Shown: piece by piece, positions 1 through 64,000 of the stretch
How the letters are laid out: each line of letters opens with the position of its first letter
Numbering within the stretch: the first letter of the stretch is position 1
DNA from: Sporanaerobium hydrogeniformans
Lineage (GTDB): Bacteria > Bacillota > Clostridia > Lachnospirales > Cellulosilyticaceae
Length of the DNA stretch: 64,000 bases
Assembly: GCF_002735925.1 (NCBI RefSeq)
Contig: NZ_PEDL01000006.1
Span: forward strand, 62,001-126,000
Direction of reading: 5' to 3'
The notes under the pieces: generated by a model
Told to the model about the DNA's origin: nothing
Databases searched by the model: none
Seen by the model: only the letters and a program-made list of their open reading frames with translations
Program-made: the position numbers and the translations under genes

Positions 1-2380
1 TAACAATACGCCCTTTGACATAAATCTCTTTCACGATTATTTTACCTTCTAATTTAGCAGCGACTAGCTCTTTCGCTTTTGCAATTACCTCTGCCTCTGG
101 GGCTTCTGGGGAAACTGTCATTCTGCCTGTAATTTTACCTGTGATTTGAATAGCTATTTCAATTTCATCTTCTTTCATTTTTTCTTCATCATAAGTCGGC
201 CATGTATTAGCAAAAACACTCCCTTTTTCCCCTACTGCTTCCCAAAGCTCTTCACTGATGTGAGGTGTAAATGGAGCAAGCAGTACAATAAGAGTTTTGA
301 TGGTTTCACTATCTAGCCCTCCTTCTTTCTTCTGAAGGTCAGCCAGCTTGTTGGTATATTCCATAAAGCCACTTACTACTGTATTGAGATTAAAACCTTC
401 CATACGAATAGTAATATCTCTTATTAACTTATGGCGAAGTCTCTCCATTTCTCTTGTTTCTGCTACAGGTTTGTTTTCATCCACTAAGCGCCATACTTTA
501 TTGAGGAAACGGTTAACACCTTCAATTCCTCTATCATCCCATTCCGAATCTAATTCTGGTGGTCCAATGAAAAGTTCATACATGCGAAGCGAATCACAGC
601 CATATTTTTCAACAAGCTCATCAGGAGAAATCACATTCCCCTTTGATTTACTCATCTTAGCACCGTTTTTAGTCACCATTCCTTGATTAAAGAGACGTGT
701 AAAAGGTTCTTCAAAATCAACTACACCGATATCATATAAAAATTTAGTGTAGAAACGTGCATAAAGTAGGTGAAGAACAGCATGTTCAATCCCTCCTACA
801 TACATGTCCACAGGTAGCCATTTTTTCATATCTTCTTTACTAACAAGCTCTTTGTCATTGTGTGGATTTGGATAGCGTAAGAAGTACCAAGAAGAGCCTG
901 CCCATTGTGGCATGGTATTGGTTTCTCTCTTGGCTGGTCCACCACATTTAGGACAAGTGGTGTTCACCCATTCATCGATTGCTGCAAGTGGTGATTCACC
1001 TGTACCTGTTGGTTCATAACTCTCTACTTCTGGAAGACGAATAGGAAGCTCTTCTTCCTTAACACCTACGATGCCACAGCATTTGCAGTGGACCACTGGT
1101 ATAGGCTCTCCCCAGTAACGTTGACGTGAAAATACCCAGTCACGAAGCTTATAATTAGTAGTTTTTTTACCAATATTTTTTGTTTCTAGGAATTCAGGAA
1201 TGGCTTTTTTGGCTTCTTCTGAAGACATACCATTAAAATCACCAGAGTTAATCATAAGACCAGGTTCTGTATAAGCTTCTGTAAGTTCTTCTTCTTTACC
1301 TGTCTTAGAAATAACTTGAATAATAGGTAAGTCAAATTTCTTTGCAAAAGCAAAGTCTCTCTCATCATGAGCAGGTACACACATAATCGCACCTGTACCA
1401 TAATCAGCAAGAACATAGTCTGAAATCCATACTGGGATTTTTACTCCATTAAGTGGATTAATGGCATAGCAACCTAAAAATACACCCGTTTTATCTTTAT
1501 CTGCCATACGGTCTACAGAAGACTTTGTTGAGGCATCAAAGACATACTTTTCTACTTCTGCTCTTTGCTCCTTGGTTACAAGGTTTAATACCGCCTTGTG
1601 TTCAGGTGCTAACACCATGAAGCTTGCACCATAAAGCGTATCTGGACGTGTAGTAAAGACTTTCACCTTTTCATCACTGCCTTCAATCTCAAAGTCAATT
1701 TCTGCACCGTAGCTTTTACCAATCCAGTCTGCTTGCATTTTTTTTACTTTTTCTGGCCAATTCAAATTCTCAAGGTCATTTAAAAGTCTTTCTGCATAGT
1801 TGGTGATTTTAAGCATCCATTGACGAAGGTTTTTCTTAGTAACAGTTGATCCACAACGTTCACAGCAACCTTCCTTCACTTCTTCATTAGCAAGTCCTGT
1901 TTTACAAGATGGACACCAATTAATAGGCATTTCCTTTTCATAGGCTAAGCCATTTTCAAACATTTTAAGAAAAATCCATTGTGTCCATTTATAAAACTCT
2001 GGATCTGTTGTGTTGACTTCTTTATCCCAATCATAGATGGCACTAATATCATGTAATTGACGTTTAAAATTTGCTACATTTTCTGCTGTTGCAATGGCAG
2101 GATGAACTTTCTTTTGAATGGCATAGTTTTCTGCTGGAAGACCAAAGGCATCCCATCCCATTGGATGAAGCACATAATGTCCTCCCAAGATTTTATAACG
2201 ACTCCACACATCAGAAAGCACATATCCTCTCCAATGTCCTACATGAAGCCCGTTTCCTGATGGATAAGGGAACATATCTAAACAATAATAAGGCTTTCTA
2301 TCAGGTGTTTCTACATTAATAGGTGCCTTTTCCCAGTTTGCTCTCCATTTCTGCTCAATTTGCTTATGATCGTATTTCAT
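1..2380 (-). CDS. leuS: Leucyl-tRNA synthetase, 3' end cut by window edge
   Basis: Attaches leucine to tRNA-Leu in the cytoplasm. About 793 residues are visible and the frame is still open at base 1; clostridial LeuS proteins are usually about 800-805 residues, so only around ten C-terminal residues should be missing. The class I HIGH-type motif reads HVGH at residues 46-49, and KMSKS is intact at residues 575-579. Cys-rich zinc-type segments (WCPSC with GCCERCG, then CKCCG with CPKCGG) and the WAGSSWYFLRY segment typical of LeuS are present. The ATG at 2378-2380 follows an AAAGGAGGAGAC ribosome binding site. Transcription passes through a T-box leader just upstream, so expression should respond to uncharged tRNA-Leu. 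Identification is certain. Confidence 0.97.
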   Translation of the reverse strand, partial: MKYDHKQIEQKWRANWEKAPINVETPDRKPYYCLDMFPYPSGNGLHVGHWRGYVLSDVWSRYKILGGHYVLHPMGWDAFGLPAENYAIQKKVHPAIATAENVANFKRQLHDISAIYDWDKEVNTTDPEFYKWTQWIFLKMFENGLAYEKEMPINWCPSCKTGLANEEVKEGCCERCGSTVTKKNLRQWMLKITNYAERLLNDLENLNWPEKVKKMQADWIGKSYGAEIDFEIEGSDEKVKVFTTRPDTLYGASFMVLAPEHKAVLNLVTKEQRAEVEKYVFDASTKSSVDRMADKDKTGVFLGCYAINPLNGVKIPVWISDYVLADYGTGAIMCVPAHDERDFAFAKKFDLPIIQVISKTGKEEELTEAYTEPGLMINSGDFNGMSSEEAKKAIPEFLETKNIGKKTTNYKLRDWVFSRQRYWGEPIPVVHCKCCGIVGVKEEELPIRLPEVESYEPTGTGESPLAAIDEWVNTTCPKCGGPAKRETNTMPQWAGSSWYFLRYPNPHNDKELVSKEDMKKWLPVDMYVGGIEHAVLHLLYARFYTKFLYDIGVVDFEEPFTRLFNQGMVTKNGAKMSKSKGNVISPDELVEKYGCDSLRMYELFIGPPELDSEWDDRGIEGVNRFLNKVWRLVDENKPVAETREMERLRHKLIRDITIRMEGFNLNTVVSGFMEYTNKLADLQKKEGGLDSETIKTLIVLLAPFTPHISEELWEAVGEKGSVFANTWPTYDEEKMKEDEIEIAIQITGKITGRMTVSPEAPEAEVIAKAKELVAAKLEGKIIVKEIYVKGRIV

Positions 2381-2404
2381 ACTTGTCTCCTCCTTTAAAA
2401 TAAA

Positions 2405-2688
2405 ACAAAAACCTTCCGCTCTTAATCATCATTAAGAGACGAAAGGTTGTATTTCCGCGTTACCACTCTCATTTGCATCCTCTAAGGCTGCACACTTCAC
2501 TCTTCTATAACGGGAAGACCCGCTGCCACCTACTTTTATTTCAGTACAGAACTTAACGATGAGTTCATAAAATTTGCTTTACTATTTCACACCATCCAAT
2601 AGCTCTCTGAAAAAGCGCCTCTTACTACTATTTCGTTTCATTGTCTTTAGCTTTTTTCATTTAAAAGTGTTTTCTTACACTATTTTCA
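2405..2688 (-). promoter_or_regulatory. T-box riboswitch of leuS (CTC leucine specifier)
   Basis: On the minus strand the leader carries the conserved T-box core AGAGTGGTAACGCGGAAAT (2451-2469), followed by a terminator hairpin (arms 2411-2426 and 2431-2447) ending in a T-run. The core would pair with the terminator's 5' side to form the antiterminator. Upstream lies a stem I-like region with an AGTAGTAAGAGG segment. A GAA-CTC-ATC stretch places a CTC leucine codon (complement of 2561-2563) where the specifier loop should be. Uncharged tRNA-Leu would favour read-through into leuS. The specifier was assigned by eye. Confidence 0.9.
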
Positions 2689-2694
2689 TAGCAA

Positions 2695-2723
2695 ATTCTA
2701 TCACATAAAATATTTAAAATCAA
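2695..2723 (-). promoter_or_regulatory. Promoter of the leuS T-box transcript
   Basis: TTGATT (2718-2723) and TAGAAT (2695-2700) are separated by exactly 17 bases on the minus strand, matching a housekeeping sigma-A promoter. The site starts 3 bases beyond the stop codon of the DUF4349 gene. Transcription from about 2688 gives a leader of roughly 300 nt, the expected size for a T-box. Confidence 0.7.
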
Positions 2724-2725
2724 CG

Positions 2726-3676
2726 CTATTTCTCTTGTTTTTCCGGCAAAACCTCTTCTTTTTTGTTTTTCTTTAACACTTTATTTTTAGTATGTCTATT
2801 CAAGCGGATAGTGAAAAAGGCAATAACGGCCACAAAGGGTACAAAAACAACTAAAAAAGGAATGCAAGCAACTACTGCCAATATAAAATTCTTTGCTAAA
2901 TCAATGACATTTTCAACTGAACGATTAAAGGTTTTTACTAATCGATCTCCAAAAGTAATCACCGGCTTTACCTCTTGCACCTTTTGTACCTCCTGAATAT
3001 GAATATTAATCGTACTCATATCCACTAGTTGATCATATTTCTGAAGGGTTCCCTCTGCTTTTTCAAGCTCATAGGTAACCTCTCCTAGCTCCTTCTCTAT
3101 CTCAAAAAGCTCCTCTAAAGAACCTGATTGCTCGAGTAAACTTAAAAGCCTTTCATGGCGAGTCTTAAGACTTTTAAGACGAATTTCTGTATCTACATAT
3201 TGGTTGGTAATATCCTCACTATTGGTACTGGTTCGCGTAACGCTCCCATACTCTTGTGGACTATTTAAAAAACTATCAAAATGCTTTTGAGGTATACGTA
3301 CCTCTAAGTAGGCAGAGCGCATATTTTGATACTCCTCGTAGTAATTACCTCCTTCTACATTGGAGTTTTGAATATAGCCTTCTAAACTTTGGATTTTTTT
3401 TCCTAAAGCCTCTACACAAGCTTTAAACTCTTTTGTTTGAATTTCCATTTCTCCTGTCTTAATCATCTTACGATTGTAAGCCATATTCGTATCAATAACA
3501 GGATTCCCCTCACTTAGCTCTGCTTCTTCTATAGCTGTATCTGCCACTTGGCTTTCACTCTTCGTCTCTGAAGTAGCCGTCTCATATCGATTACTTTTAG
3601 ATGATGCACTACACCCCGTACTTAAAATGATTAAACTCAGTATCCATACTCCAATTTGACCCTTTTTAAATTTCAT
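2726..3676 (-). CDS. DUF4349 family lipoprotein
   Basis: A 316-residue membrane-anchored protein of unknown molecular function. The N-terminus is a lipoprotein signal: basic MKFKKG, a hydrophobic stretch, then the lipobox LSTGC with the lipidated Cys at about residue 22. A low-complexity Ser/Glu linker follows. The DUF4349 domain covers about residues 65-265, contains predicted coiled coil, and includes the family-typical segment YLEVRIPQKHFDSFL. A strong transmembrane helix at about residues 268-290 and a Lys-rich cytoplasmic tail end the protein. Clostridial members are thought to sit in the cell envelope; no catalytic residues are evident. It is transcribed alone, between tspO and leuS. 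Confidence 0.85.
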   Translation of the reverse strand: MKFKKGQIGVWILSLIILSTGCSASSKSNRYETATSETKSESQVADTAIEEAELSEGNPVIDTNMAYNRKMIKTGEMEIQTKEFKACVEALGKKIQSLEGYIQNSNVEGGNYYEEYQNMRSAYLEVRIPQKHFDSFLNSPQEYGSVTRTSTNSEDITNQYVDTEIRLKSLKTRHERLLSLLEQSGSLEELFEIEKELGEVTYELEKAEGTLQKYDQLVDMSTINIHIQEVQKVQEVKPVITFGDRLVKTFNRSVENVIDLAKNFILAVVACIPFLVVFVPFVAVIAFFTIRLNRHTKNKVLKKNKKEEVLPEKQEK

Positions 3677-3810
3677 CTACCTTCCTCCTACCTCATTTAT
3701 AACTCATTATAAACTATTTTATACTCACTTAGACGTATTAATTGATTATTAGTTCCAATTTTTTGTATTATTCATTTATTCTTCCCTTTACTAGCCTTTT
3801 ATAAAAAAAA

Positions 3811-3842
3811 GGCGATTACTCTTTACCACGCAGTAATCGCTT
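3811..3842 (-). terminator. Rho-independent terminator after tspO
   Basis: The inverted repeat GCGATTACT (3812-3820) / AGTAATCGC (3832-3840) is followed on the minus strand by GCC and a run of eight T. It lies about 45 bases past the reconstructed tspO stop. Confidence 0.8.
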
Positions 3843-3886
3843 TATATCCAATGATTTCCTTTACTACTCGTTGTGTTTTAAACTCC

Positions 3887-4359
3887 TTACCTATTTAAAA
3901 AATAAATAGCCAAATTTAAATACCCTGCAAAAGTTACCCATAACAAATAAGGAATTTGAAGCCAAGCAGCTAATGGACTCACCTCATAAAATGCACGAAT
4001 CATAAAAATGATAAGAATCCATAATATAACTAACACTCCAAAGGCCAATAAATATTCCCAAAATTAAAGAACACAATGGACCACAAAAAATTAAATAAGA
4101 GCTGAAACCCATAAATACTAAGTGCTTTTTCTTTAGTCCTCTGAGGCGCCTCGGCTTCATATACCAAATATGCTGATATCCCCATCAAACTATACAAGAT
4201 CGTCCAAACAATAGGAAAAACAAGACCTGGTGGTGCTAAAGGCGGCTTCTTAAGTGCCTCAAAAACCTCCATGCTATTTTGGGTTAAAAAACCTGCAAAA
4301 AAACCAATCCCCAAACTAATTACTAAGCTAATTATCAAACTTTTCCAATTTATTTTCAT
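3887..4359 (-). pseudogene. tspO: TspO/MBR family membrane protein, frameshifted
   Basis: TspO proteins are five-helix membrane proteins that bind tetrapyrroles. The first frame encodes MKINWKSLIISL through FFNFGN and stops after 109 residues at an unrelated WPLEC tail. The missing C-terminus is present in another frame down to 3887: it reads LLAFGVLVILWILIIFMI, then LAAWLQIPYLLWVTFAGYLN, the family's usual last two helices. Adding one base near 4060, where the minus strand has GGGAATATT, restores a 157-residue protein of normal family length. This is either a real one-base deletion, a young pseudogene, or a sequencing error beside a short homopolymer. The start has a good AGGGGGA ribosome binding site. 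Confidence 0.85.
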
Positions 4360-4458
4360 CCTACATTCCCCCTAATGTATTCTATGCAGCCTGTCTCCCC
4401 TAAATACCTCTCCACTGAATACTCATTACCTTTTCATCATCCCTCTAGTAGTGGAATT

Positions 4459-4875
4459 CTAATGAGGCTTCACCAGACTTATTCCTCTAACCCTCCTTTT
4501 TCCAAGCAGTGTATCCATTTCATCCATCACCTGAGTGTAGGGATTTTTAGCATCCCCTTTCATAAGAATGTACTCTACTTGTTTTAATTGCTTCCCATAT
4601 TGCTTCAAAAAGGTACGCATGGGTGTAGCCAAGGTACCTGCCCATACTGGCATACATAAAACTACATGGTCATATTGACTCAAATCTTTCTCAATAGGTG
4701 CTATAGGCGTTTCTAACTTTCTAACTGCTTGATAACCTGATTTAATAAAACCTAGAATCCCTTTACGCTTTACCAAATCTTGAATCTCTATTAAGTCACA
4801 TACTTCTTCCTTAGCGTAATCCTCTGCTGCTTTTTTTACGTTACCATCTTTTGAATAGTATACAATTACCTTCAT
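4459..4875 (-). CDS. Flavodoxin-family protein
   Basis: A 138-residue small flavoprotein, probably binding FMN and acting in cytoplasmic electron transfer. The N-terminus MKVIVYYSKDGNVKKAAE gives the first beta strand and the phosphate-binding loop. YDHVVLCMPVWAGTLATPMR at about residues 69-88 is the second FMN-contacting loop seen in flavodoxin-like proteins of this size. The family assignment is firm; the redox partner is unknown. The gene stands alone upstream of tspO. It could be annotated as a flavodoxin-like NAD(P)H dehydrogenase, but no NAD(P)H site is visible. Confidence 0.8.
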   Translation of the reverse strand: MKVIVYYSKDGNVKKAAEDYAKEEVCDLIEIQDLVKRKGILGFIKSGYQAVRKLETPIAPIEKDLSQYDHVVLCMPVWAGTLATPMRTFLKQYGKQLKQVEYILMKGDAKNPYTQVMDEMDTLLGKRRVRGISLVKPH

Positions 4876-4977
4876 ATAAATTTACCTCCTATTATATTCA
4901 TAATTTATTATATATACACACTAATCAGTATTGTCAATATAATTTTATTTATATGTCTCAATGATTTTACAAAAAAA

Positions 4978-5006
4978 GGCAGAGACTTATTGTCTCTACC
5001 TTTTTA
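4978..5006 (-). terminator. Terminator after the opp operon
   Basis: The hairpin GGCAGAGAC (4978-4986) / GTCTCTACC (4992-5000) has T-runs on both sides, so it can work in either direction. It lies 23 bases past the stop of the last ABC transporter gene. Confidence 0.8.
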
Positions 5007-5022
5007 CTAAATAACCTTTTAT

Positions 5023-6015
5023 TTATTGAACTTGTTTATGACATGCTACATAATGCTTGTTTCCTGTTACATCTATAATTTCTGGACATTGTTTGTCACA
5101 CGCCTCTAACTTACCTACATAGCAACGCGTACTGAAACGACAGCCTTGTGGCGGGTTAATAGGGCTAGGTACATCTCCTTTTAAAAGAATACGTTCCTTA
5201 TTTCTCTTAAGTTTAGGATCTATAACAGGTGTAGAAGAAAGTAATGCTTTCGTATAGGGATGCAAAGGATGATCATATAACTCATGCTTTTCTGCAAGCT
5301 CTTGAAGCTTTCCTAAATACATTACCCCTACTCGGTCACTAATATGTTTTACCACGTTAAGCCCATGCGCAATAAATAAGTAGGTTAGACCAAACTCTTC
5401 TTTCAAATCTACAAGAAGATTAAGTACTTGTGCTTGAATCGATACGTCCAGTGCAGAAACAGGCTCATCACACACGATAAGCTTAGGTTCTACCGCTAAG
5501 GCCCTTGCTATTCCTACTCTTTGACGCTGCCCTCCTGAAAATTCATGAGGATAGCGATTACGTTGATGACTTGCAAGTCCTACACAGTTTAAAAGATAGA
5601 GCACCCGCTTTTCAATTTCATGAGCTGGCAAAAGCTTATTAATATGGATAGGTTCTGCGATAATATCTCCTATTGTCATACGTGGATTAAGGGAGGCATA
5701 AGGATCTTGAAAAACGAGTTGAATATCCTTACAGTAAGCTCGTCTTTCTTTTTGGCTTAGCTTACCTAAATCCACTCCATTATAAATAATCTCCCCACTT
5801 GTAGGTGCATAAACATTGGCTAACATCTTACCAATAGTTGTTTTGCCACAACCACTCTCACCTACAAGACCAAAGGCTTCTTGTTTATAAATTTTAAAAG
5901 AAACATCATCTACTGCTTTTAAAACCTTGGTAGGTTTCCCAAAGAAATTTTTCTCAACTGTAAAATGTTTCGAAAGGTGATTAATCTCTAATAATACTTC
6001 ATTATTTACTGCCAT
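5023..6015 (-). CDS. oppF: Oligopeptide/dipeptide ABC transporter ATPase (OppF/DppF type)
   Basis: One of two ATPases powering the peptide importer encoded by this operon. In 330 residues it has Walker A GESGCGKTT, signature LSGGQ-type FSGGQRQR, Walker B LIVCDEP, and an H-loop AHGLNV. The last 70 residues hold the oligopeptide/dipeptide C-terminal domain with Cys-rich GCRFSTRCYVGKLEACDKQCP, found in OppD/OppF proteins and able to hold an iron-sulfur cluster in some. The ATG overlaps the oppD stop by one base (TAATG), pointing to translational coupling. The naming as Opp or Dpp is by family; the substrate range cannot be read from the sequence. Confidence 0.93.
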   Translation of the reverse strand: MAVNNEVLLEINHLSKHFTVEKNFFGKPTKVLKAVDDVSFKIYKQEAFGLVGESGCGKTTIGKMLANVYAPTSGEIIYNGVDLGKLSQKERRAYCKDIQLVFQDPYASLNPRMTIGDIIAEPIHINKLLPAHEIEKRVLYLLNCVGLASHQRNRYPHEFSGGQRQRVGIARALAVEPKLIVCDEPVSALDVSIQAQVLNLLVDLKEEFGLTYLFIAHGLNVVKHISDRVGVMYLGKLQELAEKHELYDHPLHPYTKALLSSTPVIDPKLKRNKERILLKGDVPSPINPPQGCRFSTRCYVGKLEACDKQCPEIIDVTGNKHYVACHKQVQ

Positions 6016-6989
6016 TAATGAATCACCTCCAAATCATTTGTGTAAAGATGGCATCTTACTTTTCTACCATCCTTTTCTCTTATAGCTGGCTCTTGTTCTT
6101 TACAAATGGACATGCACTTTTCACAACGGTCAGAAAAAGCACAGCCTGCTGGCATATTCATAGGGTTAGGTACCATTCCTTTTATCATATAAAGTTTTTC
6201 TTTATCTTCATCTGCTCTAGGAATAGAAGCTAGTAGGCCCATCGTATAAGGGTGCAGTGGTTTTTCAAAAAGCTCTTCTACCTTGGCTTCTTCTACTACC
6301 TTACCACAATACATAACGACTACTCGGTCTGCCGCTTCTGCTACAACTCCTAAATCATGAGTGATAAGAAGGACTGCCATGCCTAGCTTCTCACGTAGGC
6401 GATAAATAATATCTAGTATTTGTGCTTGAATCGTTACATCAAGAGCTGTCGTTGGTTCATCTGCAATAAGGAGCTCTGGATTACAGGCTAGAGCCATAGC
6501 AATCATAACACGCTGCCTCATCCCACCAGACATTTGATGGGGGTAATCCTTTACACGTTGACTTGGTGAGGGAATCCCTACAAGTTCTAGCATCTCTACT
6601 GCTCTTTGCATCGCCTCTTGTTTAGAAAGTTTCATATGCAAAATAATACTTTCAGTAAGCTGATCCCCGATGCGAAGAACAGGATTAAGAGAGGTCATAG
6701 GTTCTTGAAAAATCATAGAAATTTGATTGCCACGTATGGCACGCATTTCACTTGCAGATTTATCTAGTAAATTTTCTCCTTTAAAGAGAATCTCTCCTTC
6801 TGTTACCTTTGCATTTCTCGCTAAAAGTCCCATGATAGAAAGAGAGGTTACACTTTTACCTGAACCACTTTCTCCTACAATAGCAAGGATTTCTCCTTTT
6901 TCACATTGAAAGCTTACATCATTAACAGCTTTTACCATTCCTTTTTTCATTTTAAATTCAGTTTTTACATTCTTTACTTCCAATAACAT
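6015..6989 (-). CDS. oppD: Oligopeptide/dipeptide ABC transporter ATPase (OppD/DppD type)
   Basis: Partner ATPase of the peptide importer; 324 residues from the chosen start. It has Walker A GESGSGKS, signature MSGGMRQR, Walker B LLIADEP, and the C-terminal peptide-transporter domain with [15 protein letters not shown] chose the ATG at 6989 (protein [12 protein letters not shown]) because AAAGAGGTGA sits just upstream. A longer frame to 7049 would overlap oppC and lacks a ribosome binding site. It lies third-to-last in the operon oppA-B-C-D-F. Confidence 0.93.
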
Positions 6990-7008
6990 CGACTCACCTC
7001 TTTTCACA

Positions 7009-7899
7009 TCAACTTCTTGCTTTAGGGTCAAAGGCATCTCGAAGGCCATCCCCTAATAAATTAAAGGCCATAACCGTAAGTGTAATAGCAATACCTGGAA
7101 AAATAAGCATATAAGGTGCTTCAAAAATAAATACTCTTGCACGTCCTAACATGTCACCCCATTCTGCATAAGGAGGCTGTACACCTAACCCTAAAAATCC
7201 AAGAGCAGCTGTCTCTAACACTGCTGTTGAAATCCCCAAAGTCGCACGTACAATAATCGGAGAAAGTACATTGGGTAAAATATGTTTAAAAATAATTTTG
7301 GTATCACTATTTCCAATCACCTTGGCAGCCTGTACATACTCACTATCTTTAATGGCCATAATACTACCTCGTACAATACGTGCATACTCTGGAGTCGTTA
7401 CAAGACCAATGGCAATAACTGCTTTATCAATCCCTCTTCCTAAAGCTGCCATAAAAGTAATCGCTAAAAGGATATTAGGAATGGACATCATAATATCCAT
7501 GAGTCGCATAATAAAAGTGTCTATTTTTCCACCTTTATAACCTGCTATTGCACCTAGCACTGTTCCTATACAAAGTGCAAAGCTTACTGCAGTGAGACCT
7601 ACTACTAAAGAAACTCTTGTTCCGTCAATAACACGAGAAAAAATATCTCTTCCTTGTTCATCAGTTCCAAACCAATGAGCTACTGAAGGAGGTTGTTTGT
7701 TAACAGATAAATCTGCATAGTTCGGATCATAGGGCATAAGCCACTTACCAAAAAGTGCAATAAAGATAAGAAAACCAATAATGACCATCCCTACCACTGC
7801 TGCTTTATTTTGAATAAGTGCTGACCACATTTGCTTTATTTCGGATTCTGGTTTCTCTAATTTCCCTTGTTTGTTTTCATTCATTTGTGCTTCACTCAT
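7009..7899 (-). CDS. oppC: Peptide ABC transporter permease (OppC/DppC type)
   Basis: Inner membrane channel subunit, 296 residues. A charged cytoplasmic N-terminus (about 40 residues) and a first helix VVGMVIIGFLIFIALF are followed by the OppC N-terminal domain motif HWFGTDEQGRDIFSR, and the permease domain with the EAA loop at about residues 190-215 (YVQAAKVIGNSDTKIIFKHI). About six membrane helices. It lies 15 bases downstream of oppB and ahead of oppD. Confidence 0.93.
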   Translation of the reverse strand: MSEAQMNENKQGKLEKPESEIKQMWSALIQNKAAVVGMVIIGFLIFIALFGKWLMPYDPNYADLSVNKQPPSVAHWFGTDEQGRDIFSRVIDGTRVSLVVGLTAVSFALCIGTVLGAIAGYKGGKIDTFIMRLMDIMMSIPNILLAITFMAALGRGIDKAVIAIGLVTTPEYARIVRGSIMAIKDSEYVQAAKVIGNSDTKIIFKHILPNVLSPIIVRATLGISTAVLETAALGFLGLGVQPPYAEWGDMLGRARVFIFEAPYMLIFPGIAITLTVMAFNLLGDGLRDAFDPKARS

Positions 7900-7914
7900 A
7901 GTTTCCCCTCCTTC

Positions 7915-8919
7915 TTAAGAATATTTAATACGTGGATCAAGAAAAGCATAGATAATATCTACTACAAGATTCATCATAACAAAAATAAAAGCAACTAATA
8001 ATACAACTCCCTGTACAATAGGGAAGTCTGACTTCATAATAGCTTCTACTGTATATTTACCGATACCTGGCCATGCAAAAACCGTTTCAGTTAGTACAGC
8101 ACCGCCCATTAAAGAGCCTAACTGTATCCCAATAACGGTTACAATAGGAATAAGTGCATTTGAAAGGGCATGTTTACGAATAACTTTTCTTTCTACGATT
8201 CCTTTTGCCCTTGCTGTACGTATGTAATCTTGCGAAAGAGTTTCCAACATAGTACTACGTGTCATTCGAGCAATAATAGCCATTGAATACATCGCTAAAG
8301 CAATAGATGGCAATACTAAATGCCTAACAGCCGAGCTAAAAGATTCCATATTGCCTTTGATGAGACTATCTATAAGGTAAAAACCTGTTACATTTTCAGG
8401 TCTTAATAAGGTTTCAATTCTACCTTGTGCAGGTAACCACCCTAATGTTCCTGAGAAGAAAATAATAAGTAAAATACCTAACCAAAAGATAGGCATCGAT
8501 ACCCCTACTAAAGAAAGTACCATGCTCATATTATCTATCCATGAGTTCTTTTTAACTGCCGAAAGAACTCCCAAACTCATTCCAAACACTGACGCAATAA
8601 TAATGGCACAAAAAGCTAACTCTAAAGTAGCTGGAAAACGTGAGAAAATTTCTTTGGCTACTGGCTTTTTACTATAATAAGACGTTCCAAAATCTCCTTT
8701 AAATACGCCTTTCATATACTCCACATACTGAGTAACTACAGGCTGATCTAAACCATTGGCAGCTCGCCACTCTACCATTTTCTCCTCAGTCGCATGTTGC
8801 CCAAGTACGATACCCGCTGGGTCTGGAGAGAATACACGCATAATGGCAAAAATGATAATAGAAACACCTAATAATACAGGAATCAATAAGAGTAACCGCT
8901 TAATAATATATTTGATCAT
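7915..8919 (-). CDS. oppB: Peptide ABC transporter permease (OppB/DppB type)
   Basis: Second channel subunit, 334 residues, beginning MIKYIIKRLLLLIPVLLGVS, the standard OppB opening. The EAA loop includes DYIRTARAKGIVERKVIRKH, and the C-terminus TVFAWPGIGKYTVEAI is typical. I chose 8919 rather than an in-frame ATG at 8946: AAAGGAGAG stands at the right spacing before 8919, and homologues start at MIKYI. It follows oppA after a hairpin that could limit read-through. Confidence 0.93.
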   Translation of the reverse strand: MIKYIIKRLLLLIPVLLGVSIIIFAIMRVFSPDPAGIVLGQHATEEKMVEWRAANGLDQPVVTQYVEYMKGVFKGDFGTSYYSKKPVAKEIFSRFPATLELAFCAIIIASVFGMSLGVLSAVKKNSWIDNMSMVLSLVGVSMPIFWLGILLIIFFSGTLGWLPAQGRIETLLRPENVTGFYLIDSLIKGNMESFSSAVRHLVLPSIALAMYSMAIIARMTRSTMLETLSQDYIRTARAKGIVERKVIRKHALSNALIPIVTVIGIQLGSLMGGAVLTETVFAWPGIGKYTVEAIMKSDFPIVQGVVLLVAFIFVMMNLVVDIIYAFLDPRIKYS

Positions 8920-8984
8920 TCTTGTTTGCTCTCCTTTCAAAATCATTTTTTAGTTTTATATTAGTAGGACCATTTAAATAGAAC

Positions 8985-9030
8985 AAAGGGCTGTGACAAA
9001 AGCTCCATTACTTTTTATCACAGCTCCTTT
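8985..9030 (-). terminator. Intercistronic hairpin between oppA and oppB (attenuating)
   Basis: AAAGGGCTGTGA (8985-8996) pairs with TCACAGCTCCTTT (9018-9030) around a 21-base loop, with only short T stretches after it. It fits a partial terminator or 3'-end stabiliser that makes the binding protein more abundant than the permeases, as is common in such operons. Confidence 0.6.
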
Positions 9031-9055
9031 TCCCTATTTCAATTATTTCGTTATC

Positions 9056-10648
9056 TTATTTATACATTTCTCTAAAGAAAATGTTACCTGTTGGGTGGTA
9101 AGAGTAGTTTTGTACAGCTGGTGAGTAAGCTGAAAGGCTATTAGCATGGCTGATAGGTACCCATACACCAAGTTCTGCTATATATTGTTCTGCTTTAGTG
9201 TAAAGTGCGTCTCTTTCAGGACCTTTTTCTGTACTCGTTCCTTCTGTAATCATCTCTTTAAGTGTTTCATCATTTAAACGTGCTACGTTCATAGCTGCGT
9301 TTTGATCACATAAAAGATTTAAGAAATTATCTGGGTCACCATTATCTCCGATCCAACCATAGAAGCATACATCATAGTCACCTGCTATTACTTTATCTTT
9401 GTAAGTTGTCCAGTCATAATCTTCGATAACTACTTCCACTCCTACTTTACTCCAGTAAGATTGAATAGATTCAGCTAATGCTTTATTTCTTGCATTATAA
9501 GGTCTTGGGTTGTTATACACAATCATCTTAATAGGTTGATTAAAGCCAGCTGCTGCAAGCTCTGACTTAGCTGCTTCTGCATCATAAGCAATTTGTTTAA
9601 TTTCTTCACTAAAACCTGGCATAAAGGAAGGTAAAATAGAAGTTGCAAGCTCTGCATAATCACCATAAAGTGCTTTTACAAGCTCTGGTACATTAATTGC
9701 TTTTGTAAGAGCTGTACGAACAGCTACATTATCAAAAGGTGCACGTGTCGTGTTATAAGCCATATAGTTGATATTCATGCCAGCTACATTATAAAGTTTA
9801 TTACCATCTGCTTCAATTTGAGCCACACCTGTTGAATCAATACCATCAATCATATCTACATCGCCATTTTTAAGGGCTACGATACGTGCTGAGTTATCTG
9901 GGATAAATTTAAAAACAATATTTTTTGTTTTCGCTGGCTCTCTCCAGTACTCATCATTTCTTGTTAAAACGATATCCTCAGATGGATTCCATTCTACAAA
10001 TTTATAAGGACCTGTTCCTACTGGACTTTCATTCACATTCCCGCCACTTGCTTCAAGAGCTGCTGGACTTACTATAGGTGCTGCAAGGCTCATTGCAAGA
10101 TTGGCAAGAAATGCTGTATTTTTCTTTGTTAAGTTAATTTTCACACTGTATGTATCTACTACTTCTACATCTTTTACATCTGCAAAAACAAAGCTTGCAT
10201 AAGGCATATCTTCTTGACGAAGTGGTGGTAATTGTCTATCAATGTTTATTTTTACTGCCTCTGCATTAAAGTCTGTACCATCGTGGAATTTAACACCCTC
10301 ACGAAGCTTAAAGGTATAGCTTAAGCCATCTTCTGAAACTTCCCAGCTTTCTGCAAGACAAGGTTCAAGTTCTGTTGAATCTTTTGCATAAGCTAAAAGT
10401 CCTTCATAGATATTAACGATAACTTTTGAAGACTCACCATCATCTACAAATGCGGGGTCAAGTCCACGAGGTTCAGAACCTTGTCCAAAAACAAGGACAT
10501 CACTTCCTGTTTGAGCTGTTGCTGTATCGGCGCTTTGTGCTTGATTCGTTGAATCTCCTTTTTGAGTTGTTGCTTTATTACCACCACAGCCTACTAGCAT
10601 AGTAAGTGCAAGTAATGGTGCTACAACAAGTGCTAATTTCTTTTTCAT
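9056..10648 (-). CDS. oppA: Peptide ABC transporter substrate-binding lipoprotein
   Basis: Extracellular lipid-anchored receptor (SBP family 5) that hands peptides to the OppBC channel; 530 residues. The signal peptide ends in the lipobox LTMLVGC, with Cys at about residue 21, then a Thr/Gln/Ser-rich linker. Family hallmarks include YEGLLAY, LAESWEVSEDGLSYTFKLREGVKFHDGT at about residues 98-125, and SPVGTGPYKFVEW near residue 207. First gene of the operon, with a 235-nt leader. SBP family 5 also includes nickel and glutathione receptors; peptide specificity is inferred from the two full-length ATPases. Confidence 0.93.
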   Translation of the reverse strand: MKKKLALVVAPLLALTMLVGCGGNKATTQKGDSTNQAQSADTATAQTGSDVLVFGQGSEPRGLDPAFVDDGESSKVIVNIYEGLLAYAKDSTELEPCLAESWEVSEDGLSYTFKLREGVKFHDGTDFNAEAVKINIDRQLPPLRQEDMPYASFVFADVKDVEVVDTYSVKINLTKKNTAFLANLAMSLAAPIVSPAALEASGGNVNESPVGTGPYKFVEWNPSEDIVLTRNDEYWREPAKTKNIVFKFIPDNSARIVALKNGDVDMIDGIDSTGVAQIEADGNKLYNVAGMNINYMAYNTTRAPFDNVAVRTALTKAINVPELVKALYGDYAELATSILPSFMPGFSEEIKQIAYDAEAAKSELAAAGFNQPIKMIVYNNPRPYNARNKALAESIQSYWSKVGVEVVIEDYDWTTYKDKVIAGDYDVCFYGWIGDNGDPDNFLNLLCDQNAAMNVARLNDETLKEMITEGTSTEKGPERDALYTKAEQYIAELGVWVPISHANSLSAYSPAVQNYSYHPTGNIFFREMYK

Positions 10649-11050
10649 ATCTCCATCTCCTTTTTTATTCCTTATTCATTTCTAGCATTCTTATTAAGTC
10701 TACTCATTTAAATAATCGCATAAATCCTTGTATTATGTTTCCTTTTAACTGTAACTTATGTTATTAGTTTTTTGCTTATCCTTTTATAAAATGCCAAAAA
10801 ATGACGGGAATAAGGCATTTAAATTCAATGCTACTTAAAATTTCTTAATCATTATAAGTGGCTATGAATTTTTATACTTTATTTAAGTCATTATACACAC
10901 TTGTAACCTTGCTTGTCAACTGATTAACATAAATAATTCAATAAATATTAATATTATATTTTTATGTTAATTTTGATGTTTTATTTTGCAAATCCTTCAA
11001 ATTTCAAATACTATCGTTAACACCTATTACTTATTATCTCTTATAAATTA
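10649..11050. other. Long AT-rich leader of oppA and flank
   Basis: No gene is visible in these 400 bases. The part transcribed from the promoter at 10890-10919 is about 235 nt. The only structure seen is a small hairpin of AAATGCC with GGCATTT (about 10790-10823). I recognise no riboswitch. Confidence 0.5.
10890..10919 (-). promoter_or_regulatory. Consensus sigma-A promoter of the opp operon
   Basis: A perfect TTGACA (10914-10919) and a perfect TATAAT (10890-10895) lie on the minus strand with an 18-base spacer. This is one of the strongest promoters in the window and would start transcription near 10883. Confidence 0.85.
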
Positions 11051-11101
11051 AGGAAATAAAGAAGCATCCTCTTTCCATTAAAGGATGCTTCTTTATTTCC
11101 T
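11051..11101 (-). terminator. Strong hairpin after map
   Basis: A perfect 20-bp inverted repeat (11051-11070 with 11082-11101) around an 11-base loop lies 10 bases past the map stop. It is symmetric enough to act in both directions. Confidence 0.85.
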
Positions 11102-11111
11102 CTTTCTATCT

Positions 11112-11981
11112 TTATTTAGCAAGTATTTCTACTCCTGTTTCTGTTACAAGCACTGTACATTCCCATTGAGCTGATAAACTATCATCTTCTGTATAAACTG
11201 TCCAACCATCTTCCTCATCGAAATAAACTTCATAGTCACCTTCATTAATCATAGGCTCTACCGTAAATACCATCCCTGGAACAAGTACCATACCTGTCCC
11301 TCTTTCACCTACATGTGGCACAAAAGGTTCTTCATGAAAAGCTTTACCAATACCATGTCCACCTAAATCCGTCACCACTGAATAGCCATTTTTTAAAGCA
11401 TGCTCTTCTACAACTGCACCAATATCTCCTAAAAATCCCCAAGGTTTAATAGCAGCAATGCCCATTTCCATACACTCTTTAGCTACTTCTACAAGCTTCT
11501 TTGCCCGCTCACTTACCTCACCAATCATAAAAGTTCTAGAAGCATCTGCAAAATAACCATCTACAATGGTAGTCACATCTACATTGACAATGTCACCTTC
11601 TGCTAAAATAATATCTTCTGAAGGAATACCATGGCAAACCACATTATTAATAGATACACATGTGCTTTTAGGATAACCATTATAATGAAGAGGAGCAGGG
11701 ATGCCACCCTGTTCAATCGTATAATGGTGAACTAACTGATTAACTTCTTCTGTACTCATTCCCGCCTTAATTCGGCTAGCAACAAGATCAAGAGCACCTT
11801 CATTTACAATGGCACTCCTTTTTATACCTGCTATATCAACCTCTGTTTTTATAAGATGTCGTTCTGGTACTTCATAACCTTGATGCTCGAGTGCCTTTAA
11901 TTTCTCATCAAAGGCAAGATGACATTTTTTATATTTAAGACCGCTACCACACCAGCATTTTTCGTTACGATTATCTGACAT
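11112..11981 (-). CDS. map: Methionine aminopeptidase, type I, with N-terminal SEC-C zinc motif
   Basis: Removes the N-terminal methionine from new proteins. The 289 residues are about 40 more than a minimal type I enzyme. The extra N-terminus carries a SEC-C-type zinc motif, CWCGSGLKYKKCH (residues 9-21), also found at the end of SecA. In the catalytic domain, the metal ligands can be seen in NVDVTTIVDGYFADASRTF (two Asp), GGHGIGKAFHEEPFVPH (His), TVEPM (Glu) and WECTVLV (Glu). It is followed by a strong terminator and preceded 14 bases upstream by the SDR gene, so the two are probably cotranscribed. Confidence 0.95.
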   Translation of the reverse strand: MSDNRNEKCWCGSGLKYKKCHLAFDEKLKALEHQGYEVPERHLIKTEVDIAGIKRSAIVNEGALDLVASRIKAGMSTEEVNQLVHHYTIEQGGIPAPLHYNGYPKSTCVSINNVVCHGIPSEDIILAEGDIVNVDVTTIVDGYFADASRTFMIGEVSERAKKLVEVAKECMEMGIAAIKPWGFLGDIGAVVEEHALKNGYSVVTDLGGHGIGKAFHEEPFVPHVGERGTGMVLVPGMVFTVEPMINEGDYEVYFDEEDGWTVYTEDDSLSAQWECTVLVTETGVEILAK

Positions 11982-11995
11982 TTATTTCATCCTTT

Positions 11996-12778
11996 CTATT
12001 TACAAACCTTATGTTTACTTTCTTCTATCATCAGTTTACGCTGATAATTGGCAACTAACTTCTTTGCCCACCTTCTAGGTATACATACAAATAAGCGCTG
12101 TATCACACTAGGAAAAATAACCTTCTTTCCTCTCACTAACCCTCGATATGCTTTTTTTGCTACTTCTTCAGCAGACATAGCAATACCTGCATCCTGCCGC
12201 CCTGCTCTTCGAGCAAATTCTGTCTTAGTGGCTCCAGGACAAAGGGCTGCTACCTCTATATGATAAGGAGCAAGTTCCATTTGCAAAGCTTCTGTAAAAG
12301 ATAAAACATAAGCTTTTGCTGCATAATAACTAGCTATATAAGCTCCTGGATGATAAGCGCCTGTGGAAGCTACATTAAGGATTTTACCCCCACCTTGCTT
12401 TTTCATCTCCCTGGCAAAAAGCTTAGTTATTTGGGTTAGGCTAACTATATTAAGCTCCAAAAGCTCACGTTCTTTTTCTTCTGACTGTTCCAAAAACTCC
12501 CCAACATAGCCAGCACCTGCGTTGTTAATCAGAATTCTTACTCTTCCTTCTAATGCTGTTACCTTTTTAAACAGCCTATAGGGTGCCAGTTTCTCACTTA
12601 AGTCCTCTACTATAACATGTACCTCTATGTTTTCGGTTTCTAACTGTTTTTTAAGCTGTACTAATTGCTCTTCTCGTCTAGCTACTACAATCAAAGAATA
12701 ACCATTAGAGGCAAATTCTTTAGCTAGTTCATAACCTATTCCACTAGATGCACCTGTAATTAAAACATATTCCTTCAT
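11996..12778 (-). CDS. Short-chain dehydrogenase/reductase
   Basis: A 260-residue NAD(P)-dependent oxidoreductase of unknown substrate. The Rossmann motif TGASSGIGYELAKEF is at residues 8-22, NNAG at about 89-92, the catalytic Ser in NVASTGAY at about 138, and YxxxK (YYAAKAY) at about 154-160. The Arg pair after the second strand (VARREEQL) suggests NADPH preference. The C-terminal 30 residues are basic (RLFVCIPRRWAKKLVANY), which may give membrane association. First gene of a likely two-gene unit with map. Confidence 0.88.
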   Translation of the reverse strand: MKEYVLITGASSGIGYELAKEFASNGYSLIVVARREEQLVQLKKQLETENIEVHVIVEDLSEKLAPYRLFKKVTALEGRVRILINNAGAGYVGEFLEQSEEKERELLELNIVSLTQITKLFAREMKKQGGGKILNVASTGAYHPGAYIASYYAAKAYVLSFTEALQMELAPYHIEVAALCPGATKTEFARRAGRQDAGIAMSAEEVAKKAYRGLVRGKKVIFPSVIQRLFVCIPRRWAKKLVANYQRKLMIEESKHKVCK

Positions 12779-12975
12779 CTTAGTATATCCCTTTTCTACT
12801 TTTGTTAATTCTTTTACCTATGCTTTTCCCAAATCGTTTTCTCTGTTCATCCTTTATCTTCTTCTCTCACAAAAATCTCCTATTTACTTATCCTTAGTAT
12901 CCTATTCATGCTACTTTATTTCCTTTTAAGCATACTCCTTACCTCTAAGAGCGTCAATCTTTCTTCTTTTATTTC

Positions 12976-13015
12976 TTGACATATACTTTTGATTTTGTTA
13001 TATATATTATATAAC
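12976..13015 (+). promoter_or_regulatory. Promoter and palindromic operator of the GntR gene
   Basis: TTGACA (12976-12981), a 17-base spacer and TATATA (12999-13004) form a sigma-A promoter. The -10 lies inside an inverted repeat, GTTATATA-N3-TATATAAC (12997-13015). YtrA-type GntR proteins bind AT-rich palindromes at their own promoters, so autorepression is a reasonable inference. Confidence 0.7.
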
Positions 13016-13050
13016 AAATAGTTCATATATAACTCGAAAGGAGCATCATT

Positions 13051-13431
13051 ATGCTTATTGAACTTGATTTCAGTAGTCAAAAGCCTATTTATGAACAACT
13101 TTATGAGCAAATTATTTTTGCCCTCGCTAGAGGGAGCCTTAAGCCCGGTGAAGCTTTGCCTGCAGTAAGAACATTAGCAGAAGAAATTGGTATTAATTTA
13201 CATACTGTTAACAAAGCTTATACCCTTTTAAAAGATGAAGGTTATGTCAGTATGGATCGTCGAAAAGGAACACTTATTAATAAGTTTCCTATTCATACTC
13301 TTCATCCACCTAGCCTACTCTTAAAGGAACCTCTCGAACTACTTGTGGCAAAATCCCGTCTCATGGGGATGAAGCAAGAAGACTTCTTAACACTTTGTCA
13401 AACTATTTATTCTGATTATAAGGAGGATTAA
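13051..13431 (+). CDS. GntR family transcriptional regulator, YtrA type
   Basis: A 126-residue DNA-binding protein. The winged helix covers residues 1-75: KPIYEQLYEQIIFALARGSL, then LPAVRTLAEEIGINLHTVNKAYTLL, and the wing GYVSMDRRKGT. Only about 50 residues follow, too short for a ligand-binding domain, which is the YtrA subfamily pattern. It ends 2 bases before the next gene, so the two are coupled. Such regulators usually control a neighbouring membrane protein or ABC transporter. The ATG has AAAGGAGCA upstream. Confidence 0.92.
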   Translation: MLIELDFSSQKPIYEQLYEQIIFALARGSLKPGEALPAVRTLAEEIGINLHTVNKAYTLLKDEGYVSMDRRKGTLINKFPIHTLHPPSLLLKEPLELLVAKSRLMGMKQEDFLTLCQTIYSDYKED

Positions 13432-13433
13432 CC

Positions 13434-14555
13434 ATGACAGAATCTACATTTATTTTTATTATTTTACTTTTTGTATTCACCCTATGCTTTCTAACCTTTA
13501 CTTTTTCACAAAAGTTTTCTAGACCTCATCAATGTTTTGGGGTTACTTTAAATGAAAACTATCAAAAAAATCCTTCTATTCTCAATATCACTCGTCAGTT
13601 CTTTAGGTATTCTACGTTTATTTTTATCTTCTCTCTTTTGCTTGCTTTGATAGGTTATGCCTTATTAAGCGAGGATACTTTCGGGCTAGCGATTCCTTTT
13701 CTAATCATTTTAACAATGATTGGTTACTTTGCAGTCTATATAATAACTCACAATAAAGTAAAAGCTTTCAAAAAAAACTTGAAAGAAAAACCTATCGTTC
13801 CTACTAAAATGGTAGTAGATACTACTTTTATACAAGAAAAATTACGCCTTAAAAACATTTTTAAAATTCTTTTTAGTGCGCCCTTACTTTTCAACCTATC
13901 AATAAGCCTCTATACCTTCTATCGTTATCCTTCTGTACCTGACCTAATTCCTATGCATTGGAATTTCATGGGGCAAATTGATGCTTGGACCCCAAAATCT
14001 TTTTTCACTTTGCTTATGCCTAGCATTTTCTCTGTCTTCCTAGTGATTATGCTCCTTTTTACAGTTACCAGTCTCTTTAATGCACGCGGAAAGCTTAATC
14101 CCAAAAAGCTTGAAGGAAGCAAAAAAGAACTACTCATCTATTTAAAATGTCAGGCTTTTAGTATTTATTTACTTACATTATCGATTTCCTTAATGTTTGC
14201 CAGCATCGCTTTTGCTACCTTTACTGCCTCAGCTATGAGCAAACCTATAATGCTTATCTTTGGTGCTCTCCTCTTAGCAGGAGTTCTCTTAATGCTCTAT
14301 GGTACCTTTAAATACAATCGTAAACGTTCACCTAAAACGAGTGAAGAAGAAGACTTTAGCTATGCTCCTGAAGATGATGATAACTACTGGGTATGGGGTT
14401 CCTTTTATAATAATCCTAACGATCCTTCTCTCTTTGTGGAAAAAAGATATGGTGTAGGGTGGACTGTTAATATCGGAAACAAAAAAGGTAAATGGTTACT
14501 TGCCTTTCTTACCCTTTTTGTTCTCCTCTCCTTAAGTCTACCTCTTATATTATAG
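13434..14555 (+). CDS. DUF1648/DUF5808 membrane protein
   Basis: A 373-residue polytopic protein with about seven to eight helices. The DUF1648 motif is clear at about residues 165-190: YPSVPDLIPMHWNFMGQIDAW. After the last cytoplasmic loop, DNYWVWGSFYNNPNDPSLFV and YGVGWTVNIG (about residues 315-350) form a DUF5808-type segment. DUF1648 proteins include SdpI-type immunity proteins, but no toxin gene is visible here. Coupling to the GntR gene suggests envelope-stress or peptide-responsive control; the function is unknown. Confidence 0.8.
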   Translation: MTESTFIFIILLFVFTLCFLTFTFSQKFSRPHQCFGVTLNENYQKNPSILNITRQFFRYSTFIFIFSLLLALIGYALLSEDTFGLAIPFLIILTMIGYFAVYIITHNKVKAFKKNLKEKPIVPTKMVVDTTFIQEKLRLKNIFKILFSAPLLFNLSISLYTFYRYPSVPDLIPMHWNFMGQIDAWTPKSFFTLLMPSIFSVFLVIMLLFTVTSLFNARGKLNPKKLEGSKKELLIYLKCQAFSIYLLTLSISLMFASIAFATFTASAMSKPIMLIFGALLLAGVLLMLYGTFKYNRKRSPKTSEEEDFSYAPEDDDNYWVWGSFYNNPNDPSLFVEKRYGVGWTVNIGNKKGKWLLAFLTLFVLLSLSLPLIL

Positions 14556-14640
14556 CAACTTTTTACTCACTATCTATTTATAGTACCTATAAGCAAAATC
14601 ACTTTAAATAGCATCCTTATGTTATAAATATGCAACCAAA

Positions 14641-14680
14641 AAGACACCCCAAGCTATCACAATGTTGAGGTGTCTTTTCT
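14641..14680 (+). terminator. Bidirectional terminator between convergent genes
   Basis: GACACCCCAA (14643-14652) pairs, with one mismatch, with TTGAGGTGTC (14665-14674), then a T-rich tail. It serves the membrane protein gene and the EF-G paralogue coming the other way. Confidence 0.75.
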
Positions 14681-14700
14681 CTTTCTTTTTATCTCTTCTC

Positions 14701-16773
14701 TTAAGCCATATCTTTGCGAGCTGCTATTACCTTTTGCTGCACATCTATAGGCGCTTCTTCATAACGTTCAAAATAATAATCAACGTCCCCTTTTCCTTGT
14801 GTCATAGAACGTACATCTGTTGCATAGGTATAAAGCTCTGCCATAGGTACCTCTGCTATGATGACTTGTTTTTTTCCTTTTAACTCCATACCAACCATAC
14901 GTCCACGGCGCTTTTTCATATCTCCCATAATATCCCCTGTATATTCGTCTGGTACCGTAATTTCCACATGGGCAATTGGCTCTAATAACGTAGGTTGTGC
15001 TTTAGTTAAACCTTCTTTAAAAGCAATCGTAGTTGCCATTTTAAAAGCCATTTCCGATGAATCTACAGGGTGATAGGAACCATCTACTAAAATAGCTTTT
15101 ACCCCTACAACAGGATAGCCTGCTAATACACCTCGCATCACACATTCTTCCAAGCCTTTTTCTACTGCTGGGAAGTACTGTTTTGGAACCGATCCACCAA
15201 ATATTTTTTCCTCAAAAATATAAGGCATTTCTAAATCACCAGATGGCTCAAATTCCATCTGCACATCCCCATACTGCCCATGACCACCTGATTGCTTTTT
15301 GTGTTTACCACGTACATTTACCTTTGACTTAATGGTTTCACGATAACGTGTCGTTGGATTTTCCAAATAAACATCTACTTTAAATTTAGTCTTTAGCATG
15401 CTTACGATGATTTCTAGCTGTTGTTTGCCTATGCCATAAATAACTGTCTCCCGCGTTTCTTTATCATATTCTATATAAAATGTCTTATCCTCTGCCATAA
15501 GCTTAGCTAGGGAGGTAGACATCTTTTCTTCATCCCCTTTACCACTTGGAAAAATAGCCATCTTTACAAAAGGTTTAGGATAAACTATTTTTTCATAACT
15601 TATTGGAAAAGCTTTATCTGCTAAGGTATCGGAAGTTTGTGCCGTTTTAAGCTTTGCTACTGCTCCAATATCCCCTGCATAGAGCTTTTCTACTTCTTTT
15701 TGCTCTTTACCTGAGAGCACATAAAGATGACTTAGCTTTTCTGCTTCATTGGTACGGCTATTAATAAGGATATCATCTGTTCGCACAATACCGCTTCTCA
15801 CTTTAAAAAGTGAAAACTTCCCGATAAATGGATCCACAATTGTTTTAAATATAAAAAGTGAGGGTTGCTTCGTACTATTACAAACAACTTCTATAGGCTC
15901 TTCGTTCATTCCTAAAACACCTAACGCTTTATTTCCCTCGTCAGGGGAAGGAAATAGATCAAGAATTGTATCCATAAGCACAGAGATGCCTGTACTATAT
16001 AGGGAGCTACCACATAAAACAGGTACTATTTGTTTTTCCATAACTCCTTTTCTATAAGCTTCTTGGATCTCTTCTGGTGTCATTTCTTCCTCTGCAAAAT
16101 ATTTTTCCATTAGTATTTCATCGCTCTCTGCTACTGCTTCTAATATCATTGTTCGAACAGGTGCAATTTTTTCTTTTAAGCAATCTGGAATAGGGCAAGT
16201 AACAACCTTTGTCCCATCAAATCTCCTTCCCATCATCTTTAACACATGGACATACCCTACAAATTTACCTTCTTCATACCAAGGTACTTGAACTGGGGCT
16301 ATACTACTTCCAAATTTTGCTTTACACTCTGTTAGGATAGCTTCCATGTCTACATTTTCTGCATCCATTTCTGTTACAAAAATCATTTTAGGAATATTAG
16401 CTTCTGTAGCATATTCCCATGCTTTTTCAGTACCTACTTCAAGACCTGCTGAGCCTTTCATGACAATAAGAGCACTATCTGCTACACTAAGAGCCTCTTT
16501 AATGCCACCTACAAGATCATAGTAACCAGGGGTGTCTAAAATGTTAATCTTATGCTCCTTCCATTCAATAGGTACAAGAGAAGTACGGATAGAAATTTTG
16601 CGTTTCACTTCTTCTGGGTCAAAATCACTTACGGTATTACCAGCTTCTACCCTGCCAAGCCTACTGGTCATACCTGCTGTATAAAGCATTGCTTCTGCTA
16701 AAGTAGTCTTTCCTGCCCCACCATGTCCCAGTAGGGCAATGTTCCGAATGCATTTGGTTTCATAACCTTTCAT
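14701..16773 (-). CDS. Elongation factor G-like translational GTPase (paralogue)
   Basis: A 690-residue five-domain EF-G-like protein, but not the main translocase. G1 reads GHGGAGKTT (residues 16-24) instead of the AHIDAGKTT type. G3 is DTPGYYD (80-86), so the catalytic His of translational GTPases is Tyr84. G4 is TEMD (134-137) rather than NKxD. The C-terminal EF-G domains IV and V are intact, including HKKQSGGHGQYGDV and GRMVGMELKGKKQVI. This belongs to the EF-G-like paralogue group known in many Firmicutes; its role is unresolved. It stands alone, not in a str operon with tuf and rpsL/rpsG. GTP hydrolysis may be slow or altered; that is inference. Confidence 0.9.
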   Translation of the reverse strand: MKGYETKCIRNIALLGHGGAGKTTLAEAMLYTAGMTSRLGRVEAGNTVSDFDPEEVKRKISIRTSLVPIEWKEHKINILDTPGYYDLVGGIKEALSVADSALIVMKGSAGLEVGTEKAWEYATEANIPKMIFVTEMDAENVDMEAILTECKAKFGSSIAPVQVPWYEEGKFVGYVHVLKMMGRRFDGTKVVTCPIPDCLKEKIAPVRTMILEAVAESDEILMEKYFAEEEMTPEEIQEAYRKGVMEKQIVPVLCGSSLYSTGISVLMDTILDLFPSPDEGNKALGVLGMNEEPIEVVCNSTKQPSLFIFKTIVDPFIGKFSLFKVRSGIVRTDDILINSRTNEAEKLSHLYVLSGKEQKEVEKLYAGDIGAVAKLKTAQTSDTLADKAFPISYEKIVYPKPFVKMAIFPSGKGDEEKMSTSLAKLMAEDKTFYIEYDKETRETVIYGIGKQQLEIIVSMLKTKFKVDVYLENPTTRYRETIKSKVNVRGKHKKQSGGHGQYGDVQMEFEPSGDLEMPYIFEEKIFGGSVPKQYFPAVEKGLEECVMRGVLAGYPVVGVKAILVDGSYHPVDSSEMAFKMATTIAFKEGLTKAQPTLLEPIAHVEITVPDEYTGDIMGDMKKRRGRMVGMELKGKKQVIIAEVPMAELYTYATDVRSMTQGKGDVDYYFERYEEAPIDVQQKVIAARKDMA

Positions 16774-16924
16774 ATAAACTACCTCCTCCAGATATTAAAT
16801 TGCTAATCCCTTATATTATTATTTCTACACTATTTATAATAATTCCTTTTTTTATATAAAAATAATATATATTTTATATAATTTTAGTAATAAATTTTTC
16901 TGATAATTTTATTTAACAAAAAAA

Positions 16925-16954
16925 GATATTACCTACCAAGGTAATATCCTTTTA
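16925..16954 (-). terminator. Terminator after the 172-residue hypothetical gene
   Basis: A perfect 10-bp stem GATATTACCT (16925-16934) / AGGTAATATC (16939-16948) with an ACCA loop and T-runs on both sides. Confidence 0.8.
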
Positions 16955-16963
16955 ACTTCCTTA

Positions 16964-17482
16964 TTATGCAACTATTCTAGTTATTTCTTGCGTTAAATCT
17001 TCTAATGTAAGCTTTATATCTACTTTTTTTGCAAATTCATAAAGTTCCTTTACTTTATCCTCTTCTAATTCTTTTACTTTTTTATCTTCTAAGTAATGAA
17101 TCATGTAATTTGTAATAAGCACTTCAAAATTCCTCATGAAAATACCAATCAAGTAATCATTTAGGAAAAGCATCTGCATAATAGTTGAATCAATATCTAG
17201 TCTCATATATTCGAGTACTGCTTCATTAATAATACGTGAAATAACAGCTTCTAAAGAACCTTCTTTTTCTTGCCATAATTTACTTAGTATTTGCTCTTCA
17301 TTTATATCTTTCAATTCATTTTTAGTTACTAATGGTAAATAAAGCTCTGTCAATTTTTTCACATCAATCCCCCCTACACTTACCCTATACTCTATTTTTT
17401 TTCCATTTTTCTCTTTATACACTGCTTTTTTATCTTCATTGGTAGATGATTTTATTATAGCATCTTTAAATAAGGTTATCAT
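16964..17482 (-). CDS. Hypothetical protein, 172 residues
   Basis: I do not recognise this protein. It is soluble, highly charged and mostly helical, with an N-terminal VGGIDVKKLTELYLPLV segment, a central hydrophobic helix pair at about residues 93-125, and a Lys/Glu-rich region with VKELEEDKVKELYEFAKK near 135-152. There is no signal peptide and no clear transmembrane helix. Codon use is even more AT-rich than its neighbours. It is a single-gene unit with its own terminator between the EF-G paralogue and glyA. The starting ATG at 17482 has no strong ribosome binding site, so the true start may be internal. Confidence 0.6.
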   Translation of the reverse strand: MITLFKDAIIKSSTNEDKKAVYKEKNGKKIEYRVSVGGIDVKKLTELYLPLVTKNELKDINEEQILSKLWQEKEGSLEAVISRIINEAVLEYMRLDIDSTIMQMLFLNDYLIGIFMRNFEVLITNYMIHYLEDKKVKELEEDKVKELYEFAKKVDIKLTLEDLTQEITRIVA

Positions 17483-17537
17483 TATTTTTAAGTGCCAAAT
17501 ATCTCTTCTCTTTTAAATGTATTTTGCCTATAAAAAA

Positions 17538-17569
17538 AGAGAAACTACTTGTTTTCACAAGGTTTCTCT
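17538..17569 (-). terminator. Terminator after glyA
   Basis: AGAGAAAC (17538-17545) pairs with GTTTCTCT (17562-17569), with a smaller inner stem. On the minus strand it is followed by a T-run. It lies about 40 bases past the glyA stop. Confidence 0.75.
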
Positions 17570-17607
17570 CTGTTTTTAACAAAATAAATTTAATTTTTTA
17601 GAAAGGA

Positions 17608-18843
17608 TTAATAGAGTGGATATTTCGCAAGCAATGCGCTTACTTTCCCTTTGCATATCTCTTGATTTCCCTCAAAGTCCTTTAGAGTTAAGAAAATGAT
17701 TTCTGCAATCTCGTCCATATCTATTTCTTTCATTCCTCTTGTTGTAACAGCTGGTGTGCCAAGTCTTACACCACTTGTCACAAATGGAGAGGCTGGATCA
17801 AAAGGAATGGTGTTTTTATTACAAGTAATACCAATCTCATCAAGCATATGCTCTGCTTCTTTACCTGTTACATTCATATTCCTTACATCTAAGCTCATAA
17901 CATGGTTATCCGTACCACCTGAAACAATACGAAGGCCTCTGTTTGTTAAAGCAGCTGAAAGAGCCTGTGCATTTTTAATAATTTGCTCTTGATAAGCTTT
18001 AAACTCTTGACTCAAAGCTTCTTTAAAGCTTACTGCTTTTGCTGCAATTACATGCATAAGTGGTCCCCCTTGAATACCAGGGAAAATAGCCTTATCAATG
18101 ATTTGAGCATATTCCTTGCTACAAAGAATCATACCACCTCTAGGACCTCTTAAGGTTTTATGAGTGGTCGTTGTCACAAAGTGTGCATAAGGCACTGGAT
18201 TTGGATGAAGACCTGCTGCTACTAGACCAGCAATATGTGCCATATCTACCATAAGATAAGCTCCTACTTCATCTGCAATCTCTCTGAATTTCTTAAAGTC
18301 AATAATACGAGAGTAATTGCTTGCTCCTGCAATAATCATTTTAGGTTTTGCTTCTTTTGCCATTTCTCTTACTTTTTCATAATCAATACATTCTGTTTCA
18401 GCTGCTACCTCGTAAGAAACGATTTGATAATGTTTACCAGAAATATTTACTGGGCTACCATGAGTTAAATGCCCACCATGGCTTAAGTTCATACCCATTA
18501 CGGTGTCTCCTGGTTTAAGTACTGCAAAGAAAACAGCTTGATTGGCTTGTGAACCTGAGTTAGGTTGTACATTGGCATGTTCCGCACCAAAAAGCTCCTT
18601 TGCTCTTTCTCTTGCTAAATCTTCAACCTTATCTACAACTTCGCAACCACCATAGTAACGTTTACCTGGGTATCCTTCTGCATATTTGTTCGTAAGCGGA
18701 CTACCCATTGCTGCCATAACTGCTTCTGAAACAAAATTCTCAGATGCAATAAGTTCGATTTTATTTCTCTGTCTATTGGTTTCCTCTACAATTAGCTCTG
18801 CAATTTCTGGGTCTACATTCTTCACTTGCTCTAATGAATACAT
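17608..18843 (-). CDS. glyA: Serine hydroxymethyltransferase
   Basis: PLP enzyme interconverting serine and glycine and supplying methylene-tetrahydrofolate. Its 411 residues are normal family length. Diagnostic segments are [20 protein letters not shown] (residues 52-71), HLTHGSPVN, and the PLP lysine in [14 protein letters not shown] (near residue 229). It is monocistronic with its own terminator. The ATG follows AGGGAGGTAAATC. Confidence 0.97.
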
Positions 18844-19007
18844 GATTTACCTCCCTTAGGATAGTTGTCAAATAACGAATCCTTCTTTTTAAAATGACTT
18901 TATAATATCATTCAAGAGAAGAACTTTATTTCTTTTAATATATCTTATTTCTTCTTATTTGTACACTACTTCATGAACATTATTTAAAATTACAAAAAAA
19001 TTGTTCG

Positions 19008-19589
19008 TTATTTATTGAGATAGGCTTCATAACCTCTTCTAAGTGCTTCCTTATTCATTGCAACAGTGTGTGGAGGGACGGTTTTCTCAATAATATCTTT
19101 CCATTCTTCTAGACTATCCCCAATATATGCTGCATATGCACCAATCATAATCATATTAACTACTTTTACATTTCCAATTTCTTCTGCAATAGCTAAAGCA
19201 TCAATGAGACATGTTTGCTCACAAGCTGCTTGAAGTTGTTCTAAGATAGCATCTGGATAAGTAGCTGCACCCATTACAACTGGCATAGGGTCAATACGCT
19301 GTGTATTTGCAATAACAACCCCATCTTTTTTAAGAAAAGGCATATAGCGTAGGGCTTCCAGCTTCTCAAAAGCAAAGATAATGTCTGCTTCACCAAGTTC
19401 TACAAGTGGTGAATATACCTTATCTCCATATTTTACTTGCATTACTACACTGCCTCCACGTTGTGCCATGCCATGTACTTCTGACATCTTCACATCATAA
19501 TTTTTGCTCATTGCATAGTTACCAATGATACGTCCTGTTAAAAGGGTTCCTTGTCCACCTACACCTACAATCAGTATATTCTTTGTCAT
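19008..19589 (-). CDS. iorB: Indolepyruvate:ferredoxin oxidoreductase beta subunit
   Basis: Gamma/beta-type subunit of the 2-oxoacid:ferredoxin oxidoreductase that oxidatively decarboxylates aromatic 2-oxoacids during amino acid fermentation. 193 residues from the chosen start (MTKNILIVGVGGQGTLLTG), which has AGAGGGGGGAAATAAA upstream and begins one base after the iorA stop. A longer frame to 19688 overlaps iorA and is unlikely. GVGGQGTLL and HGMAQRGGSVV are typical of the family. Confidence 0.94.
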   Translation of the reverse strand: MTKNILIVGVGGQGTLLTGRIIGNYAMSKNYDVKMSEVHGMAQRGGSVVMQVKYGDKVYSPLVELGEADIIFAFEKLEALRYMPFLKKDGVVIANTQRIDPMPVVMGAATYPDAILEQLQAACEQTCLIDALAIAEEIGNVKVVNMIMIGAYAAYIGDSLEEWKDIIEKTVPPHTVAMNKEALRRGYEAYLNK

Positions 19590-19590
19590 T

Positions 19591-21318
19591 TTATTTCCCC
19601 CCTCTATTAATAGCACCTTTGTGGCAAGTTGATGCGCAAAGCCCACAGCCTGCACAGAGGGCACGATTAATACTTGCATGTTTTTCACCTTTTTGAATAG
19701 CTGGGCAGCCCAATTTTAAACATAAACCACAATTGATACATTTCTCTTCTTCAATTTCAAAAACATCCCACTTTTCTTTGATGATGAGCTTACAAGGTGC
19801 TTGTGTAATGATAACGGATGGTTCTTCTTTTACTGTTTCTTCTTTTAAAGCCTTTTCTACAGCCTTCATATCATAAGCGTTAACAGCTACCACATTTGGA
19901 ATACCTATTGCCTTACAAAGTGCTACTAAATCCACAGTATAAGTTGGTTCTCCTTTTAGTGTTTTGCCTGTGGTTGGATTGTGTTGATGACCTGTCATAC
20001 CCGTAATGGAGTTATCTGCAATAATAAGGGTGGACATGCCTTTGTTATAAACCACATCAATAAGCCCTGTAATACCTGAGTGTATAAAGGTAGAATCACC
20101 AATAATTCCTACTACCTTTTTAGCAAATTCCTTGCCTCTTGCCTTTTCCATACCATGAGCCATACCTACACTGGCACCCATACAGACACAAGCGTCAATA
20201 GCATGATGAGGTGGCATAGAACCCAGCGTGTAACACCCAATATCTCCCATAACCGTTAAACCTAATTTCTTAATAACTGTATAGACGCCACGATGTGGAC
20301 AACCTGGGCAAAGTACAGGTGGTCTACCTGGAAGAGGTTGAGGACTTCTTGCTTCTGGTACCTCTAAGCCAAAAGCTACTTTAATTTGGCGAACAGTAAT
20401 TTCACCTTGTCTACCAAAAATTTCCTTACCTTTTGCCACTATTCCTAAAGCTTTTACCTGCTCCTCAATAACTGGTTCTAACTCTTCTACTATGTATACT
20501 TCTTTAAATCGACTAGCGAACTCTTTAATTGCTTCAAGTGGCAGTGGATTCACCATAGCTAATTTCATAATATTGGCTTTCACACCAGCTTCTTTTACAT
20601 ATTGATAGCTAATTCCACTGGTAATAATCCCTATCTCACTATCGTTTTCTTCTACTTTATAAAGACCTAATACTTTACTATCCTCAGCTAATTGGTTCAT
20701 GCGCTTTTCTACAACGATATGACGAGGCTTTGCATTCCCCGGTGTCATAACGTATTTAGGAATATCTTTTTTATACTCTTTTAAAGCTATTTGTTCTTTC
20801 TCTGCAAGTTCTACTACACCTTGTGAGTGAGAAACACGTGTTGTTAGTCTTAAAATCACAGGTGTATCATATTTTTCACTGATTTCCATACCAAGCTTTA
20901 CATATTCCTTACATTCTTGGCTATCTGAAGGCTCTAAAACAGGTACATTGGCAGCACGTGCAATCATACGTGTATCCTGTTCATTTTGTGAACTATGCAT
21001 CCCTGGATCATCTGCCACAAAAGCAACAAGTCCAGCATTTACTCCTGTATAAGCTACTGTAAAAAGTGGGTCTGCTGCAACATTTAATCCAACATGTTTC
21101 ATAGCTACAACACTTCTAGCTCCACCAAAAGAGCTACCAATAGCGACTTCCATGGCCACCTTTTCATTCGGAGCCCACTCAGCATATATATCATCATATT
21201 TAGCAATTAACTCTGTAATTTCAGTACTAGGCGTACCTGGATAAGCAGTTGCTACAGTTACTCCTGCCTCATAGACACCTCTAGCAATCGCTTCATTTCC
21301 CAGCATTAACTTTTTCAT
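19591..21318 (-). CDS. iorA: Indolepyruvate:ferredoxin oxidoreductase alpha subunit
   Basis: Catalytic TPP subunit, 575 residues. The N-terminal pyrimidine-binding domain contains AYPGTPSTEI. The TPP domain is around residues 345-500, with LCPGCPHRGVY, GDIGCYTLG and IIGDSTFIHSGITGL. Two [4Fe-4S] clusters are held by the C-terminal ferredoxin domain: CINCGLCLKLGC and CAGCGLCASTC. Electrons go to ferredoxin, which implies an anaerobic amino acid-fermenting lifestyle. The pair iorA-iorB forms an operon. Confidence 0.96.
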   Translation of the reverse strand: MKKLMLGNEAIARGVYEAGVTVATAYPGTPSTEITELIAKYDDIYAEWAPNEKVAMEVAIGSSFGGARSVVAMKHVGLNVAADPLFTVAYTGVNAGLVAFVADDPGMHSSQNEQDTRMIARAANVPVLEPSDSQECKEYVKLGMEISEKYDTPVILRLTTRVSHSQGVVELAEKEQIALKEYKKDIPKYVMTPGNAKPRHIVVEKRMNQLAEDSKVLGLYKVEENDSEIGIITSGISYQYVKEAGVKANIMKLAMVNPLPLEAIKEFASRFKEVYIVEELEPVIEEQVKALGIVAKGKEIFGRQGEITVRQIKVAFGLEVPEARSPQPLPGRPPVLCPGCPHRGVYTVIKKLGLTVMGDIGCYTLGSMPPHHAIDACVCMGASVGMAHGMEKARGKEFAKKVVGIIGDSTFIHSGITGLIDVVYNKGMSTLIIADNSITGMTGHQHNPTTGKTLKGEPTYTVDLVALCKAIGIPNVVAVNAYDMKAVEKALKEETVKEEPSVIITQAPCKLIIKEKWDVFEIEEEKCINCGLCLKLGCPAIQKGEKHASINRALCAGCGLCASTCHKGAINRGGK

Positions 21319-21511
21319 TACAATCCACCCTCTCTATCTCTTAATTCCAGTATTTTTGCAACTTATTATCATCATAACATCATTATTCTTTTATTTTCAA
21401 GCTTTTATCTATAATTTTAAATTGAATCGCTATTTTTTTATTTCTTCCTAGCTTTACACCCTAAATAAGAGAGAGTATACTTAAAAATATTATTGAGTAA
21501 AAGGAGTTATT

Positions 21512-22294
21512 ATGGAGCCATTATCTTGTCATGAGCAACTTCTTAATTTCGCTGTAAAAGCAGGCGAATTAATGTTAAAAAGTGGAGCTGAAATTTATCG
21601 TGTAGAAGATACAATTACACGCCTTTTAAAGGCAAGTCATTTTGAGTCAGTAGATACCTTTGTCATCCCTACAGGTATTATGGTGACCATTGAAGACACC
21701 TCCTTTTCCATGTGTACTAAAATAGCACGTGTTAAAAATCGTGTTACCCGTCTAGATAGAGTTGAACTTATTAATCAGCTTTCCAGGGATTACGTATTAG
21801 GGCTCATCTCCTTTGAAGAAGCCTCTAGTCGTCTTCAATCCATCGAGCAGGCAAAAACCTACTCGTCTTTAACAGTTAATTTATGGATTGGTATAAGCTG
21901 TGCCTTTTTTTCTATTATGTTTAAGGGTAATAGTATTGACTTCTTTATTTCTTTTTGTATTGGACTTGTGGTGGGTTCTATGCATGCTCGTCTTATGCAA
22001 AAAGAAATTGTCAACTATTTTGTGCTGTTTATCTGTTCACTCTTTATTGGTGTGAGTGTCATATGTGCTCACTTCCTCTTAGGTAACCGTATGAATATGG
22101 AATCCATTGTGATTGGTTGTATTATGCCCCTTTTACCTGGAGTTGCATTTACCAATGCTGTACGTGATGCCATTGGTGATGAACTCTTATCGGGCATCTC
22201 TAGGGCTACAGAAGCACTGCTTATAGCTGTATCTTTAGCTGCTGGAGTAGGTATTGCTCTTAGTTTTGGTTTTTGGATTGGAGGCATCTTATGA
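21512..22294 (+). CDS. Threonine/serine exporter, ThrE N-terminal half (DUF1212)
   Basis: A 260-residue protein. The N-terminal cytoplasmic region has the ThrE motif KSGAEIYRVEDTITR (residues 22-36), followed from about residue 120 by five helices. In Corynebacterium ThrE, this half and the next gene's product form one polypeptide; here they are split. The start has AAAAGGAG. It overlaps the next gene by ATGA, so the two are coupled. Divergent from iorA across a 190-base gap. Confidence 0.9.
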   Translation: MEPLSCHEQLLNFAVKAGELMLKSGAEIYRVEDTITRLLKASHFESVDTFVIPTGIMVTIEDTSFSMCTKIARVKNRVTRLDRVELINQLSRDYVLGLISFEEASSRLQSIEQAKTYSSLTVNLWIGISCAFFSIMFKGNSIDFFISFCIGLVVGSMHARLMQKEIVNYFVLFICSLFIGVSVICAHFLLGNRMNMESIVIGCIMPLLPGVAFTNAVRDAIGDELLSGISRATEALLIAVSLAAGVGIALSFGFWIGGIL

Positions 22295-22731
22295 TCAATC
22301 ATTTTATACTCAGTTTAATCAGTGCCTTTATTTCAACTATTGGCTTTTCTATTGTCTTTCATATTCAAAAAAAACATCTTTTAATTTGCGGTATTGTGGG
22401 CGCAGCAGGTTGGGCTGTTTATCTCATTGGTGAAGAGGTACATCTTTCCCCTGTAATCTCCACCTTTCTTGCTAGCCTCTTAGTAACACAGATTTCCTAT
22501 TTTCTAGCTCGTACACGTAAAACACCTGTTACTGTTTTTTTAATTGCCGGTATTATTCCTCTTGTTCCTGGGTTAGGTCTTTACCGCACTATGTACTCAC
22601 TCCTCACATCAGACTATTCAAAAGCTATAGAATACGCTATTCTCACTTTTGAGTTGGCAGGCGTTATTGCTGGTGCAATTGTCATCATTTCACTCCTTCC
22701 ACTTATTTGGCGGCCTAAAAAATCTAGATAA
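22291..22731 (+). CDS. Threonine/serine exporter, C-terminal half (DUF3815)
   Basis: A 146-residue membrane protein with about five helices, the second half of a split ThrE-type exporter. The segment IAGIIPLVPGLGLYRTMY (about residues 84-101) is the conserved loop that also occurs, as MPLLPGVAFTNAVRD, in the partner protein. I chose the ATG at 22291 (MINHFILSL), which overlaps the preceding stop as ATGA. A longer reading from 22273 lies wholly inside the upstream gene. Confidence 0.9.
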   Translation: MINHFILSLISAFISTIGFSIVFHIQKKHLLICGIVGAAGWAVYLIGEEVHLSPVISTFLASLLVTQISYFLARTRKTPVTVFLIAGIIPLVPGLGLYRTMYSLLTSDYSKAIEYAILTFELAGVIAGAIVIISLLPLIWRPKKSR

Positions 22732-22740
22732 ATACACTAA

Positions 22741-22799
22741 AAAGAGGTTATTGAAACAGAAGACGTATATGCCTTCTATTTCAATAACCTCTTTTTAGA
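22741..22799. terminator. Bidirectional terminator between thrE and degV
   Basis: A 16-bp perfect stem (22741-22756 with 22779-22794), extended inward by AGAAG/CTTCT, with T-runs on both sides. It separates two convergent genes. Confidence 0.88.
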
Positions 22800-22810
22800 G
22801 CTTTTTACAA

Positions 22811-23677
22811 CTAGCGCTTTTCTCCTTGGAAAAAGACAGCCACTGTACCTGGTCCTGCATGAGTGCCAACAACTGGTCCAATACAGTTCACAACAACGTC
22901 TTTTACACCTACTTCCTCTAAGAGTTGTTTTTTTAGCTCTTCAATGTCTTCCTCACAATCTCCATGACTTATGAAGACAACTTGTGCTTGTGGATTCACA
23001 ATGTTTTTCTTAACTCGATCCAGTAGCTCTCTGAGGGACTTTTTTCGTCCCTTCACCTTTGAAACAGGTATGAGACGTCCTTCCACATCTACCTGCAAAA
23101 TAGGTTTAATACTTAGGAGACTGCCCAGTGTAGCTGCTGTTTTAGAAACACGTCCTCCTCTATAAAGGTGGTTGAGATCTTCTACCGTAAACCAATGATT
23201 TATCTTAAGCTTGTTTGTTTCTATCCAATTAACAACAAATTCTTTATCTTTACCTTGCTTAATAAACTCACAAGCATAGTAAACAAGTAACCCTTGTCCA
23301 AGGGAGGCAGACTTGCTATCAATAATAGTAATATCAAAGTCTAGATTTTGTTGTTGAATTTCTTTAAGAGCTAAGCGTGCACTGTTTACACTTCCACTTA
23401 AAGCGGATGAAAAACCAATATAAATAATGCTTGTCTCAGTATCCGCATACCTTTTGAAATTCTCTTCATAGGTGTACTCATTCACTTGAGAAGTCGTTGG
23501 CATTTCTCCACTTCTCACTGCATTATAAAAATCCTTATAGGTTAAAGATCTCCCTAAATCATCTTCTCTATTCTCTCCTTGTAAATTAACTGTAAGAGGC
23601 AACACAATGATGTTGTTTTCTTTTACGTAACTATAAGGTAAATCACAGCATGAATCTGTCATCAATACTATTTTCAC
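22811..23677 (-). CDS. DegV family fatty-acid-binding protein
   Basis: A 288-residue cytoplasmic lipid-binding protein; DegV/FakB-type proteins present a fatty acid to FakA kinase. Family signatures are DSCCDLPYSYV at residues 8-18, TSQVNEYTYEE at about 61-71, YIGFSSALSGS (about 85-95), and ISHGDCEEDIEEL near residue 238. No fakA gene is nearby. It is monocistronic; substrate unknown. Confidence 0.92.
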   Translation of the reverse strand: MKIVLMTDSCCDLPYSYVKENNIIVLPLTVNLQGENREDDLGRSLTYKDFYNAVRSGEMPTTSQVNEYTYEENFKRYADTETSIIYIGFSSALSGSVNSARLALKEIQQQNLDFDITIIDSKSASLGQGLLVYYACEFIKQGKDKEFVVNWIETNKLKINHWFTVEDLNHLYRGGRVSKTAATLGSLLSIKPILQVDVEGRLIPVSKVKGRKKSLRELLDRVKKNIVNPQAQVVFISHGDCEEDIEELKKQLLEEVGVKDVVVNCIGPVVGTHAGPGTVAVFFQGEKR

Positions 23678-23873
23678 ATTTCTTCCCCCTTAGTTCATAG
23701 TCTATTCCTTCTTTATATTATAATAAATATTTCCACTTTTTTATAGGCATTCTTTTTATTTTCTTCACATTTTATTTGAAATAACTTGTTATGCTTAGAG
23801 AAGATATATTTTTTATGAGAAGCAAACCTTTTATGCCTTGCTTCTTTATCGACTCACACTTAAGGGAGGATTT

Positions 23874-25499
23874 ATGAAAAACAAGCTCTTTGCCTTATTA
23901 GGCGCACTACTTATTGTAGGGGTATTTGCTTATGTGCAACTACCTGTTTTAAAACCTGATTTTACTTCCTTGTATATGACAGTTATTTTATTCCTTGGAC
24001 TTTTTGGGTGCTTTTGTATGGACCGCAGTGCATTATGGATGCTTTCTAAAACCTCTAAGGTATGTTTTGGTCTTGCTGGTATTTTGTTTGTCTATGTTTT
24101 AGTCATTCCACCCATTACTTCTATTCCTTTTTTACATGCAAATAGCTATAGAAATCTTATTGGAGAGGTTACTGAAAGTAACTTTTCAGAGGATGTTAGC
24201 CCTGTTAGCGTAGAGGATATTCGCCTTGTTGATGAGCAAACAGCTATTCGCTTAGGTGATAAAAAGCTAGGTGAAATCCCTGCCCTTGGAAGTATCTCTA
24301 AATTAGGTGAATTTCATATTCAGAAAATAAAAGATGATCTTTACTGGGTTGCTCCTCTTGTTCATCGGGATATTATTAAATGGGTAACAAATCTCAGTGG
24401 AACCACTGGTTATATTATGGTTTCTGCAACGAATCCCCAAGATGTACAATTCGTTCAAGAATTAGATGGTAAACCTGTGAAAATCGTTTACCAGCCTGAC
24501 GCTTATTTGCACCAAGATTTAGCTCGTCACATGTATACCCATGGTTTTGCTAATGTTGGTCTTACAGATTTCACTTTAGAAATCAATGATGAAGGTCGGC
24601 CTTATTGGGTGGTTACCTTATACGAGCACAAAGTAGGCTATAGTGGTAGTGATGCCATTGGTGTAGCTACTGTAGATGCCCAAACTGGTGAAGTTGCAAG
24701 TTATACCCCTGAAAATGCACCTGAATGGGTAGACCGTATTCAACCTGAAAGTTTTATTGGAAAACAAATCAATGATTGGGGACTTTATATTAATGGCTTC
24801 CTTAACTCTCAAATTGCCGAAGAAGGTGTTCTTTTAGCTACTCCTGGCATGTCCCTTGTCTATGGTGAAGACGGTTCCTCTTACTGGTACACAGGTATTA
24901 CTTCTTCTGGCGCAGATGAATCTACTATTGGTTTTATGCTTGTTAATACCCGTACGAAAGAAGCTAAACTTTATAAACAGCCTGGAGCAACGGAAACAGC
25001 TACTATGCGCTCAGCTGAAGGAAAGGTACAAGAAAAAGGCTACAATGCTACCTTCCCTGTGATGTATAACATTTTAGGTACACCAACCTATGTGATGTCT
25101 CTTAAAGACAATGCAGGACTTATTAAAATGATTTCTTTTGTTTCTGTAGAAGATTATAGCTTGGTTGGCATTGGTGAAACGAAGCAAGCAGCCCTTAGAA
25201 GTTACAAGGAAGCTCTTAAGGCTAAGGGAAATGATATTTCTATTGCCGGTCAAGGTTCATCTACTCAGACAGTAGAAGGCTTAATCACCCGAATCAACCA
25301 AGATGTACAAAGCGGCAATACCTATTATTACTTTATGGTTGATAAGCTTCCTCATATTATCTTTAATGGTTCTTCTTCTCTTTCTAACGAACTTCCTGTT
25401 AGCCAAGTAGGAGACCCTATTAAAATTAGCTATGATAGCTACGATGATATAACTATTGATTTAATTAGCTTTGACAATTTAAATATTATAGCTGACTAG
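23874..25499 (+). CDS. Uncharacterised membrane-anchored protein, 541 residues
   Basis: I cannot name this family with confidence. The start at 23874 (MKNKLFALLGALLIVGVF) has AAGGGAGGATTT upstream; an in-frame ATG at 23838 has none. Three membrane helices lie in residues 1-105, then a large domain of about 430 residues, presumably extracytoplasmic. It has repeated beta-rich segments resembling PepSY-type folds, such as GVATVDAQTGEVASYTPENA. GKQINDWGLYINGFLNSQ and VYGEDGSSYWYTGITS are further distinctive segments. The C-terminal 70 residues look like a small beta barrel (VEGLITRINQDVQSGNTYYY). Large Bacillus and phage-type proteins with similar IxxVDxxTGE repeats exist, but no function is known to me. 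Confidence 0.75.
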   Translation: MKNKLFALLGALLIVGVFAYVQLPVLKPDFTSLYMTVILFLGLFGCFCMDRSALWMLSKTSKVCFGLAGILFVYVLVIPPITSIPFLHANSYRNLIGEVTESNFSEDVSPVSVEDIRLVDEQTAIRLGDKKLGEIPALGSISKLGEFHIQKIKDDLYWVAPLVHRDIIKWVTNLSGTTGYIMVSATNPQDVQFVQELDGKPVKIVYQPDAYLHQDLARHMYTHGFANVGLTDFTLEINDEGRPYWVVTLYEHKVGYSGSDAIGVATVDAQTGEVASYTPENAPEWVDRIQPESFIGKQINDWGLYINGFLNSQIAEEGVLLATPGMSLVYGEDGSSYWYTGITSSGADESTIGFMLVNTRTKEAKLYKQPGATETATMRSAEGKVQEKGYNATFPVMYNILGTPTYVMSLKDNAGLIKMISFVSVEDYSLVGIGETKQAALRSYKEALKAKGNDISIAGQGSSTQTVEGLITRINQDVQSGNTYYYFMVDKLPHIIFNGSSSLSNELPVSQVGDPIKISYDSYDDITIDLISFDNLNIIAD

Positions 25500-25544
25500 A
25501 CTCCTTATATTGTTATCTCTACCTCTTCTTATAGAAAAATAGTA

Positions 25545-25573
25545 TTGCATTTGTCCTTTGTTTTTGTTATGAT
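25545..25573 (+). promoter_or_regulatory. Promoter of the fluoride-riboswitch transcript
   Basis: TTGCAT (25545-25550) and TATGAT (25568-25573) are separated by 17 bases, placing the transcript start about ten bases before the aptamer. Confidence 0.65.
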
Positions 25574-25589
25574 GATTTCGTATTTATAT

Positions 25590-25686
25590 AAAGGGAATGA
25601 AGTGCTCCCTTGGGAAACCAAAACCGCTTATTAAGCTAATGACTTCTGTACATTCTTTGTTACAGGACTCATTGGCTTTTTTATGT
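25590..25686 (+). promoter_or_regulatory. Fluoride riboswitch (crcB motif) with terminator
   Basis: The aptamer follows the known layout: GGGAATGAAGTGCTCCC, then AAACCGCTTATTAAGC, then TAATGACTTCTG. GAAGT (in the first block) pairs with ACTTC (in the last), as GAGGCC/GGCCTC does in the Thermotoga example. Between the first and second blocks there is a small extra hairpin, TTGG-GAAA-CCAA (25610-25621). The expression platform is a terminator: AGCTAATGA-CTTCTGTA pairs with TACAGGAC-TCATTGGCT and is followed by six T. Because the terminator's 5' arm overlaps the aptamer, fluoride binding should prevent termination and switch the antiporter on. Confidence 0.88.
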
Positions 25687-25712
25687 TTATTATCTATTGA
25701 GGAGGCATTTTC

Positions 25713-26888
25713 ATGTTAACTAGTTTAGCTCTTATCTTTTTACTTGGTCTTATTTTAGGAAGTATTTTCTCTAAATTAAAACTCCCTAGCCTTTTAGGCA
25801 TGTTATTTACAGGTATTCTATTAGGCCCTTATGTGCTTAATAGATTAGATACTTCCATCCTATCTATTTCAGCTGATTTGAGACAACTAGCCTTAGTCAT
25901 TATTTTAACTCGGGCAGGTTTAGCTCTTAATACCCATGACTTAAAAAAAGTGGGACGTCCTGCTATCCTCATGTGTTTTATTCCTGCAGTTTTTGAAATA
26001 ATAGGCATCCTACTTCTTGCTCCCCCATTATTAGGAATCTCTTTACTTGATGCTGCCATCATGGGAACTGTTGTTGCTGCTGTCTCGCCAGCAGTCATTG
26101 TCCCCCGTATGTTAAAACTAATGGAAGAAGGGTACGGTGCTAAGAATAGTATACCCCAACTGATTATGGCCGGTGCCTCCGTGGATGATATTTTTGTGAT
26201 TGTATTATTTACCTCTTTCACTGCTTTGGCTGCAGGTGGAAGTTTCACACTGGCAACAATCCTTCAAATTCCCATTTCTATTATTTTAGGGATCGTCGTA
26301 GGTATTCTCTCAGGACTCGGATTAGTGATACTATTTAAAAACTTTCATATGAGAGACTCCGCTAAAACACTCATCTTATTAAGTATTGCTTTCTTACTCA
26401 TTGCTCTTGAAAAAGCACTTAAAGGAACCATTCCATTATCCGGATTATTGGCAGTTATGAGTATGGGGGCAACGCTTTTCCAAAAATATACTCCTCTTGC
26501 CAAACGTTTATCTAGTAAATTTTCTAAACTATGGGTAGGTGCTGAAATCTTACTCTTTGTGTTAGTTGGAGCAACCGTTGATCTGAAATATGCTGCCTCA
26601 GCAGGCATTATCGCTCTTTTTATTATATTAGGAGCTCTCCTCTTTAGGATGTTAGGCGTATTTCTCTGTCTCTTAAAAACAAATTTATCTTTAAAGGAAA
26701 GGATATTTTGTATGATTGCCTACTGTCCAAAAGCAACTGTTCAAGCAGCCATCGGTTCTATCCCCCTTGCTATGGGACTCGGTTGTGGTCAGATTGTTTT
26801 AACCGTGGCTGTCCTTTCTATCCTTATAACAGCACCTTTAGGCGCTTTAGGTATAGATATAAGTTATAAACACTTCTTAGAACACTAA
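25713..26888 (+). CDS. Cation/proton antiporter under fluoride control
   Basis: A 391-residue membrane protein of the monovalent cation:proton antiporter superfamily with about twelve helices. The conserved acidic pair is in GASVDDI (Asp158-Asp159), the position of the ion-binding aspartates in CPA families. Na+/H+ antiporter-like genes are among those reported downstream of fluoride riboswitches, next to CrcB and CLC-F. A role in fluoride resistance, by fluoride or proton exchange or by pH balance, is therefore inferred from the riboswitch. No crcB or eriC gene is in the window. ATG after GAGGAGG. Confidence 0.9.
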   Translation: MLTSLALIFLLGLILGSIFSKLKLPSLLGMLFTGILLGPYVLNRLDTSILSISADLRQLALVIILTRAGLALNTHDLKKVGRPAILMCFIPAVFEIIGILLLAPPLLGISLLDAAIMGTVVAAVSPAVIVPRMLKLMEEGYGAKNSIPQLIMAGASVDDIFVIVLFTSFTALAAGGSFTLATILQIPISIILGIVVGILSGLGLVILFKNFHMRDSAKTLILLSIAFLLIALEKALKGTIPLSGLLAVMSMGATLFQKYTPLAKRLSSKFSKLWVGAEILLFVLVGATVDLKYAASAGIIALFIILGALLFRMLGVFLCLLKTNLSLKERIFCMIAYCPKATVQAAIGSIPLAMGLGCGQIVLTVAVLSILITAPLGALGIDISYKHFLEH

Positions 26889-26923
26889 TATTACTTACAC
26901 TTCCCCTATCTATTTTTTCAAAT

Positions 26924-27000
26924 AACTAAATTTCAGTTTGTTGAGGTGTTTTACACATTAGACTACTAAAAAGAAAGGGATAGGGGTGTTCTCAGGGCCC
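26924..27000 (-). other. Conserved 3' flank of structured RNA copy A
   Basis: Read on the minus strand after the closing stem, this stretch shows ACACCCCT, a T-rich run (CCCTTTCTTTTT), and at its end CAACAAACTGAAATTTA. Copy B shows the same three blocks in the same order at nearly the same distance. The closing 19-bp stem plus the T-run may act as terminator; the distal block is unexplained. Confidence 0.6.
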
Positions 27001-27193
27001 GCAAGTAAGGGAGCTCTTCACCAGCTTCTCGGTCCTCGGATGGGTAAAATCTAAGTTCAGTCCAATAGGCTAACGGTCCTACCTATCACAAGAAAGGCAC
27101 TTGTGATAACGTCCCTAAAAGCAGCCTATAGGACTTCTCTAAGATTTTACATCCATCCTGTGGAGGAAGCTTGCGAAGAGCTCCCTTACTTGC
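27001..27193 (-). ncRNA. Structured non-coding RNA, copy A (class not established)
   Basis: No coding frame covers this GC-richer segment. Read on the minus strand, it folds into a multi-branched structure. A 19-bp perfect closing stem joins 27175-27193 to 27001-27019. Inside are GTAAAATCT with AGATTTTAC, AGTCC..ATAGGCT with AGCCTAT..GGACT, and the hairpin ATCACAAG / CTTGTGAT. Loops and joints such as TTCCTCCACAG, CTGCTTTTAGGGACGTTATC, GATAGGTAGGACCGTTAG and GAGGACC are identical in copy B, while the stems differ by compensatory changes. That pattern is direct evidence for a conserved RNA fold. It may belong to a known orphan class of clostridial RNAs (raiA motif is one to test), but I cannot assign it by eye. 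Confidence 0.85.
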
Positions 27194-27251
27194 TAGCCAA
27201 TGTTTTATCCTGTTCCTATTTTTTTATCTTTCTTATTCTTCTACTACAGTG

Positions 27252-27284
27252 ATCATACTATAGTATGATATTCCATACCCTCAA
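27252..27284 (-). promoter_or_regulatory. Promoter of RNA copy A with a perfect 18-bp palindrome
   Basis: On the minus strand, TTGAGG (27279-27284) and TATAGT (27257-27262) lie 16 bases apart, giving a start near 27250, about 57 bases before the closing stem. The -10 is embedded in the perfect palindrome ATCATACTATAGTATGAT (27252-27269), a plausible repressor operator. Confidence 0.6.
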
Positions 27285-27315
27285 CATTTTAGAGGACTCT
27301 TACTAGTAAAACAAA

Positions 27316-27345
27316 GGTATTGACTTATCCATCATGTCTTTAGAA
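27316..27345 (+). promoter_or_regulatory. Possible promoter of RNA copy B
   Basis: TTGACT at about 27320-27325 is a good -35. The best -10 candidate is TAGAAG with a 15-base spacer, which is weak. A start within 27345-27380 would be needed for copy B. Confidence 0.35.
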
Positions 27346-27384
27346 GGAATATGAAAAATTTAAACTTTCGTGATACAGTGCAGA

Positions 27385-27576
27385 GCAAGAAAGAAGGCTT
27401 TTCGCAGGTTTCCTCCACAGACTTTCGCAAAGTCTTGGTGAAGGCCTGTAGGCTGCTTTTAGGGACGTTATCGCAAGTGTTCTTCTTGCGATAGGTAGGA
27501 CCGTTAGTCTACAGGACTGAGCCTAGAGTTTGCCAAGGCGAGGACCCAGAAATCGGAGAAAAGCCTTCTTTCTTGC
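27385..27576 (+). ncRNA. Structured non-coding RNA, copy B (class not established)
   Basis: Same RNA as copy A, on the opposite strand and transcribed away from it. The 19-bp closing stem pairs 27385-27403 with 27558-27576. Compared with copy A this stem changes at several positions, yet stays perfectly paired. The central hairpin is ATCGCAAG / CTTGCGAT, so an A-T pair of copy A is a G-C pair here. The stem TGTAGGC / TCTACA replaces TATAGGC / CCTAT. The long arm CTTTCGCAAAGTCTTGG pairs with CCTAGAGTTTGCCAAGG at 14 of 17 positions. The core joints are unchanged. The only open frames across it are short and unconvincing. Confidence 0.85.
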
Positions 27577-27645
27577 GGCCGCGCCGACACCCCTTCTTTT
27601 TCTTGACTTCTAGGACGCCAAGAGTACTTCAACAAACTAAAATTT
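27577..27645 (+). other. Conserved 3' flank of structured RNA copy B
   Basis: GACACCCCT, then TTCTTTTTCTT, then CAACAAACTAAAATTTA (27629-27645): the same order of blocks as beyond copy A, so the inverted duplication extends past the folded core. Confidence 0.6.
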
Positions 27646-27654
27646 AAAAAATCT

Positions 27655-27704
27655 AAAGAGACTACTATCTCACACATTTTAATGTGCTTGATAATAGTCT
27701 CTTT
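27655..27704. terminator. Bidirectional terminator between RNA copy B and the Cys-rich gene
   Basis: AAAGAGACTACTAT (27655-27668) pairs with ATAATAGTCTCTTT (27691-27704) with one mismatch, and CACATT with AATGTG extends the stem inside. Flanking A/T runs allow use in both directions. Confidence 0.8.
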
Positions 27705-27739
27705 CTATTTACCTAAGAACTAGAGCCCTTTTTCATCTC

Positions 27740-28801
27740 TTATTTGTTACAGCTACATCCTTTTGAACAGCTACATGGATTACAACTGCATCCTTTTTTG
27801 CAATGTTCTTCTTTTTCACCTAATGTCTTTGCGTCTGTTCCTACTTCTAAAGGCTGGATACTTGGTTCTAAAAGATCACCACATACGAAGTCTAAGCAAC
27901 TATTTTCTTCACTTTCCTGAATAGGAGCAAGTTTTGGTGGTACAGTAAGTCCTGCATGTTGGAATTTGTATTGGATAAAGTAAATAACCTTAAAGTATAA
28001 AGTTAAGCCAATAGCAAAGCAACTATCTCCATAACCTACTACTTTTGCAAGTGCTTGAACAGAAATCCCTTGTTGTACAGTATTATTAGCATTAAAGCGT
28101 GTAAAAGCTTTCATATCTTGGCAGCCACATACACCATGTTGATTCGCTACAAAACCGATGAAATTAATAGTAGGTACTAACTTGTTGCATCCCATTGGAT
28201 TCTCAGGTGCATAAGAAATACCATAAGGTGTATAGAGATCAAGAGATACACAAGATGGATTAGTACATGGATCAAAGCCTTCATCATGTTCGCTTCCTAA
28301 ATAACGAACTGTCATCATTCCTTGGCTAACTACTTTGCAGTAGCTATCGATTAAGGTAACCGCAAAGGTTACTTCGATATCTTTTAAAGTTACTCTACTT
28401 AAGTTAGGATTGTTTTTTGCAGGTTTAATTTCAGAAAATCTACATCCACATGGATCTACAAAGTTAAAGTCAATGTCTACTACTTGAAGTTGAATTTTAT
28501 CAGCATCTTCAAAATCTTTTTTGCATAAGCCAGAAAATAGAATATTTGTCTTTTTGTCACAGTCGCAAGAACCTACTTCTGTAAGCTCGTCAAGGCATAC
28601 TGTACGGCAAAGGTTAAGACCACTTTCATCAAATACAACGGGAGCCATCATCGTTAGGAGTTTAGGTTCTCCAATAGGTGGGCACATAGCAACTTGTTGA
28701 AGAGGACTTTCTTTATTTTCAGCAGGATGACAAATGTCACAAATTCCTGCATTAGGTTTCGCAAAAAACTTCACGTCGTTATTACAACAACATTTATTCA
28801 T
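27740..28801 (-). CDS. Cys-rich protein, probable spore-coat or exosporium type
   Basis: A 353-residue protein with about 29 cysteines (8%). It begins MNKCCCNN, carries CDICH near residue 21 and PCGCRF near 118, and ends in a Cys/Ser/Lys tail, CKKGCSCNPCSCSKGCSCNK. There is no signal peptide and no transmembrane helix. The middle, about residues 80-290, is beta-rich. I do not know a named family. A sigma-K-like promoter (28865-28892), the lack of export signal and the Cys density together suggest a cross-linked spore-surface protein made in the mother cell; this is inference. The start has a CAGGAGGTTT ribosome binding site. It is divergent from the gene at 28989. Confidence 0.8.
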   Translation of the reverse strand: MNKCCCNNDVKFFAKPNAGICDICHPAENKESPLQQVAMCPPIGEPKLLTMMAPVVFDESGLNLCRTVCLDELTEVGSCDCDKKTNILFSGLCKKDFEDADKIQLQVVDIDFNFVDPCGCRFSEIKPAKNNPNLSRVTLKDIEVTFAVTLIDSYCKVVSQGMMTVRYLGSEHDEGFDPCTNPSCVSLDLYTPYGISYAPENPMGCNKLVPTINFIGFVANQHGVCGCQDMKAFTRFNANNTVQQGISVQALAKVVGYGDSCFAIGLTLYFKVIYFIQYKFQHAGLTVPPKLAPIQESEENSCLDFVCGDLLEPSIQPLEVGTDAKTLGEKEEHCKKGCSCNPCSCSKGCSCNK

Positions 28802-28864
28802 AATTTAAAACCTCCTGTATGATTCTTAAAATAGGTGTGAATCATAATTTGTCGTTTCCAATAC

Positions 28865-28892
28865 TATAATATGGAAATTAAGGTGCTTTGGT
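28865..28892 (-). promoter_or_regulatory. Candidate sigma-K promoter of the Cys-rich gene
   Basis: On the minus strand, AC (28891-28892), a 17-base spacer and CATATTATA (28865-28873) match the sigma-K consensus AC-N16/17-CATANNNTA fully. The start would be about 60 bases before the ATG. The consensus is short, so chance matches in AT-rich DNA are possible. Confidence 0.5.
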
Positions 28893-28916
28893 TACATTTA
28901 TGTATAAATTAATTTT

Positions 28917-28948
28917 GGCTTCAATATATTTATATTGAAGCCTTTTTT
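28917..28948 (+). terminator. Terminator-like hairpin in the leader of the 28989 gene
   Basis: GGCTTCAATATA (28917-28928) and TATATTGAAGCC (28931-28942) are followed by TTTTTT on the plus strand only. No plus-strand gene precedes it, so it would attenuate any transcript starting upstream. A weak promoter TTGAAG-N15-TATAAA (28935-28961) overlapping it could bypass it. Confidence 0.6.
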
Positions 28949-28988
28949 CACCTTTTATAAATCATTTCTCTAACCAAGGAGGTTCCCT

Positions 28989-30203
28989 ATGTCTTTTTTA
29001 CTTCATTCGAATCATACATTTCTTTTAGTGAACCAAAATAACAAATACGGTCTTTTTTGTCAGCTTTTTACTGCTAGTGGTATCACGCGTCCACTTTCCT
29101 TACAGCCTTCAGCAACCAACTATTATCATGCTACTTTAGATGCTACTGGAAATCCACATATTGTTAATCTTCCTACCTCTTCTCGACTTACTTATTTTTG
29201 CTATGAAAATAATCATTTTACCAAAAAAAATATCCTTGAACTGTCACCTGATGATATGACTTTATCTTGGCCTCTTATTCATTATATGGATGGACAAATA
29301 CACCTTTTTTACCTAACTTATAAAGTTGCTACCAGAACCTATGCCTTTGTTCACTCCCTTTTAGGTAGTCTTGCAACTGAAACTCTCTTTGAGAGCACCA
29401 TTGTACCACAAGCTTTTAAAAGCACGATCGTAGCCGGCAAAATTTATATTTTTTATACACTTTTTCAAGAGGCTTATTGCATGCGTTGTATTGAGTTTAC
29501 TCCTTCTACGTTGGAACAATATACCCTTCTAACCACTTCAATGCCTCTTATTGATTATAGCTTTTGTATCCATGAAGATACGATTCATTTGTGCTACGTT
29601 ACACAAAATGTCTCTCAGTATACCCTATTCTATGCACAACCTCTTAAAAATCAAATAACTTCCATTGGTACCTATACTTCCTTACCCCTTCCTACTCTTT
29701 TTTGGTACTATCATCATCTTTGGTTAAATACGCTAGTTGATCATAAACTCTTTGTTCAGCTTTCTATCGATGGTGGTCAAAGCTTTAGTTTAGCTGTTCC
29801 TTCTAGTTTGCAAGGAGCTACTACCCGTCATACTTTTATTTCTAGTGAAGTGCATACCCTTGCCATCCATGAAGTTTATGCTTCCACTCAAAATGCTATT
29901 CGAATCAGTATACTTGCTGCATTAGATGTAGAACATATTCACTTTGATATTGAATTGCCTGTAGAACTAGAACTTTTATTAGAAGGATTACGCTTATCTA
30001 ATGCTTCTCATGCACATGCTAGTACCTTAGCAGCAGAGAACATAGAGCTTAAAGCAAAACTTGCTTCCCTTGAAGCCAAGTATGCTGCTCTTCCTACTTC
30101 TCCATCCCTTACTTTACCTCAGAGAAAGCCTCTTTCTATTCAAGCAGCAGCTAATGCCTTTATGGAAGAGAGCCCTCAATGGGACGTTCCCCCTCTTATA
30201 TAA
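28989..30203 (+). CDS. Repeat-rich hypothetical protein, beta-propeller-like
   Basis: A 404-residue protein I cannot name. From residue 1 to about 310 it consists of beta-rich repeats of roughly 45-50 residues, each with a Y/F-rich strand pair (for example GQIHLFYLTY, GKIYIFYTLF, DTIHLCYVTQ, HKLFVQLSIDGG), resembling blades of a propeller. From about 320 to 365 there is a coiled coil (LELLLEGLRLSNASHAHAST, then LAAENIELKAKLASLEAKYA) and a Pro-rich tail. There is no signal peptide. It is divergent from the Cys-rich gene, so the two may share a sporulation or surface role. AAGGAGG precedes the ATG. Confidence 0.75.
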   Translation: MSFLLHSNHTFLLVNQNNKYGLFCQLFTASGITRPLSLQPSATNYYHATLDATGNPHIVNLPTSSRLTYFCYENNHFTKKNILELSPDDMTLSWPLIHYMDGQIHLFYLTYKVATRTYAFVHSLLGSLATETLFESTIVPQAFKSTIVAGKIYIFYTLFQEAYCMRCIEFTPSTLEQYTLLTTSMPLIDYSFCIHEDTIHLCYVTQNVSQYTLFYAQPLKNQITSIGTYTSLPLPTLFWYYHHLWLNTLVDHKLFVQLSIDGGQSFSLAVPSSLQGATTRHTFISSEVHTLAIHEVYASTQNAIRISILAALDVEHIHFDIELPVELELLLEGLRLSNASHAHASTLAAENIELKAKLASLEAKYAALPTSPSLTLPQRKPLSIQAAANAFMEESPQWDVPPLI

Positions 30204-30226
30204 CTTTGTCTTATGTTTTTCACACG

Positions 30227-30257
30227 AAATGCCCCTTTACTTAAAAGGGGCATTTTT
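30227..30257. terminator. Terminator after the repeat-rich gene
   Basis: AAATGCCCCTT (30227-30237) pairs perfectly with AAGGGGCATTT (30245-30255), then T-run. It abuts the end of the convergent radical SAM gene. Confidence 0.85.
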
Positions 30258-31486
30258 TAAATACTATTTATTTTTTCCCCTCCTAGGAGACGATAATAGT
30301 GAGGTACTTGATTTCCCTTACATAATGAACAACGTTTTTTGGCATAGCAACCACATTTGGGTCCTCCAGAGCTGTGATGCATCCTTTTCCATATCTCTTC
30401 TATAGACTCGCTTAATACATTACCATAGCTTTCGTAAATAAAATCGCAGGCTCTAAAATTCCCTTCATAGTCAATATAACTGTGCTGCACCCCTGCTCCA
30501 CAGCCATATTGCTGAGCGGACTCTACATAGGAAAATACAGAAGTTTTAGGATATTCTTTATGTGCATTAAACAAGATATGTAGCTCAATTAATTGTTTTT
30601 GTTCTTCCTCTGTAAGAATAGCTTCCTGCTGACTTTCTAAACTTCCACACGGAATAGGTTCTACTATACGTAATTCATGGATACCTTGCTTCTTTAAAAA
30701 CTTAGCAAGCTCATGTATTTCACCTGTTTCTAATAACTCCCTTGTACAAACCACTTGTCCCATCGTATAAAGCTGTGCCTTTCTTGCATTTTCAATAGCT
30801 TCTAATGCAATCTGATAGGCTCCTTTATACCCCCTTTTAGCATCATGTTTTTCTGGTATGATGCTATCTATACTAATAGCTACTCCAAATAACCCTGCTT
30901 GCTTAAGACTTATGGCTCTTTCCTTTGTTAAACCATACCCATTTGAAAAAAGCAAAGTCATACTTCGTTCATCTATAGCACTTAAAATGACTTCTAAATC
31001 TTGTCTAATAAGTGGTTCTCCTCCTGTAAAACCAATAATTCCTACTCCTAGATTTTGTAAATCTTTTACAATTCGAATAACATCTGAGGTCTTTAAATCT
31101 TCCTGTTTTTGTCCCATCATCTCACTTGCACTGCAATGCCAGCACTGATACATACATCGTTTAGTGACTGCAACATAGGTTGAAATAGGTGCTAATCTCA
31201 TTCCCTTTACGTGGTTTGTATAAAATTCTTTTCCTTCTCCAGGTACATTTTTAGCAATAGAGAAAAACGCTTCACTATTAACAGGTGGTAAAAATGCATT
31301 AATCATATACTTGCCATCATGCTTAACAATACGCTCATGCTTAATGACATTTAATGAACAACGTATCAAATAGCTTAAGCGATAATCCCTGTTTTCTTTA
31401 AAACGTTGATGAAGATAAAAAAAGTTTTTTATAGCTCCTTTACTAAAAAACATAGGCATTGTTTTTACAATTTGTCTTAAATACAT
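30257..31486 (-). CDS. Radical SAM/SPASM protein
   Basis: A 409-residue iron-sulfur enzyme. The radical SAM cluster motif CX3CX2C is C111-MYQ-C115-WH-C118, followed by GFTGGEPLIR (SAM-binding GGEP). The SPASM-type C-terminus has Cys in YGCGAGVQH, RACDFIYE, and CGCYAKKRCSLC, enough for auxiliary clusters. The 90-residue N-terminal part is helical and family-specific. SPASM proteins commonly modify peptides (RiPP maturases) or cofactors. It is the last gene of an operon after two methyltransferases, 10 bases from the second. No precursor peptide gene is evident nearby. Confidence 0.88.
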   Translation of the reverse strand: MYLRQIVKTMPMFFSKGAIKNFFYLHQRFKENRDYRLSYLIRCSLNVIKHERIVKHDGKYMINAFLPPVNSEAFFSIAKNVPGEGKEFYTNHVKGMRLAPISTYVAVTKRCMYQCWHCSASEMMGQKQEDLKTSDVIRIVKDLQNLGVGIIGFTGGEPLIRQDLEVILSAIDERSMTLLFSNGYGLTKERAISLKQAGLFGVAISIDSIIPEKHDAKRGYKGAYQIALEAIENARKAQLYTMGQVVCTRELLETGEIHELAKFLKKQGIHELRIVEPIPCGSLESQQEAILTEEEQKQLIELHILFNAHKEYPKTSVFSYVESAQQYGCGAGVQHSYIDYEGNFRACDFIYESYGNVLSESIEEIWKRMHHSSGGPKCGCYAKKRCSLCKGNQVPHYYRLLGGEKINSI

Positions 31487-31496
31487 ATTTCCCTCC

Positions 31497-32351
31497 TTAT
31501 TTTTTTAAAATGGCCCATACGAAACGGTGAGTAACTGAATGTATCCTTTTCTTCATTAAACTGGCTTCTAAGCTCTTTTTTATTTCTTGATTTTGTAAAT
31601 CAAGCATACAATCAAAGCCTGCTAGAGCTCCTGTATGTGTCACCCATTCTATAAGCTTTTCTTCATTTCTAAAATGAAACACTCTTTTTCCTTCCTCTGC
31701 TCTTAACACTTGAAATCTTGCTTTTTTAAACCATTTTAGAAAAACTAGCTTATTATTAGGATTAGGCAAGTTAAACATAATGCGTTGTATCGTCTCTGGA
31801 TGTTTTAAAAGAAGACTTGGATAAATCTTTCGTATTTCAGGTAAAGTCTTTTTTGTATTGACTAGCACTCCAAAAATCCCCCCTGGCTTTAAGATTCGGT
31901 AAACCTCTTTTATAATTTGACGAGGTGGTTGATATTTAATAGCCCAACAACAAATGACTCCATCTAAACTCTCATCGGGTTGCTCCTTTAAAAAACCTAG
32001 CATATCCTTTTGAATAAAGCTTGCAGTTCTCATTTGCTTCTTTTTTGCTTCTTCCAACATCCCCTTTGAAATATCTACTAAGTAAAACTGAGCTTGCGTA
32101 TAAACCCTTGCTAACACCTCACTATTATAACCTGTCCCACATGCTAAATCTAATAAACCTTTAGTATCAGTGGGCAATGCCTCTATAAAAGCGTTTAAAA
32201 CCTCATCATTATAGACATGCATCTCCTTCAAAAATGTGTTTTCATAACAGTCACTTACAAAAGTATACGCCTTACCTATATCCTCTGCCCTTACTACTTT
32301 CCTTTGTATTCCCAGAAGGAATATTTTTTTAATAAGTTCTATTAACTTCAT
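31497..32351 (-). CDS. Class I SAM-dependent methyltransferase (second of pair)
   Basis: A 284-residue protein. SAM motif I is LDLACGTGYNSEV; the second strand acidic residue is in YLVDISKGMLEEA; the post-motif region has LDGVICCWAIKYQ. The C-terminal 90 residues are specific and no substrate can be inferred. I chose the ATG at 32351 (MKLIELIKKIF) after GAGGGGGAAGG; an upstream in-frame start lies deeper inside the previous gene. It still overlaps that gene by 23 bases. It is tightly linked to the radical SAM gene. Confidence 0.85.
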   Translation of the reverse strand: MKLIELIKKIFLLGIQRKVVRAEDIGKAYTFVSDCYENTFLKEMHVYNDEVLNAFIEALPTDTKGLLDLACGTGYNSEVLARVYTQAQFYLVDISKGMLEEAKKKQMRTASFIQKDMLGFLKEQPDESLDGVICCWAIKYQPPRQIIKEVYRILKPGGIFGVLVNTKKTLPEIRKIYPSLLLKHPETIQRIMFNLPNPNNKLVFLKWFKKARFQVLRAEEGKRVFHFRNEEKLIEWVTHTGALAGFDCMLDLQNQEIKKSLEASLMKKRIHSVTHRFVWAILKK

Positions 32352-32937
32352 CCTTCCCCCTCTTTTCTCCTTTATAAAGCATTTCTGCTCCATAACTTAA
32401 CTGTAATTCTTCCTCTCTAAAATAAGGTGTGCAAAGTAGCTGCAAGCTTTCCGGTGTAAAGAAATGACATCTCTCAAAGCATAATCTCTCAAAACAGTAG
32501 ATTGTTTTTGCCTTTAATGTTCTACTATTAAATTCCCAAATTAGAATTTTACCCTTCTCTTTTAAATACCTATGGCTTAACTTTATGACTTCATCTACTC
32601 TCCTCATATGGTGAAGTGCATCTCTTATAATGATGTAATCAAAATACTCTTCCTGAAGCTCATCCTCTAGTTCCTCTAATACTTTTGCATAGATTCTTAT
32701 ATGTTTGTTTTTTTCCCTTGCTTTTTGTACCATTTGCAAAGAAGGGTCTATAAGCGTTACCTCTGCTCCCTTCAGCTGTAGTAAATTGGCTAGCGTTCCC
32801 GTTCCTCCTCCTATATCTAATATCTTTTTACCTTCTACATTGCCTAAGCTTTTTAATATTTCGTCATTTTTATCTAAGTTAAATTTTTTCATAAAGCCAT
32901 CATACAGACCCGCATAATATTTGAATAAATAAGCCAT
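32329..32937 (-). CDS. Class I SAM-dependent methyltransferase (first of pair)
   Basis: A 202-residue protein starting MAYLFKYYAGLYDGFMKKF, with motif I LDIGGGTGTLANLL and the second acidic residue in VTLIDPSLQ. DYIIIRDALHHMRRVDEVI is like ubiquinone/menaquinone-type and small-molecule methyltransferases. The second of two ATGs (32937) is chosen because AGGAG is at proper distance; the first at 32943 directly abuts it. It heads the MT-MT-radical SAM operon. Confidence 0.85.
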   Translation of the reverse strand: MAYLFKYYAGLYDGFMKKFNLDKNDEILKSLGNVEGKKILDIGGGTGTLANLLQLKGAEVTLIDPSLQMVQKAREKNKHIRIYAKVLEELEDELQEEYFDYIIIRDALHHMRRVDEVIKLSHRYLKEKGKILIWEFNSRTLKAKTIYCFERLCFERCHFFTPESLQLLCTPYFREEELQLSYGAEMLYKGEKRGKDEVNRTY

Positions 32938-32956
32938 TCGCATCTCCTATAAAAAA

Positions 32957-33004
32957 AGTCAGCAATTTCCCCAAGATTTTTTCTTGTTTACATTTGCTGA
33001 CTTA
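32957..33004 (-). terminator. Terminator after the PadR-led operon
   Basis: AGTCAGCAA (32958-32966) pairs with TTGCTGACT (32995-33003), followed by seven T on the minus strand. Confidence 0.75.
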
Positions 33005-33013
33005 CTTTCGTAT

Positions 33014-33433
33014 TTATAACTCCCTGATTTTAGTGATGTAAGGTAACATATTTTGATACTTTTTCTTTTTTTCATGCTTATAAATATAAAAGCATCCACC
33101 CACCATTCCAACCAAACCAGTTAAAATCATGATAAGCTCTTGCCAAGTATCTCCTAAGCCTTTAGCTAATAAGTACCCTATTCCCACTCCTCCTAAAAGC
33201 CCTACCAAAGGAATCCCATATAAAATATAGGTTGCCTTTAAAAAAGTAGTTGGATTCAGTTCTAAATCGACTTCATCGCCTTCTTCTGCCTTGCAGGCAT
33301 TAACACATTTTAGGATACAGTTTTTACTTCCATGTACCATATCACAGGCATGGCAATCTCCACACATTTCTTGTCTTTCAATCACGACAATAGCATAATC
33401 ACCTTCAATACTTTTCACTCTTCCATAGGGCAT
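33014..33433 (-). CDS. SoxR-reducing / RseC family protein
   Basis: A 139-residue membrane protein. The N-terminal domain has the cysteines MCGDCHACDMVHGSKNCILKC (residues 23-43) typical of RseC/MucC-type proteins and possibly binding a metal or iron-sulfur cluster. Two helices at about residues 68-118 follow, then a basic tail. RseC family members work with Rnf-type electron transfer in reducing SoxR in other bacteria, but no rnf genes are here. Last gene of the operon starting with padR. Confidence 0.87.
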   Translation of the reverse strand: MPYGRVKSIEGDYAIVVIERQEMCGDCHACDMVHGSKNCILKCVNACKAEEGDEVDLELNPTTFLKATYILYGIPLVGLLGGVGIGYLLAKGLGDTWQELIMILTGLVGMVGGCFYIYKHEKKKKYQNMLPYITKIREL

Positions 33434-33444
33434 AACTAACCTCC

Positions 33445-34098
33445 TTATTCATCTTGATCCTCTAAATGCTGTTTAAATAAACTTCTAATAACAAAAACAA
33501 CCCCTACTATAATAAGTATAATACACATACCTTGCAAAGCCATGTTCTTAACCAGAGGGCTTAAAGTCATAGCTATACTATAGACTCCAGAACCACCAAA
33601 CACCAAAGCAGGGATGAGTGGCCAACTTTGTCTTTCTAAAATTAAAATAAGCAGAAAGGCAAGGGCTGTAAAAAGGAAGAGCGCACCTATTGATAAACTA
33701 AATCCTCTTATATACATGGGGTCTCTAAAAAAGAAATACAGTCCCCATAAAGTAAACAAAGAACCCATGATAGATAAAACTGACTTTTTCTTTGCTAAAT
33801 AAGCTCCTAAAAGCATGCTACCTGGAATAAAGAAAAAACGTGCTAAATAAGTAGACGCACCTATCATACGTCCCACAATAAGCATTCCTCCATTAGCAGC
33901 AAAAAAGATACCTAATAAAAGAAGTATTAAATCACGACGTTTTATATAAATAATTAAAAATACAAATGCAAGAACAACATTTACAATTTCACTTAAATAA
34001 GCTGTTGGGAGCATCCCATTAAGCTGTAATAAGGCTACTGCACCTATAAGGATACATATTAATCCTATATATAATAAGGTATTTTTTTTATATGACAT
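33445..34098 (-). CDS. Polytopic membrane protein (LiaF/YvqF-like N-terminus)
   Basis: 217 residues with about seven short hydrophobic helices and few charges, ending with a Lys/Asp tail (FKQHLEDQDE). The layout of a small multi-helix protein next to a DUF4097 adhesin-like protein is common in lia-type and related envelope-stress operons. I see no catalytic residues. The start is 1 base past the previous gene's stop, implying translational coupling. Confidence 0.7.
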   Translation of the reverse strand: MSYKKNTLLYIGLICILIGAVALLQLNGMLPTAYLSEIVNVVLAFVFLIIYIKRRDLILLLLGIFFAANGGMLIVGRMIGASTYLARFFFIPGSMLLGAYLAKKKSVLSIMGSLFTLWGLYFFFRDPMYIRGFSLSIGALFLFTALAFLLILILERQSWPLIPALVFGGSGVYSIAMTLSPLVKNMALQGMCIILIIVGVVFVIRSLFKQHLEDQDE

Positions 34099-34099
34099 T

Positions 34100-35077
34100 T
34101 TAATCCTCCTCTATCTCTCTTCGATTCACCTCAATGTCACCTGATTGGGTTCGGAGCGTTAGCTTAGCTTTTGGATTCGTTCCAAAAGTTGCTTCTCCAC
34201 TTTTACTTACCTGCTCCTTATTATTCAAACGCATATTTCCTTCCAAGTCCCCCGAGACAGTATACGCTTCAATTTGACCTTCGAAATCTGCTGCTAACCT
34301 TACCTCTATCTCTCCCGATTCTGTACTCAAATCTGCTTTGCCCATAAGCTCCTCGTAGGTAACGTATATGTCACCTGAACTAGACCACATTTCTCCAGCA
34401 CCCTTTAATTTTCTTATTTCTATATCTCCTGAAGCTGTTTCCAAAGAACCTTCTCCCTCTAGCTTCCTAATATAAATATCCCCTGAAGAAGTTTTTACTT
34501 TATAATCTAACGCTTTTACTTCCCCCATTTCAACTGTTCCTGATTGGGTGATACATTCTAATTTTTTTATCTCATAGGTAGCATTTAAAGAAATATCTCC
34601 TGAAGAAGTCTTTACTTTTAAATTACCATCATAACTTCTAGGAAGTGCTATTTCTATATGATAATTAATAGGAAGGAAGTTAAAGCCTCCCCACTTTTGC
34701 CCTTCATCCCCTCCTTGAATAATTACCCTACCATTAGATTCTTTCATACTAAAAAGATAATGCTCATCAACTTTTTTATTATTAAACTGAATGATTTCTA
34801 AGTACTCCTTGTCACTTGGCACTAAAAGAATATCCGCTTGTTCAAAGTTTATCTCAATATCCTCAATAGCATGAAGTATTTGTTGTTCTCTTTTATTTTC
34901 TATTCGTGTCTTATTAAGTTTCCCTTTCCAACTCAAATCATTTCCATGCCACTTAAAAAGAATACTCTCTTTTTGCAAATGATTTTTTCCTATAAAAGTT
35001 AAGGCTATAATAAGAATAACTAATACAACAATCAAAAGAATTAGTTCGATCATTTGAATAATCCTAACCTTTTTCAT
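34100..35077 (-). CDS. DUF4097 family protein (LiaG-like)
   Basis: 325 residues: one N-terminal helix (IQMIELILLIVVLVILIIAL), then an extracytoplasmic parallel beta-helix-like domain. It has repeats of the form LKVKTSSGDIS, YKVKTSSGDIY, LETASGDIE, MWSSSGDIY, LSTESGEIE and LRTQSGDIE, the DUF4097 hallmark. Such proteins occur with PspC/LiaF-type membrane proteins and PadR regulators and probably sense or stabilise the envelope. Translationally coupled to the gene upstream. Confidence 0.88.
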   Translation of the reverse strand: MKKVRIIQMIELILLIVVLVILIIALTFIGKNHLQKESILFKWHGNDLSWKGKLNKTRIENKREQQILHAIEDIEINFEQADILLVPSDKEYLEIIQFNNKKVDEHYLFSMKESNGRVIIQGGDEGQKWGGFNFLPINYHIEIALPRSYDGNLKVKTSSGDISLNATYEIKKLECITQSGTVEMGEVKALDYKVKTSSGDIYIRKLEGEGSLETASGDIEIRKLKGAGEMWSSSGDIYVTYEELMGKADLSTESGEIEVRLAADFEGQIEAYTVSGDLEGNMRLNNKEQVSKSGEATFGTNPKAKLTLRTQSGDIEVNRREIEED

Positions 35078-35081
35078 TACT

Positions 35082-35747
35082 CTATTCCTTCCTATTTGAC
35101 AAACTAAAGATTAAATGGATAATTTGTTGAAGCACTGCACCTATGATAAAAATAATCCACGAAAAAGCCCAAATACCAAATATGAAGCTTACTAGTAAAT
35201 AAATAACTGTCACTAGTGTCCACATAATGGAGTTAATGGACTGATAAAGTTCTTTTTTATATTTACTGTTTTGATTCCATTCTTTAAACTCCTCTACTAA
35301 AGTATCCTCTTCCTTTTTATAGCTAGGTTGTGCCATAAAATGATAAATAAGAAGGCAAGTAGGGATTGTTATTGTAAAAAGAAATAATACGATTGAAAGT
35401 ATATCATCTAACCTTAAAAGCTCTGTACATACTATCAGTACAATCACACTAAAAATATAAAGTCCTACTGAAGCTGAGACTACAAGTGCAGTTTTCTTTC
35501 GACTTATTAGTTCCTTCTCCTGATCGAAAGGACTACTGTGCTTAAGTCCTCTAATAAGTTCATCTATATCTCCTATTCCTGCAATAACGCTATTATATGC
35601 TTCTTCTGATGTACGTCCATTTGCTACTAGGTCATTGTACTTTTCTGTCAAATTACTTATAAGCTCCTCTTTTAATTCAGATGCCTTTTTTGTCTGTGGC
35701 GCCTCTTCAAAAAGAGCTTCTACTCTATCTCTTAATTTGTCATCCAT
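35082..35747 (-). CDS. DUF1700-like membrane protein with permease-prefix N-terminus
   Basis: 221 residues. Residues 1-75 form a helical bundle (LRDRVEALFEEAP, then EELISNLTEKYNDLVANGRT, then AYNSVIAGIGDIDELI) of the type that precedes DUF1700 or permease domains. Four membrane helices follow. DUF1700 genes almost always follow a PadR gene, as here (29 bases apart). Function unknown, probably in regulating envelope response. Confidence 0.82.
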   Translation of the reverse strand: MDDKLRDRVEALFEEAPQTKKASELKEELISNLTEKYNDLVANGRTSEEAYNSVIAGIGDIDELIRGLKHSSPFDQEKELISRKKTALVVSASVGLYIFSVIVLIVCTELLRLDDILSIVLFLFTITIPTCLLIYHFMAQPSYKKEEDTLVEEFKEWNQNSKYKKELYQSINSIMWTLVTVIYLLVSFIFGIWAFSWIIFIIGAVLQQIIHLIFSLSNRKE

Positions 35748-35776
35748 ACTATTTCCTCCCTTATCCCTCTTTTTAC

Positions 35777-36097
35777 TTAGATCAATTTATCAATTAACCT
35801 CTTTGCCTCTTCCCAATCTCTTTTATTGTCTTCATAGGCTTTACGCCCTTGAGGTGTAATTGTATAATACCGTCTTCTTGCTCCTGTTGTTTCATCCCCC
35901 CAATAAGATAGAATATAACCGGATTGCTCTAAACGCCTAAACGCACTATACAAGGTTGCTTCTTTTAATTCATATTGATTATCGGTCTTGTCTTGTATGG
36001 ATTTATTAATTTCATAACCATAGCTATCTTTTGTCATTAGGTGAGCCAATATAATCGTCTCTGTATGTCCTCGTATTAAATCAGATGTTATAGACAT
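35777..36097 (-). CDS. PadR family transcriptional regulator
   Basis: A 106-residue winged-helix repressor of the small PadR group. Recognisable segments are RGHTETIILAHLMTKDSYGYEINKSI at residues 9-34, KEATLYSAFRRLEQSGYI at about 44-62, and a beta wing with RRYYTITPQGRKA. It lacks the long C-terminal helix pair of PadR itself. It heads the operon padR-DUF1700-DUF4097-membrane protein-RseC and probably represses it. Confidence 0.92.
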   Translation of the reverse strand: MSITSDLIRGHTETIILAHLMTKDSYGYEINKSIQDKTDNQYELKEATLYSAFRRLEQSGYILSYWGDETTGARRRYYTITPQGRKAYEDNKRDWEEAKRLIDKLI

Positions 36098-36134
36098 AAC
36101 TCCCCTCTCTTTCCTTTGTATAATACTTAGTTAT

Positions 36135-36168
36135 ATACTATCACCAGATACCTCATGTGATGAAGTAT
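36135..36168 (-). promoter_or_regulatory. Possible PadR operator
   Basis: An interrupted palindrome, ATACTATCAC-N12-GTGATGAAGTAT, has ATACT/AGTAT and ATCAC/GTGAT matched around a centre, 38 bases upstream of padR. It fits the spacing of two-arm PadR sites, but the consensus is loose. Confidence 0.45.
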
Positions 36169-36185
36169 TATACGCCTATAATAAT

Positions 36186-36216
36186 AAAATATACCTCACC
36201 TGTCAAGGTATATTTT
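36186..36216 (-). terminator. Terminator overlapping the end of the DHH gene
   Basis: AAAATATACCT (36186-36196) pairs with AGGTATATTTT (36206-36216). The 3' end of the gene forms one arm. The T-rich tail is broken by A. Confidence 0.45.
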
Positions 36217-37695
36217 ATAACGCTTTTCAAATACTTCCTTATTAATAATATCAATATCTCTAAGGTTATCCTTTATAACAATCAAATAATCTCCTGGCTT
36301 ACCATAGATATAGCGCTGTCTATCCCACCAGGTAAAGAGTTTTGCACCTTTTGTAAGTGCTTTCGCAAAAACATAGCTCTCTCCCTTTGTTCTACACTTA
36401 TAAGTATGTTCTTTTAAAGGGAATGTTACTTTGCCCTGCTTATTACGTGCATTAGGAAAATAACTAAAATCCAAATCTAAGTCTTCATCTAACCTTACAT
36501 AGTTTTCTTCAAACTTTTCTTTAGTAATAGGGCGAATCTCACCTCTTAATCCAATGAGCATATAAAGATTAGGTGTGATCTCTAAATCAATATCGCCTTC
36601 TATAGTTCGAACACAAACTGTTGTATTGAGTGGAAAAACTTCACACAAAGGTACCATCCCTGTGCAAACAGGCTCCCCTTTATAAGTTTTAAAAGTACTT
36701 ACATCTATAATTGTATCCATAGCATCAATTACTTCAAAGGATTTATAATAGTTAGTAAGACGTCTTAAGAAAAATTCATCTGCATTAAGATGGGCATTTT
36801 TTTCATTAAACTCCTTATTGTTAATAAAGCCACCTGCTTTATCCAAGTTCCCCCCACCAGAGCCCATTTCATCACATAAATAATTAGCTAGTTCATTGGC
36901 CATTACTTCTTTCACACAGCTTCTTACAGAAAACTTAATACCATGGATTGTCTGATTATACACTAAACATACATTAACGCTATCTACTTGAATAGCTAAA
37001 TCACTTATAAAACCAAGTATATTAGGATCACACTCTTGCGCCTTAACTACTACAAACTTATTAGCAACATTATAAGAATGTCGAATAAGAGCCATACCTG
37101 CAATTTCTAGCTCTGATAGCGTTAAAACAGCATTTTTTAGCTGGCGAATAAGTGCTTCATCTACTCGAAGTTCATCTCGCATATCCTTATCAAAAGGGTG
37201 CCTTACTTCTGAAAAACCTGCACTGTCTGTAAATAATCCATAATAAAGTGCTGTCGCTACCGTATACCATTTATTAATATCTATTCCTTCTTCTACAAAC
37301 ATTTGCCATACTACTGTACATGTACTTGCAAGCCCTTGCCTAATTTCTTTTGCATCAAATTCTCTACTTTCCTCTTCATGATGATCAATTACAACAACAT
37401 AAGGTGCTTCAAACCGTGTTACATTTCCCGCTCCATATTGACAATCCACAGTTATAAGTAATTCTTTAATCTCCAGATTTTGAACATGTTCAAGTGGAAT
37501 ATCTAACTTTTCCACCATAAGACAGACATTAGGTTTTGTTATCTTTAAATGTCCTCCATATACAAGCCTTACCCTTTTCCCCTGTTCTTCAAAATATTTA
37601 TATAAAGCATAGCCTGCCCCTATAGTATCAGGATCTGGATTGTCATGGCACTGAATGACAATATCTTGATATTTAGTGAGTTGTGATAACTTCAT
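36196..37695 (-). CDS. DHH family phosphoesterase
   Basis: A 499-residue protein, much longer than the roughly 320-residue NrnA type. Catalytic motifs are near the N-terminus: CHDNPDPDTIGAGYAL (residues 17-32), TVDCQYG, and VVIDHHEEE with the DHH triad at about 106-108. A DHHA1-type GSGGGNLDKAGGF is at about residues 277-289. The last 150 residues form an extra domain I do not recognise, rich in beta strands. It could cleave short RNA or cyclic dinucleotides, but specificity is open. Monocistronic, between PadR and IlvA. Confidence 0.87.
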   Translation of the reverse strand: MKLSQLTKYQDIVIQCHDNPDPDTIGAGYALYKYFEEQGKRVRLVYGGHLKITKPNVCLMVEKLDIPLEHVQNLEIKELLITVDCQYGAGNVTRFEAPYVVVIDHHEEESREFDAKEIRQGLASTCTVVWQMFVEEGIDINKWYTVATALYYGLFTDSAGFSEVRHPFDKDMRDELRVDEALIRQLKNAVLTLSELEIAGMALIRHSYNVANKFVVVKAQECDPNILGFISDLAIQVDSVNVCLVYNQTIHGIKFSVRSCVKEVMANELANYLCDEMGSGGGNLDKAGGFINNKEFNEKNAHLNADEFFLRRLTNYYKSFEVIDAMDTIIDVSTFKTYKGEPVCTGMVPLCEVFPLNTTVCVRTIEGDIDLEITPNLYMLIGLRGEIRPITKEKFEENYVRLDEDLDLDFSYFPNARNKQGKVTFPLKEHTYKCRTKGESYVFAKALTKGAKLFTWWDRQRYIYGKPGDYLIVIKDNLRDIDIINKEVFEKRYKIYLDR

Positions 37696-37955
37696 TTTAA
37701 TCCTCTCCGTTATATATTTTTTATTTATAACCTACTCGCCCTTAACTTTTAACTTCCTTTCTATTATACACTACTTATATCCACTAAATCTCTTGTTTTA
37801 ACAGATTTATACTTGTTTTTATATTTATATAACTTATTTAATTTGCTCATTATTCATTTTAATATTTACTTTTATCTTCTTAATTGATTATAATAAATAA
37901 GTAAATTTTTCACTTTTACACAAAAACTAATCATTTGCCAGTGAGGAGATTAATT

Positions 37956-39176
37956 ATGTCTAACCCCTTTGATTTACTTAACTTACAAGATATTTTAGAC
38001 GCTAGAGAACGTATTAAAGATACATGTATTTACACCAAGCTTATTCGTAGTCGTGACCTAAGTAAAGAATTTAAAAATGAAATTTATTTAAAACCTGAGA
38101 ATTTACAGTTAACAGGTGCCTTTAAATTAAGAGGTGCCTTCAATAAAATTAGCAAGCTTTCACAAGAGGAGAAAAACCATGGACTCATTGCCTCCTCTGC
38201 TGGAAATCATGCGCAAGGCGTAGCCTTCTCCGGACAAGCACTTGGTATTCCTGTTACTATTGTCATGCCTAAGACTACACCTCTTATCAAGGTACAAGCT
38301 ACTAAAAATCTAGGTGCTAATGTGGTACTTGCAGGCGATGTTTATGACGAAGCCTATGACGAAGCGCGTCGTTTGGAAAAAGAAAAGGGTTATACCTTCA
38401 TCCATCCTTTTGATGATTTGGATGTGATGGCTGGACAAGGTACTATTGCTCTTGAAATTCTAGAAGAGCTCCCTCATACAGATATTATCCTTGTCCCTAT
38501 AGGTGGTGGTGGTCTTATCAGTGGAATTGCTGTTGCTGCTAAAGCAATAAACCCTACTATTCAAATTATCGGTGTTGAGTCTACAGGTGCCCAAGCGATG
38601 AAGCTTTCCTTAGATTCTGGAAATATTGTTAGTCTTCCTTCTGTGGATACTATTGCAGATGGTGCTGCTGTAAGGACACCTGGTACCTTAACCTTTGATA
38701 TTATTCATCACCTTGTAGACGGTATTATTACCTTAAGTGACCATGATTTAATTGAAGCTATCTTCCTTTTAGTTGAAAAACATAAGCTCGTAGCAGAGGC
38801 TACAGGAGCTCTTTCAGTAGCTGCCCTTAAAAAGCTCAATGCACAAAACAAAAAAGTGGTTTCTGTTATAAGTGGTGGTAATATTGATGTACTCACCATG
38901 TCGTCCCTTCTTAATCATGGACTTTATTCAAGAGGGCGTCTTTTCTGCTTCTCTGTTAAACTTAAAGACACTCCAGGTCAACTCTTTAAAATAGCAGAAA
39001 TACTAGCTAAAGTAGGTGCCAATGTGGTTAAGCTTGACCATAATCAATTTAAAGCTTTAGATCGTTTAAAACATGTAGCGCTTGAAGTAACTGTAGAAAC
39101 CAATGGTCATGAACATATCCAAGAAGTGATTCACACTTTAGAAAATGAAGGTTATGTGATTGAAGTTATTTACTAA
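37956..39176 (+). CDS. ilvA: Threonine ammonia-lyase with C-terminal ACT domain
   Basis: PLP enzyme deaminating threonine to 2-oxobutyrate; 406 residues. The PLP lysine is in TGAFKLRGAFN, the phosphate loop in SAGNHAQG and GGGGLISG. An ACT-type domain (FSVKLKDTPGQLFKIAEIL) at about 330-405 indicates allosteric control, as in catabolic TdcB-like enzymes of Clostridia; it could also be the biosynthetic form, so the symbol is provisional. I chose ATG 37956 (MSNPFDLLN) because GTGAGGAGATT lies upstream; the in-frame start at 37935 lacks a site. Confidence 0.92.
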   Translation: MSNPFDLLNLQDILDARERIKDTCIYTKLIRSRDLSKEFKNEIYLKPENLQLTGAFKLRGAFNKISKLSQEEKNHGLIASSAGNHAQGVAFSGQALGIPVTIVMPKTTPLIKVQATKNLGANVVLAGDVYDEAYDEARRLEKEKGYTFIHPFDDLDVMAGQGTIALEILEELPHTDIILVPIGGGGLISGIAVAAKAINPTIQIIGVESTGAQAMKLSLDSGNIVSLPSVDTIADGAAVRTPGTLTFDIIHHLVDGIITLSDHDLIEAIFLLVEKHKLVAEATGALSVAALKKLNAQNKKVVSVISGGNIDVLTMSSLLNHGLYSRGRLFCFSVKLKDTPGQLFKIAEILAKVGANVVKLDHNQFKALDRLKHVALEVTVETNGHEHIQEVIHTLENEGYVIEVIY

Positions 39177-39185
39177 AAATAACAA

Positions 39186-39231
39186 AGAGCCCTTAGATCT
39201 CTTCCTTTTTACGAAGAAATCTAAGGGCTCT
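39186..39231. terminator. Terminator after ilvA
   Basis: AGAGCCCTTAGAT (39186-39198) pairs with ATCTAAGGGCTCT (39219-39231), and TCTTC/GAAGA extends it inward. It can serve the convergent gene too. Confidence 0.85.
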
Positions 39232-39275
39232 CTTAACACTCTATATCCTTATTTTATTGCTGCTTCATTACCTCA

Positions 39276-39656
39276 TTAAGCGCGAATAACTTCTACTTTA
39301 TAGCCATCTGGATCTGTTACAAAATAATAGCGTGGCGTTTCTCCAGGTAACCCTTTTAAATCAGTTACTTCATACCCTAATGCTTTAAGCTCTGCATGAG
39401 AAGCCTCTAAATCATCTACAGATACAGCAATATGACTAAAACCATTTCCTATTTCATAAGGCTTTTCTGGATGATAGTTATACGTAAGCTCTAATTCATA
39501 ACTCGCTTTGTCATCAGATAAATAGACAAGGGTAAACGCATGTTCTTTAAAATCCTTACGCCTTGTTTCTTTAAGACCCAATACCTCCCTATAAAACTGA
39601 ATAGATTTTTCTAAATCCATAACACGTAGACAAGTATGCAACATTCTATAATTCAT
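39276..39656 (-). CDS. gloA: Lactoylglutathione lyase / glyoxalase I
   Basis: A 126-residue metalloenzyme of the VOC superfamily that isomerises the hemithioacetal of methylglyoxal. It starts MNYRMLHTCLRVMDLEKSI with the first metal His at residue 7. Other typical segments are YELELTYN (Glu), GFSHIAVSVDDL (His), and DPDGYKVEVI (Glu). I chose 39656, with AAAGGA upstream; a longer frame to 39722 has no site. Confidence 0.92.
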   Translation of the reverse strand: MNYRMLHTCLRVMDLEKSIQFYREVLGLKETRRKDFKEHAFTLVYLSDDKASYELELTYNYHPEKPYEIGNGFSHIAVSVDDLEASHAELKALGYEVTDLKGLPGETPRYYFVTDPDGYKVEVIRA

Positions 39657-39735
39657 CTTTTTAATCCTTTCTCTATATGCGCTTACTTCAAGCACTTCAT
39701 ATATTCTTTTGCTTACTAGCAAATACCTTCTTATT

Positions 39736-40494
39736 TTACTCTAAATCAATCAAAAGTACTACTGGACAGTGATCTGAACCGAGTATATGAGAGTGAATCT
39801 CTGCTCCTTTTAATTTCTTCTCTAAGCGTTTAGAAACAAGGAAGTAGTCAATACGCCACCCTGCATTATTGGCCCTAGCTTTAAAACGATAGGACCACCA
39901 ACTATAGGCTCCTTCTTGGTCTGGGAAAAAATAGCGAAAGGTATCAATAAAGCCTGCTTCTAGTAACTTCCCAAACTGCTCTCTTTCTTCTTTGCTATAA
40001 CCTGCATTTTGCTCATTATTCTTTGGATTTTTCAAATCAATAGGCTGATGTGCCACATTAAGATCTCCACAAACGATAACAGGCTTTTTTTCATCTAGCC
40101 GCTGTAAATAAGCCCTAAAATCCTCTTCCCATTCCATACGATAAGATAAACGGGCAAGTTCGCTTTGTGAATTAGGAGTATAGACAGTTACTATATAAAA
40201 TTCTTCAAATTCTAATGTAATCATACGCCCTTCTGTATCATGATGTGGGATCCCTAATCCATATTGCACCTTAAGAGGTTCTTTTTTGCTAAAAATAGCT
40301 GTCCCAGAGTAACCCTTTTTCTCAGCATAATTAAAATATTGAAAATAGCCGGGAAGCTCTAGTTCAAGCTGACCTGCTTGTAGTTTGATTTCTTGTAAGC
40401 AAACAAAATCTGCATCACTTTCTCTAAAATAATCTAAAAAGCCCTTGGTGATGCATGCACGTAAGCCATTAACATTCCAAGATATACATTTCAT
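39736..40494 (-). CDS. xth: Exodeoxyribonuclease III (AP endonuclease)
   Basis: A 252-residue DNA-repair enzyme. Metal and catalytic motifs of the ExoIII family are visible: SWNVNGLRA (residues 5-13), LQEIKLQ with catalytic Glu, VYTPNSQ, CGDLNVAH, and GSDHCPV near the C-terminus. It removes abasic sites and 3' blocks in base excision repair. It is immediately followed by gloA and preceded by ybaK. Confidence 0.96.
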   Translation of the reverse strand: MKCISWNVNGLRACITKGFLDYFRESDADFVCLQEIKLQAGQLELELPGYFQYFNYAEKKGYSGTAIFSKKEPLKVQYGLGIPHHDTEGRMITLEFEEFYIVTVYTPNSQSELARLSYRMEWEEDFRAYLQRLDEKKPVIVCGDLNVAHQPIDLKNPKNNEQNAGYSKEEREQFGKLLEAGFIDTFRYFFPDQEGAYSWWSYRFKARANNAGWRIDYFLVSKRLEKKLKGAEIHSHILGSDHCPVVLLIDLE

Positions 40495-40520
40495 ACTTTT
40501 TTCCTTTCCTTTTAAATACT

Positions 40521-40979
40521 TTATTTACAAACATCTATCCATTTACCACCTGTCAGGTTTTCTAATTCAGAAATGGTTATTTCTACTGCTGTATGATTAC
40601 CACCAGCTGCAGGATAGACACTTTCATATTCCTTTAAACTCTCATCTAAATAGATGGCTATATCCTTTGGAAGCCCAAAGGGACAAACACCCCCTACTGG
40701 GTGCCCTGTCTTTTCAAAAGTTTCATCAAAACTCATCATTTTAGCCTTTGTTCCAAAGACTGCTTTATATTTACTATTATCAATTTTAGCTGTTCCTCTT
40801 GCCACAATAACTAAGCTTTCATCTTTCCCATTGAAAGCAAGTGTTTTTGCAATCCTTGCTTCTTCTACTCCTAGGGCTTTTGCCGCTAAAGGCACAGTAG
40901 CACTACTTTCACCTAAAAAAATAATATCTTTTTTTACTTCTCTTTCTTTAAAATAATTTTCAACCTCATGTACACCCAT
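40521..40979 (-). CDS. YbaK/EbsC family aminoacyl-tRNA deacylase
   Basis: A 152-residue trans-editing protein that hydrolyses misacylated tRNA (for YbaK, Cys-tRNA-Pro). The conserved segments are RIAKTLAFNGKDESLVIVARG, GGVCPFGLPKDI and YPAAGGNHTAVEI. I chose ATG 40979 (MGVHEVENYFKE), which has AAAGAGGAT upstream; the longer frame overlaps the neighbouring gene. Specificity may be for Cys-tRNA-Pro or another mischarged tRNA. Confidence 0.92.
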   Translation of the reverse strand: MGVHEVENYFKEREVKKDIIFLGESSATVPLAAKALGVEEARIAKTLAFNGKDESLVIVARGTAKIDNSKYKAVFGTKAKMMSFDETFEKTGHPVGGVCPFGLPKDIAIYLDESLKEYESVYPAAGGNHTAVEITISELENLTGGKWIDVCK

Positions 40980-40999
40980 TTTCTTATCCTCTTTCTCCT

Positions 41000-41947
41000 T
41001 CATGCCCCTGTATACTCCGCAAGAAACATTTGTCTTTCCTCTTGAAGCTGTGCAATGTTCCATTCAATAGTATTCCTTTTTTGACATAGCTTATCTATAA
41101 TCCTTTTAATGTGATGAATACTCTCTAAAACCTTTTTACTATCACTGTCAATTTTATTGCGTACTCTTAAATCTGTAAAGATATTATCAAACCAAAAATC
41201 AATCGTTCTAGTACTATTATCTATTCCAAACTCTCCCTGCAAATTAATATCCTTTACATCTTCTAATTCTCTTATAAAGCTTTGAAGCTGAACTTGTAAA
41301 CGGTTAATTTCTATTTGAGCACTATCTATTTTGTCATATTTCACCATATGAGATAGAAGCCCTCCATTGGTAAAAGCATCGTAAGTTGCCCAGTTTCTAG
41401 CACTACCTAATAGCCCTTCTGCCGTTTCTCCTGTATGTTGCGCCCTGTATCCTGCTGAGATGGCTTCATTTATCTCAAAAAGTTGAGACCTTAACTCTTC
41501 TTCTTTTAATTCAAAATTTTTATAGATTAAGTAGGCCTCTGAATTTTTATTTAATAGTAATTTGGTTTCTCTCTTCTTTAGTTCTTCTTGATACTCTTTT
41601 TCATATGTCTTTAAAAGGGCAATACGCTCTTGTAATTTTATTTTGTCTTTTTTTAACTCCTGTACACGTTGTACTCTTTTATCATATTCCCATTTAGCCT
41701 CTAGCATTTCTTGCTGCTCTTTTTCTAGTTTATCCTCATATTTATTGATAAACTTAAAAAGTAAAGTGCTAAAACTTTCTTTTTGAAGGCTTTTTACATC
41801 TTCTGTTTCCTTTTCAAGCTTATGTAAAAAGGCATGCTCCTCCTCCTTGGCCTCTCTTAACTCCTGACTTAAGCGTCCTAAGCGTTCTTGCAAACGATCT
41901 AGGCTACTTACTAATTCCCTTATTTCACTTAATTTTTTATTTTCCAT
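41000..41947 (-). CDS. Coiled-coil hypothetical protein
   Basis: A 315-residue soluble protein dominated by long heptad-repeat regions (about residues 1-60 and 70-165) rich in Glu, Lys and Leu. A distinct central segment, GYRAQHTGETAEGLLGSARN (about 185-205), is followed by another helical part containing FDNIFTDLRVRNKIDSDSKK. There is no signal peptide. The family is unknown to me, although similar paired-coil proteins occur in Clostridia. Transcribed between HAD hydrolase and YbaK genes. Confidence 0.75.
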   Translation of the reverse strand: MENKKLSEIRELVSSLDRLQERLGRLSQELREAKEEEHAFLHKLEKETEDVKSLQKESFSTLLFKFINKYEDKLEKEQQEMLEAKWEYDKRVQRVQELKKDKIKLQERIALLKTYEKEYQEELKKRETKLLLNKNSEAYLIYKNFELKEEELRSQLFEINEAISAGYRAQHTGETAEGLLGSARNWATYDAFTNGGLLSHMVKYDKIDSAQIEINRLQVQLQSFIRELEDVKDINLQGEFGIDNSTRTIDFWFDNIFTDLRVRNKIDSDSKKVLESIHHIKRIIDKLCQKRNTIEWNIAQLQEERQMFLAEYTGA

Positions 41948-42012
41948 TTATTTCCCTCCCATTCTCATGTAGATGTGAATTATTTATGTAAAGGACGATA
42001 TGGAATCGTCCC

Positions 42013-42639
42013 CTACATAAATAATTTGAGGAGCTCCTTAAAGCTGTTTATTTTATAATCGTAGGTTTTCACTTCTCCAAAACCATAGCTTGCATATACA
42101 AAAGGAATACCTGCTTCTTTAGCACTTTCCTGATCCTTAAGTGTATCCCCTATATATACAGGTGCCTTTAGATGATTGCGTGCGATTACTTTTTTGATAT
42201 TCTCAGCCTTAGTAAGCCCTGTACTCTCTGCATCTTGAATATCTATAAAGTAGTGTCTTAGCTTATGATAGTCTAAAAAGCTCTCAATATACCCACACTG
42301 ACAGTTACTTACAATACATAGCTTATAGCTTTTAGCAAGTTGACTTAAAGTTTCTTCTAAATCATCGTAAAGCACACCTCCATGTTCCTTCATATAATGG
42401 CATTCTTCTTTACTACATATCCTCATAAGCTCTTGACGTTTCTCCTCATCCACGTCTTTAAAAAATTGACGAGCAATCTCAGGAAGCTGTGTTCCCATTA
42501 CCGCCATTACTCTCTCTCTTGTTAACTCTAATTGTACTTCTGGAAATTTCTTGATCGCTGCATTCCATGCTACCACTATACCATCAACTGAGTCCCATAG
42601 CGTACCATCCAAATCAAATATCAAGCTATCTATCTTCAT
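42013..42639 (-). CDS. HAD family hydrolase (phosphoglycolate phosphatase-like)
   Basis: 208 residues. Motif I DLDGTLWD (residues 9-16) holds the nucleophile Asp; motif II is CIVSNCQ, motif III Lys is in GLTKAENI, and motif IV in YIGDTLKDQESA. A helical cap lies between residues 17 and 80. Members dephosphorylate small metabolites; the substrate is not evident. Confidence 0.9.
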   Translation of the reverse strand: MKIDSLIFDLDGTLWDSVDGIVVAWNAAIKKFPEVQLELTRERVMAVMGTQLPEIARQFFKDVDEEKRQELMRICSKEECHYMKEHGGVLYDDLEETLSQLAKSYKLCIVSNCQCGYIESFLDYHKLRHYFIDIQDAESTGLTKAENIKKVIARNHLKAPVYIGDTLKDQESAKEAGIPFVYASYGFGEVKTYDYKINSFKELLKLFM

Positions 42640-42741
42640 TTTTATCTCCTAGCTTCTCTATTTCTTTTAGTCTATAGTATTTCCCATTAAGTTCTTCTAA
42701 AAACCTTTATTCTATTTCTTTTATCTTATTATACATAAAAA

Positions 42742-42770
42742 CCAGAAGAATAACTATTCTTCTGGCTTCA
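42742..42770 (-). terminator. Terminator after amt
   Basis: CCAGAAGAATA (42742-42752) pairs perfectly with TATTCTTCTGG (42755-42765) with a T-run beyond it on the minus strand. Confidence 0.82.
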
Positions 42771-42797
42771 GATTTATAAAGTTAACTTATTTTTTAT

Positions 42798-44501
42798 CTA
42801 CTCCACATCTTGAAGAGCATCATAACCTTCTTCTCCAGTTCGCACCTTAATAACATTTTCTACATCATAAACAAAAATCTTACCATCTCCTATATGACCC
42901 GTATAAAGTATACGCTTTGCCTCTTCCACAACGGTACTTACTGGAATCTTACAAACCACTATATCTACTTGAATTTTAGGAAGTAAATTAATTTCTAAAG
43001 GCACACCACGATAATATTCTGTAGCTCCCTTTTGCATACCACAACCTAATACATGATTAACTGTCATCCCTGTAATACCAATAGTATTCATAGCTGCTTT
43101 TAAAGCTTCAAATTGACTTTCCTTAGTAATAATCCTAATTTGTGTCATTTTTACATCTGAGCCTACTTCACGTGGTTTTAAACGTTCTACTGGTACAGCC
43201 TTCTCTATACTTACTTTACTTGATTCTATAGTCGCTGCTACTTCTCCTACCACCCTATTACTCATTGTGTAGAAATCTGCATAAGCACTTACTAGACCAT
43301 GCTCTGGTAAATCTAGACCACTGATTTCCTCTTCCCGTGTAACACGTAACCCAACTGTATTCTTCAAAATCATAAAAACAAGTGTCATTGTAATAGCTAC
43401 CCATAAAAAGACTGCTACAACACCTAATACTTGAATACCTAGAAAGCTTGCACCATATCCATAAAAGAGCCCCTGTGAAGTAGAGAAAAGTCCTGTTAAA
43501 ATAGTTCCTGTTGCACCACATAGTCCATGTACGCCAATTGCACCAACAGGGTCATCTATCTTTAAAACCTTATCAATAAATTCAATACCAAAAACCACAA
43601 CGAAACCTGCACATATACCAATAAAGAATGCCCCTATAGGATCTACTACATCACAGCCTGCTGTAATCGCTACAAGACCTGCTAGAGAGCCATTTAAAGT
43701 CATAGATACATCGGGTTTTTTATAACGTACCCAAGTAATAATCATAGTCGTTACAGTTGCCACTGCTGCTGCTAAGTTAGTGGTTGTAAAAATAGACCCC
43801 ATTGCAACAAGTACATCATCTCCCTCTGCACAGACCGTAGAACCTCCATTAAACCCAAACCAACAGAACCAAAGGATAAAAACTCCTAATGCACCAAGAG
43901 TAATGCTATGACCTGGTATGGCTTTAGCTGTACCATCCTTAGAGTATTTACCAATTCGTGGACCTAGTATCTTAGCTCCAACAAGTGCTGCCACACCTCC
44001 TACCATATGAACAGCGGTAGAGCCTGCAAAATCATGGAAGCCTAACTGTGAAAGCCAGCCTCCTCCCCAAATCCAATGGCCAGATATAGGATAAATAACT
44101 GCACTAATGATTGCACTGTAAATACAGTATGAAATAAACTTTGTTCGTTCTGCCATAGCTCCAGATACTATGGTTGCTGCTGTGGCACAAAAAACAGTTT
44201 GAAATATAAAAAATACATATTTAGGAATACCTGCTGGCAAAATAGATGCATAATCTCCTGTGCTAAACAAGTCAATGCCTCCTACTAGTGCACTACTTCC
44301 TGCAAACATTAACCCAAAACCAAATAGCCAATAAATAGGTGTCCCAATGGCAAAATCCATTAAATTTTTCATAATAATATTTCCTGCATTTTTTGCTCTT
44401 GTAAATCCCGTCTCAACCATAGCAAATCCTGCTTGCATAAAAAATACCAATGCTGCTGCTACTAATACCCAAATTACACTTACTGATGAATACATACTCA
44501 T
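42798..44501 (-). CDS. amt: Ammonium transporter with fused C-terminal PII domain
   Basis: 567 residues. Residues 1-400 form the Amt channel with 11 helices: GFAMVETGFTRAKNAGNI, SGAMAERTKF and FDFAG-type HDFAGSTAVHMVGG segments. Residues about 405-450 form a linker. Residues about 450-567 are a PII (GlnB/GlnK) domain: IRIITKESQFEALKAAM, the T-loop region KGATEYYRGVPLEINLLPK, and the B-loop GHIGDGKIFVYDVENVIKVRTGE. PII normally acts as a separate trimer plugging the Amt pore; here it is built in. ATG after AGGAGGAATG. Confidence 0.96.
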   Translation of the reverse strand: MSMYSSVSVIWVLVAAALVFFMQAGFAMVETGFTRAKNAGNIIMKNLMDFAIGTPIYWLFGFGLMFAGSSALVGGIDLFSTGDYASILPAGIPKYVFFIFQTVFCATAATIVSGAMAERTKFISYCIYSAIISAVIYPISGHWIWGGGWLSQLGFHDFAGSTAVHMVGGVAALVGAKILGPRIGKYSKDGTAKAIPGHSITLGALGVFILWFCWFGFNGGSTVCAEGDDVLVAMGSIFTTTNLAAAVATVTTMIITWVRYKKPDVSMTLNGSLAGLVAITAGCDVVDPIGAFFIGICAGFVVVFGIEFIDKVLKIDDPVGAIGVHGLCGATGTILTGLFSTSQGLFYGYGASFLGIQVLGVVAVFLWVAITMTLVFMILKNTVGLRVTREEEISGLDLPEHGLVSAYADFYTMSNRVVGEVAATIESSKVSIEKAVPVERLKPREVGSDVKMTQIRIITKESQFEALKAAMNTIGITGMTVNHVLGCGMQKGATEYYRGVPLEINLLPKIQVDIVVCKIPVSTVVEEAKRILYTGHIGDGKIFVYDVENVIKVRTGEEGYDALQDVE

Positions 44502-44595
44502 TCCTCCTCATATAAAATCAATTTTCTCTTTTACTCCTCTACTGCCCCCTCTTTAGTCATAAATTAAGTACACTCTAGCTTTTCAAAACAAAAAA

Positions 44596-44630
44596 GGCGC
44601 TATAGACTGTTCGTCTATAGCGCCTTTGCT
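44596..44630 (-). terminator. Terminator upstream of amt, for the cyclase gene
   Basis: GGCGCTATAGAC (44596-44607) pairs perfectly with GTCTATAGCGCC (44613-44624); a T-run follows on the minus strand. Confidence 0.82.
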
Positions 44631-44766
44631 ATTTATCCACATTATAACATCCTTATCTTAAAAGTGTTATAATTTTTTAGCTATTTACTATTTATAAACT
44701 TTATAACTTATATTTATCTCATTTATACTGCTTTCATTTCTTTAAGGTATTATTTCTATAATCTTA

Positions 44767-45345
44767 CTATTCTCTAGGCTGAGTAGCAATGACCCTACAC
44801 TTTAGTCCTGTTGCCTCTAAATCTTCAAACCACATGGTTAACATTTTACAAGGTTTATTGGTGTCTATCTCTCCTAAATGCTGCAGGTTCTCTATAACAT
44901 AAACTCCTTGCTTCTCACAACGCCTATCTGCTTCTATATGCTCTTTCCCCTTACGAAGGTCTGGTGCGTCAAGTCCTATAAAGGCAATTCCTTCCTGTAT
45001 TAATTCATCTATTAATTCCCATGAAAAATTTACTCCTTCTTTAAAATAATTGTTGCTTCCATAGGGAAAACGCTCAATAAGCCCTGTTCGAAAAAGTACA
45101 AAATCTCCTGGTTTAATATAATCTATATCAATATCTTCACTGGTAATTTCACGATTTCTTATAGTACTTACATCAAATAGAATTCCTCTCCTTTGCATAT
45201 ATTCAAGAGGGATCTGTTTCATTTCATAAACATCCATATGGGTACCTACATGTCCCATTACACTTTCTTTTTTCGGCTGTAACTCTGCCCACTTGTAAAT
45301 TTTATTTATCTTTTTTACTTGCAATGTTAAATCAATATATTTCAT
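44767..45345 (-). CDS. Cyclase family protein (kynurenine formamidase-like)
   Basis: 192 residues. The metal-binding motif HVGTHMD at residues 32-38 marks the family, which hydrolyses amide or lactone bonds in small molecules; LFRTGL and GLDAPDLRKG are further conserved blocks. The Asp after GTHM would complete the metal site. No tryptophan or bile-acid pathway genes are nearby, so the substrate is unknown. Single gene. Confidence 0.83.
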   Translation of the reverse strand: MKYIDLTLQVKKINKIYKWAELQPKKESVMGHVGTHMDVYEMKQIPLEYMQRRGILFDVSTIRNREITSEDIDIDYIKPGDFVLFRTGLIERFPYGSNNYFKEGVNFSWELIDELIQEGIAFIGLDAPDLRKGKEHIEADRRCEKQGVYVIENLQHLGEIDTNKPCKMLTMWFEDLEATGLKCRVIATQPRE

Positions 45346-45616
45346 ATCCTTGCCCTTATCTTTAATGGTTTAGTCTATTATTTACCTTTATCTACTACTC
45401 TTTCCATTATATGCTTTTATGATTCCCTTCACAATACCCCCTTCTTTATACTGTTTTTTCTTCAATTTTTCACACTATCTTCACAAATAATAGATTATAA
45501 ATTGAAGTTCATCTAAAAAAATGGTATAATTTATACAAATAAATTTTGTCTATTTACAAGTTTATTGTTTATCCTAACTGATTACATCAAACAGTATTCT
45601 CACTAAGGAGGTTTTT

Positions 45617-46468
45617 ATGGTAAAGCAAGCTGTCTTTGCGCCCCATTACGATTTTTTTATCGAAAAAACTCAAAAAAGAAACGTTTACAATATGGACTTT
45701 TTTCATATGCATAAAAAATATGAAATTTATTATCTCTTAGAAGGTTCTCGGAAATATTTTATTGATGACTCCATCTATCTGGTAAATGCAGGTAATTTGG
45801 TGCTAATAGACGCCGATGCTGTTCATAAAACAGCTAATATAGGAGATGCGCCCCACAGTCGTATCGTTCTCAATTTTAGTAAAAGTTTTATAGAGGATTT
45901 TTCAACCCAGCTTAAGGAGCTTCATTTAACTTCTATCTTCGAAACCAAATTTACAGTCCTTCCTCTTTCCTTTAAATATAAACTTATTATAGAAAATATT
46001 TTAAATCGATTAGTAGAAGTAGGATCTGAAAACCCTGAAAACAACAAAGTTCTATTAGCACTTCTTTTATCAGAGCTCTTAATGATGATTAAAGAATATA
46101 TTACTGAATTAGAACAAAAGGAGTACCAATCCCATCAAATTGTTAACAATAAAGTAGATAAAATCTTAAAGTATATTAGTCAGCATTATAGTGAAGAGCT
46201 TACACTCACCTCTATCGCTGAGAAGTTTTATATTAGCCCCTTTTACCTTAGTAAAATCTTTAAAAAATCAACCAACTTGTCTATTGTAGAGTATATCAAT
46301 AGTTTACGTATCAGACAAGCAAAAGAACTACTTGAACACTCCTCCTTTAAAATTGCTGATATTGCAGAAAAGGTTGGTTTCTCAAGTAGCTCTCATTTCA
46401 GTAGAACCTTTAAGCTTGTAACAGGCTTATCACCTCAACAATACAAAAAATATTATTCTACTAAATAA
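45617..46468 (+). CDS. AraC family transcriptional regulator
   Basis: 283 residues. Residues 1-150 form a cupin sugar-sensing domain (FFHMHKKYEIYYLLEGSRKY, then NLVLIDADAVHKT). Two helix-turn-helix motifs cover about 180-280 (ELTLTSIAEKFYISPFYLSK, then KIADIAEKVGFSSSSHFSRT, and TGLSPQQYKKY). Location directly before the pectin transport and GH28 genes suggests that it activates them in response to a pectin fragment. Its 3' end overlaps the convergent GH28 gene by 16 bases. Confidence 0.92.
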   Translation: MVKQAVFAPHYDFFIEKTQKRNVYNMDFFHMHKKYEIYYLLEGSRKYFIDDSIYLVNAGNLVLIDADAVHKTANIGDAPHSRIVLNFSKSFIEDFSTQLKELHLTSIFETKFTVLPLSFKYKLIIENILNRLVEVGSENPENNKVLLALLLSELLMMIKEYITELEQKEYQSHQIVNNKVDKILKYISQHYSEELTLTSIAEKFYISPFYLSKIFKKSTNLSIVEYINSLRIRQAKELLEHSSFKIADIAEKVGFSSSSHFSRTFKLVTGLSPQQYKKYYSTK

Positions 46469-48012
46469 TCCTCTATAGCTTCTAGCTCTAGGGGATTTCC
46501 TATTTGGTTAGTTATGGTTACATTTTCTAGTTTTAGCTTACACACATTTTTAAAATGGAAGCCTGCCCTAAGGGTTTTTTCTTGGAAGCTTAGCATCTCT
46601 GGATAATCTGCTTGGGCATCCTCCTTAAAATCTATAGATACATTTTTAAACCATAGACTTTTTATCTTTTCTTCTGGGAGGCCATAGATAAAGCCTGCAC
46701 ATACCTCCGTATCCCTACACACAATATTTTTAAATGTCAATTCACCAATATACGGTGTGCGTTCATCCTTTGGCAAAGGTGCCTTATCCCAAACATAAGG
46801 CGTTTTCCCATCTGGGTCACAAAAATAAAAAGCATTAATGGTAAAAGGCGTTAAAACCCCTTCCATCTTAATATTCTCTACATGAATCTGATCAATGATA
46901 GCTGTGCTGCCTCGTCCACGCCTTGTTTTTACTCGGACTCCTCTATCTGTATTTCTAAACAAACAGCGTTCCACATGAACGTCCTTAACGCCACCAGACA
47001 TTTCACTTCCCACAACTACTGCACCATGTCCAAATTCCATAAGACAGTTTCTAATAATAATACGCTCACTAGGTATGAGCTTTTCTCTTGGCATACTATA
47101 TTTACCTGATTTAATGGCAATGCAGTCATCACCTAAAGAAAAACGAACACCTATTATCTCTACATTCTTACAGGATTCAGGATCAATACCATCTGTATTC
47201 GGTGAGTCTTTAGGATTTTCTATGATTAAATTAATAAAACGGATATTTTGGCAACGTATGGGATGAACTGTCCATGAAGGTGAGTTTTGAATTTTAACAC
47301 CTTCAATGACTATATCCTTACAATCTACTAAGTTGATTGTTCGAGGACGCCATGCAGTACGTTTCACTTTTGCATCAATCCACCAATCCCCTTGATTACC
47401 ATTTCCATCAATCATGCCTTCTCCCACTATCTTTGTGTTCTGTATACCAATCCCTGTAATCAGGCTAGCATAGGCAGCATCTGGTGTCCCTTCCCAAAAA
47501 GAAAGATAATAATCCTCTCCATCCGTGGTGTTTTTTAAAACCCCTGGTAAAATAGGGTATTTTTCTCTTTTTTCTTCACCTAAAAGGACAGCACCTTCTT
47601 CTAATTCTAAAGTCATATCACTTTTAAGAAAGAGAGGGGTTGATTTATAAATACCCTTAGGGAGTACAACTCTCGCGCCTTTAGGTGCAGCCATAATAGC
47701 TGCTTGAAGCGCTACTGTATCTAAATGCTTTCCGTCTCCTATTGCTCCAAAATCTTTTACATTTAAAACAGCTGTTTCTTCTTCTGTATAAAAAACTTCA
47801 CAACATTCCTCTGTCCTGTCCTCACTTACCCATTTAACTTCTACCGCACTAGCCGGTAGAAGCTTATGAATAGTAAAGCAATTAGTCTTTACTTGCTCTT
47901 TTAGTACACCATTTACATAGAGTAGGTAATTCTTCTCAGGATAGTAGCATCCTGTACCTTCTAGTTCTAGAGTAAGACTAGTAGCTGTTTTATGTATCAG
48001 TTTAAAAGACAT
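46453..48012 (-). CDS. GH28 polygalacturonase, cytoplasmic (cassette 1)
   Basis: 519 residues. No signal peptide. An N-terminal fibronectin-like strand domain (about 1-85) is followed by a parallel beta-helix. Catalytic GH28 blocks are present: SPNTDGIDPE, SLGDDCIAIKSG, EFGHGAVVVGSE and RGVRVKTRRGRG. It would cut galacturonan oligomers from the end or inside; the layout resembles exo-polygalacturonases with an N-terminal FnIII. It lies in an operon SBP-permease-permease-GH28, starting 11 bases after the permease stop with TTAGGAGG upstream. Confidence 0.93.
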   Translation of the reverse strand: MSFKLIHKTATSLTLELEGTGCYYPEKNYLLYVNGVLKEQVKTNCFTIHKLLPASAVEVKWVSEDRTEECCEVFYTEEETAVLNVKDFGAIGDGKHLDTVALQAAIMAAPKGARVVLPKGIYKSTPLFLKSDMTLELEEGAVLLGEEKREKYPILPGVLKNTTDGEDYYLSFWEGTPDAAYASLITGIGIQNTKIVGEGMIDGNGNQGDWWIDAKVKRTAWRPRTINLVDCKDIVIEGVKIQNSPSWTVHPIRCQNIRFINLIIENPKDSPNTDGIDPESCKNVEIIGVRFSLGDDCIAIKSGKYSMPREKLIPSERIIIRNCLMEFGHGAVVVGSEMSGGVKDVHVERCLFRNTDRGVRVKTRRGRGSTAIIDQIHVENIKMEGVLTPFTINAFYFCDPDGKTPYVWDKAPLPKDERTPYIGELTFKNIVCRDTEVCAGFIYGLPEEKIKSLWFKNVSIDFKEDAQADYPEMLSFQEKTLRAGFHFKNVCKLKLENVTITNQIGNPLELEAIEDYLVE

Positions 48013-48023
48013 CTATTAGCCTC

Positions 48024-48917
48024 CTAACCTTTGATACCACTTGTAGATATTCCCTCAATAAAGTATCTTTGAGCAGAGAAAAATACAACAATCGATGGAA
48101 GTAATCCAACAAGTGACATAGCAATAATCTTATTCCAGTCAAAGGCTCCTCCTGTTGCATCCATAGACATTTTAAGAGCAATAGTTAATGGATATTTTTC
48201 TACAGAAGAAATAAAGATCAATGGTCCCATAAAGTCATTCATTGTCCACATAAAAGTAAAGAGTGCACATGAAATAATAGCTGGTTTTAATACAGGCATT
48301 AAAATAAAGATCAATGTTTGAAGAGAGTTACAACCATCAATTTTAGCTGACTCATCTAGGTCTTTCGGTATTCCTCTAAAGAATTGGATGAGCATAAATA
48401 CAAAGAATACATCTGTTGCAAATAAAGAAGGAAGCACAAGAGGTGCATAAGTATCTAGCATTCCAAAGGTTTTCCACATCATGTAACTTGGAATCCTAAG
48501 AATAATGTTTGGTAATAAAAGTGTTGCAATAACCAGAGAAAAGAAAAGCTTTTTACCTGGAAAATTAAAACGTGCAAAACCATAAGCTGTAAGAGTAACA
48601 GAAATAACTACGAAAATAACTTTTGGAATAACAATTTTAAAAGTATTTAAGAAGTAGTGACCCATTGTATATTCTGTACCTGTTTTCCATCCTTGTATAT
48701 AAGGTGTAAAGTCAAATTCCTTTGGCATAAACCAAACAGATGAAAAAATATCGGCATTGCTTTTGAAAGAAGCACCAATAAGCCAAAGAATAGGGTAAAG
48801 CATAATAATTGCAACGAGAATAAGAACCCCGTAAAGTAGTGTCATTTTGGTTGCTTTTTTAAGTTGTCTTTTGCGTTGTCTTGCATATTCTGCCTGCTGA
48901 AGTGCTTGTTCACTCAC
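48024..48917 (-). CDS. Carbohydrate ABC permease, MalG type (cassette 1)
   Basis: 297 residues, six helices. The EAA motif is in DLDESAKIDGCNSLQTLIFI, with the terminal YFIEGISTSGIKG of sugar permeases. It forms a channel with the MalF-type partner, whose stop overlaps this start. Over 90% similar by eye to the cassette 2 permease at 54216. Confidence 0.93.
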   Translation of the reverse strand: MSEQALQQAEYARQRKRQLKKATKMTLLYGVLILVAIIMLYPILWLIGASFKSNADIFSSVWFMPKEFDFTPYIQGWKTGTEYTMGHYFLNTFKIVIPKVIFVVISVTLTAYGFARFNFPGKKLFFSLVIATLLLPNIILRIPSYMMWKTFGMLDTYAPLVLPSLFATDVFFVFMLIQFFRGIPKDLDESAKIDGCNSLQTLIFILMPVLKPAIISCALFTFMWTMNDFMGPLIFISSVEKYPLTIALKMSMDATGGAFDWNKIIAMSLVGLLPSIVVFFSAQRYFIEGISTSGIKG

Positions 48918-49822
48918 TATTCTTCACCTCCATTATCATTGTAGAATACCCAATATTTAGAGCTTCTAAAGGTTATCATTGTAAAGGCCATAATGATAAT
49001 AAATAAAATCCATGACATGGCACTTGCATAACCCATGTTGTAGTATTTAAATGTGTTATCATAAATAAGCATTGGTAAAAGGTATGTACCTTTCATTGGC
49101 CCACCATTTGTTACAAGGTATGGTGCATTGAATTCTTGGAAGGCGTGTACAAGTTGCATAACGAAATTAAAGAAAAGTACAGGTGTAATCATTGGAAGTG
49201 TAATGGTAAAGAAATTACGCAATTTACTTGAACCATCTACTTCTGCTGCTTCATAAAGCTCGCCTGGAACTTCTTTAAGGGCTGCTAAGAAAATAACCAT
49301 TGTTGAACCGAATTCCCATACACGTAGTAAAATAATAGTAAACATTGCCGGATTTGCTTGGCCAAACCAACTTATGGGGTTCATATGAAGTACGCCAAGT
49401 ACTTGGTTTACAAGACCATCTGTAGAGAATATAAATTTCCATAAAATGGCAATAGCTACGTTTGATCCAAGAATAGAAGGAATATAGTAGGCTGTTCTAA
49501 AGAAATTGATTCCTTTTAAATTCATATTTAATATAAAGGCAATAAATAATGAGAAAGCAAGTTTAAGGGGTACCTCAAATATAACGTATTTTGCCGTTAC
49601 TGTTAAAGCCTTTATAAATTCTTTATCTTTAAATAACTCTTTAAAATTTTGAAGCCCCACCCATGTTGGTGCACTAAGTAGGTCATACTCTGTAAAACTT
49701 AAATAAAATGAAGCAACAATCGGATAAAGTGTAAACACTAGAAATCCAATAAGCCACGGTGCAATGTAAAGAAGTCCTATGTAGCGATCTTTTGAGAAAG
49801 ATGCCTTTCGTGTCTTTTTCAT
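48917..49822 (-). CDS. Carbohydrate ABC permease, MalF/UgpA type (cassette 1)
   Basis: 301 residues, six helices, beginning MKKTRKASFSKDRYIGLLYI. The EAA loop is in VPGELYEAAEVDGSSKLRNFF. Binds the receptor and the MalG-type partner to import an oligosaccharide, inferred to be a pectin fragment from the GH28 context. No ATPase gene is present in the operon; it probably uses a shared ATPase. Confidence 0.93.
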   Translation of the reverse strand: MKKTRKASFSKDRYIGLLYIAPWLIGFLVFTLYPIVASFYLSFTEYDLLSAPTWVGLQNFKELFKDKEFIKALTVTAKYVIFEVPLKLAFSLFIAFILNMNLKGINFFRTAYYIPSILGSNVAIAILWKFIFSTDGLVNQVLGVLHMNPISWFGQANPAMFTIILLRVWEFGSTMVIFLAALKEVPGELYEAAEVDGSSKLRNFFTITLPMITPVLFFNFVMQLVHAFQEFNAPYLVTNGGPMKGTYLLPMLIYDNTFKYYNMGYASAMSWILFIIIMAFTMITFRSSKYWVFYNDNGGEE

Positions 49823-49842
49823 TGTATCTCCCTTCTAGTTAC

Positions 49843-49870
49843 TTATGGGGCTAAACGCTTAGCCCCATAA
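49843..49870 (-). other. Stable hairpin between SBP1 and permease genes
   Basis: TTATGGGGCTAA (49843-49854) pairs perfectly with TTAGCCCCATAA (49859-49870). There is no T-run, so it looks like an mRNA-stabilising or processing hairpin rather than a full terminator. The same position in cassette 2 has a hairpin of different sequence. Confidence 0.7.
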
Positions 49871-49881
49871 ATAGCAAGTTA

Positions 49882-51222
49882 TTATTTTGTAAGTGATGCT
49901 AATTGTTTCGTTAAATCTGCATGCATTTGAGCTGCAATTTCATCAGTTGTTCCTAAATTATAAGAAACTTGTTCAATAGCTGCTGCATATATTTCTTTCA
50001 TTTTTGCATTTTCCATGAATGGACTGATAAGAGTTGGGTTACTGCTTTCAATTTGTTTTGTTCCTTCAAAAGCAATACCATCTAATTGACCAGCTGCTTG
50101 AAGGGCTTCTTTAGCTGCCTTACTTGATGGAATACCTCTAGAGGTTCCTAAAATAACTGCTGCTTCTGGATCATTTAATAAGAATTCTAAAAGCATTGCT
50201 GCTTCTTTTGGATGCTTTGTATCTTTATTGATTGCAAACATAAGTGAAGGCTTCATAAACCAGCCTGTCATTTTTGCATCTGCAAGCATAGGTAGCTCAC
50301 CAAGTACAAGTTCTTGACCTTTTTCTTTTAAAACGGCTTCATATTTACCAATTGAACTACTCCATTCCAGTACACCTGCTACTTTACCATCAATCCAGCT
50401 TGGTGTTTGATAAAGAGCTGTGTTTCCTGCTTCATTAGCTCTTGCCTCAACGCTTCTTACAACTCCCTTGTTTTCTAATTCCTTATAGAAGTCTAAACCT
50501 TCTTTGATGTCTTCAACGGTAAAGCCAAGTGTTCCATCCTCATTAATGAAATTTCTTCCTGTTTTTTGTTGCATATAAACAGTTGCTAAATACCAAGTTG
50601 TAAATCCACTTCCATTGTCAAGGTCAAATGGATAGTAACCTTCTTCTGAGAATTTCTCAGCTGAAGCTAATAAATCCTCCCAAGTTTTTGGTATTTCTGC
50701 ACCGAACTTATCAAAGGTTGTTTTATTATAATAAGCACTTCTTCCTGTTGTAGATACTGGGATAGCATTTAAAATCCCTTCTCTTCTACCAAAAGCAAGC
50801 TCTGTATCTCCGTAGTTTTCAAGTGAAAGTGTATCCGATAAAGATTCAAGGTCATAGAAACCTTTACCATCCTTTGATAAGCGACTTAACCAGTCATAGT
50901 TAATTTGAATGACATCTGTTGCTGTACCACCCGCCATTTGTGTGTTAATTTTTTCGGCGTGACCATCCCAGCCACCATACTCTGACTTTACAGTAATGTT
51001 AGGATGTAGCTCTTCGAACTTTTTAATAGCTTCTAAAGTAGCTGTGTGACGGTCATCTCCGCCCCACCAAGAAATTCTAAGCTCTACCTTATCACCAGTA
51101 GAACTTCCTTCAGTTGTTCCTTCTACTGGTTTTTGTGTTGTAGCATCATTTTTGCCTCCACACCCTACCATAGAAGTTGCTAATAGACATGTTGCAAGTG
51201 ACATTGCTAATGCTTTTTTCAT
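49882..51222 (-). CDS. Carbohydrate-binding lipoprotein (SBP family 1, cassette 1)
   Basis: 446 residues. The signal peptide MKKALAMSLATCLLATSMVG with Cys at residue 21 (VGCGG) is identical to that in the cassette 2 receptor. A Thr/Ser/Gly linker precedes the periplasmic-type binding fold with SWWGGDDRHTATLEAIKKF and YGGWDGHAEKINTQMAGG; the C-terminal part includes LGTSRGIPSSKAA. Extracellular receptor for a pectin oligosaccharide by context. Confidence 0.92.
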   Translation of the reverse strand: MKKALAMSLATCLLATSMVGCGGKNDATTQKPVEGTTEGSSTGDKVELRISWWGGDDRHTATLEAIKKFEELHPNITVKSEYGGWDGHAEKINTQMAGGTATDVIQINYDWLSRLSKDGKGFYDLESLSDTLSLENYGDTELAFGRREGILNAIPVSTTGRSAYYNKTTFDKFGAEIPKTWEDLLASAEKFSEEGYYPFDLDNGSGFTTWYLATVYMQQKTGRNFINEDGTLGFTVEDIKEGLDFYKELENKGVVRSVEARANEAGNTALYQTPSWIDGKVAGVLEWSSSIGKYEAVLKEKGQELVLGELPMLADAKMTGWFMKPSLMFAINKDTKHPKEAAMLLEFLLNDPEAAVILGTSRGIPSSKAAKEALQAAGQLDGIAFEGTKQIESSNPTLISPFMENAKMKEIYAAAIEQVSYNLGTTDEIAAQMHADLTKQLASLTK

Positions 51223-51365
51223 GATATATCCTCCTAGATATGTAAAATAATTGTATTACTGTTTTTAGCACTTTTACACTTAGCCTTACTTTTTAGTTAA
51301 AACTTATACAATACATTTTTTAGCAAAAAAGTAAATTTTTAAGTGATTTAAGTTGTTCACTATAG

Positions 51366-51414
51366 ATAATATCTAATTTTCATATGAATTACCATACTAA
51401 TATTTGCTATCTTT
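51366..51414 (-). promoter_or_regulatory. Activator-type promoter of cassette 1
   Basis: A minus-strand TATTAT (-10, 51366-51371) has no -35, but 19 bases upstream is a block read on the plus strand as ACCATACTAATATTTGCTAT (51391-51410), nearly identical to one in the same place before cassette 2. An AraC-type activator site overlapping -35 is the likeliest explanation. Confidence 0.6.
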
Positions 51415-51466
51415 ACCTATATTTCTACATATTTTGTTATAATCTCATCAAACTAGGCTGTTAAAT

Positions 51467-51496
51467 TTGCTAATTCTAGTGTTTTAGCGCTATAAT
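51467..51496 (+). promoter_or_regulatory. Promoter of the pectinesterase gene
   Basis: TTGCTA (51467-51472), 18 bases, TATAAT (51491-51496). Confidence 0.6.
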
Positions 51497-51554
51497 CTTT
51501 ATATAGAACTCTCTAAAAAACTACATGAATTTTGAAACGATTGGAGGTAAAACA

Positions 51555-52520
51555 ATGATTGTTGCCCAAGATGGTTCTGGTGATTTTCTTTCACTTCAAG
51601 CCGCTCTCAATAGCCTTTCTAAAGAAAATACCACACCTATTCATATTTTTATTAGGCCAGGCATTTACAAAGAAAAAATACATATTGAAATTCCTTTTTT
51701 AACACTGATAGGTGAAAATCCTGAAACCACTATCCTTACTTATGACGATTATGCCTTAAAGACCTTTCCCAACGGAACAACATATGGGACCTTTAACTCC
51801 TACAGCTTTTTCGTAGGAACTCATGACTTTACTGCTTACAATCTCACTATTCAAAACACAGCAGGCCCTGGCAAAAAAGTAGGACAAGCTCTAGCTGTTT
51901 ATGCTGATGGAGACCGTATTCATTTTAAAAATTGCAGGCTCCTTGCCAATCAGGATACACTTTTTTTAGGTCCTTTGCCTCCCGCCCCTATTGAAGCAGG
52001 TTCCTTTAGAGGTCCTCGTGAACAGGCTCCTCGCATAAATGGAAGACATTATTATGAAAGCTGCTTTATCCGAGGAGATATCGACTTTATTTTTGGATCA
52101 GCTACAGCCTTCTTTAAGGATTGTGAAATTTTTTCCAACAATCTTCATCAAGAAATTAACGGTTACATTACAGCTGCTTCTACTCCTGAAGCACAAAAGT
52201 ACGGTTTTATTTTTGAAACTTGCAACCTTACAAGTAACTGTCCTAAAGCATCCGTTTACCTCGGTAGACCTTGGCGTCATTATGCAAAAACAGTTTTTAT
52301 TGACTGTCAAATGGGAGACCATATTATAAAAGAGGGCTGGCACGATTGGGATAAGACAGATAGTCACAGCACTACTTTCTTTGGTGAAATAGGTACACGT
52401 ACTTCAGCTCCTATTCAGCGTGTAAGTTGGTCTCACTCTTTGTGCGCATCTGATAAGTCTTCCTTTTCTCGTGAAGCTGTTCTTAAAGGGACAGATAACT
52501 GGCAGCCTTGGCTAACTTAG
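51555..52520 (+). CDS. Pectinesterase (CE8), cytoplasmic
   Basis: 321 residues. Starts MIVAQDGSGDFLSLQAALNS with no signal peptide, so the protein should stay inside the cell. Family motifs: GNxT-type GTTYGT, QDTLFLG, DFIFGSATAFF with the catalytic Asp, and YLGRPWRHYAKTVF. It removes methyl esters from galacturonate residues, presumably on imported oligomers. I chose 51555, with TTGGAGGTAAAAC upstream; a start at 51525 has none. Sits between the two transport cassettes on the opposite strand. Confidence 0.92.
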   Translation: MIVAQDGSGDFLSLQAALNSLSKENTTPIHIFIRPGIYKEKIHIEIPFLTLIGENPETTILTYDDYALKTFPNGTTYGTFNSYSFFVGTHDFTAYNLTIQNTAGPGKKVGQALAVYADGDRIHFKNCRLLANQDTLFLGPLPPAPIEAGSFRGPREQAPRINGRHYYESCFIRGDIDFIFGSATAFFKDCEIFSNNLHQEINGYITAASTPEAQKYGFIFETCNLTSNCPKASVYLGRPWRHYAKTVFIDCQMGDHIIKEGWHDWDKTDSHSTTFFGEIGTRTSAPIQRVSWSHSLCASDKSSFSREAVLKGTDNWQPWLT

Positions 52521-52529
52521 TCTAAAAAC

Positions 52530-52575
52530 AAAGGTACCTTCCCAACATTTTAAATGTTAGAAAGGTACCTTTGCT
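52530..52575. terminator. Bidirectional terminator between pectinesterase and GH28-2
   Basis: AAAGGTACCTT (52530-52540) pairs with AAGGTACCTTT (52562-52572), with an inner AACATTT/AATGTT stem. Convergent genes on both sides. Confidence 0.82.
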
Positions 52576-52646
52576 TTTAGAAACTTTACCTATTCCATTA
52601 TTGCAACTCATAGCAATCCCTTGTTTTAAATTATCTTTTTGTTTTT

Positions 52647-54203
52647 TTACTTATAATTATATGTCTCTACTTCTTCCACTAGAAAAGGATTTCCTAGCTG
52701 CTTAGCTACGCTTACCTGCTCAAGTGAAAGCTTTATAATGTTTCTAAATACAAACCCTGTCCTAGCTATTTTTTCTTGAAAGCTCAGCATTTCAGGATAA
52801 TCTGGCACTGCATCCTCTTTAAATGTAACAGATATGTTTTTAAAGGTGAGAGATTGAATCTTTTCTTCTGGTAAGCCATAGATGAATCCTGCACAAACTT
52901 GCACATTGATACACTCAATATTTTCAAAGGAAAGCTTTCCTATAACAGGTGTACGCTCATCTCTAGGTAATTTCTCTTTACTCCAAACATATTCTGTCTT
53001 ACCATCTGAATCACAAAAATAAAAAGCATTGATGGTAAAGGGTGTTAGTACACCATCCATCTTTATATTCTTAACAACTATATCATCAATAATAGCTGTA
53101 CTCCCTCTTCCTCGTCTCGTTTTTATTCGAATACCCCTATCTGTATTTTTAAATAGACAGCGTTCTACCTTTACTTGCTTCACTCCTCCTGACATTTCAC
53201 TACCTATAACTACGGCTCCATGTCCAAACTCCATAAAGCAATTACGAATAGTAATTTTTTTACTAGCTAATCTTCTTTCAGGGGGTAAGGTATATTTACC
53301 TGATTTTATAGCTACACAATCATCACCCAGGGAAAATCTTACACCAACTATTTCAATATCTGAGCTTGATTCTGGATTAATTCCATCTGTATTAGGTGAA
53401 TCCTTAGGGTTTATAAGAGAAAGATTAATGAACTGCATATCTTTACATCTTATAGGATGTATCGTCCAAGAAGGCGAATTCTGAATGGTTATGCCCTCAA
53501 TCGTTACTGCTGTGCAATCTACCAAGTAAATGGTTCGTGGTCGCCATGCCCCCCTTTTGACCTTAGCATCTACCCACCAATCACTATTTTGTGCATTCCC
53601 ATCTATTATACCTTTCCCAATAATTTTTACGTCCTGTATACAAATACCTGTAACCAAGCTTGCATAACAAGCAACAGGTTCTCCCTCCCAAAAACCAAGA
53701 TAGTAATCCTCTTTTTCTTTCTCAACGACGCCTGGTAAAATACTATAGGCTTCCCTTCTTGTATCTCCTAGTAAAATTGCTCCTTCCTCTAACTCAAGGG
53801 TTATATGACTTTTAAGGAAAATAGGTGTGCTTTTATAAACACCAGGAGGTAGTACGATCCGTGCACCTAATGGTGCTGCAGCAATAGCTGCTTGTATTGC
53901 TTGTGTATCTAAATGTTCTCCATCACCTATTGCTCCAAAATCACGCACATTAAGCACTGCTGTTTCATAAGTTGTTTCAATCTGTTGTACCCATTCCTTA
54001 TGTTCTGTTTCAGACGTAAGTCGAATGGTATACAGCGTATGGGGCCTAAGGCCACTTATTGTCACTATATTTTTATCTACTTTTTTGATAAAGTGTTCGT
54101 TGACATAAAGTAAATAAGCTGGCTCCGCAAAATAGCAGGCTTTATTTTGTAATTCAAGTGTAATAGTGGTGGAGGTTTTATGAATGACTTGACAATTTAA
54201 AAT
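52647..54203 (-). CDS. GH28 polygalacturonase, cytoplasmic (cassette 2); apparent ATT start
   Basis: 518 residues from an ATT at 54201-54203. Homology to the cassette 1 GH28 (519 residues) runs to the very N-terminus: ILNCQVIHKTSTTITLELQN matches MSFKLIHKTATSLTLELEG. The frame has no ATG, GTG or TTG before a GTG at 54065, which would delete most of the N-terminal domain. A strong AGGAGG lies 8 bases before the ATT, and the preceding gene's stop lies 12 bases before it. GH28 catalytic blocks SPNTDGINPE, SLGDDCVAIKSG, EFGHGAVVIGSE and RGIRIKTRRGRG are intact. Shorter annotation from 54065 (472 residues) is the alternative. No signal peptide. Confidence 0.9.
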   Translation of the reverse strand: MLNCQVIHKTSTTITLELQNKACYFAEPAYLLYVNEHFIKKVDKNIVTISGLRPHTLYTIRLTSETEHKEWVQQIETTYETAVLNVRDFGAIGDGEHLDTQAIQAAIAAAPLGARIVLPPGVYKSTPIFLKSHITLELEEGAILLGDTRREAYSILPGVVEKEKEDYYLGFWEGEPVACYASLVTGICIQDVKIIGKGIIDGNAQNSDWWVDAKVKRGAWRPRTIYLVDCTAVTIEGITIQNSPSWTIHPIRCKDMQFINLSLINPKDSPNTDGINPESSSDIEIVGVRFSLGDDCVAIKSGKYTLPPERRLASKKITIRNCFMEFGHGAVVIGSEMSGGVKQVKVERCLFKNTDRGIRIKTRRGRGSTAIIDDIVVKNIKMDGVLTPFTINAFYFCDSDGKTEYVWSKEKLPRDERTPVIGKLSFENIECINVQVCAGFIYGLPEEKIQSLTFKNISVTFKEDAVPDYPEMLSFQEKIARTGFVFRNIIKLSLEQVSVAKQLGNPFLVEEVETYNYK

Positions 54204-54215
54204 TGCAATCTCCTC

Positions 54216-55109
54216 CTAACCTTTGATACCACTCGTTGATATCCCTTCTATAAAATATTTTTGTGCTGAGAAGAATACCACGATAGATGGTAATAGCCCA
54301 ACTAAAGACATAGCTATAATTTTATTCCAGTCAAATGCTCCACCTGTAGCATCCATAGACATTTTAAGTGCAATGGTTAATGGATACTTTTCTACGGATG
54401 AAATAAAGATTAATGGTCCCATAAAGTCATTCATTGTCCACATAAATGTAAAAAGTGCACATGAAATAATGGCTGGCTTTAATACAGGCATTAAAATAAA
54501 AATAAGTGTTTGTAAAGAATTACAACCATCAATCTTAGCAGACTCATCTAAATCTTTAGGAATTCCTCTAAAAAACTGAATAAGCATAAATACAAAAAAG
54601 ACGTCTACTCCAAATAAAGAAGGGAGCACCAGTGGTGCATACGTATCCAGCATGCCAAAGGTTTTCCACATCATATAGCTTGGAATTCTAAGAATAATAT
54701 TAGGTAATAGTAGGGTACCGATTAAGATTGAAAACCAAAACTTCTTGCCTGGGAAGTCAAAACGTGCAAATCCATAAGCAGTAATGGTTACCGAAATAAC
54801 TACAAAAACAACCTTAGGTACTACAATTTTAAATGTATTCATAAAATAGTGCCCCATCGTATACTCTGTACCTGTTTTCCAGCCCTGTACGTAAGGTGCA
54901 AAATCAAATTCCTTTGGCATAAACCAAATCGATGAGAAAATATCAGCATTACTTTTAAAAGATGCTCCCACTAACCAAATAATAGGATAAAGCATAATAA
55001 TGGCAACAAAAATGAGTATGCCATAAAGCAGCATTAACTTGGTTGTCTTTTTCATTTGCCTTTTACGTTGTCTTTCATATTCTGCTTGCTCTAAAGTAGT
55101 GTGTGACAT
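54216..55109 (-). CDS. Carbohydrate ABC permease, MalG type (cassette 2)
   Basis: 297 residues; paralogue of the gene at 48024 with the same EAA loop and the same last 60 residues except for one Arg to Lys change. Its stop is 12 bases before the GH28 ATT. Start overlaps the upstream permease stop. Confidence 0.93.
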   Translation of the reverse strand: MSHTTLEQAEYERQRKRQMKKTTKLMLLYGILIFVAIIMLYPIIWLVGASFKSNADIFSSIWFMPKEFDFAPYVQGWKTGTEYTMGHYFMNTFKIVVPKVVFVVISVTITAYGFARFDFPGKKFWFSILIGTLLLPNIILRIPSYMMWKTFGMLDTYAPLVLPSLFGVDVFFVFMLIQFFRGIPKDLDESAKIDGCNSLQTLIFILMPVLKPAIISCALFTFMWTMNDFMGPLIFISSVEKYPLTIALKMSMDATGGAFDWNKIIAMSLVGLLPSIVVFFSAQKYFIEGISTSGIKG

Positions 55110-56014
55110 TATTCCTCACCTCCATTATCATTATAGAATACCCAGTACTTAGAACTTTTGAAGGTAATAGCTGTAAAAATCATAATAATCACAAAAAGCA
55201 CCCATGACATGGCACTTGCATAACCCATCTCGTAAAATTTAAAAGTATTGTCATAAATAAGCATAGGAAGTAAATAAGTTCCTTTCATAGGTCCACCATT
55301 TGTTACGAGATAAGGTGCATTAAACTCTTGGAATGCATGGATTAGCTGCATAACAAAGTTAAAGAAAAAGACGGGGGTAATCATTGGCATAGTAATTGTG
55401 CAGAAGTTAAGAAACTTATTAGAACCATCTACCTCTGCTGCTTCATAGAGCTCTGCCGGTACTTCCTTAAGAGCTGCTAAGAATATAACCATAGTTGACC
55501 CAAACTCCCATACACGTAGTAAAACAATAGTAAACATAGCAGGTGTAGCTTGCCCAAACCAACTGATAGGTGCAATATTTATAACCTTTAATACCTGATT
55601 GACAAGACCATCTGTGGAAAATATGAACTTCCATAAAATCGCAATAGCCACATTGGAACCTAAAATAGAAGGAATATAATAGGCTGTTCGAAAGAAGTTA
55701 ATTCCCTTTAAATTCATATTTAATATAAAGGCAACAAATAATGAAAAGGCTAATTTGAGAGGAACCTCAAAAATAACATATTGAGCTGTAACTGTTAAAG
55801 CCTTTATAAACTCTTTATCTTTAAATAATTCCTTAAAATTCTGAAGTCCCACCCAAGTAGGTGCACTCATTAAGTCATATTCTGTAAAACTTAAGAAAAA
55901 TGAAGCAAGTATAGGATAAAGTGTAAACACTAAAAATCCAAATATCCATGGTGCCACATAAACTAATCCAATATAGCGATCCTTTGCAAATGAAGCTTTG
56001 GCTGTGGTTTTCAT
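55109..56014 (-). CDS. Carbohydrate ABC permease, MalF/UgpA type (cassette 2)
   Basis: 301 residues, paralogue of the gene at 48917. Begins MKTTAKASFAKDRYIGLVYV and has the EAA loop VPAELYEAAEVDGSNKFLNF. Differences from cassette 1 concentrate in extracytoplasmic loops and the loop around residues 148-160, which may affect receptor pairing. Confidence 0.93.
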   Translation of the reverse strand: MKTTAKASFAKDRYIGLVYVAPWIFGFLVFTLYPILASFFLSFTEYDLMSAPTWVGLQNFKELFKDKEFIKALTVTAQYVIFEVPLKLAFSLFVAFILNMNLKGINFFRTAYYIPSILGSNVAIAILWKFIFSTDGLVNQVLKVINIAPISWFGQATPAMFTIVLLRVWEFGSTMVIFLAALKEVPAELYEAAEVDGSNKFLNFCTITMPMITPVFFFNFVMQLIHAFQEFNAPYLVTNGGPMKGTYLLPMLIYDNTFKFYEMGYASAMSWVLFVIIMIFTAITFKSSKYWVFYNDNGGEE

Positions 56015-56033
56015 TCGGTCTCCTTTCTTTTTA

Positions 56034-56063
56034 TTAAAGGGGCAGGTGAACCTGCCCCTTTAA
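56034..56063 (-). other. Stable hairpin between SBP2 and permease genes
   Basis: TTAAAGGGGCAGG (56034-56046) pairs perfectly with CCTGCCCCTTTAA (56051-56063) around a 4-base loop. Same place as in cassette 1, different sequence, so function rather than sequence is conserved. Confidence 0.72.
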
Positions 56064-56072
56064 TAAACTCTG

Positions 56073-57437
56073 TTATTTTGTTAAGTTTGCTAATTCAGCA
56101 GTCATTTTATCATACATTTCTTGAGCAATTTCAGCTGTTGTACCTTGACCATAAGAAGTTTTTTGAGTTGCTTCAATGTAAATTTCTTTCATTTTAGCAT
56201 TTTCCATATAAGGACTTACAAGAGCTGGTTTACACTCTGCAATTTGTTTGAAACCATCATAAGCAATACCTTCAAGCTTACCTGCATCCGCTAAAGCTTT
56301 AGCTGCAGCTTTACTTGATGGAATACCACGAGATGTACCAAGAATACTAGCTGCTTCTGGATCATTTAATAAGAAATCTAATAATTTAGCTGTTTGCTCT
56401 GGGTATTTAGTATCTTTATTAATAGCAAATAATAAAGAAGGTTTTTGATACCAACCTGTTGATTTAGCATCTGAAAGCATTGGAAGATCGCCTAATACAA
56501 GCTCTTGTCCTTTTTCCTTTAATACTGCTTCAAATTTACCAATTGAACTACTCCATTCCAGTACACCTGCTACTTTACCATCAATCCAGCTTGGTGTTTG
56601 GTAAAGAGGTGTTGTACCTGCCTCATTTGTTCTTGTTTCAAGGTTTCGGATTACTTTAGCTTCTTCTAAAGATTTATAAAAATCCAATCCTAACTGAATA
56701 TCTTCTACACCAAAACCGAGTGTTCCATCTTCATTGATGAAGTTTTTACCTGTTTTTTGTTGAACATAAACAGTTGCTAAGTACCAAGCTGTAAATCCAC
56801 TACCATCATCAAGGTCAAATGGATATAAACCTTTAGCTGCAAATTTTTCACCTGCTGCAATAAATTCTTCCCATGTTTTTGGAAGAGCCACACCCACTTG
56901 GTCAAATACAGTTTTATTATAGTACAGGCTTCTACCTGTTGTAGATACAGGAATAGCATTTAGAATACCATTACTTCTACCAAAAGCTAAATCACTTTCT
57001 GTATAATTATCAAGTGCAAGCACATCTTTTAAAGACTCAAGGTCATAAAAACCTTTACCATCCTTTGACAAACGACTAATCCAGTCATAGTTAACCTGAA
57101 TAAGGTCTGCACAGGTACCACCTGCTAATTGAGTCGTAATTTTTTCTGCATGGCCATCCCAACCACCATACTCTGCTTTAACAGTTATATTTGGATTAAG
57201 TTCTTCAAATTTCTTAATAGCATCTAATGTAGCTGTATGCCTGTCATCGCCTCCCCACCAAGAAATACGAATTTCAACTTTTTCTTCTGCTTTAGGCTCT
57301 TCTTTTTTAACTTCTTCTTTTTTAGTTTCTGGTGCTGATGAGGCAGCTGGTGTTTCTTCTTTCTTTGTTCCCCCACAACCTACCATAGAGGTTGCTAATA
57401 GACATGTTGCAAGTGACATTGCCAACGCTTTTTTCAT
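56073..57437 (-). CDS. Carbohydrate-binding lipoprotein (SBP family 1, cassette 2)
   Basis: 454 residues. Identical signal peptide to cassette 1, then a Lys/Glu-rich linker instead of the Thr/Ser one. The mature domain is closely related to cassette 1, with SWWGGDDRHTATLDAIKKF and QTPSWIDGKVAGVLEWSSSI shared. Linker and C-terminal third are the most diverged parts, suggesting a different but related ligand. Confidence 0.92.
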   Translation of the reverse strand: MKKALAMSLATCLLATSMVGCGGTKKEETPAASSAPETKKEEVKKEEPKAEEKVEIRISWWGGDDRHTATLDAIKKFEELNPNITVKAEYGGWDGHAEKITTQLAGGTCADLIQVNYDWISRLSKDGKGFYDLESLKDVLALDNYTESDLAFGRSNGILNAIPVSTTGRSLYYNKTVFDQVGVALPKTWEEFIAAGEKFAAKGLYPFDLDDGSGFTAWYLATVYVQQKTGKNFINEDGTLGFGVEDIQLGLDFYKSLEEAKVIRNLETRTNEAGTTPLYQTPSWIDGKVAGVLEWSSSIGKFEAVLKEKGQELVLGDLPMLSDAKSTGWYQKPSLLFAINKDTKYPEQTAKLLDFLLNDPEAASILGTSRGIPSSKAAAKALADAGKLEGIAYDGFKQIAECKPALVSPYMENAKMKEIYIEATQKTSYGQGTTAEIAQEMYDKMTAELANLTK

Positions 57438-57743
57438 AGTAATATCCTCCCAAATTTTTAAATTATTGTTTTAAAACTTAACTCTAAAACTCTTCTTACT
57501 CTCTCTTGAAAGTAGTTAAAAGTATTTTGTAGTTAAATATTATATAATTTCAGAATAAAATACCATACCAAAATTTGTTCATCTTTGTAGTTCTTTACAT
57601 ATATTGCACTAATCTAATTATTTTTATATCTATATTCAACAATTTAAACTTTAACATTTTCCTTATTTTATGCAAATAACACATAAATTTAACATATCTT
57701 GTTTTAATATTTTATTTTATACAAATATTGTTTTAATTTTATA
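57438..57743. other. AT-rich gap upstream of cassette 2
   Basis: 306 bases without a gene. The only signals seen are the shared activator-type promoter (57539-57586) and the start of the terminator of the next gene. Confidence 0.6.
57539..57586 (-). promoter_or_regulatory. Activator-type promoter of cassette 2
   Basis: Perfect TATAAT on the minus strand (57539-57544), with no -35. A block read on the plus strand as ACCATACCAAAATTTGTTCA (57562-57581) stands 17 bases upstream, matching the cassette 1 element over about 24 bases with few changes. Confidence 0.6.
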
Positions 57744-57798
57744 TTTAAAGAGCTCTAAAAATAAGTCCTTTTTATACTTATTTTTAGAGCTCTTTAAA
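57744..57798 (-). terminator. Long terminator hairpin after the isomerase gene
   Basis: A 23-bp perfect stem (57744-57766 with 57776-57798), AT-rich with a GAGCTC core, directly after the stop codon. Confidence 0.8.
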
Positions 57799-58617
57799 TT
57801 ATTTATTGATGAGTTGTAAAATAAAACTTTTATCTAGGTGTGCTTCTTCAGGTTTGATTTCCTCTCTTAATAGAGCAATGTCTGGTTTATTGATCTTAAG
57901 CCATGCCATAATCTTCTCATAGTTTACTACTCCCTCTGCAAGAGGTGGCACTTCTAATTGTCCGTTTGCATTTAAACGGATACTTTTGATATGCATGGCA
58001 CAAATTTTGTCACCAAAGCATTTAAAGCATCTTTCCCAAAGAGTATCTTGCTTTTCTATATTTTCTACCGTTAAGAGATTAACAGGGTCAAAAATAATTT
58101 TTAGTCTTTTTGAAGGAATTTCTTCAAGTAAACGCTGTGTTAACTCCGGTGTATTTAAAGTATGATAAGCTACAGGTTCAATTCCTATATCCACACCTAA
58201 CGATTCAGCCTTTGTAACCATTTGTTTAACAGAATCCACTAAAAGATTAAAAGCGACCTCTCTCTCTTCTTCTGTACCATTGAAGTGAGTCGTTTCTGTT
58301 CCTATACAGCCTGCTTTTAATGGTTTTACCATTTCTAGTGCTCTTAGAAATTTTTCAACCTCCTCTGCACGAGCTTTATCATCTATTAGCGCTGGATTAA
58401 TGTAGCATCCTAATACAGCAACCTCTAGTTGTGCTTTTTCACAGGCTTTGTGAATCTCCAAAACCTGTTCATCACTCACCTCTAAATAACTGGTGATTCC
58501 TTGAATAGCTTTAGGGAGTGCCAATTGTATAGCCTTAAAACCATCTTTGCTAATACGACTTGTTAATTCTTCTACTGTAAGCTTTCCATAATCATGCGCT
58601 CTTAATCCAATTTTCAT
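57799..58617 (-). CDS. Sugar phosphate isomerase/epimerase (AP_endonuc_2 fold)
   Basis: 272 residues with a TIM-barrel fold. Segments such as IGIEPVAYHTLNTPE, LKIIFDPVNLL and ICAMHIKSIRLN hold the metal-binding Glu, Asp and His. It probably isomerises or epimerises a sugar acid; the pectin context suggests a uronate-derived intermediate. It lies 136 bases downstream of kduI, and the two are likely cotranscribed. Confidence 0.85.
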   Translation of the reverse strand: MKIGLRAHDYGKLTVEELTSRISKDGFKAIQLALPKAIQGITSYLEVSDEQVLEIHKACEKAQLEVAVLGCYINPALIDDKARAEEVEKFLRALEMVKPLKAGCIGTETTHFNGTEEEREVAFNLLVDSVKQMVTKAESLGVDIGIEPVAYHTLNTPELTQRLLEEIPSKRLKIIFDPVNLLTVENIEKQDTLWERCFKCFGDKICAMHIKSIRLNANGQLEVPPLAEGVVNYEKIMAWLKINKPDIALLREEIKPEEAHLDKSFILQLINK

Positions 58618-58694
58618 CTATTCCACTTCCTTTACTACTTTTTCCTCTTTATTCTTATACACTATTTTTCTACCATAAAATTTTCCTTAATCAG

Positions 58695-58735
58695 TTAAGG
58701 AGATAGCCACTTCATAAGCATAGCCATCTCCTTAA
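58695..58735 (-). terminator. Hairpin after kduI
   Basis: TTAAGGAGATAGCC (58695-58708) pairs with AGCCATCTCCTTAA (58722-58735), with imperfect ends. No clear T-run, so perhaps only a partial terminator. Confidence 0.45.
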
Positions 58736-58753
58736 AAGACATTGTTATTTTTA

Positions 58754-59590
58754 TTATCTTAAATCAGTTGTTGCGATATGATCCATATCATCAAAAGTTT
58801 GATTTTCACCAACCATTCCCCAGATAAAAGTATAGTTTTTACTTCCTACACCACTATGAATAGACCAACTTGGAGAAATGACTGCCTCTTCATTTCGCAT
58901 AACGATATGTCTTGTCTCTTGTGGTTGCCCCATCATATGGAAAACCACATCCTCCTGTGACATATCAAAGTATAAATATACTTCCATCCTTCTTTCATGG
59001 GTATGTGAAGGCATTGTATTCCATAAGCTACCACTTTCAAGAGCTGTAAGTCCCATTACTAATTGACAGCTCTGACAAACTGCTGGATGTACATATTGGT
59101 AGATAGTTCTTACGTTAGCATTTTCTGGTGAACCAAGATGTCTTGGATTCGCATCCTTTTGTGTAATCTTGTGAAGTGGATAAACATGATGAGCCGGTGC
59201 ACTATTGATGTAGAATTTAGCTGGCACAGCTGGATCAATACTTTCAAAAATAACTTCTTTCGTTTCTTTTCCAATGTAAAGTCCATCTCTTGCATCCATC
59301 TCTACTTTTTGACCATCTACAGTGATAATCCCTTTACCACCGATATTGATAACACCCATTTCTCTTCTTTCTAAGAAGTAATCACTTCCTAATTCTTTGC
59401 TTCCTGCAATAGCAAGAGCTCCTTGTGTAGGTACTGCTGCACCTACAATAATACGATCCACATGGCTATAGAGCATTTTGATTTCCCCTGGTACAAACAA
59501 ATCCTGAATAAGGAAATTTTCTCTTAATTCCTCTGTTGTCATTTTTTTAGCTTCATTAGGTCCTATACTGTATCTTACTTCCATTTTCAA
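58754..59590 (-). CDS. kduI: 5-dehydro-4-deoxy-D-glucuronate isomerase
   Basis: Zinc cupin enzyme of pectin breakdown that converts 5-keto-4-deoxyuronate, from unsaturated galacturonides, to 2,5-diketo-3-deoxygluconate; 278 residues, normal length. The metal site shows in [16 protein letters not shown] (HxH and Glu) and SIHSGVG. Its presence implies that unsaturated products from pectate lyase also enter this pathway, although no lyase is in the window. Divergent from the LacI-type regulator. Confidence 0.95.
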
Positions 59591-59836
59591 CTTCCTTTCT
59601 TTGAGACAATAAATATTTATGCTTACATTATAAGGTATTTCACTCTTAATTACATGACGTATCTTGTCTTGTTTATGTCTATTTTGCTTCTATCTATCCC
59701 TTTTCTTACCTAGAAGCACTTTCTTTATCTCTTTTTTCTTTGTAGATTATAAATTGAATTTTTGAAAGCTCTTACATTTTCTTTTTATTTTATATCTATG
59801 ATTTATTAGTTATTTCTTTTAAACAATAAGCTTACA
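59591..59836. other. kduI-lacI divergent gap
   Basis: With the promoter and operator that follow it, this makes a gap of about 310 bases without a gene. The kduI promoter is not clear to me. Confidence 0.5.
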
Positions 59837-59885
59837 TTGACTTTTATTTGGTATAAATTTATAATAGAAAATGAAAGCGCTTACA
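59837..59885 (+). promoter_or_regulatory. Promoter with a perfect cre-type operator before lacI-uxaC
   Basis: TTGACT (59837-59842), a 17-base spacer, and TATAAT (59860-59865) form a strong promoter. ATGAAAGCGCTTACA (59871-59885) fits the catabolite-responsive element WTGNAANCGNWNNCW at every position, right at the expected start of transcription. It may bind CcpA, the LacI-type regulator of this operon, or both. Confidence 0.82.
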
Positions 59886-59904
59886 ACTAAGGAGGTGCGT
59901 TATT

Positions 59905-60900
59905 CTGACTATTTATGACATCGCCAAGCAAGCAGGTGTTTCCATTGCAACTGTTTCTAGAGTGCTTAATGGTAGTTCCAATGTCAGTGCCAAAACCAAA
60001 GAAAAGGTTCTGGCTATCATGAAACGTGAAGACTATACACCTAATATCTTTGCTAGAGGCTTAGGACTTAACTCCATTAAAATGATTGGACTTTTGTGTA
60101 CGGATGTATCTGATATTTTCTATGCTAAAGCTGTATCTGTTATAGAAAATGCCCTAAAACCCCTTGGCTTTAATTCTATGCTTTGCTGTACAGGCAATAA
60201 TTTAGAAGACAAGAAAAAGTACATGGATTTATTACTTGCCAATCGTGTAGATGCCCTGATCCTCATTGGTTCTACTTTTAAAGAGAAGACAGACAACTCA
60301 CATATTGCTAAGGTAGCTGCTCAAATTCCTACTGTTGTGATTAATGCTCTTATTGATTTGCCTACTACGTATTGTGTGGTTTGTGATCAGTTTCAAGCAA
60401 TGTATGATAATGTTCACATATTACATAAGCATGGTCATGACCGCATTCTCTATCTTTACGATGTAGATACTTACAGCAGTAATCAAAAATTAGAAGGCTA
60501 TAAAGCTGCTCACCATGACTTAGGTCTACCTCTTCACACTGAGCTTATTCTTAAGGTAAATCATAATAAAAAAGATATCTTGGACACTCTTGATTCTCTT
60601 TTTAAAAAAGGAATTACTTTTTCAGCTGTTTTAGCAACAGATGACTATATGGCAATCTGTAGTATGCATAGTCTCATTGCTAGAGGCTATTCTATTCCTA
60701 AAGATATACCTGTTATTGGTTTTAATAATTCCATGCTCTGTGAATGTAGTATACCAACGTTAACAAGTGTAGATAATATGGTAGAATCACTTTGTATCAC
60801 TGCGGTGAATTTATTAACAGATATCTTCCAAGGCAAAAATGTAACGCACAAAATAACGCTTTCTGCTCAATTAATCGAAAGAGATTCTTTTCAATCTTAA
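59905..60900 (+). CDS. LacI family transcriptional regulator; apparent CTG start
   Basis: 331 residues from CTG 59905. The N-terminus then reads (M)TIYDIAKQAGVSIATVSRVL, the standard LacI helix-turn-helix, and AGGAGG sits 9 bases before CTG. No ATG, GTG or TTG is available in frame in that position; the first alternative, GTG at 59962, would delete the recognition helix. The sugar-binding domain covers residues 60-330 (IGLLCTDVSDIFYAKAVSVI, then ALILIGSTF, then ATDDYMAICSMHSL). It most likely controls uxaC, 25 bases downstream, and perhaps kduI, in response to a uronate. Confidence 0.93.
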   Translation: MTIYDIAKQAGVSIATVSRVLNGSSNVSAKTKEKVLAIMKREDYTPNIFARGLGLNSIKMIGLLCTDVSDIFYAKAVSVIENALKPLGFNSMLCCTGNNLEDKKKYMDLLLANRVDALILIGSTFKEKTDNSHIAKVAAQIPTVVINALIDLPTTYCVVCDQFQAMYDNVHILHKHGHDRILYLYDVDTYSSNQKLEGYKAAHHDLGLPLHTELILKVNHNKKDILDTLDSLFKKGITFSAVLATDDYMAICSMHSLIARGYSIPKDIPVIGFNNSMLCECSIPTLTSVDNMVESLCITAVNLLTDIFQGKNVTHKITLSAQLIERDSFQS

Positions 60901-60925
60901 CCAATATTCTAAGGAGGCTTTATCA

Positions 60926-62332
60926 ATGAAAAATTTTATGGATCAAGATTTTTTATTAAGTAATGACACAGCAAAAACTTTATATCATGATTACGCAAGT
61001 AAAATGCCAATCATCGATTACCACTGCCACATCAATCCAAAAGAAATCGCTGAGAACAAAGAATTCAAAAACATTACAGAAGTATGGCTTGGTGGGGATC
61101 ATTACAAATGGCGCGCAATGCGCTCGAATGCAACAGATGAAAAGTTCGTAACAGGTGATGCGACAGACAGAGAAAAGTTCCAAAAATGGGCTGAGACACT
61201 TACAAAAGCTATTGGTAACCCTCTTTTTCACTGGACTCATCTAGAACTTCAAAAATATTTTGACTATCATGGTGTTTTAAATGGTGATACAGCTGAAGAA
61301 GTTTGGAATCTTTGTAATGAAAAATTAACTTCTGGCTCTATGCATGTAAGAGACATCATCGAAGCTTCTAACGTCAAATTAATCTGCACAACAGATGATC
61401 CTATTGATTCACTTGAATACCATCTTGCGATTAAAAATGATCCAACTTGTAAAGTAAAAGTACTTCCAGCTTGGAGACCCGATAAAGCAGTTAACATTGA
61501 TAAAGGTGGCTTTGTAGACTATATTGCAGCTCTTAGCAAAGCAAGCAGCCTCCCTATTAGCAATCTAAAAGAACTTTTTGCAGCTATCGACAATCGTTTA
61601 GACTTCTTCCATGAAATGGGATGTAAAGCAGCTGACCACGGTCTTGACTATGTTCCATACAACTCAGCTACTTTAGAAGAAGTAGAGGCCATCTTCCAAA
61701 AAGCATTAAAGGGTGATGAAGTTTCTTTCGATGAGGCAGAAAAATACAAAACAGCCCTCCTACTTTTCTGTGGTGAAGGCTACGCAAAACGTGGTTGGGT
61801 AATGCAACTCCACTATGGTGCAATCCGTAATAACAATGGCGCTATGTTCGAAAAATTAGGCCCAGATACAGGCTTTGATAGTATCAACACAAGAAGCTGT
61901 GCAGAAGGTACTGCTGCATTCCTTAATGCTCTTGAAAGCAAAGGTCAATTACCAAAAACTATCATTTATTCATTAAATCCTAATGATAACGCAGCCATTG
62001 GTACCATCTTAGGTTGTTTCCAAGGTACAGAAGCTACTGGTAAACTTCAACAAGGTTCTGCTTGGTGGTTCAATGATACTAAACAAGGTATGATTGACCA
62101 AATGGTAAGCCTTGCTAATCTTTCTCTTCTTGGCAACTTTGTAGGTATGCTTACAGATTCAAGAAGCTTCTTATCTTATACACGTCATGACTACTTCAGA
62201 CGTATCCTTTGTAACTTAATTGGTACATGGGTAGAAAATGGGGAATATCCAAATGACATCCCAACACTTGGTCAAATGGTTCAAGATATTTCTTATAACA
62301 ACACTGTAAACTATTTTGGCTTTACTGTATAA
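60926..62332 (+). CDS. uxaC: Glucuronate/galacturonate isomerase
   Basis: 468 residues. Converts D-galacturonate to D-tagaturonate (and glucuronate to fructuronate), the first step of intracellular uronate use. Recognised by PIIDYHCHINP at residues 28-38 (metal-binding His pair), GGDHYKWRAMR, LICTTDDPID and the C-terminal RRILCNLIG. Second gene of the lacI-uxaC operon, with CTAAGGAGGC upstream. uxaB, uxaA and kdg genes are not in the window. Confidence 0.97.
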   Translation: MKNFMDQDFLLSNDTAKTLYHDYASKMPIIDYHCHINPKEIAENKEFKNITEVWLGGDHYKWRAMRSNATDEKFVTGDATDREKFQKWAETLTKAIGNPLFHWTHLELQKYFDYHGVLNGDTAEEVWNLCNEKLTSGSMHVRDIIEASNVKLICTTDDPIDSLEYHLAIKNDPTCKVKVLPAWRPDKAVNIDKGGFVDYIAALSKASSLPISNLKELFAAIDNRLDFFHEMGCKAADHGLDYVPYNSATLEEVEAIFQKALKGDEVSFDEAEKYKTALLLFCGEGYAKRGWVMQLHYGAIRNNNGAMFEKLGPDTGFDSINTRSCAEGTAAFLNALESKGQLPKTIIYSLNPNDNAAIGTILGCFQGTEATGKLQQGSAWWFNDTKQGMIDQMVSLANLSLLGNFVGMLTDSRSFLSYTRHDYFRRILCNLIGTWVENGEYPNDIPTLGQMVQDISYNNTVNYFGFTV

Positions 62333-62342
62333 GCTTCTTTTA

Positions 62343-62383
62343 GAAAAAGGCTGTATCGCTCTCTATGCTATCCAGCCTTTTTC
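62343..62383. terminator. Terminator after uxaC
   Basis: GAAAAAGGCTG (62343-62353) pairs with CAGCCTTTTTC (62373-62383), with T-rich tails on both strands. Confidence 0.82.
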
Positions 62384-62805
62384 TATTTAGTCTCTTTATT
62401 TTCTTCTTTAAGAATAGCTTCTAAAATAAGGCAAGCATTCTTTACATAGTCTGCACACATGTCATAATGGCTGCCTGATTTACCTTCCAATAACTCCTTA
62501 CAAACAGTAGTACCATATACTTTTTTAAAGCGTTCAGAAAACTCTTTCACTAAACGAAAAGTCGTAAGTCTTGCCTCGCTGTCTTCTGCTCTTGTCCTTC
62601 CATGAATAAGACTAATCACCATGTAAGCTCCTGTTACAACTCCACATTCACCCTGCATGCCACCCATACCACCACCAAAAGCTTGTGACACCTTGAGTGC
62701 TGTTTCATAATCCATCCCTAAATCTTTTGCATAGGTTGCAAAAACCGCTTGTGAACATGAAAACCCATCCTCAAAACATTTTAATGCTTGTTCTACTTTA
62801 CTCAT
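62383..62805 (-). CDS. C_GCAxxG_C_C family protein
   Basis: 140 residues with the family's conserved cysteines in CFEDGFSCSQAVFA (residues 10-23), the GGGMGGMQGECGVVTGA segment (44-60), and later Cys in TVCKELLEG and YDMCADYVKNAC. The family is widespread in anaerobes and probably binds a metal or cluster; its function is unknown. Single gene after uxaC, convergent. Confidence 0.88.
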   Translation of the reverse strand: MSKVEQALKCFEDGFSCSQAVFATYAKDLGMDYETALKVSQAFGGGMGGMQGECGVVTGAYMVISLIHGRTRAEDSEARLTTFRLVKEFSERFKKVYGTTVCKELLEGKSGSHYDMCADYVKNACLILEAILKEENKETK

Positions 62806-62941
62806 CCTTTTTCTCCTTTTACCTATTTTAAAGCTGTTTCTTACAAGTATACATTATTATTATAAATTTTTGAACACTATTTATCTAGTCAATAGATAGG
62901 ATCATTAGTCTGCCTGAAATACTTATATGTCCTATAAAAAT

Positions 62942-62994
62942 AAAGGCGTTAGATACCTTATGAAAAATCCTTTAAGGTTCTAACGCCTTTTGCT
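62942..62994. terminator. Terminator after aspS
   Basis: AAAGGCGTTAGA (62942-62953) pairs with TCTAACGCCTTT (62979-62990), extended by ACCTTA/TTAAGGT. Confidence 0.85.
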
Positions 62995-63001
62995 CTATTT
63001 T

Positions 63002-64000
63002 TTATGCTTCATCATTTGTTTCCTTAATGATTAGCTCTAGCTCTTCTAATTGTTTTGCATCTACAGCGCCTGGTGCCTCAGTCATAAGACAGCTTGCATC
63101 CTTTACTTTAGGGAAGGCAATAACATCTCTAATGCTATCTGCTTTACACATCAGCATAATCATACGATCAAGACCAAAAGCTAAACCGCCATGTGGTGGT
63201 ACACCGTATTTAAAGGCATTGAGTAAGAACCCAAAACGCTCTTCTGCTTCTTCATTGGTAAAACCAAGAAGGTTAAACATACGCTTTTGTACATCCCTTT
63301 GATAAATACGGATACTTCCGCCGCCTAACTCACACCCATTTAAAGCAAGGTCATAAGCTTTTGCTCTTACTGCTCCTGGGTTCGTTTCCATCAGCTCTAA
63401 GTCTTCATTCATTGGCATAGTGAAGGGGTGGTGCATGGCTACATAACGTCCTGCTTCTTCATCATACTCGAGAAGTGGGAACTCTGTAATCCATACAAAA
63501 CGGAATTCATCTTGATTAATAAGCTCAAGCTTTCTAGCTACTTCAAGTCTTAGTGCGCCAAGTGCTCCGAATACAACGGATGGTTTATCAGCTACAACTA
63601 AGATAAGGTCATCTTTATCTGCCCCCATTTTTTCTTTGATAGCCCCTAGTGTTTCCTCAGATAAAAATTTTGCAAATGAAGATTTTTCTTCGCCATCGGT
63701 TTTGATTTGATGCCAAGCTACACCTTTTGCCCCAAAGTCTTGCCCATATTTTACTAAGGCATCAATCTGTTTACGACCTAAGTCACCCATACCTTTTGCA
63801 TTAATAGCTCTTACTGTTCCGCCGTTGGCAATGACATTTTCAAATACTGCAAAGCCGCAGCCTTTTACGATTTCAGTAAGATCTTTTAGCTCTACCCCAA
63901 AACGGAGGTCTGGTTTATCTGACCCAAAACGGTCCATTGCTTCTTTATAAGTCATCCTTTGGATAGGAAGGGCTACCTCTACATCTAATGCGTCTTTAAA
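63002..64000 (-). CDS. aspS: Aspartyl-tRNA synthetase, 5' end cut by window edge
   Basis: The C-terminal 332 residues are visible and the frame is open at the right edge; the full protein is usually about 590 residues, so the anticodon-binding domain is outside. Class II motifs are seen: FRFVWITEFPLLEYD, GGSIRIYQRDVQ (motif 2 vicinity) and GLAFGLDRMIM (motif 3). The GAD insertion domain segment EKMGADKDDLILVVAD marks it as the bacterial type. Discrimination between AspRS and the non-discriminating Asx type is not possible from this part. Confidence 0.95.
   Translation of the reverse strand, partial: FKDALDVEVALPIQRMTYKEAMDRFGSDKPDLRFGVELKDLTEIVKGCGFAVFENVIANGGTVRAINAKGMGDLGRKQIDALVKYGQDFGAKGVAWHQIKTDGEEKSSFAKFLSEETLGAIKEKMGADKDDLILVVADKPSVVFGALGALRLEVARKLELINQDEFRFVWITEFPLLEYDEEAGRYVAMHHPFTMPMNEDLELMETNPGAVRAKAYDLALNGCELGGGSIRIYQRDVQKRMFNLLGFTNEEAEERFGFLLNAFKYGVPPHGGLAFGLDRMIMLMCKADSIRDVIAFPKVKDASCLMTEAPGAVDAKQLEELELIIKETNDEA

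Follow-up and report, generated by a model that had tools for sequence, protein, structure and literature searches.

Several described systems resemble in part the locus presented here. MITEs, for example those of the IS630 type with a TA target, are short and protein-free, carry terminal inverted repeats, are dispersed between genes, have TA-flanked ends and are recognized by an empty site in relatives; known MITE families are narrow. REP, BIME and REPIN sequences with their RAYT (TnpA-REP) transposases, as well as ERIC-type palindromes, are folded intergenic repeats that occur many times per genome, as singles and as inverted doublets. In the HEARO/IscB RNAs and the TnpB omega RNAs, a structured unit lies at the transposon end with its 3' foot at the element end, and the protein is often not nearby. 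Finally, the raiA motif RNA (ModT), ROOL, GOLLD and OLE are large structured RNAs of Clostridia and other Firmicutes (PMC11706538, PMC12286853).

The locus studied here lies in a window of 64,000 nucleotides, the whole stretch of DNA that was analysed, from Sporanaerobium hydrogeniformans. It shares with MITEs, with the REP group and with the HEARO and omega RNAs the features listed above, and differs from each of them. Unlike for MITEs, no parent transposon with the same ends was found in its own genome (G000) or in the related genome G001, and its interior forms a complex fold that has been conserved in several clostridial families. Unlike the REP group and ERIC-type palindromes, its folded units, which we call rods, are about 190 nt long with conserved internal loops and are enclosed by outer terminal repeats with TA; moreover, the window's genome is without the Y1 transposase of the REP/RAYT systems. 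In contrast to the HEARO and omega RNAs, outward rods stand at both ends, each with a long perfect closing stem, and there is no HEARO match and no nuclease beside any copy. In contrast to raiA, ROOL, GOLLD and OLE, neither the rods, those of homologues included, nor a centre segment of about 490 nt found in G001 matched an Rfam family (E up to 0.5-5).

Together, the copies form a wide, undescribed, protein-free and dispersed element family whose folded unit is under selection. No description of it was found in the literature that was searched, a negative result that carries little weight. Repeats dispersed in bacterial genomes are usually bound to one lineage and decaying, whereas this complex fold, which Rfam lacks, recurs in several families of Clostridia and reaches tens of copies in a genome, its stems rewritten and its core letters intact.

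Results

A first-pass annotation of the sequence had described the island at 26924-27645 as two inverted copies of one unit. This holds true: a single rod-shaped fold is present twice, in inverted orientation, and its pairs covary; the arms at 26999-27148 and 27429-27578 are 80% complementary over 150 nt, and the rods measure 193 and 192 nt. The core blocks quoted in the annotation are identical in the two rods, the paired hairpin change is as described there (ATCACAAG/CTTGTGAT becoming ATCGCAAG/CTTGCGAT), and both 19-bp closing stems are perfect. The island ends that it gave are nearly exact element ends, but the terminal inverted repeat had been overlooked. The features are as follows (window positions):

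26927-27646, no strand: whole twin-rod mobile element, bounded on either side by a terminal inverted repeat; about 17 full copies and one internally deleted copy in the genome
26927-26947, + strand: left terminal inverted repeat (TAAATTTCAGTTTGTTGAGGT), 90% complementary to 27626-27646; other copies have the same end
27001-27193, - strand: left rod unit, 193 nt, 3' foot toward the element's left end; fold, low pi, covariation
27194-27384, no strand: centre between the rods; promoter pairs not above chance level
27385-27576, + strand: right rod unit, 192 nt, 3' foot toward the element's right end; fold, low pi
27626-27646, - strand: right terminal inverted repeat, pairing with the left one; TA outside AATTTCAG

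Folded as RNA, the left rod reaches -112.9 kcal/mol (z -11.6) and the right rod -93.7 kcal/mol (z -7.3), and none of 200 shuffles was equally stable in either case. The annotation had placed the unit in no known RNA class; it had named the raiA motif as a candidate but noted that the usual raiA gene is not beside it. The Rfam 15 covariance models agree that the unit is of no known class and is not raiA: they gave no match in 26800-27800 at E up to 5, save noise far below the gathering scores. The only Rfam families in the whole window, both outside the element, are a T-box leader at 2432-2650 (-) and a fluoride riboswitch at 25584-25655 (+). The latter immediately precedes a cation/proton antiporter-like gene at 25713-26888 (+), and the stop of this gene lies before the twin-rod element.

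The window's own genome (99.66% complete) contains 34 exact occurrences of the core motif TAGGGACGTTATC, most of them at a distance of about 100 nt from the end of a contig. DNA search and a first covariance model recovered 34 full rods, that is about 17 near-identical elements, and there is also an internally deleted copy (G000:C24:12959-13292). The elements are mostly seen as contig ends because the repeats broke the assembly, which may slightly flatter the identity from copy to copy. What had been taken for a stand-alone local pair of RNA genes is a dispersed, high-copy element with terminal inverted repeats. Its ends agree among the copies (AAATTTCAGTTTGTTGGGGTG), and TA stands directly outside 24 of the 32 ends collected in this genome, against 0-7 of 32 at neighbouring offsets; this TA could be part of the terminus rather than a duplicated target.

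Evidence for insertion comes from the thiD-thiE spacer, which is filled by a 602-bp element in G001 and is short and without the element in G019 and G023; the orthologous spacer of G016 has an unrelated gene inside. This is one site, with a spacer too diverged for the exact junction to be read or a duplication to be shown. The features that define MITEs (terminal inverted repeats, no protein, multiple dispersed copies) were found here, together with insertion polymorphism at that site. Terminal-repeat searches of G000 and of G001, whose genome is one contig of 4,714,237 bases, gave almost only elements and their remnants, with no autonomous parent sharing these ends and no larger transposon bearing the repeat. 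No protein family recurs beside the rods, and no protein cargo or travelling protein was found. Among the candidates that were set aside, a terminal-repeat-like match at G000:C3:109740 lies inside a LacI-type gene and is due to chance, a possible 15-kb composite element of G001 (4259607-4275047) contains ordinary genes, no match pointed to a phage, plasmid or viral origin, and an IS200/RAYT mobilizer is absent from the window's own genome.

A DNA search of 58 relatives revealed no homologue. The covariance-model search of clostridial genomes suggested in the first-pass annotation recovered the same fold at the levels of family, order and class. Within the family, model R1 detected rods in 3 other genomes. 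Model R2, for which four genomes were used, detected them in 15 of the order's 392 genomes searched (nine from this family), and model R3 did so in 4 more genomes out of 391 sampled across the class. Where copies were fully counted, there are 2-38 per genome (28 in G001, 31 in G002 and 38 in G008). The shared core is plain in G508 (CTTAGTGAA...TGTTTGAGCCTGCGAGTTT...ACGAACTTAG), and the same fold was found in Vallitalea with a looser core pattern and the covariance models. The exact core pattern had no occurrence in the genome_contigs collection, and the looser-pattern matches L110 and L116 (no model match) and L113 (weak, E 0.02) were treated as chance.

The architecture of the element differs between genomes. 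Outward-facing twins occur also in three other genera (G001, G002, G018), and in G001 the terminal repeat doubles as the outer foot of each hairpin. G008 and Vallitalea have mostly single rods, and in G508 a single hairpin of about 270 nt makes up the entire element. An old duplication had been proposed for the two rods of the window. The recurrence of the twin layout in other genera is in favor of such an age, but the two rods of this genome are closer to each other (79% alike) than either is to the rods of other genera (58-62%).

A fold was predicted solely from the left rod of the window and compared with 16 rods from 4 genomes in an alignment made without structure. In this alignment 81.6% of the cells pair, against 38-51% for slid partners and 69.9% for shuffles, and 31 of the 53 pairs have changes on both sides. 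The values are higher for 38 diverse rods (both-side changes in 36 of 40 pairs, 96.3% of the cells pairing), in an alignment that was fitted to the model and leans to structure. Constant letters are found in the internal loops (CUUAG-n-GA opposite GARCUUAG, UUUUAG opposite CGUU, and UGUUUGA opposite GAGUU); across families, these blocks are fixed and the stems change freely. Both conserved secondary structure and covariation, which characterize structured RNAs, are present, and the check on homologous stems put forward in the first-pass annotation came out in its favor.

Rods and flanks also differ in their variation. The mean pairwise difference (pi, 16 copies each) is 0.010 in the left rod and 0.013 in the right rod, compared with 0.128 and 0.175 in the stretches between rod and terminus. 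Consistent with these values, the rods of two fully assembled copies differ at 6 of 385 sites and their outer stretches at 23 of 138, so that the outer flanks vary about tenfold more than the rods. Mere hitch-hikers should vary evenly; therefore, the rod is either constrained or locally homogenized. Since the rods change far more slowly than the outer flanks, we take the folded single strand to be selected at many sites after insertion.

Discussion

Selection for RNA structure had been proposed for this locus. The part of this proposal that concerns a selected fold is supported by covariation in homologues and by the lower variation of the rods, but the production of an RNA is at most likely, and the excess of G-U over A-C mismatches, which would mark one strand as the RNA, is weak. 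G-U outnumbers A-C among stem mismatches by 50:27 in the first rod set, by 49:34 in an alignment not fitted to the model and by 66:42 over 168 rods (p = 0.026), and the two are nearly equal (25:24) once contexts are pooled over genomes. This excess leans weakly toward the strand that had been chosen as RNA. Outward transcription from a central promoter had also been claimed; the promoter scan of the element gave one weak promoter-like match, no more than expected by chance, and there is no terminator. Our best reading is that the folded strand is under selection, either as RNA or as single-stranded DNA, and, in our view, an RNA function of the rods is likely.

On balance, we consider it somewhat probable that the island is a non-autonomous, MITE-like, protein-free element of Clostridia, mobilized in trans, whose selected folded strand works as RNA. 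The elements might have been moved by a TA-targeting transposase of the IS630/Tc1-mariner type, encoded elsewhere or since lost; we infer such a trans-acting enzyme from one feature, the TA-flanked ends. The folded strand would be an RNA read antisense to a host gene and bound by a trans-acting factor, which is our committed guess.

The position of the copies relative to genes has to be considered here. They are intergenic, and their commonest place is immediately after a stop codon, with the 3' foot of the rod toward the stop; numerous element ends in G001 touch a stop codon or overlap it. Among single rods having genes on both sides, 84 of 106 have a stop codon on the 3'-foot side. Where the two genes are in tandem, this foot is directed at the stop of the upstream gene in 62 cases versus 14 (p = 2e-8); these counts take every simple open frame as a gene and leave near-identical copies unmerged. 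Tolerance of insertion past stops explains the position but not the orientation. If the folded strand works as RNA, insertions that place the rod in the sense strand of messages might be mostly purged, which would give the orientation bias. Replication direction could also cause this bias, the discordant loci being too few to separate it from gene direction.

The latter point also enters another, rather unlikely explanation, in which the rods are hairpins of single-stranded DNA serving as substrates of strand-specific transposition, as in REP/REPIN doublets (Y1/HUH transposase) or attC sites. With the same low probability, insertion on the lagging strand would account for singles, inverted doublets and orientation relative to genes. 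Single rods and inverted pairs do both exist, strong hairpins stand at both element ends, and the 62:14 orientation fits replication-coupled insertion, since most genes run with the fork. Against it, Y1_Tnp (PF01797) has no match in the nearly complete G000 or in G012, G176 and G156, all of which carry rods, and TA-flanked ends are atypical for Y1 elements. Moreover, the conserved core of about 150 nt is far above the size of known transposase-bound hairpins, and the G-U excess leans, weakly, to the strand other than the lagging-strand template.

The rod might instead have been adopted by the host as a 3'-end element. Its reverse complement (that of the CUUAG strand) would then be the 3' UTR of the upstream gene and protect or end the message. 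The stop codon on the 3' side of most single rods, many with the foot at the stop, and the G001 elements that reach into stop codons agree with such a role, whereas insertion tolerance also predicts clustering near stops. In addition, the window rods have no T-run after the stem in either orientation and are therefore not intrinsic terminators, and on the mRNA strand A-C mismatches would outnumber G-U, which speaks weakly against this explanation. We regard it as doubtful.

It is equally doubtful that the family is an RNA-based mobile element, in which the conserved folded RNA, retained across Clostridia by selection, and not just the DNA ends, would direct insertion past stops in a fixed orientation. 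This proposal, at the same low level of confidence, counts with the rods a second noncoding unit of G001 with its own terminator. About 8 G001 elements have a conserved noncoding segment of about 490 nt between or beside the rods (L173 2151-2636; L143 6257-6738; L174 3301-3784; also L146, L134, L138, L175 and L171). It ends in an intrinsic-terminator-like hairpin whose stem sequence varies between copies, and is possibly a second, larger structured RNA. A solitary partial homologue of this segment (81% over 104 nt) is present in the window's own genome (L218, G000:C15 302-405, - strand), with an IS-like fragment on one side and a small HTH gene on the other.

Two further explanations are very improbable. 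Functionless foldback repeats, whose arms stay complementary through template-switch repair of imperfect palindromes, would fit the long, near-perfect arms, and paired changes are known to arise by quasipalindrome correction, in which case they would be mutational rather than compensatory; the internal-loop blocks, however, are identical across families despite completely changed arms, and rod variation is about tenfold below that of the outer flanks. As to the divergent pair of structured RNA genes, sharing a central promoter and derived from an old duplication at this locus, its structure and covariation are real, but about 17 genome copies with terminal repeats, promoters not above chance and single-hairpin relatives in G508 without room for an internal promoter make it hardly credible.

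The conservation of this fold and its fixed orientation past stop codons make three questions directly testable: what binds the fold, what moves an element lacking its own protein, and whether it serves the host at gene ends.

Some copies depart from the common layouts. In G001, a minimal derivative of 129 bp (L171, G001:C1:3059636-3059764) has both terminal repeats with only rod fragments between them. The rods of G008 at L181, L184 and L187 are extended by additional outer arms (GCAGACTGTCC / GGACAGTCTG) and, outermost, by a purine-rich stem, which give a three-tier foldback of about 450 nt. In G410 (L247, L242), a palindrome, CACAAGGGGACTGTCCCC, adjoins the rods and resembles repeats linked to RAYT transposases.
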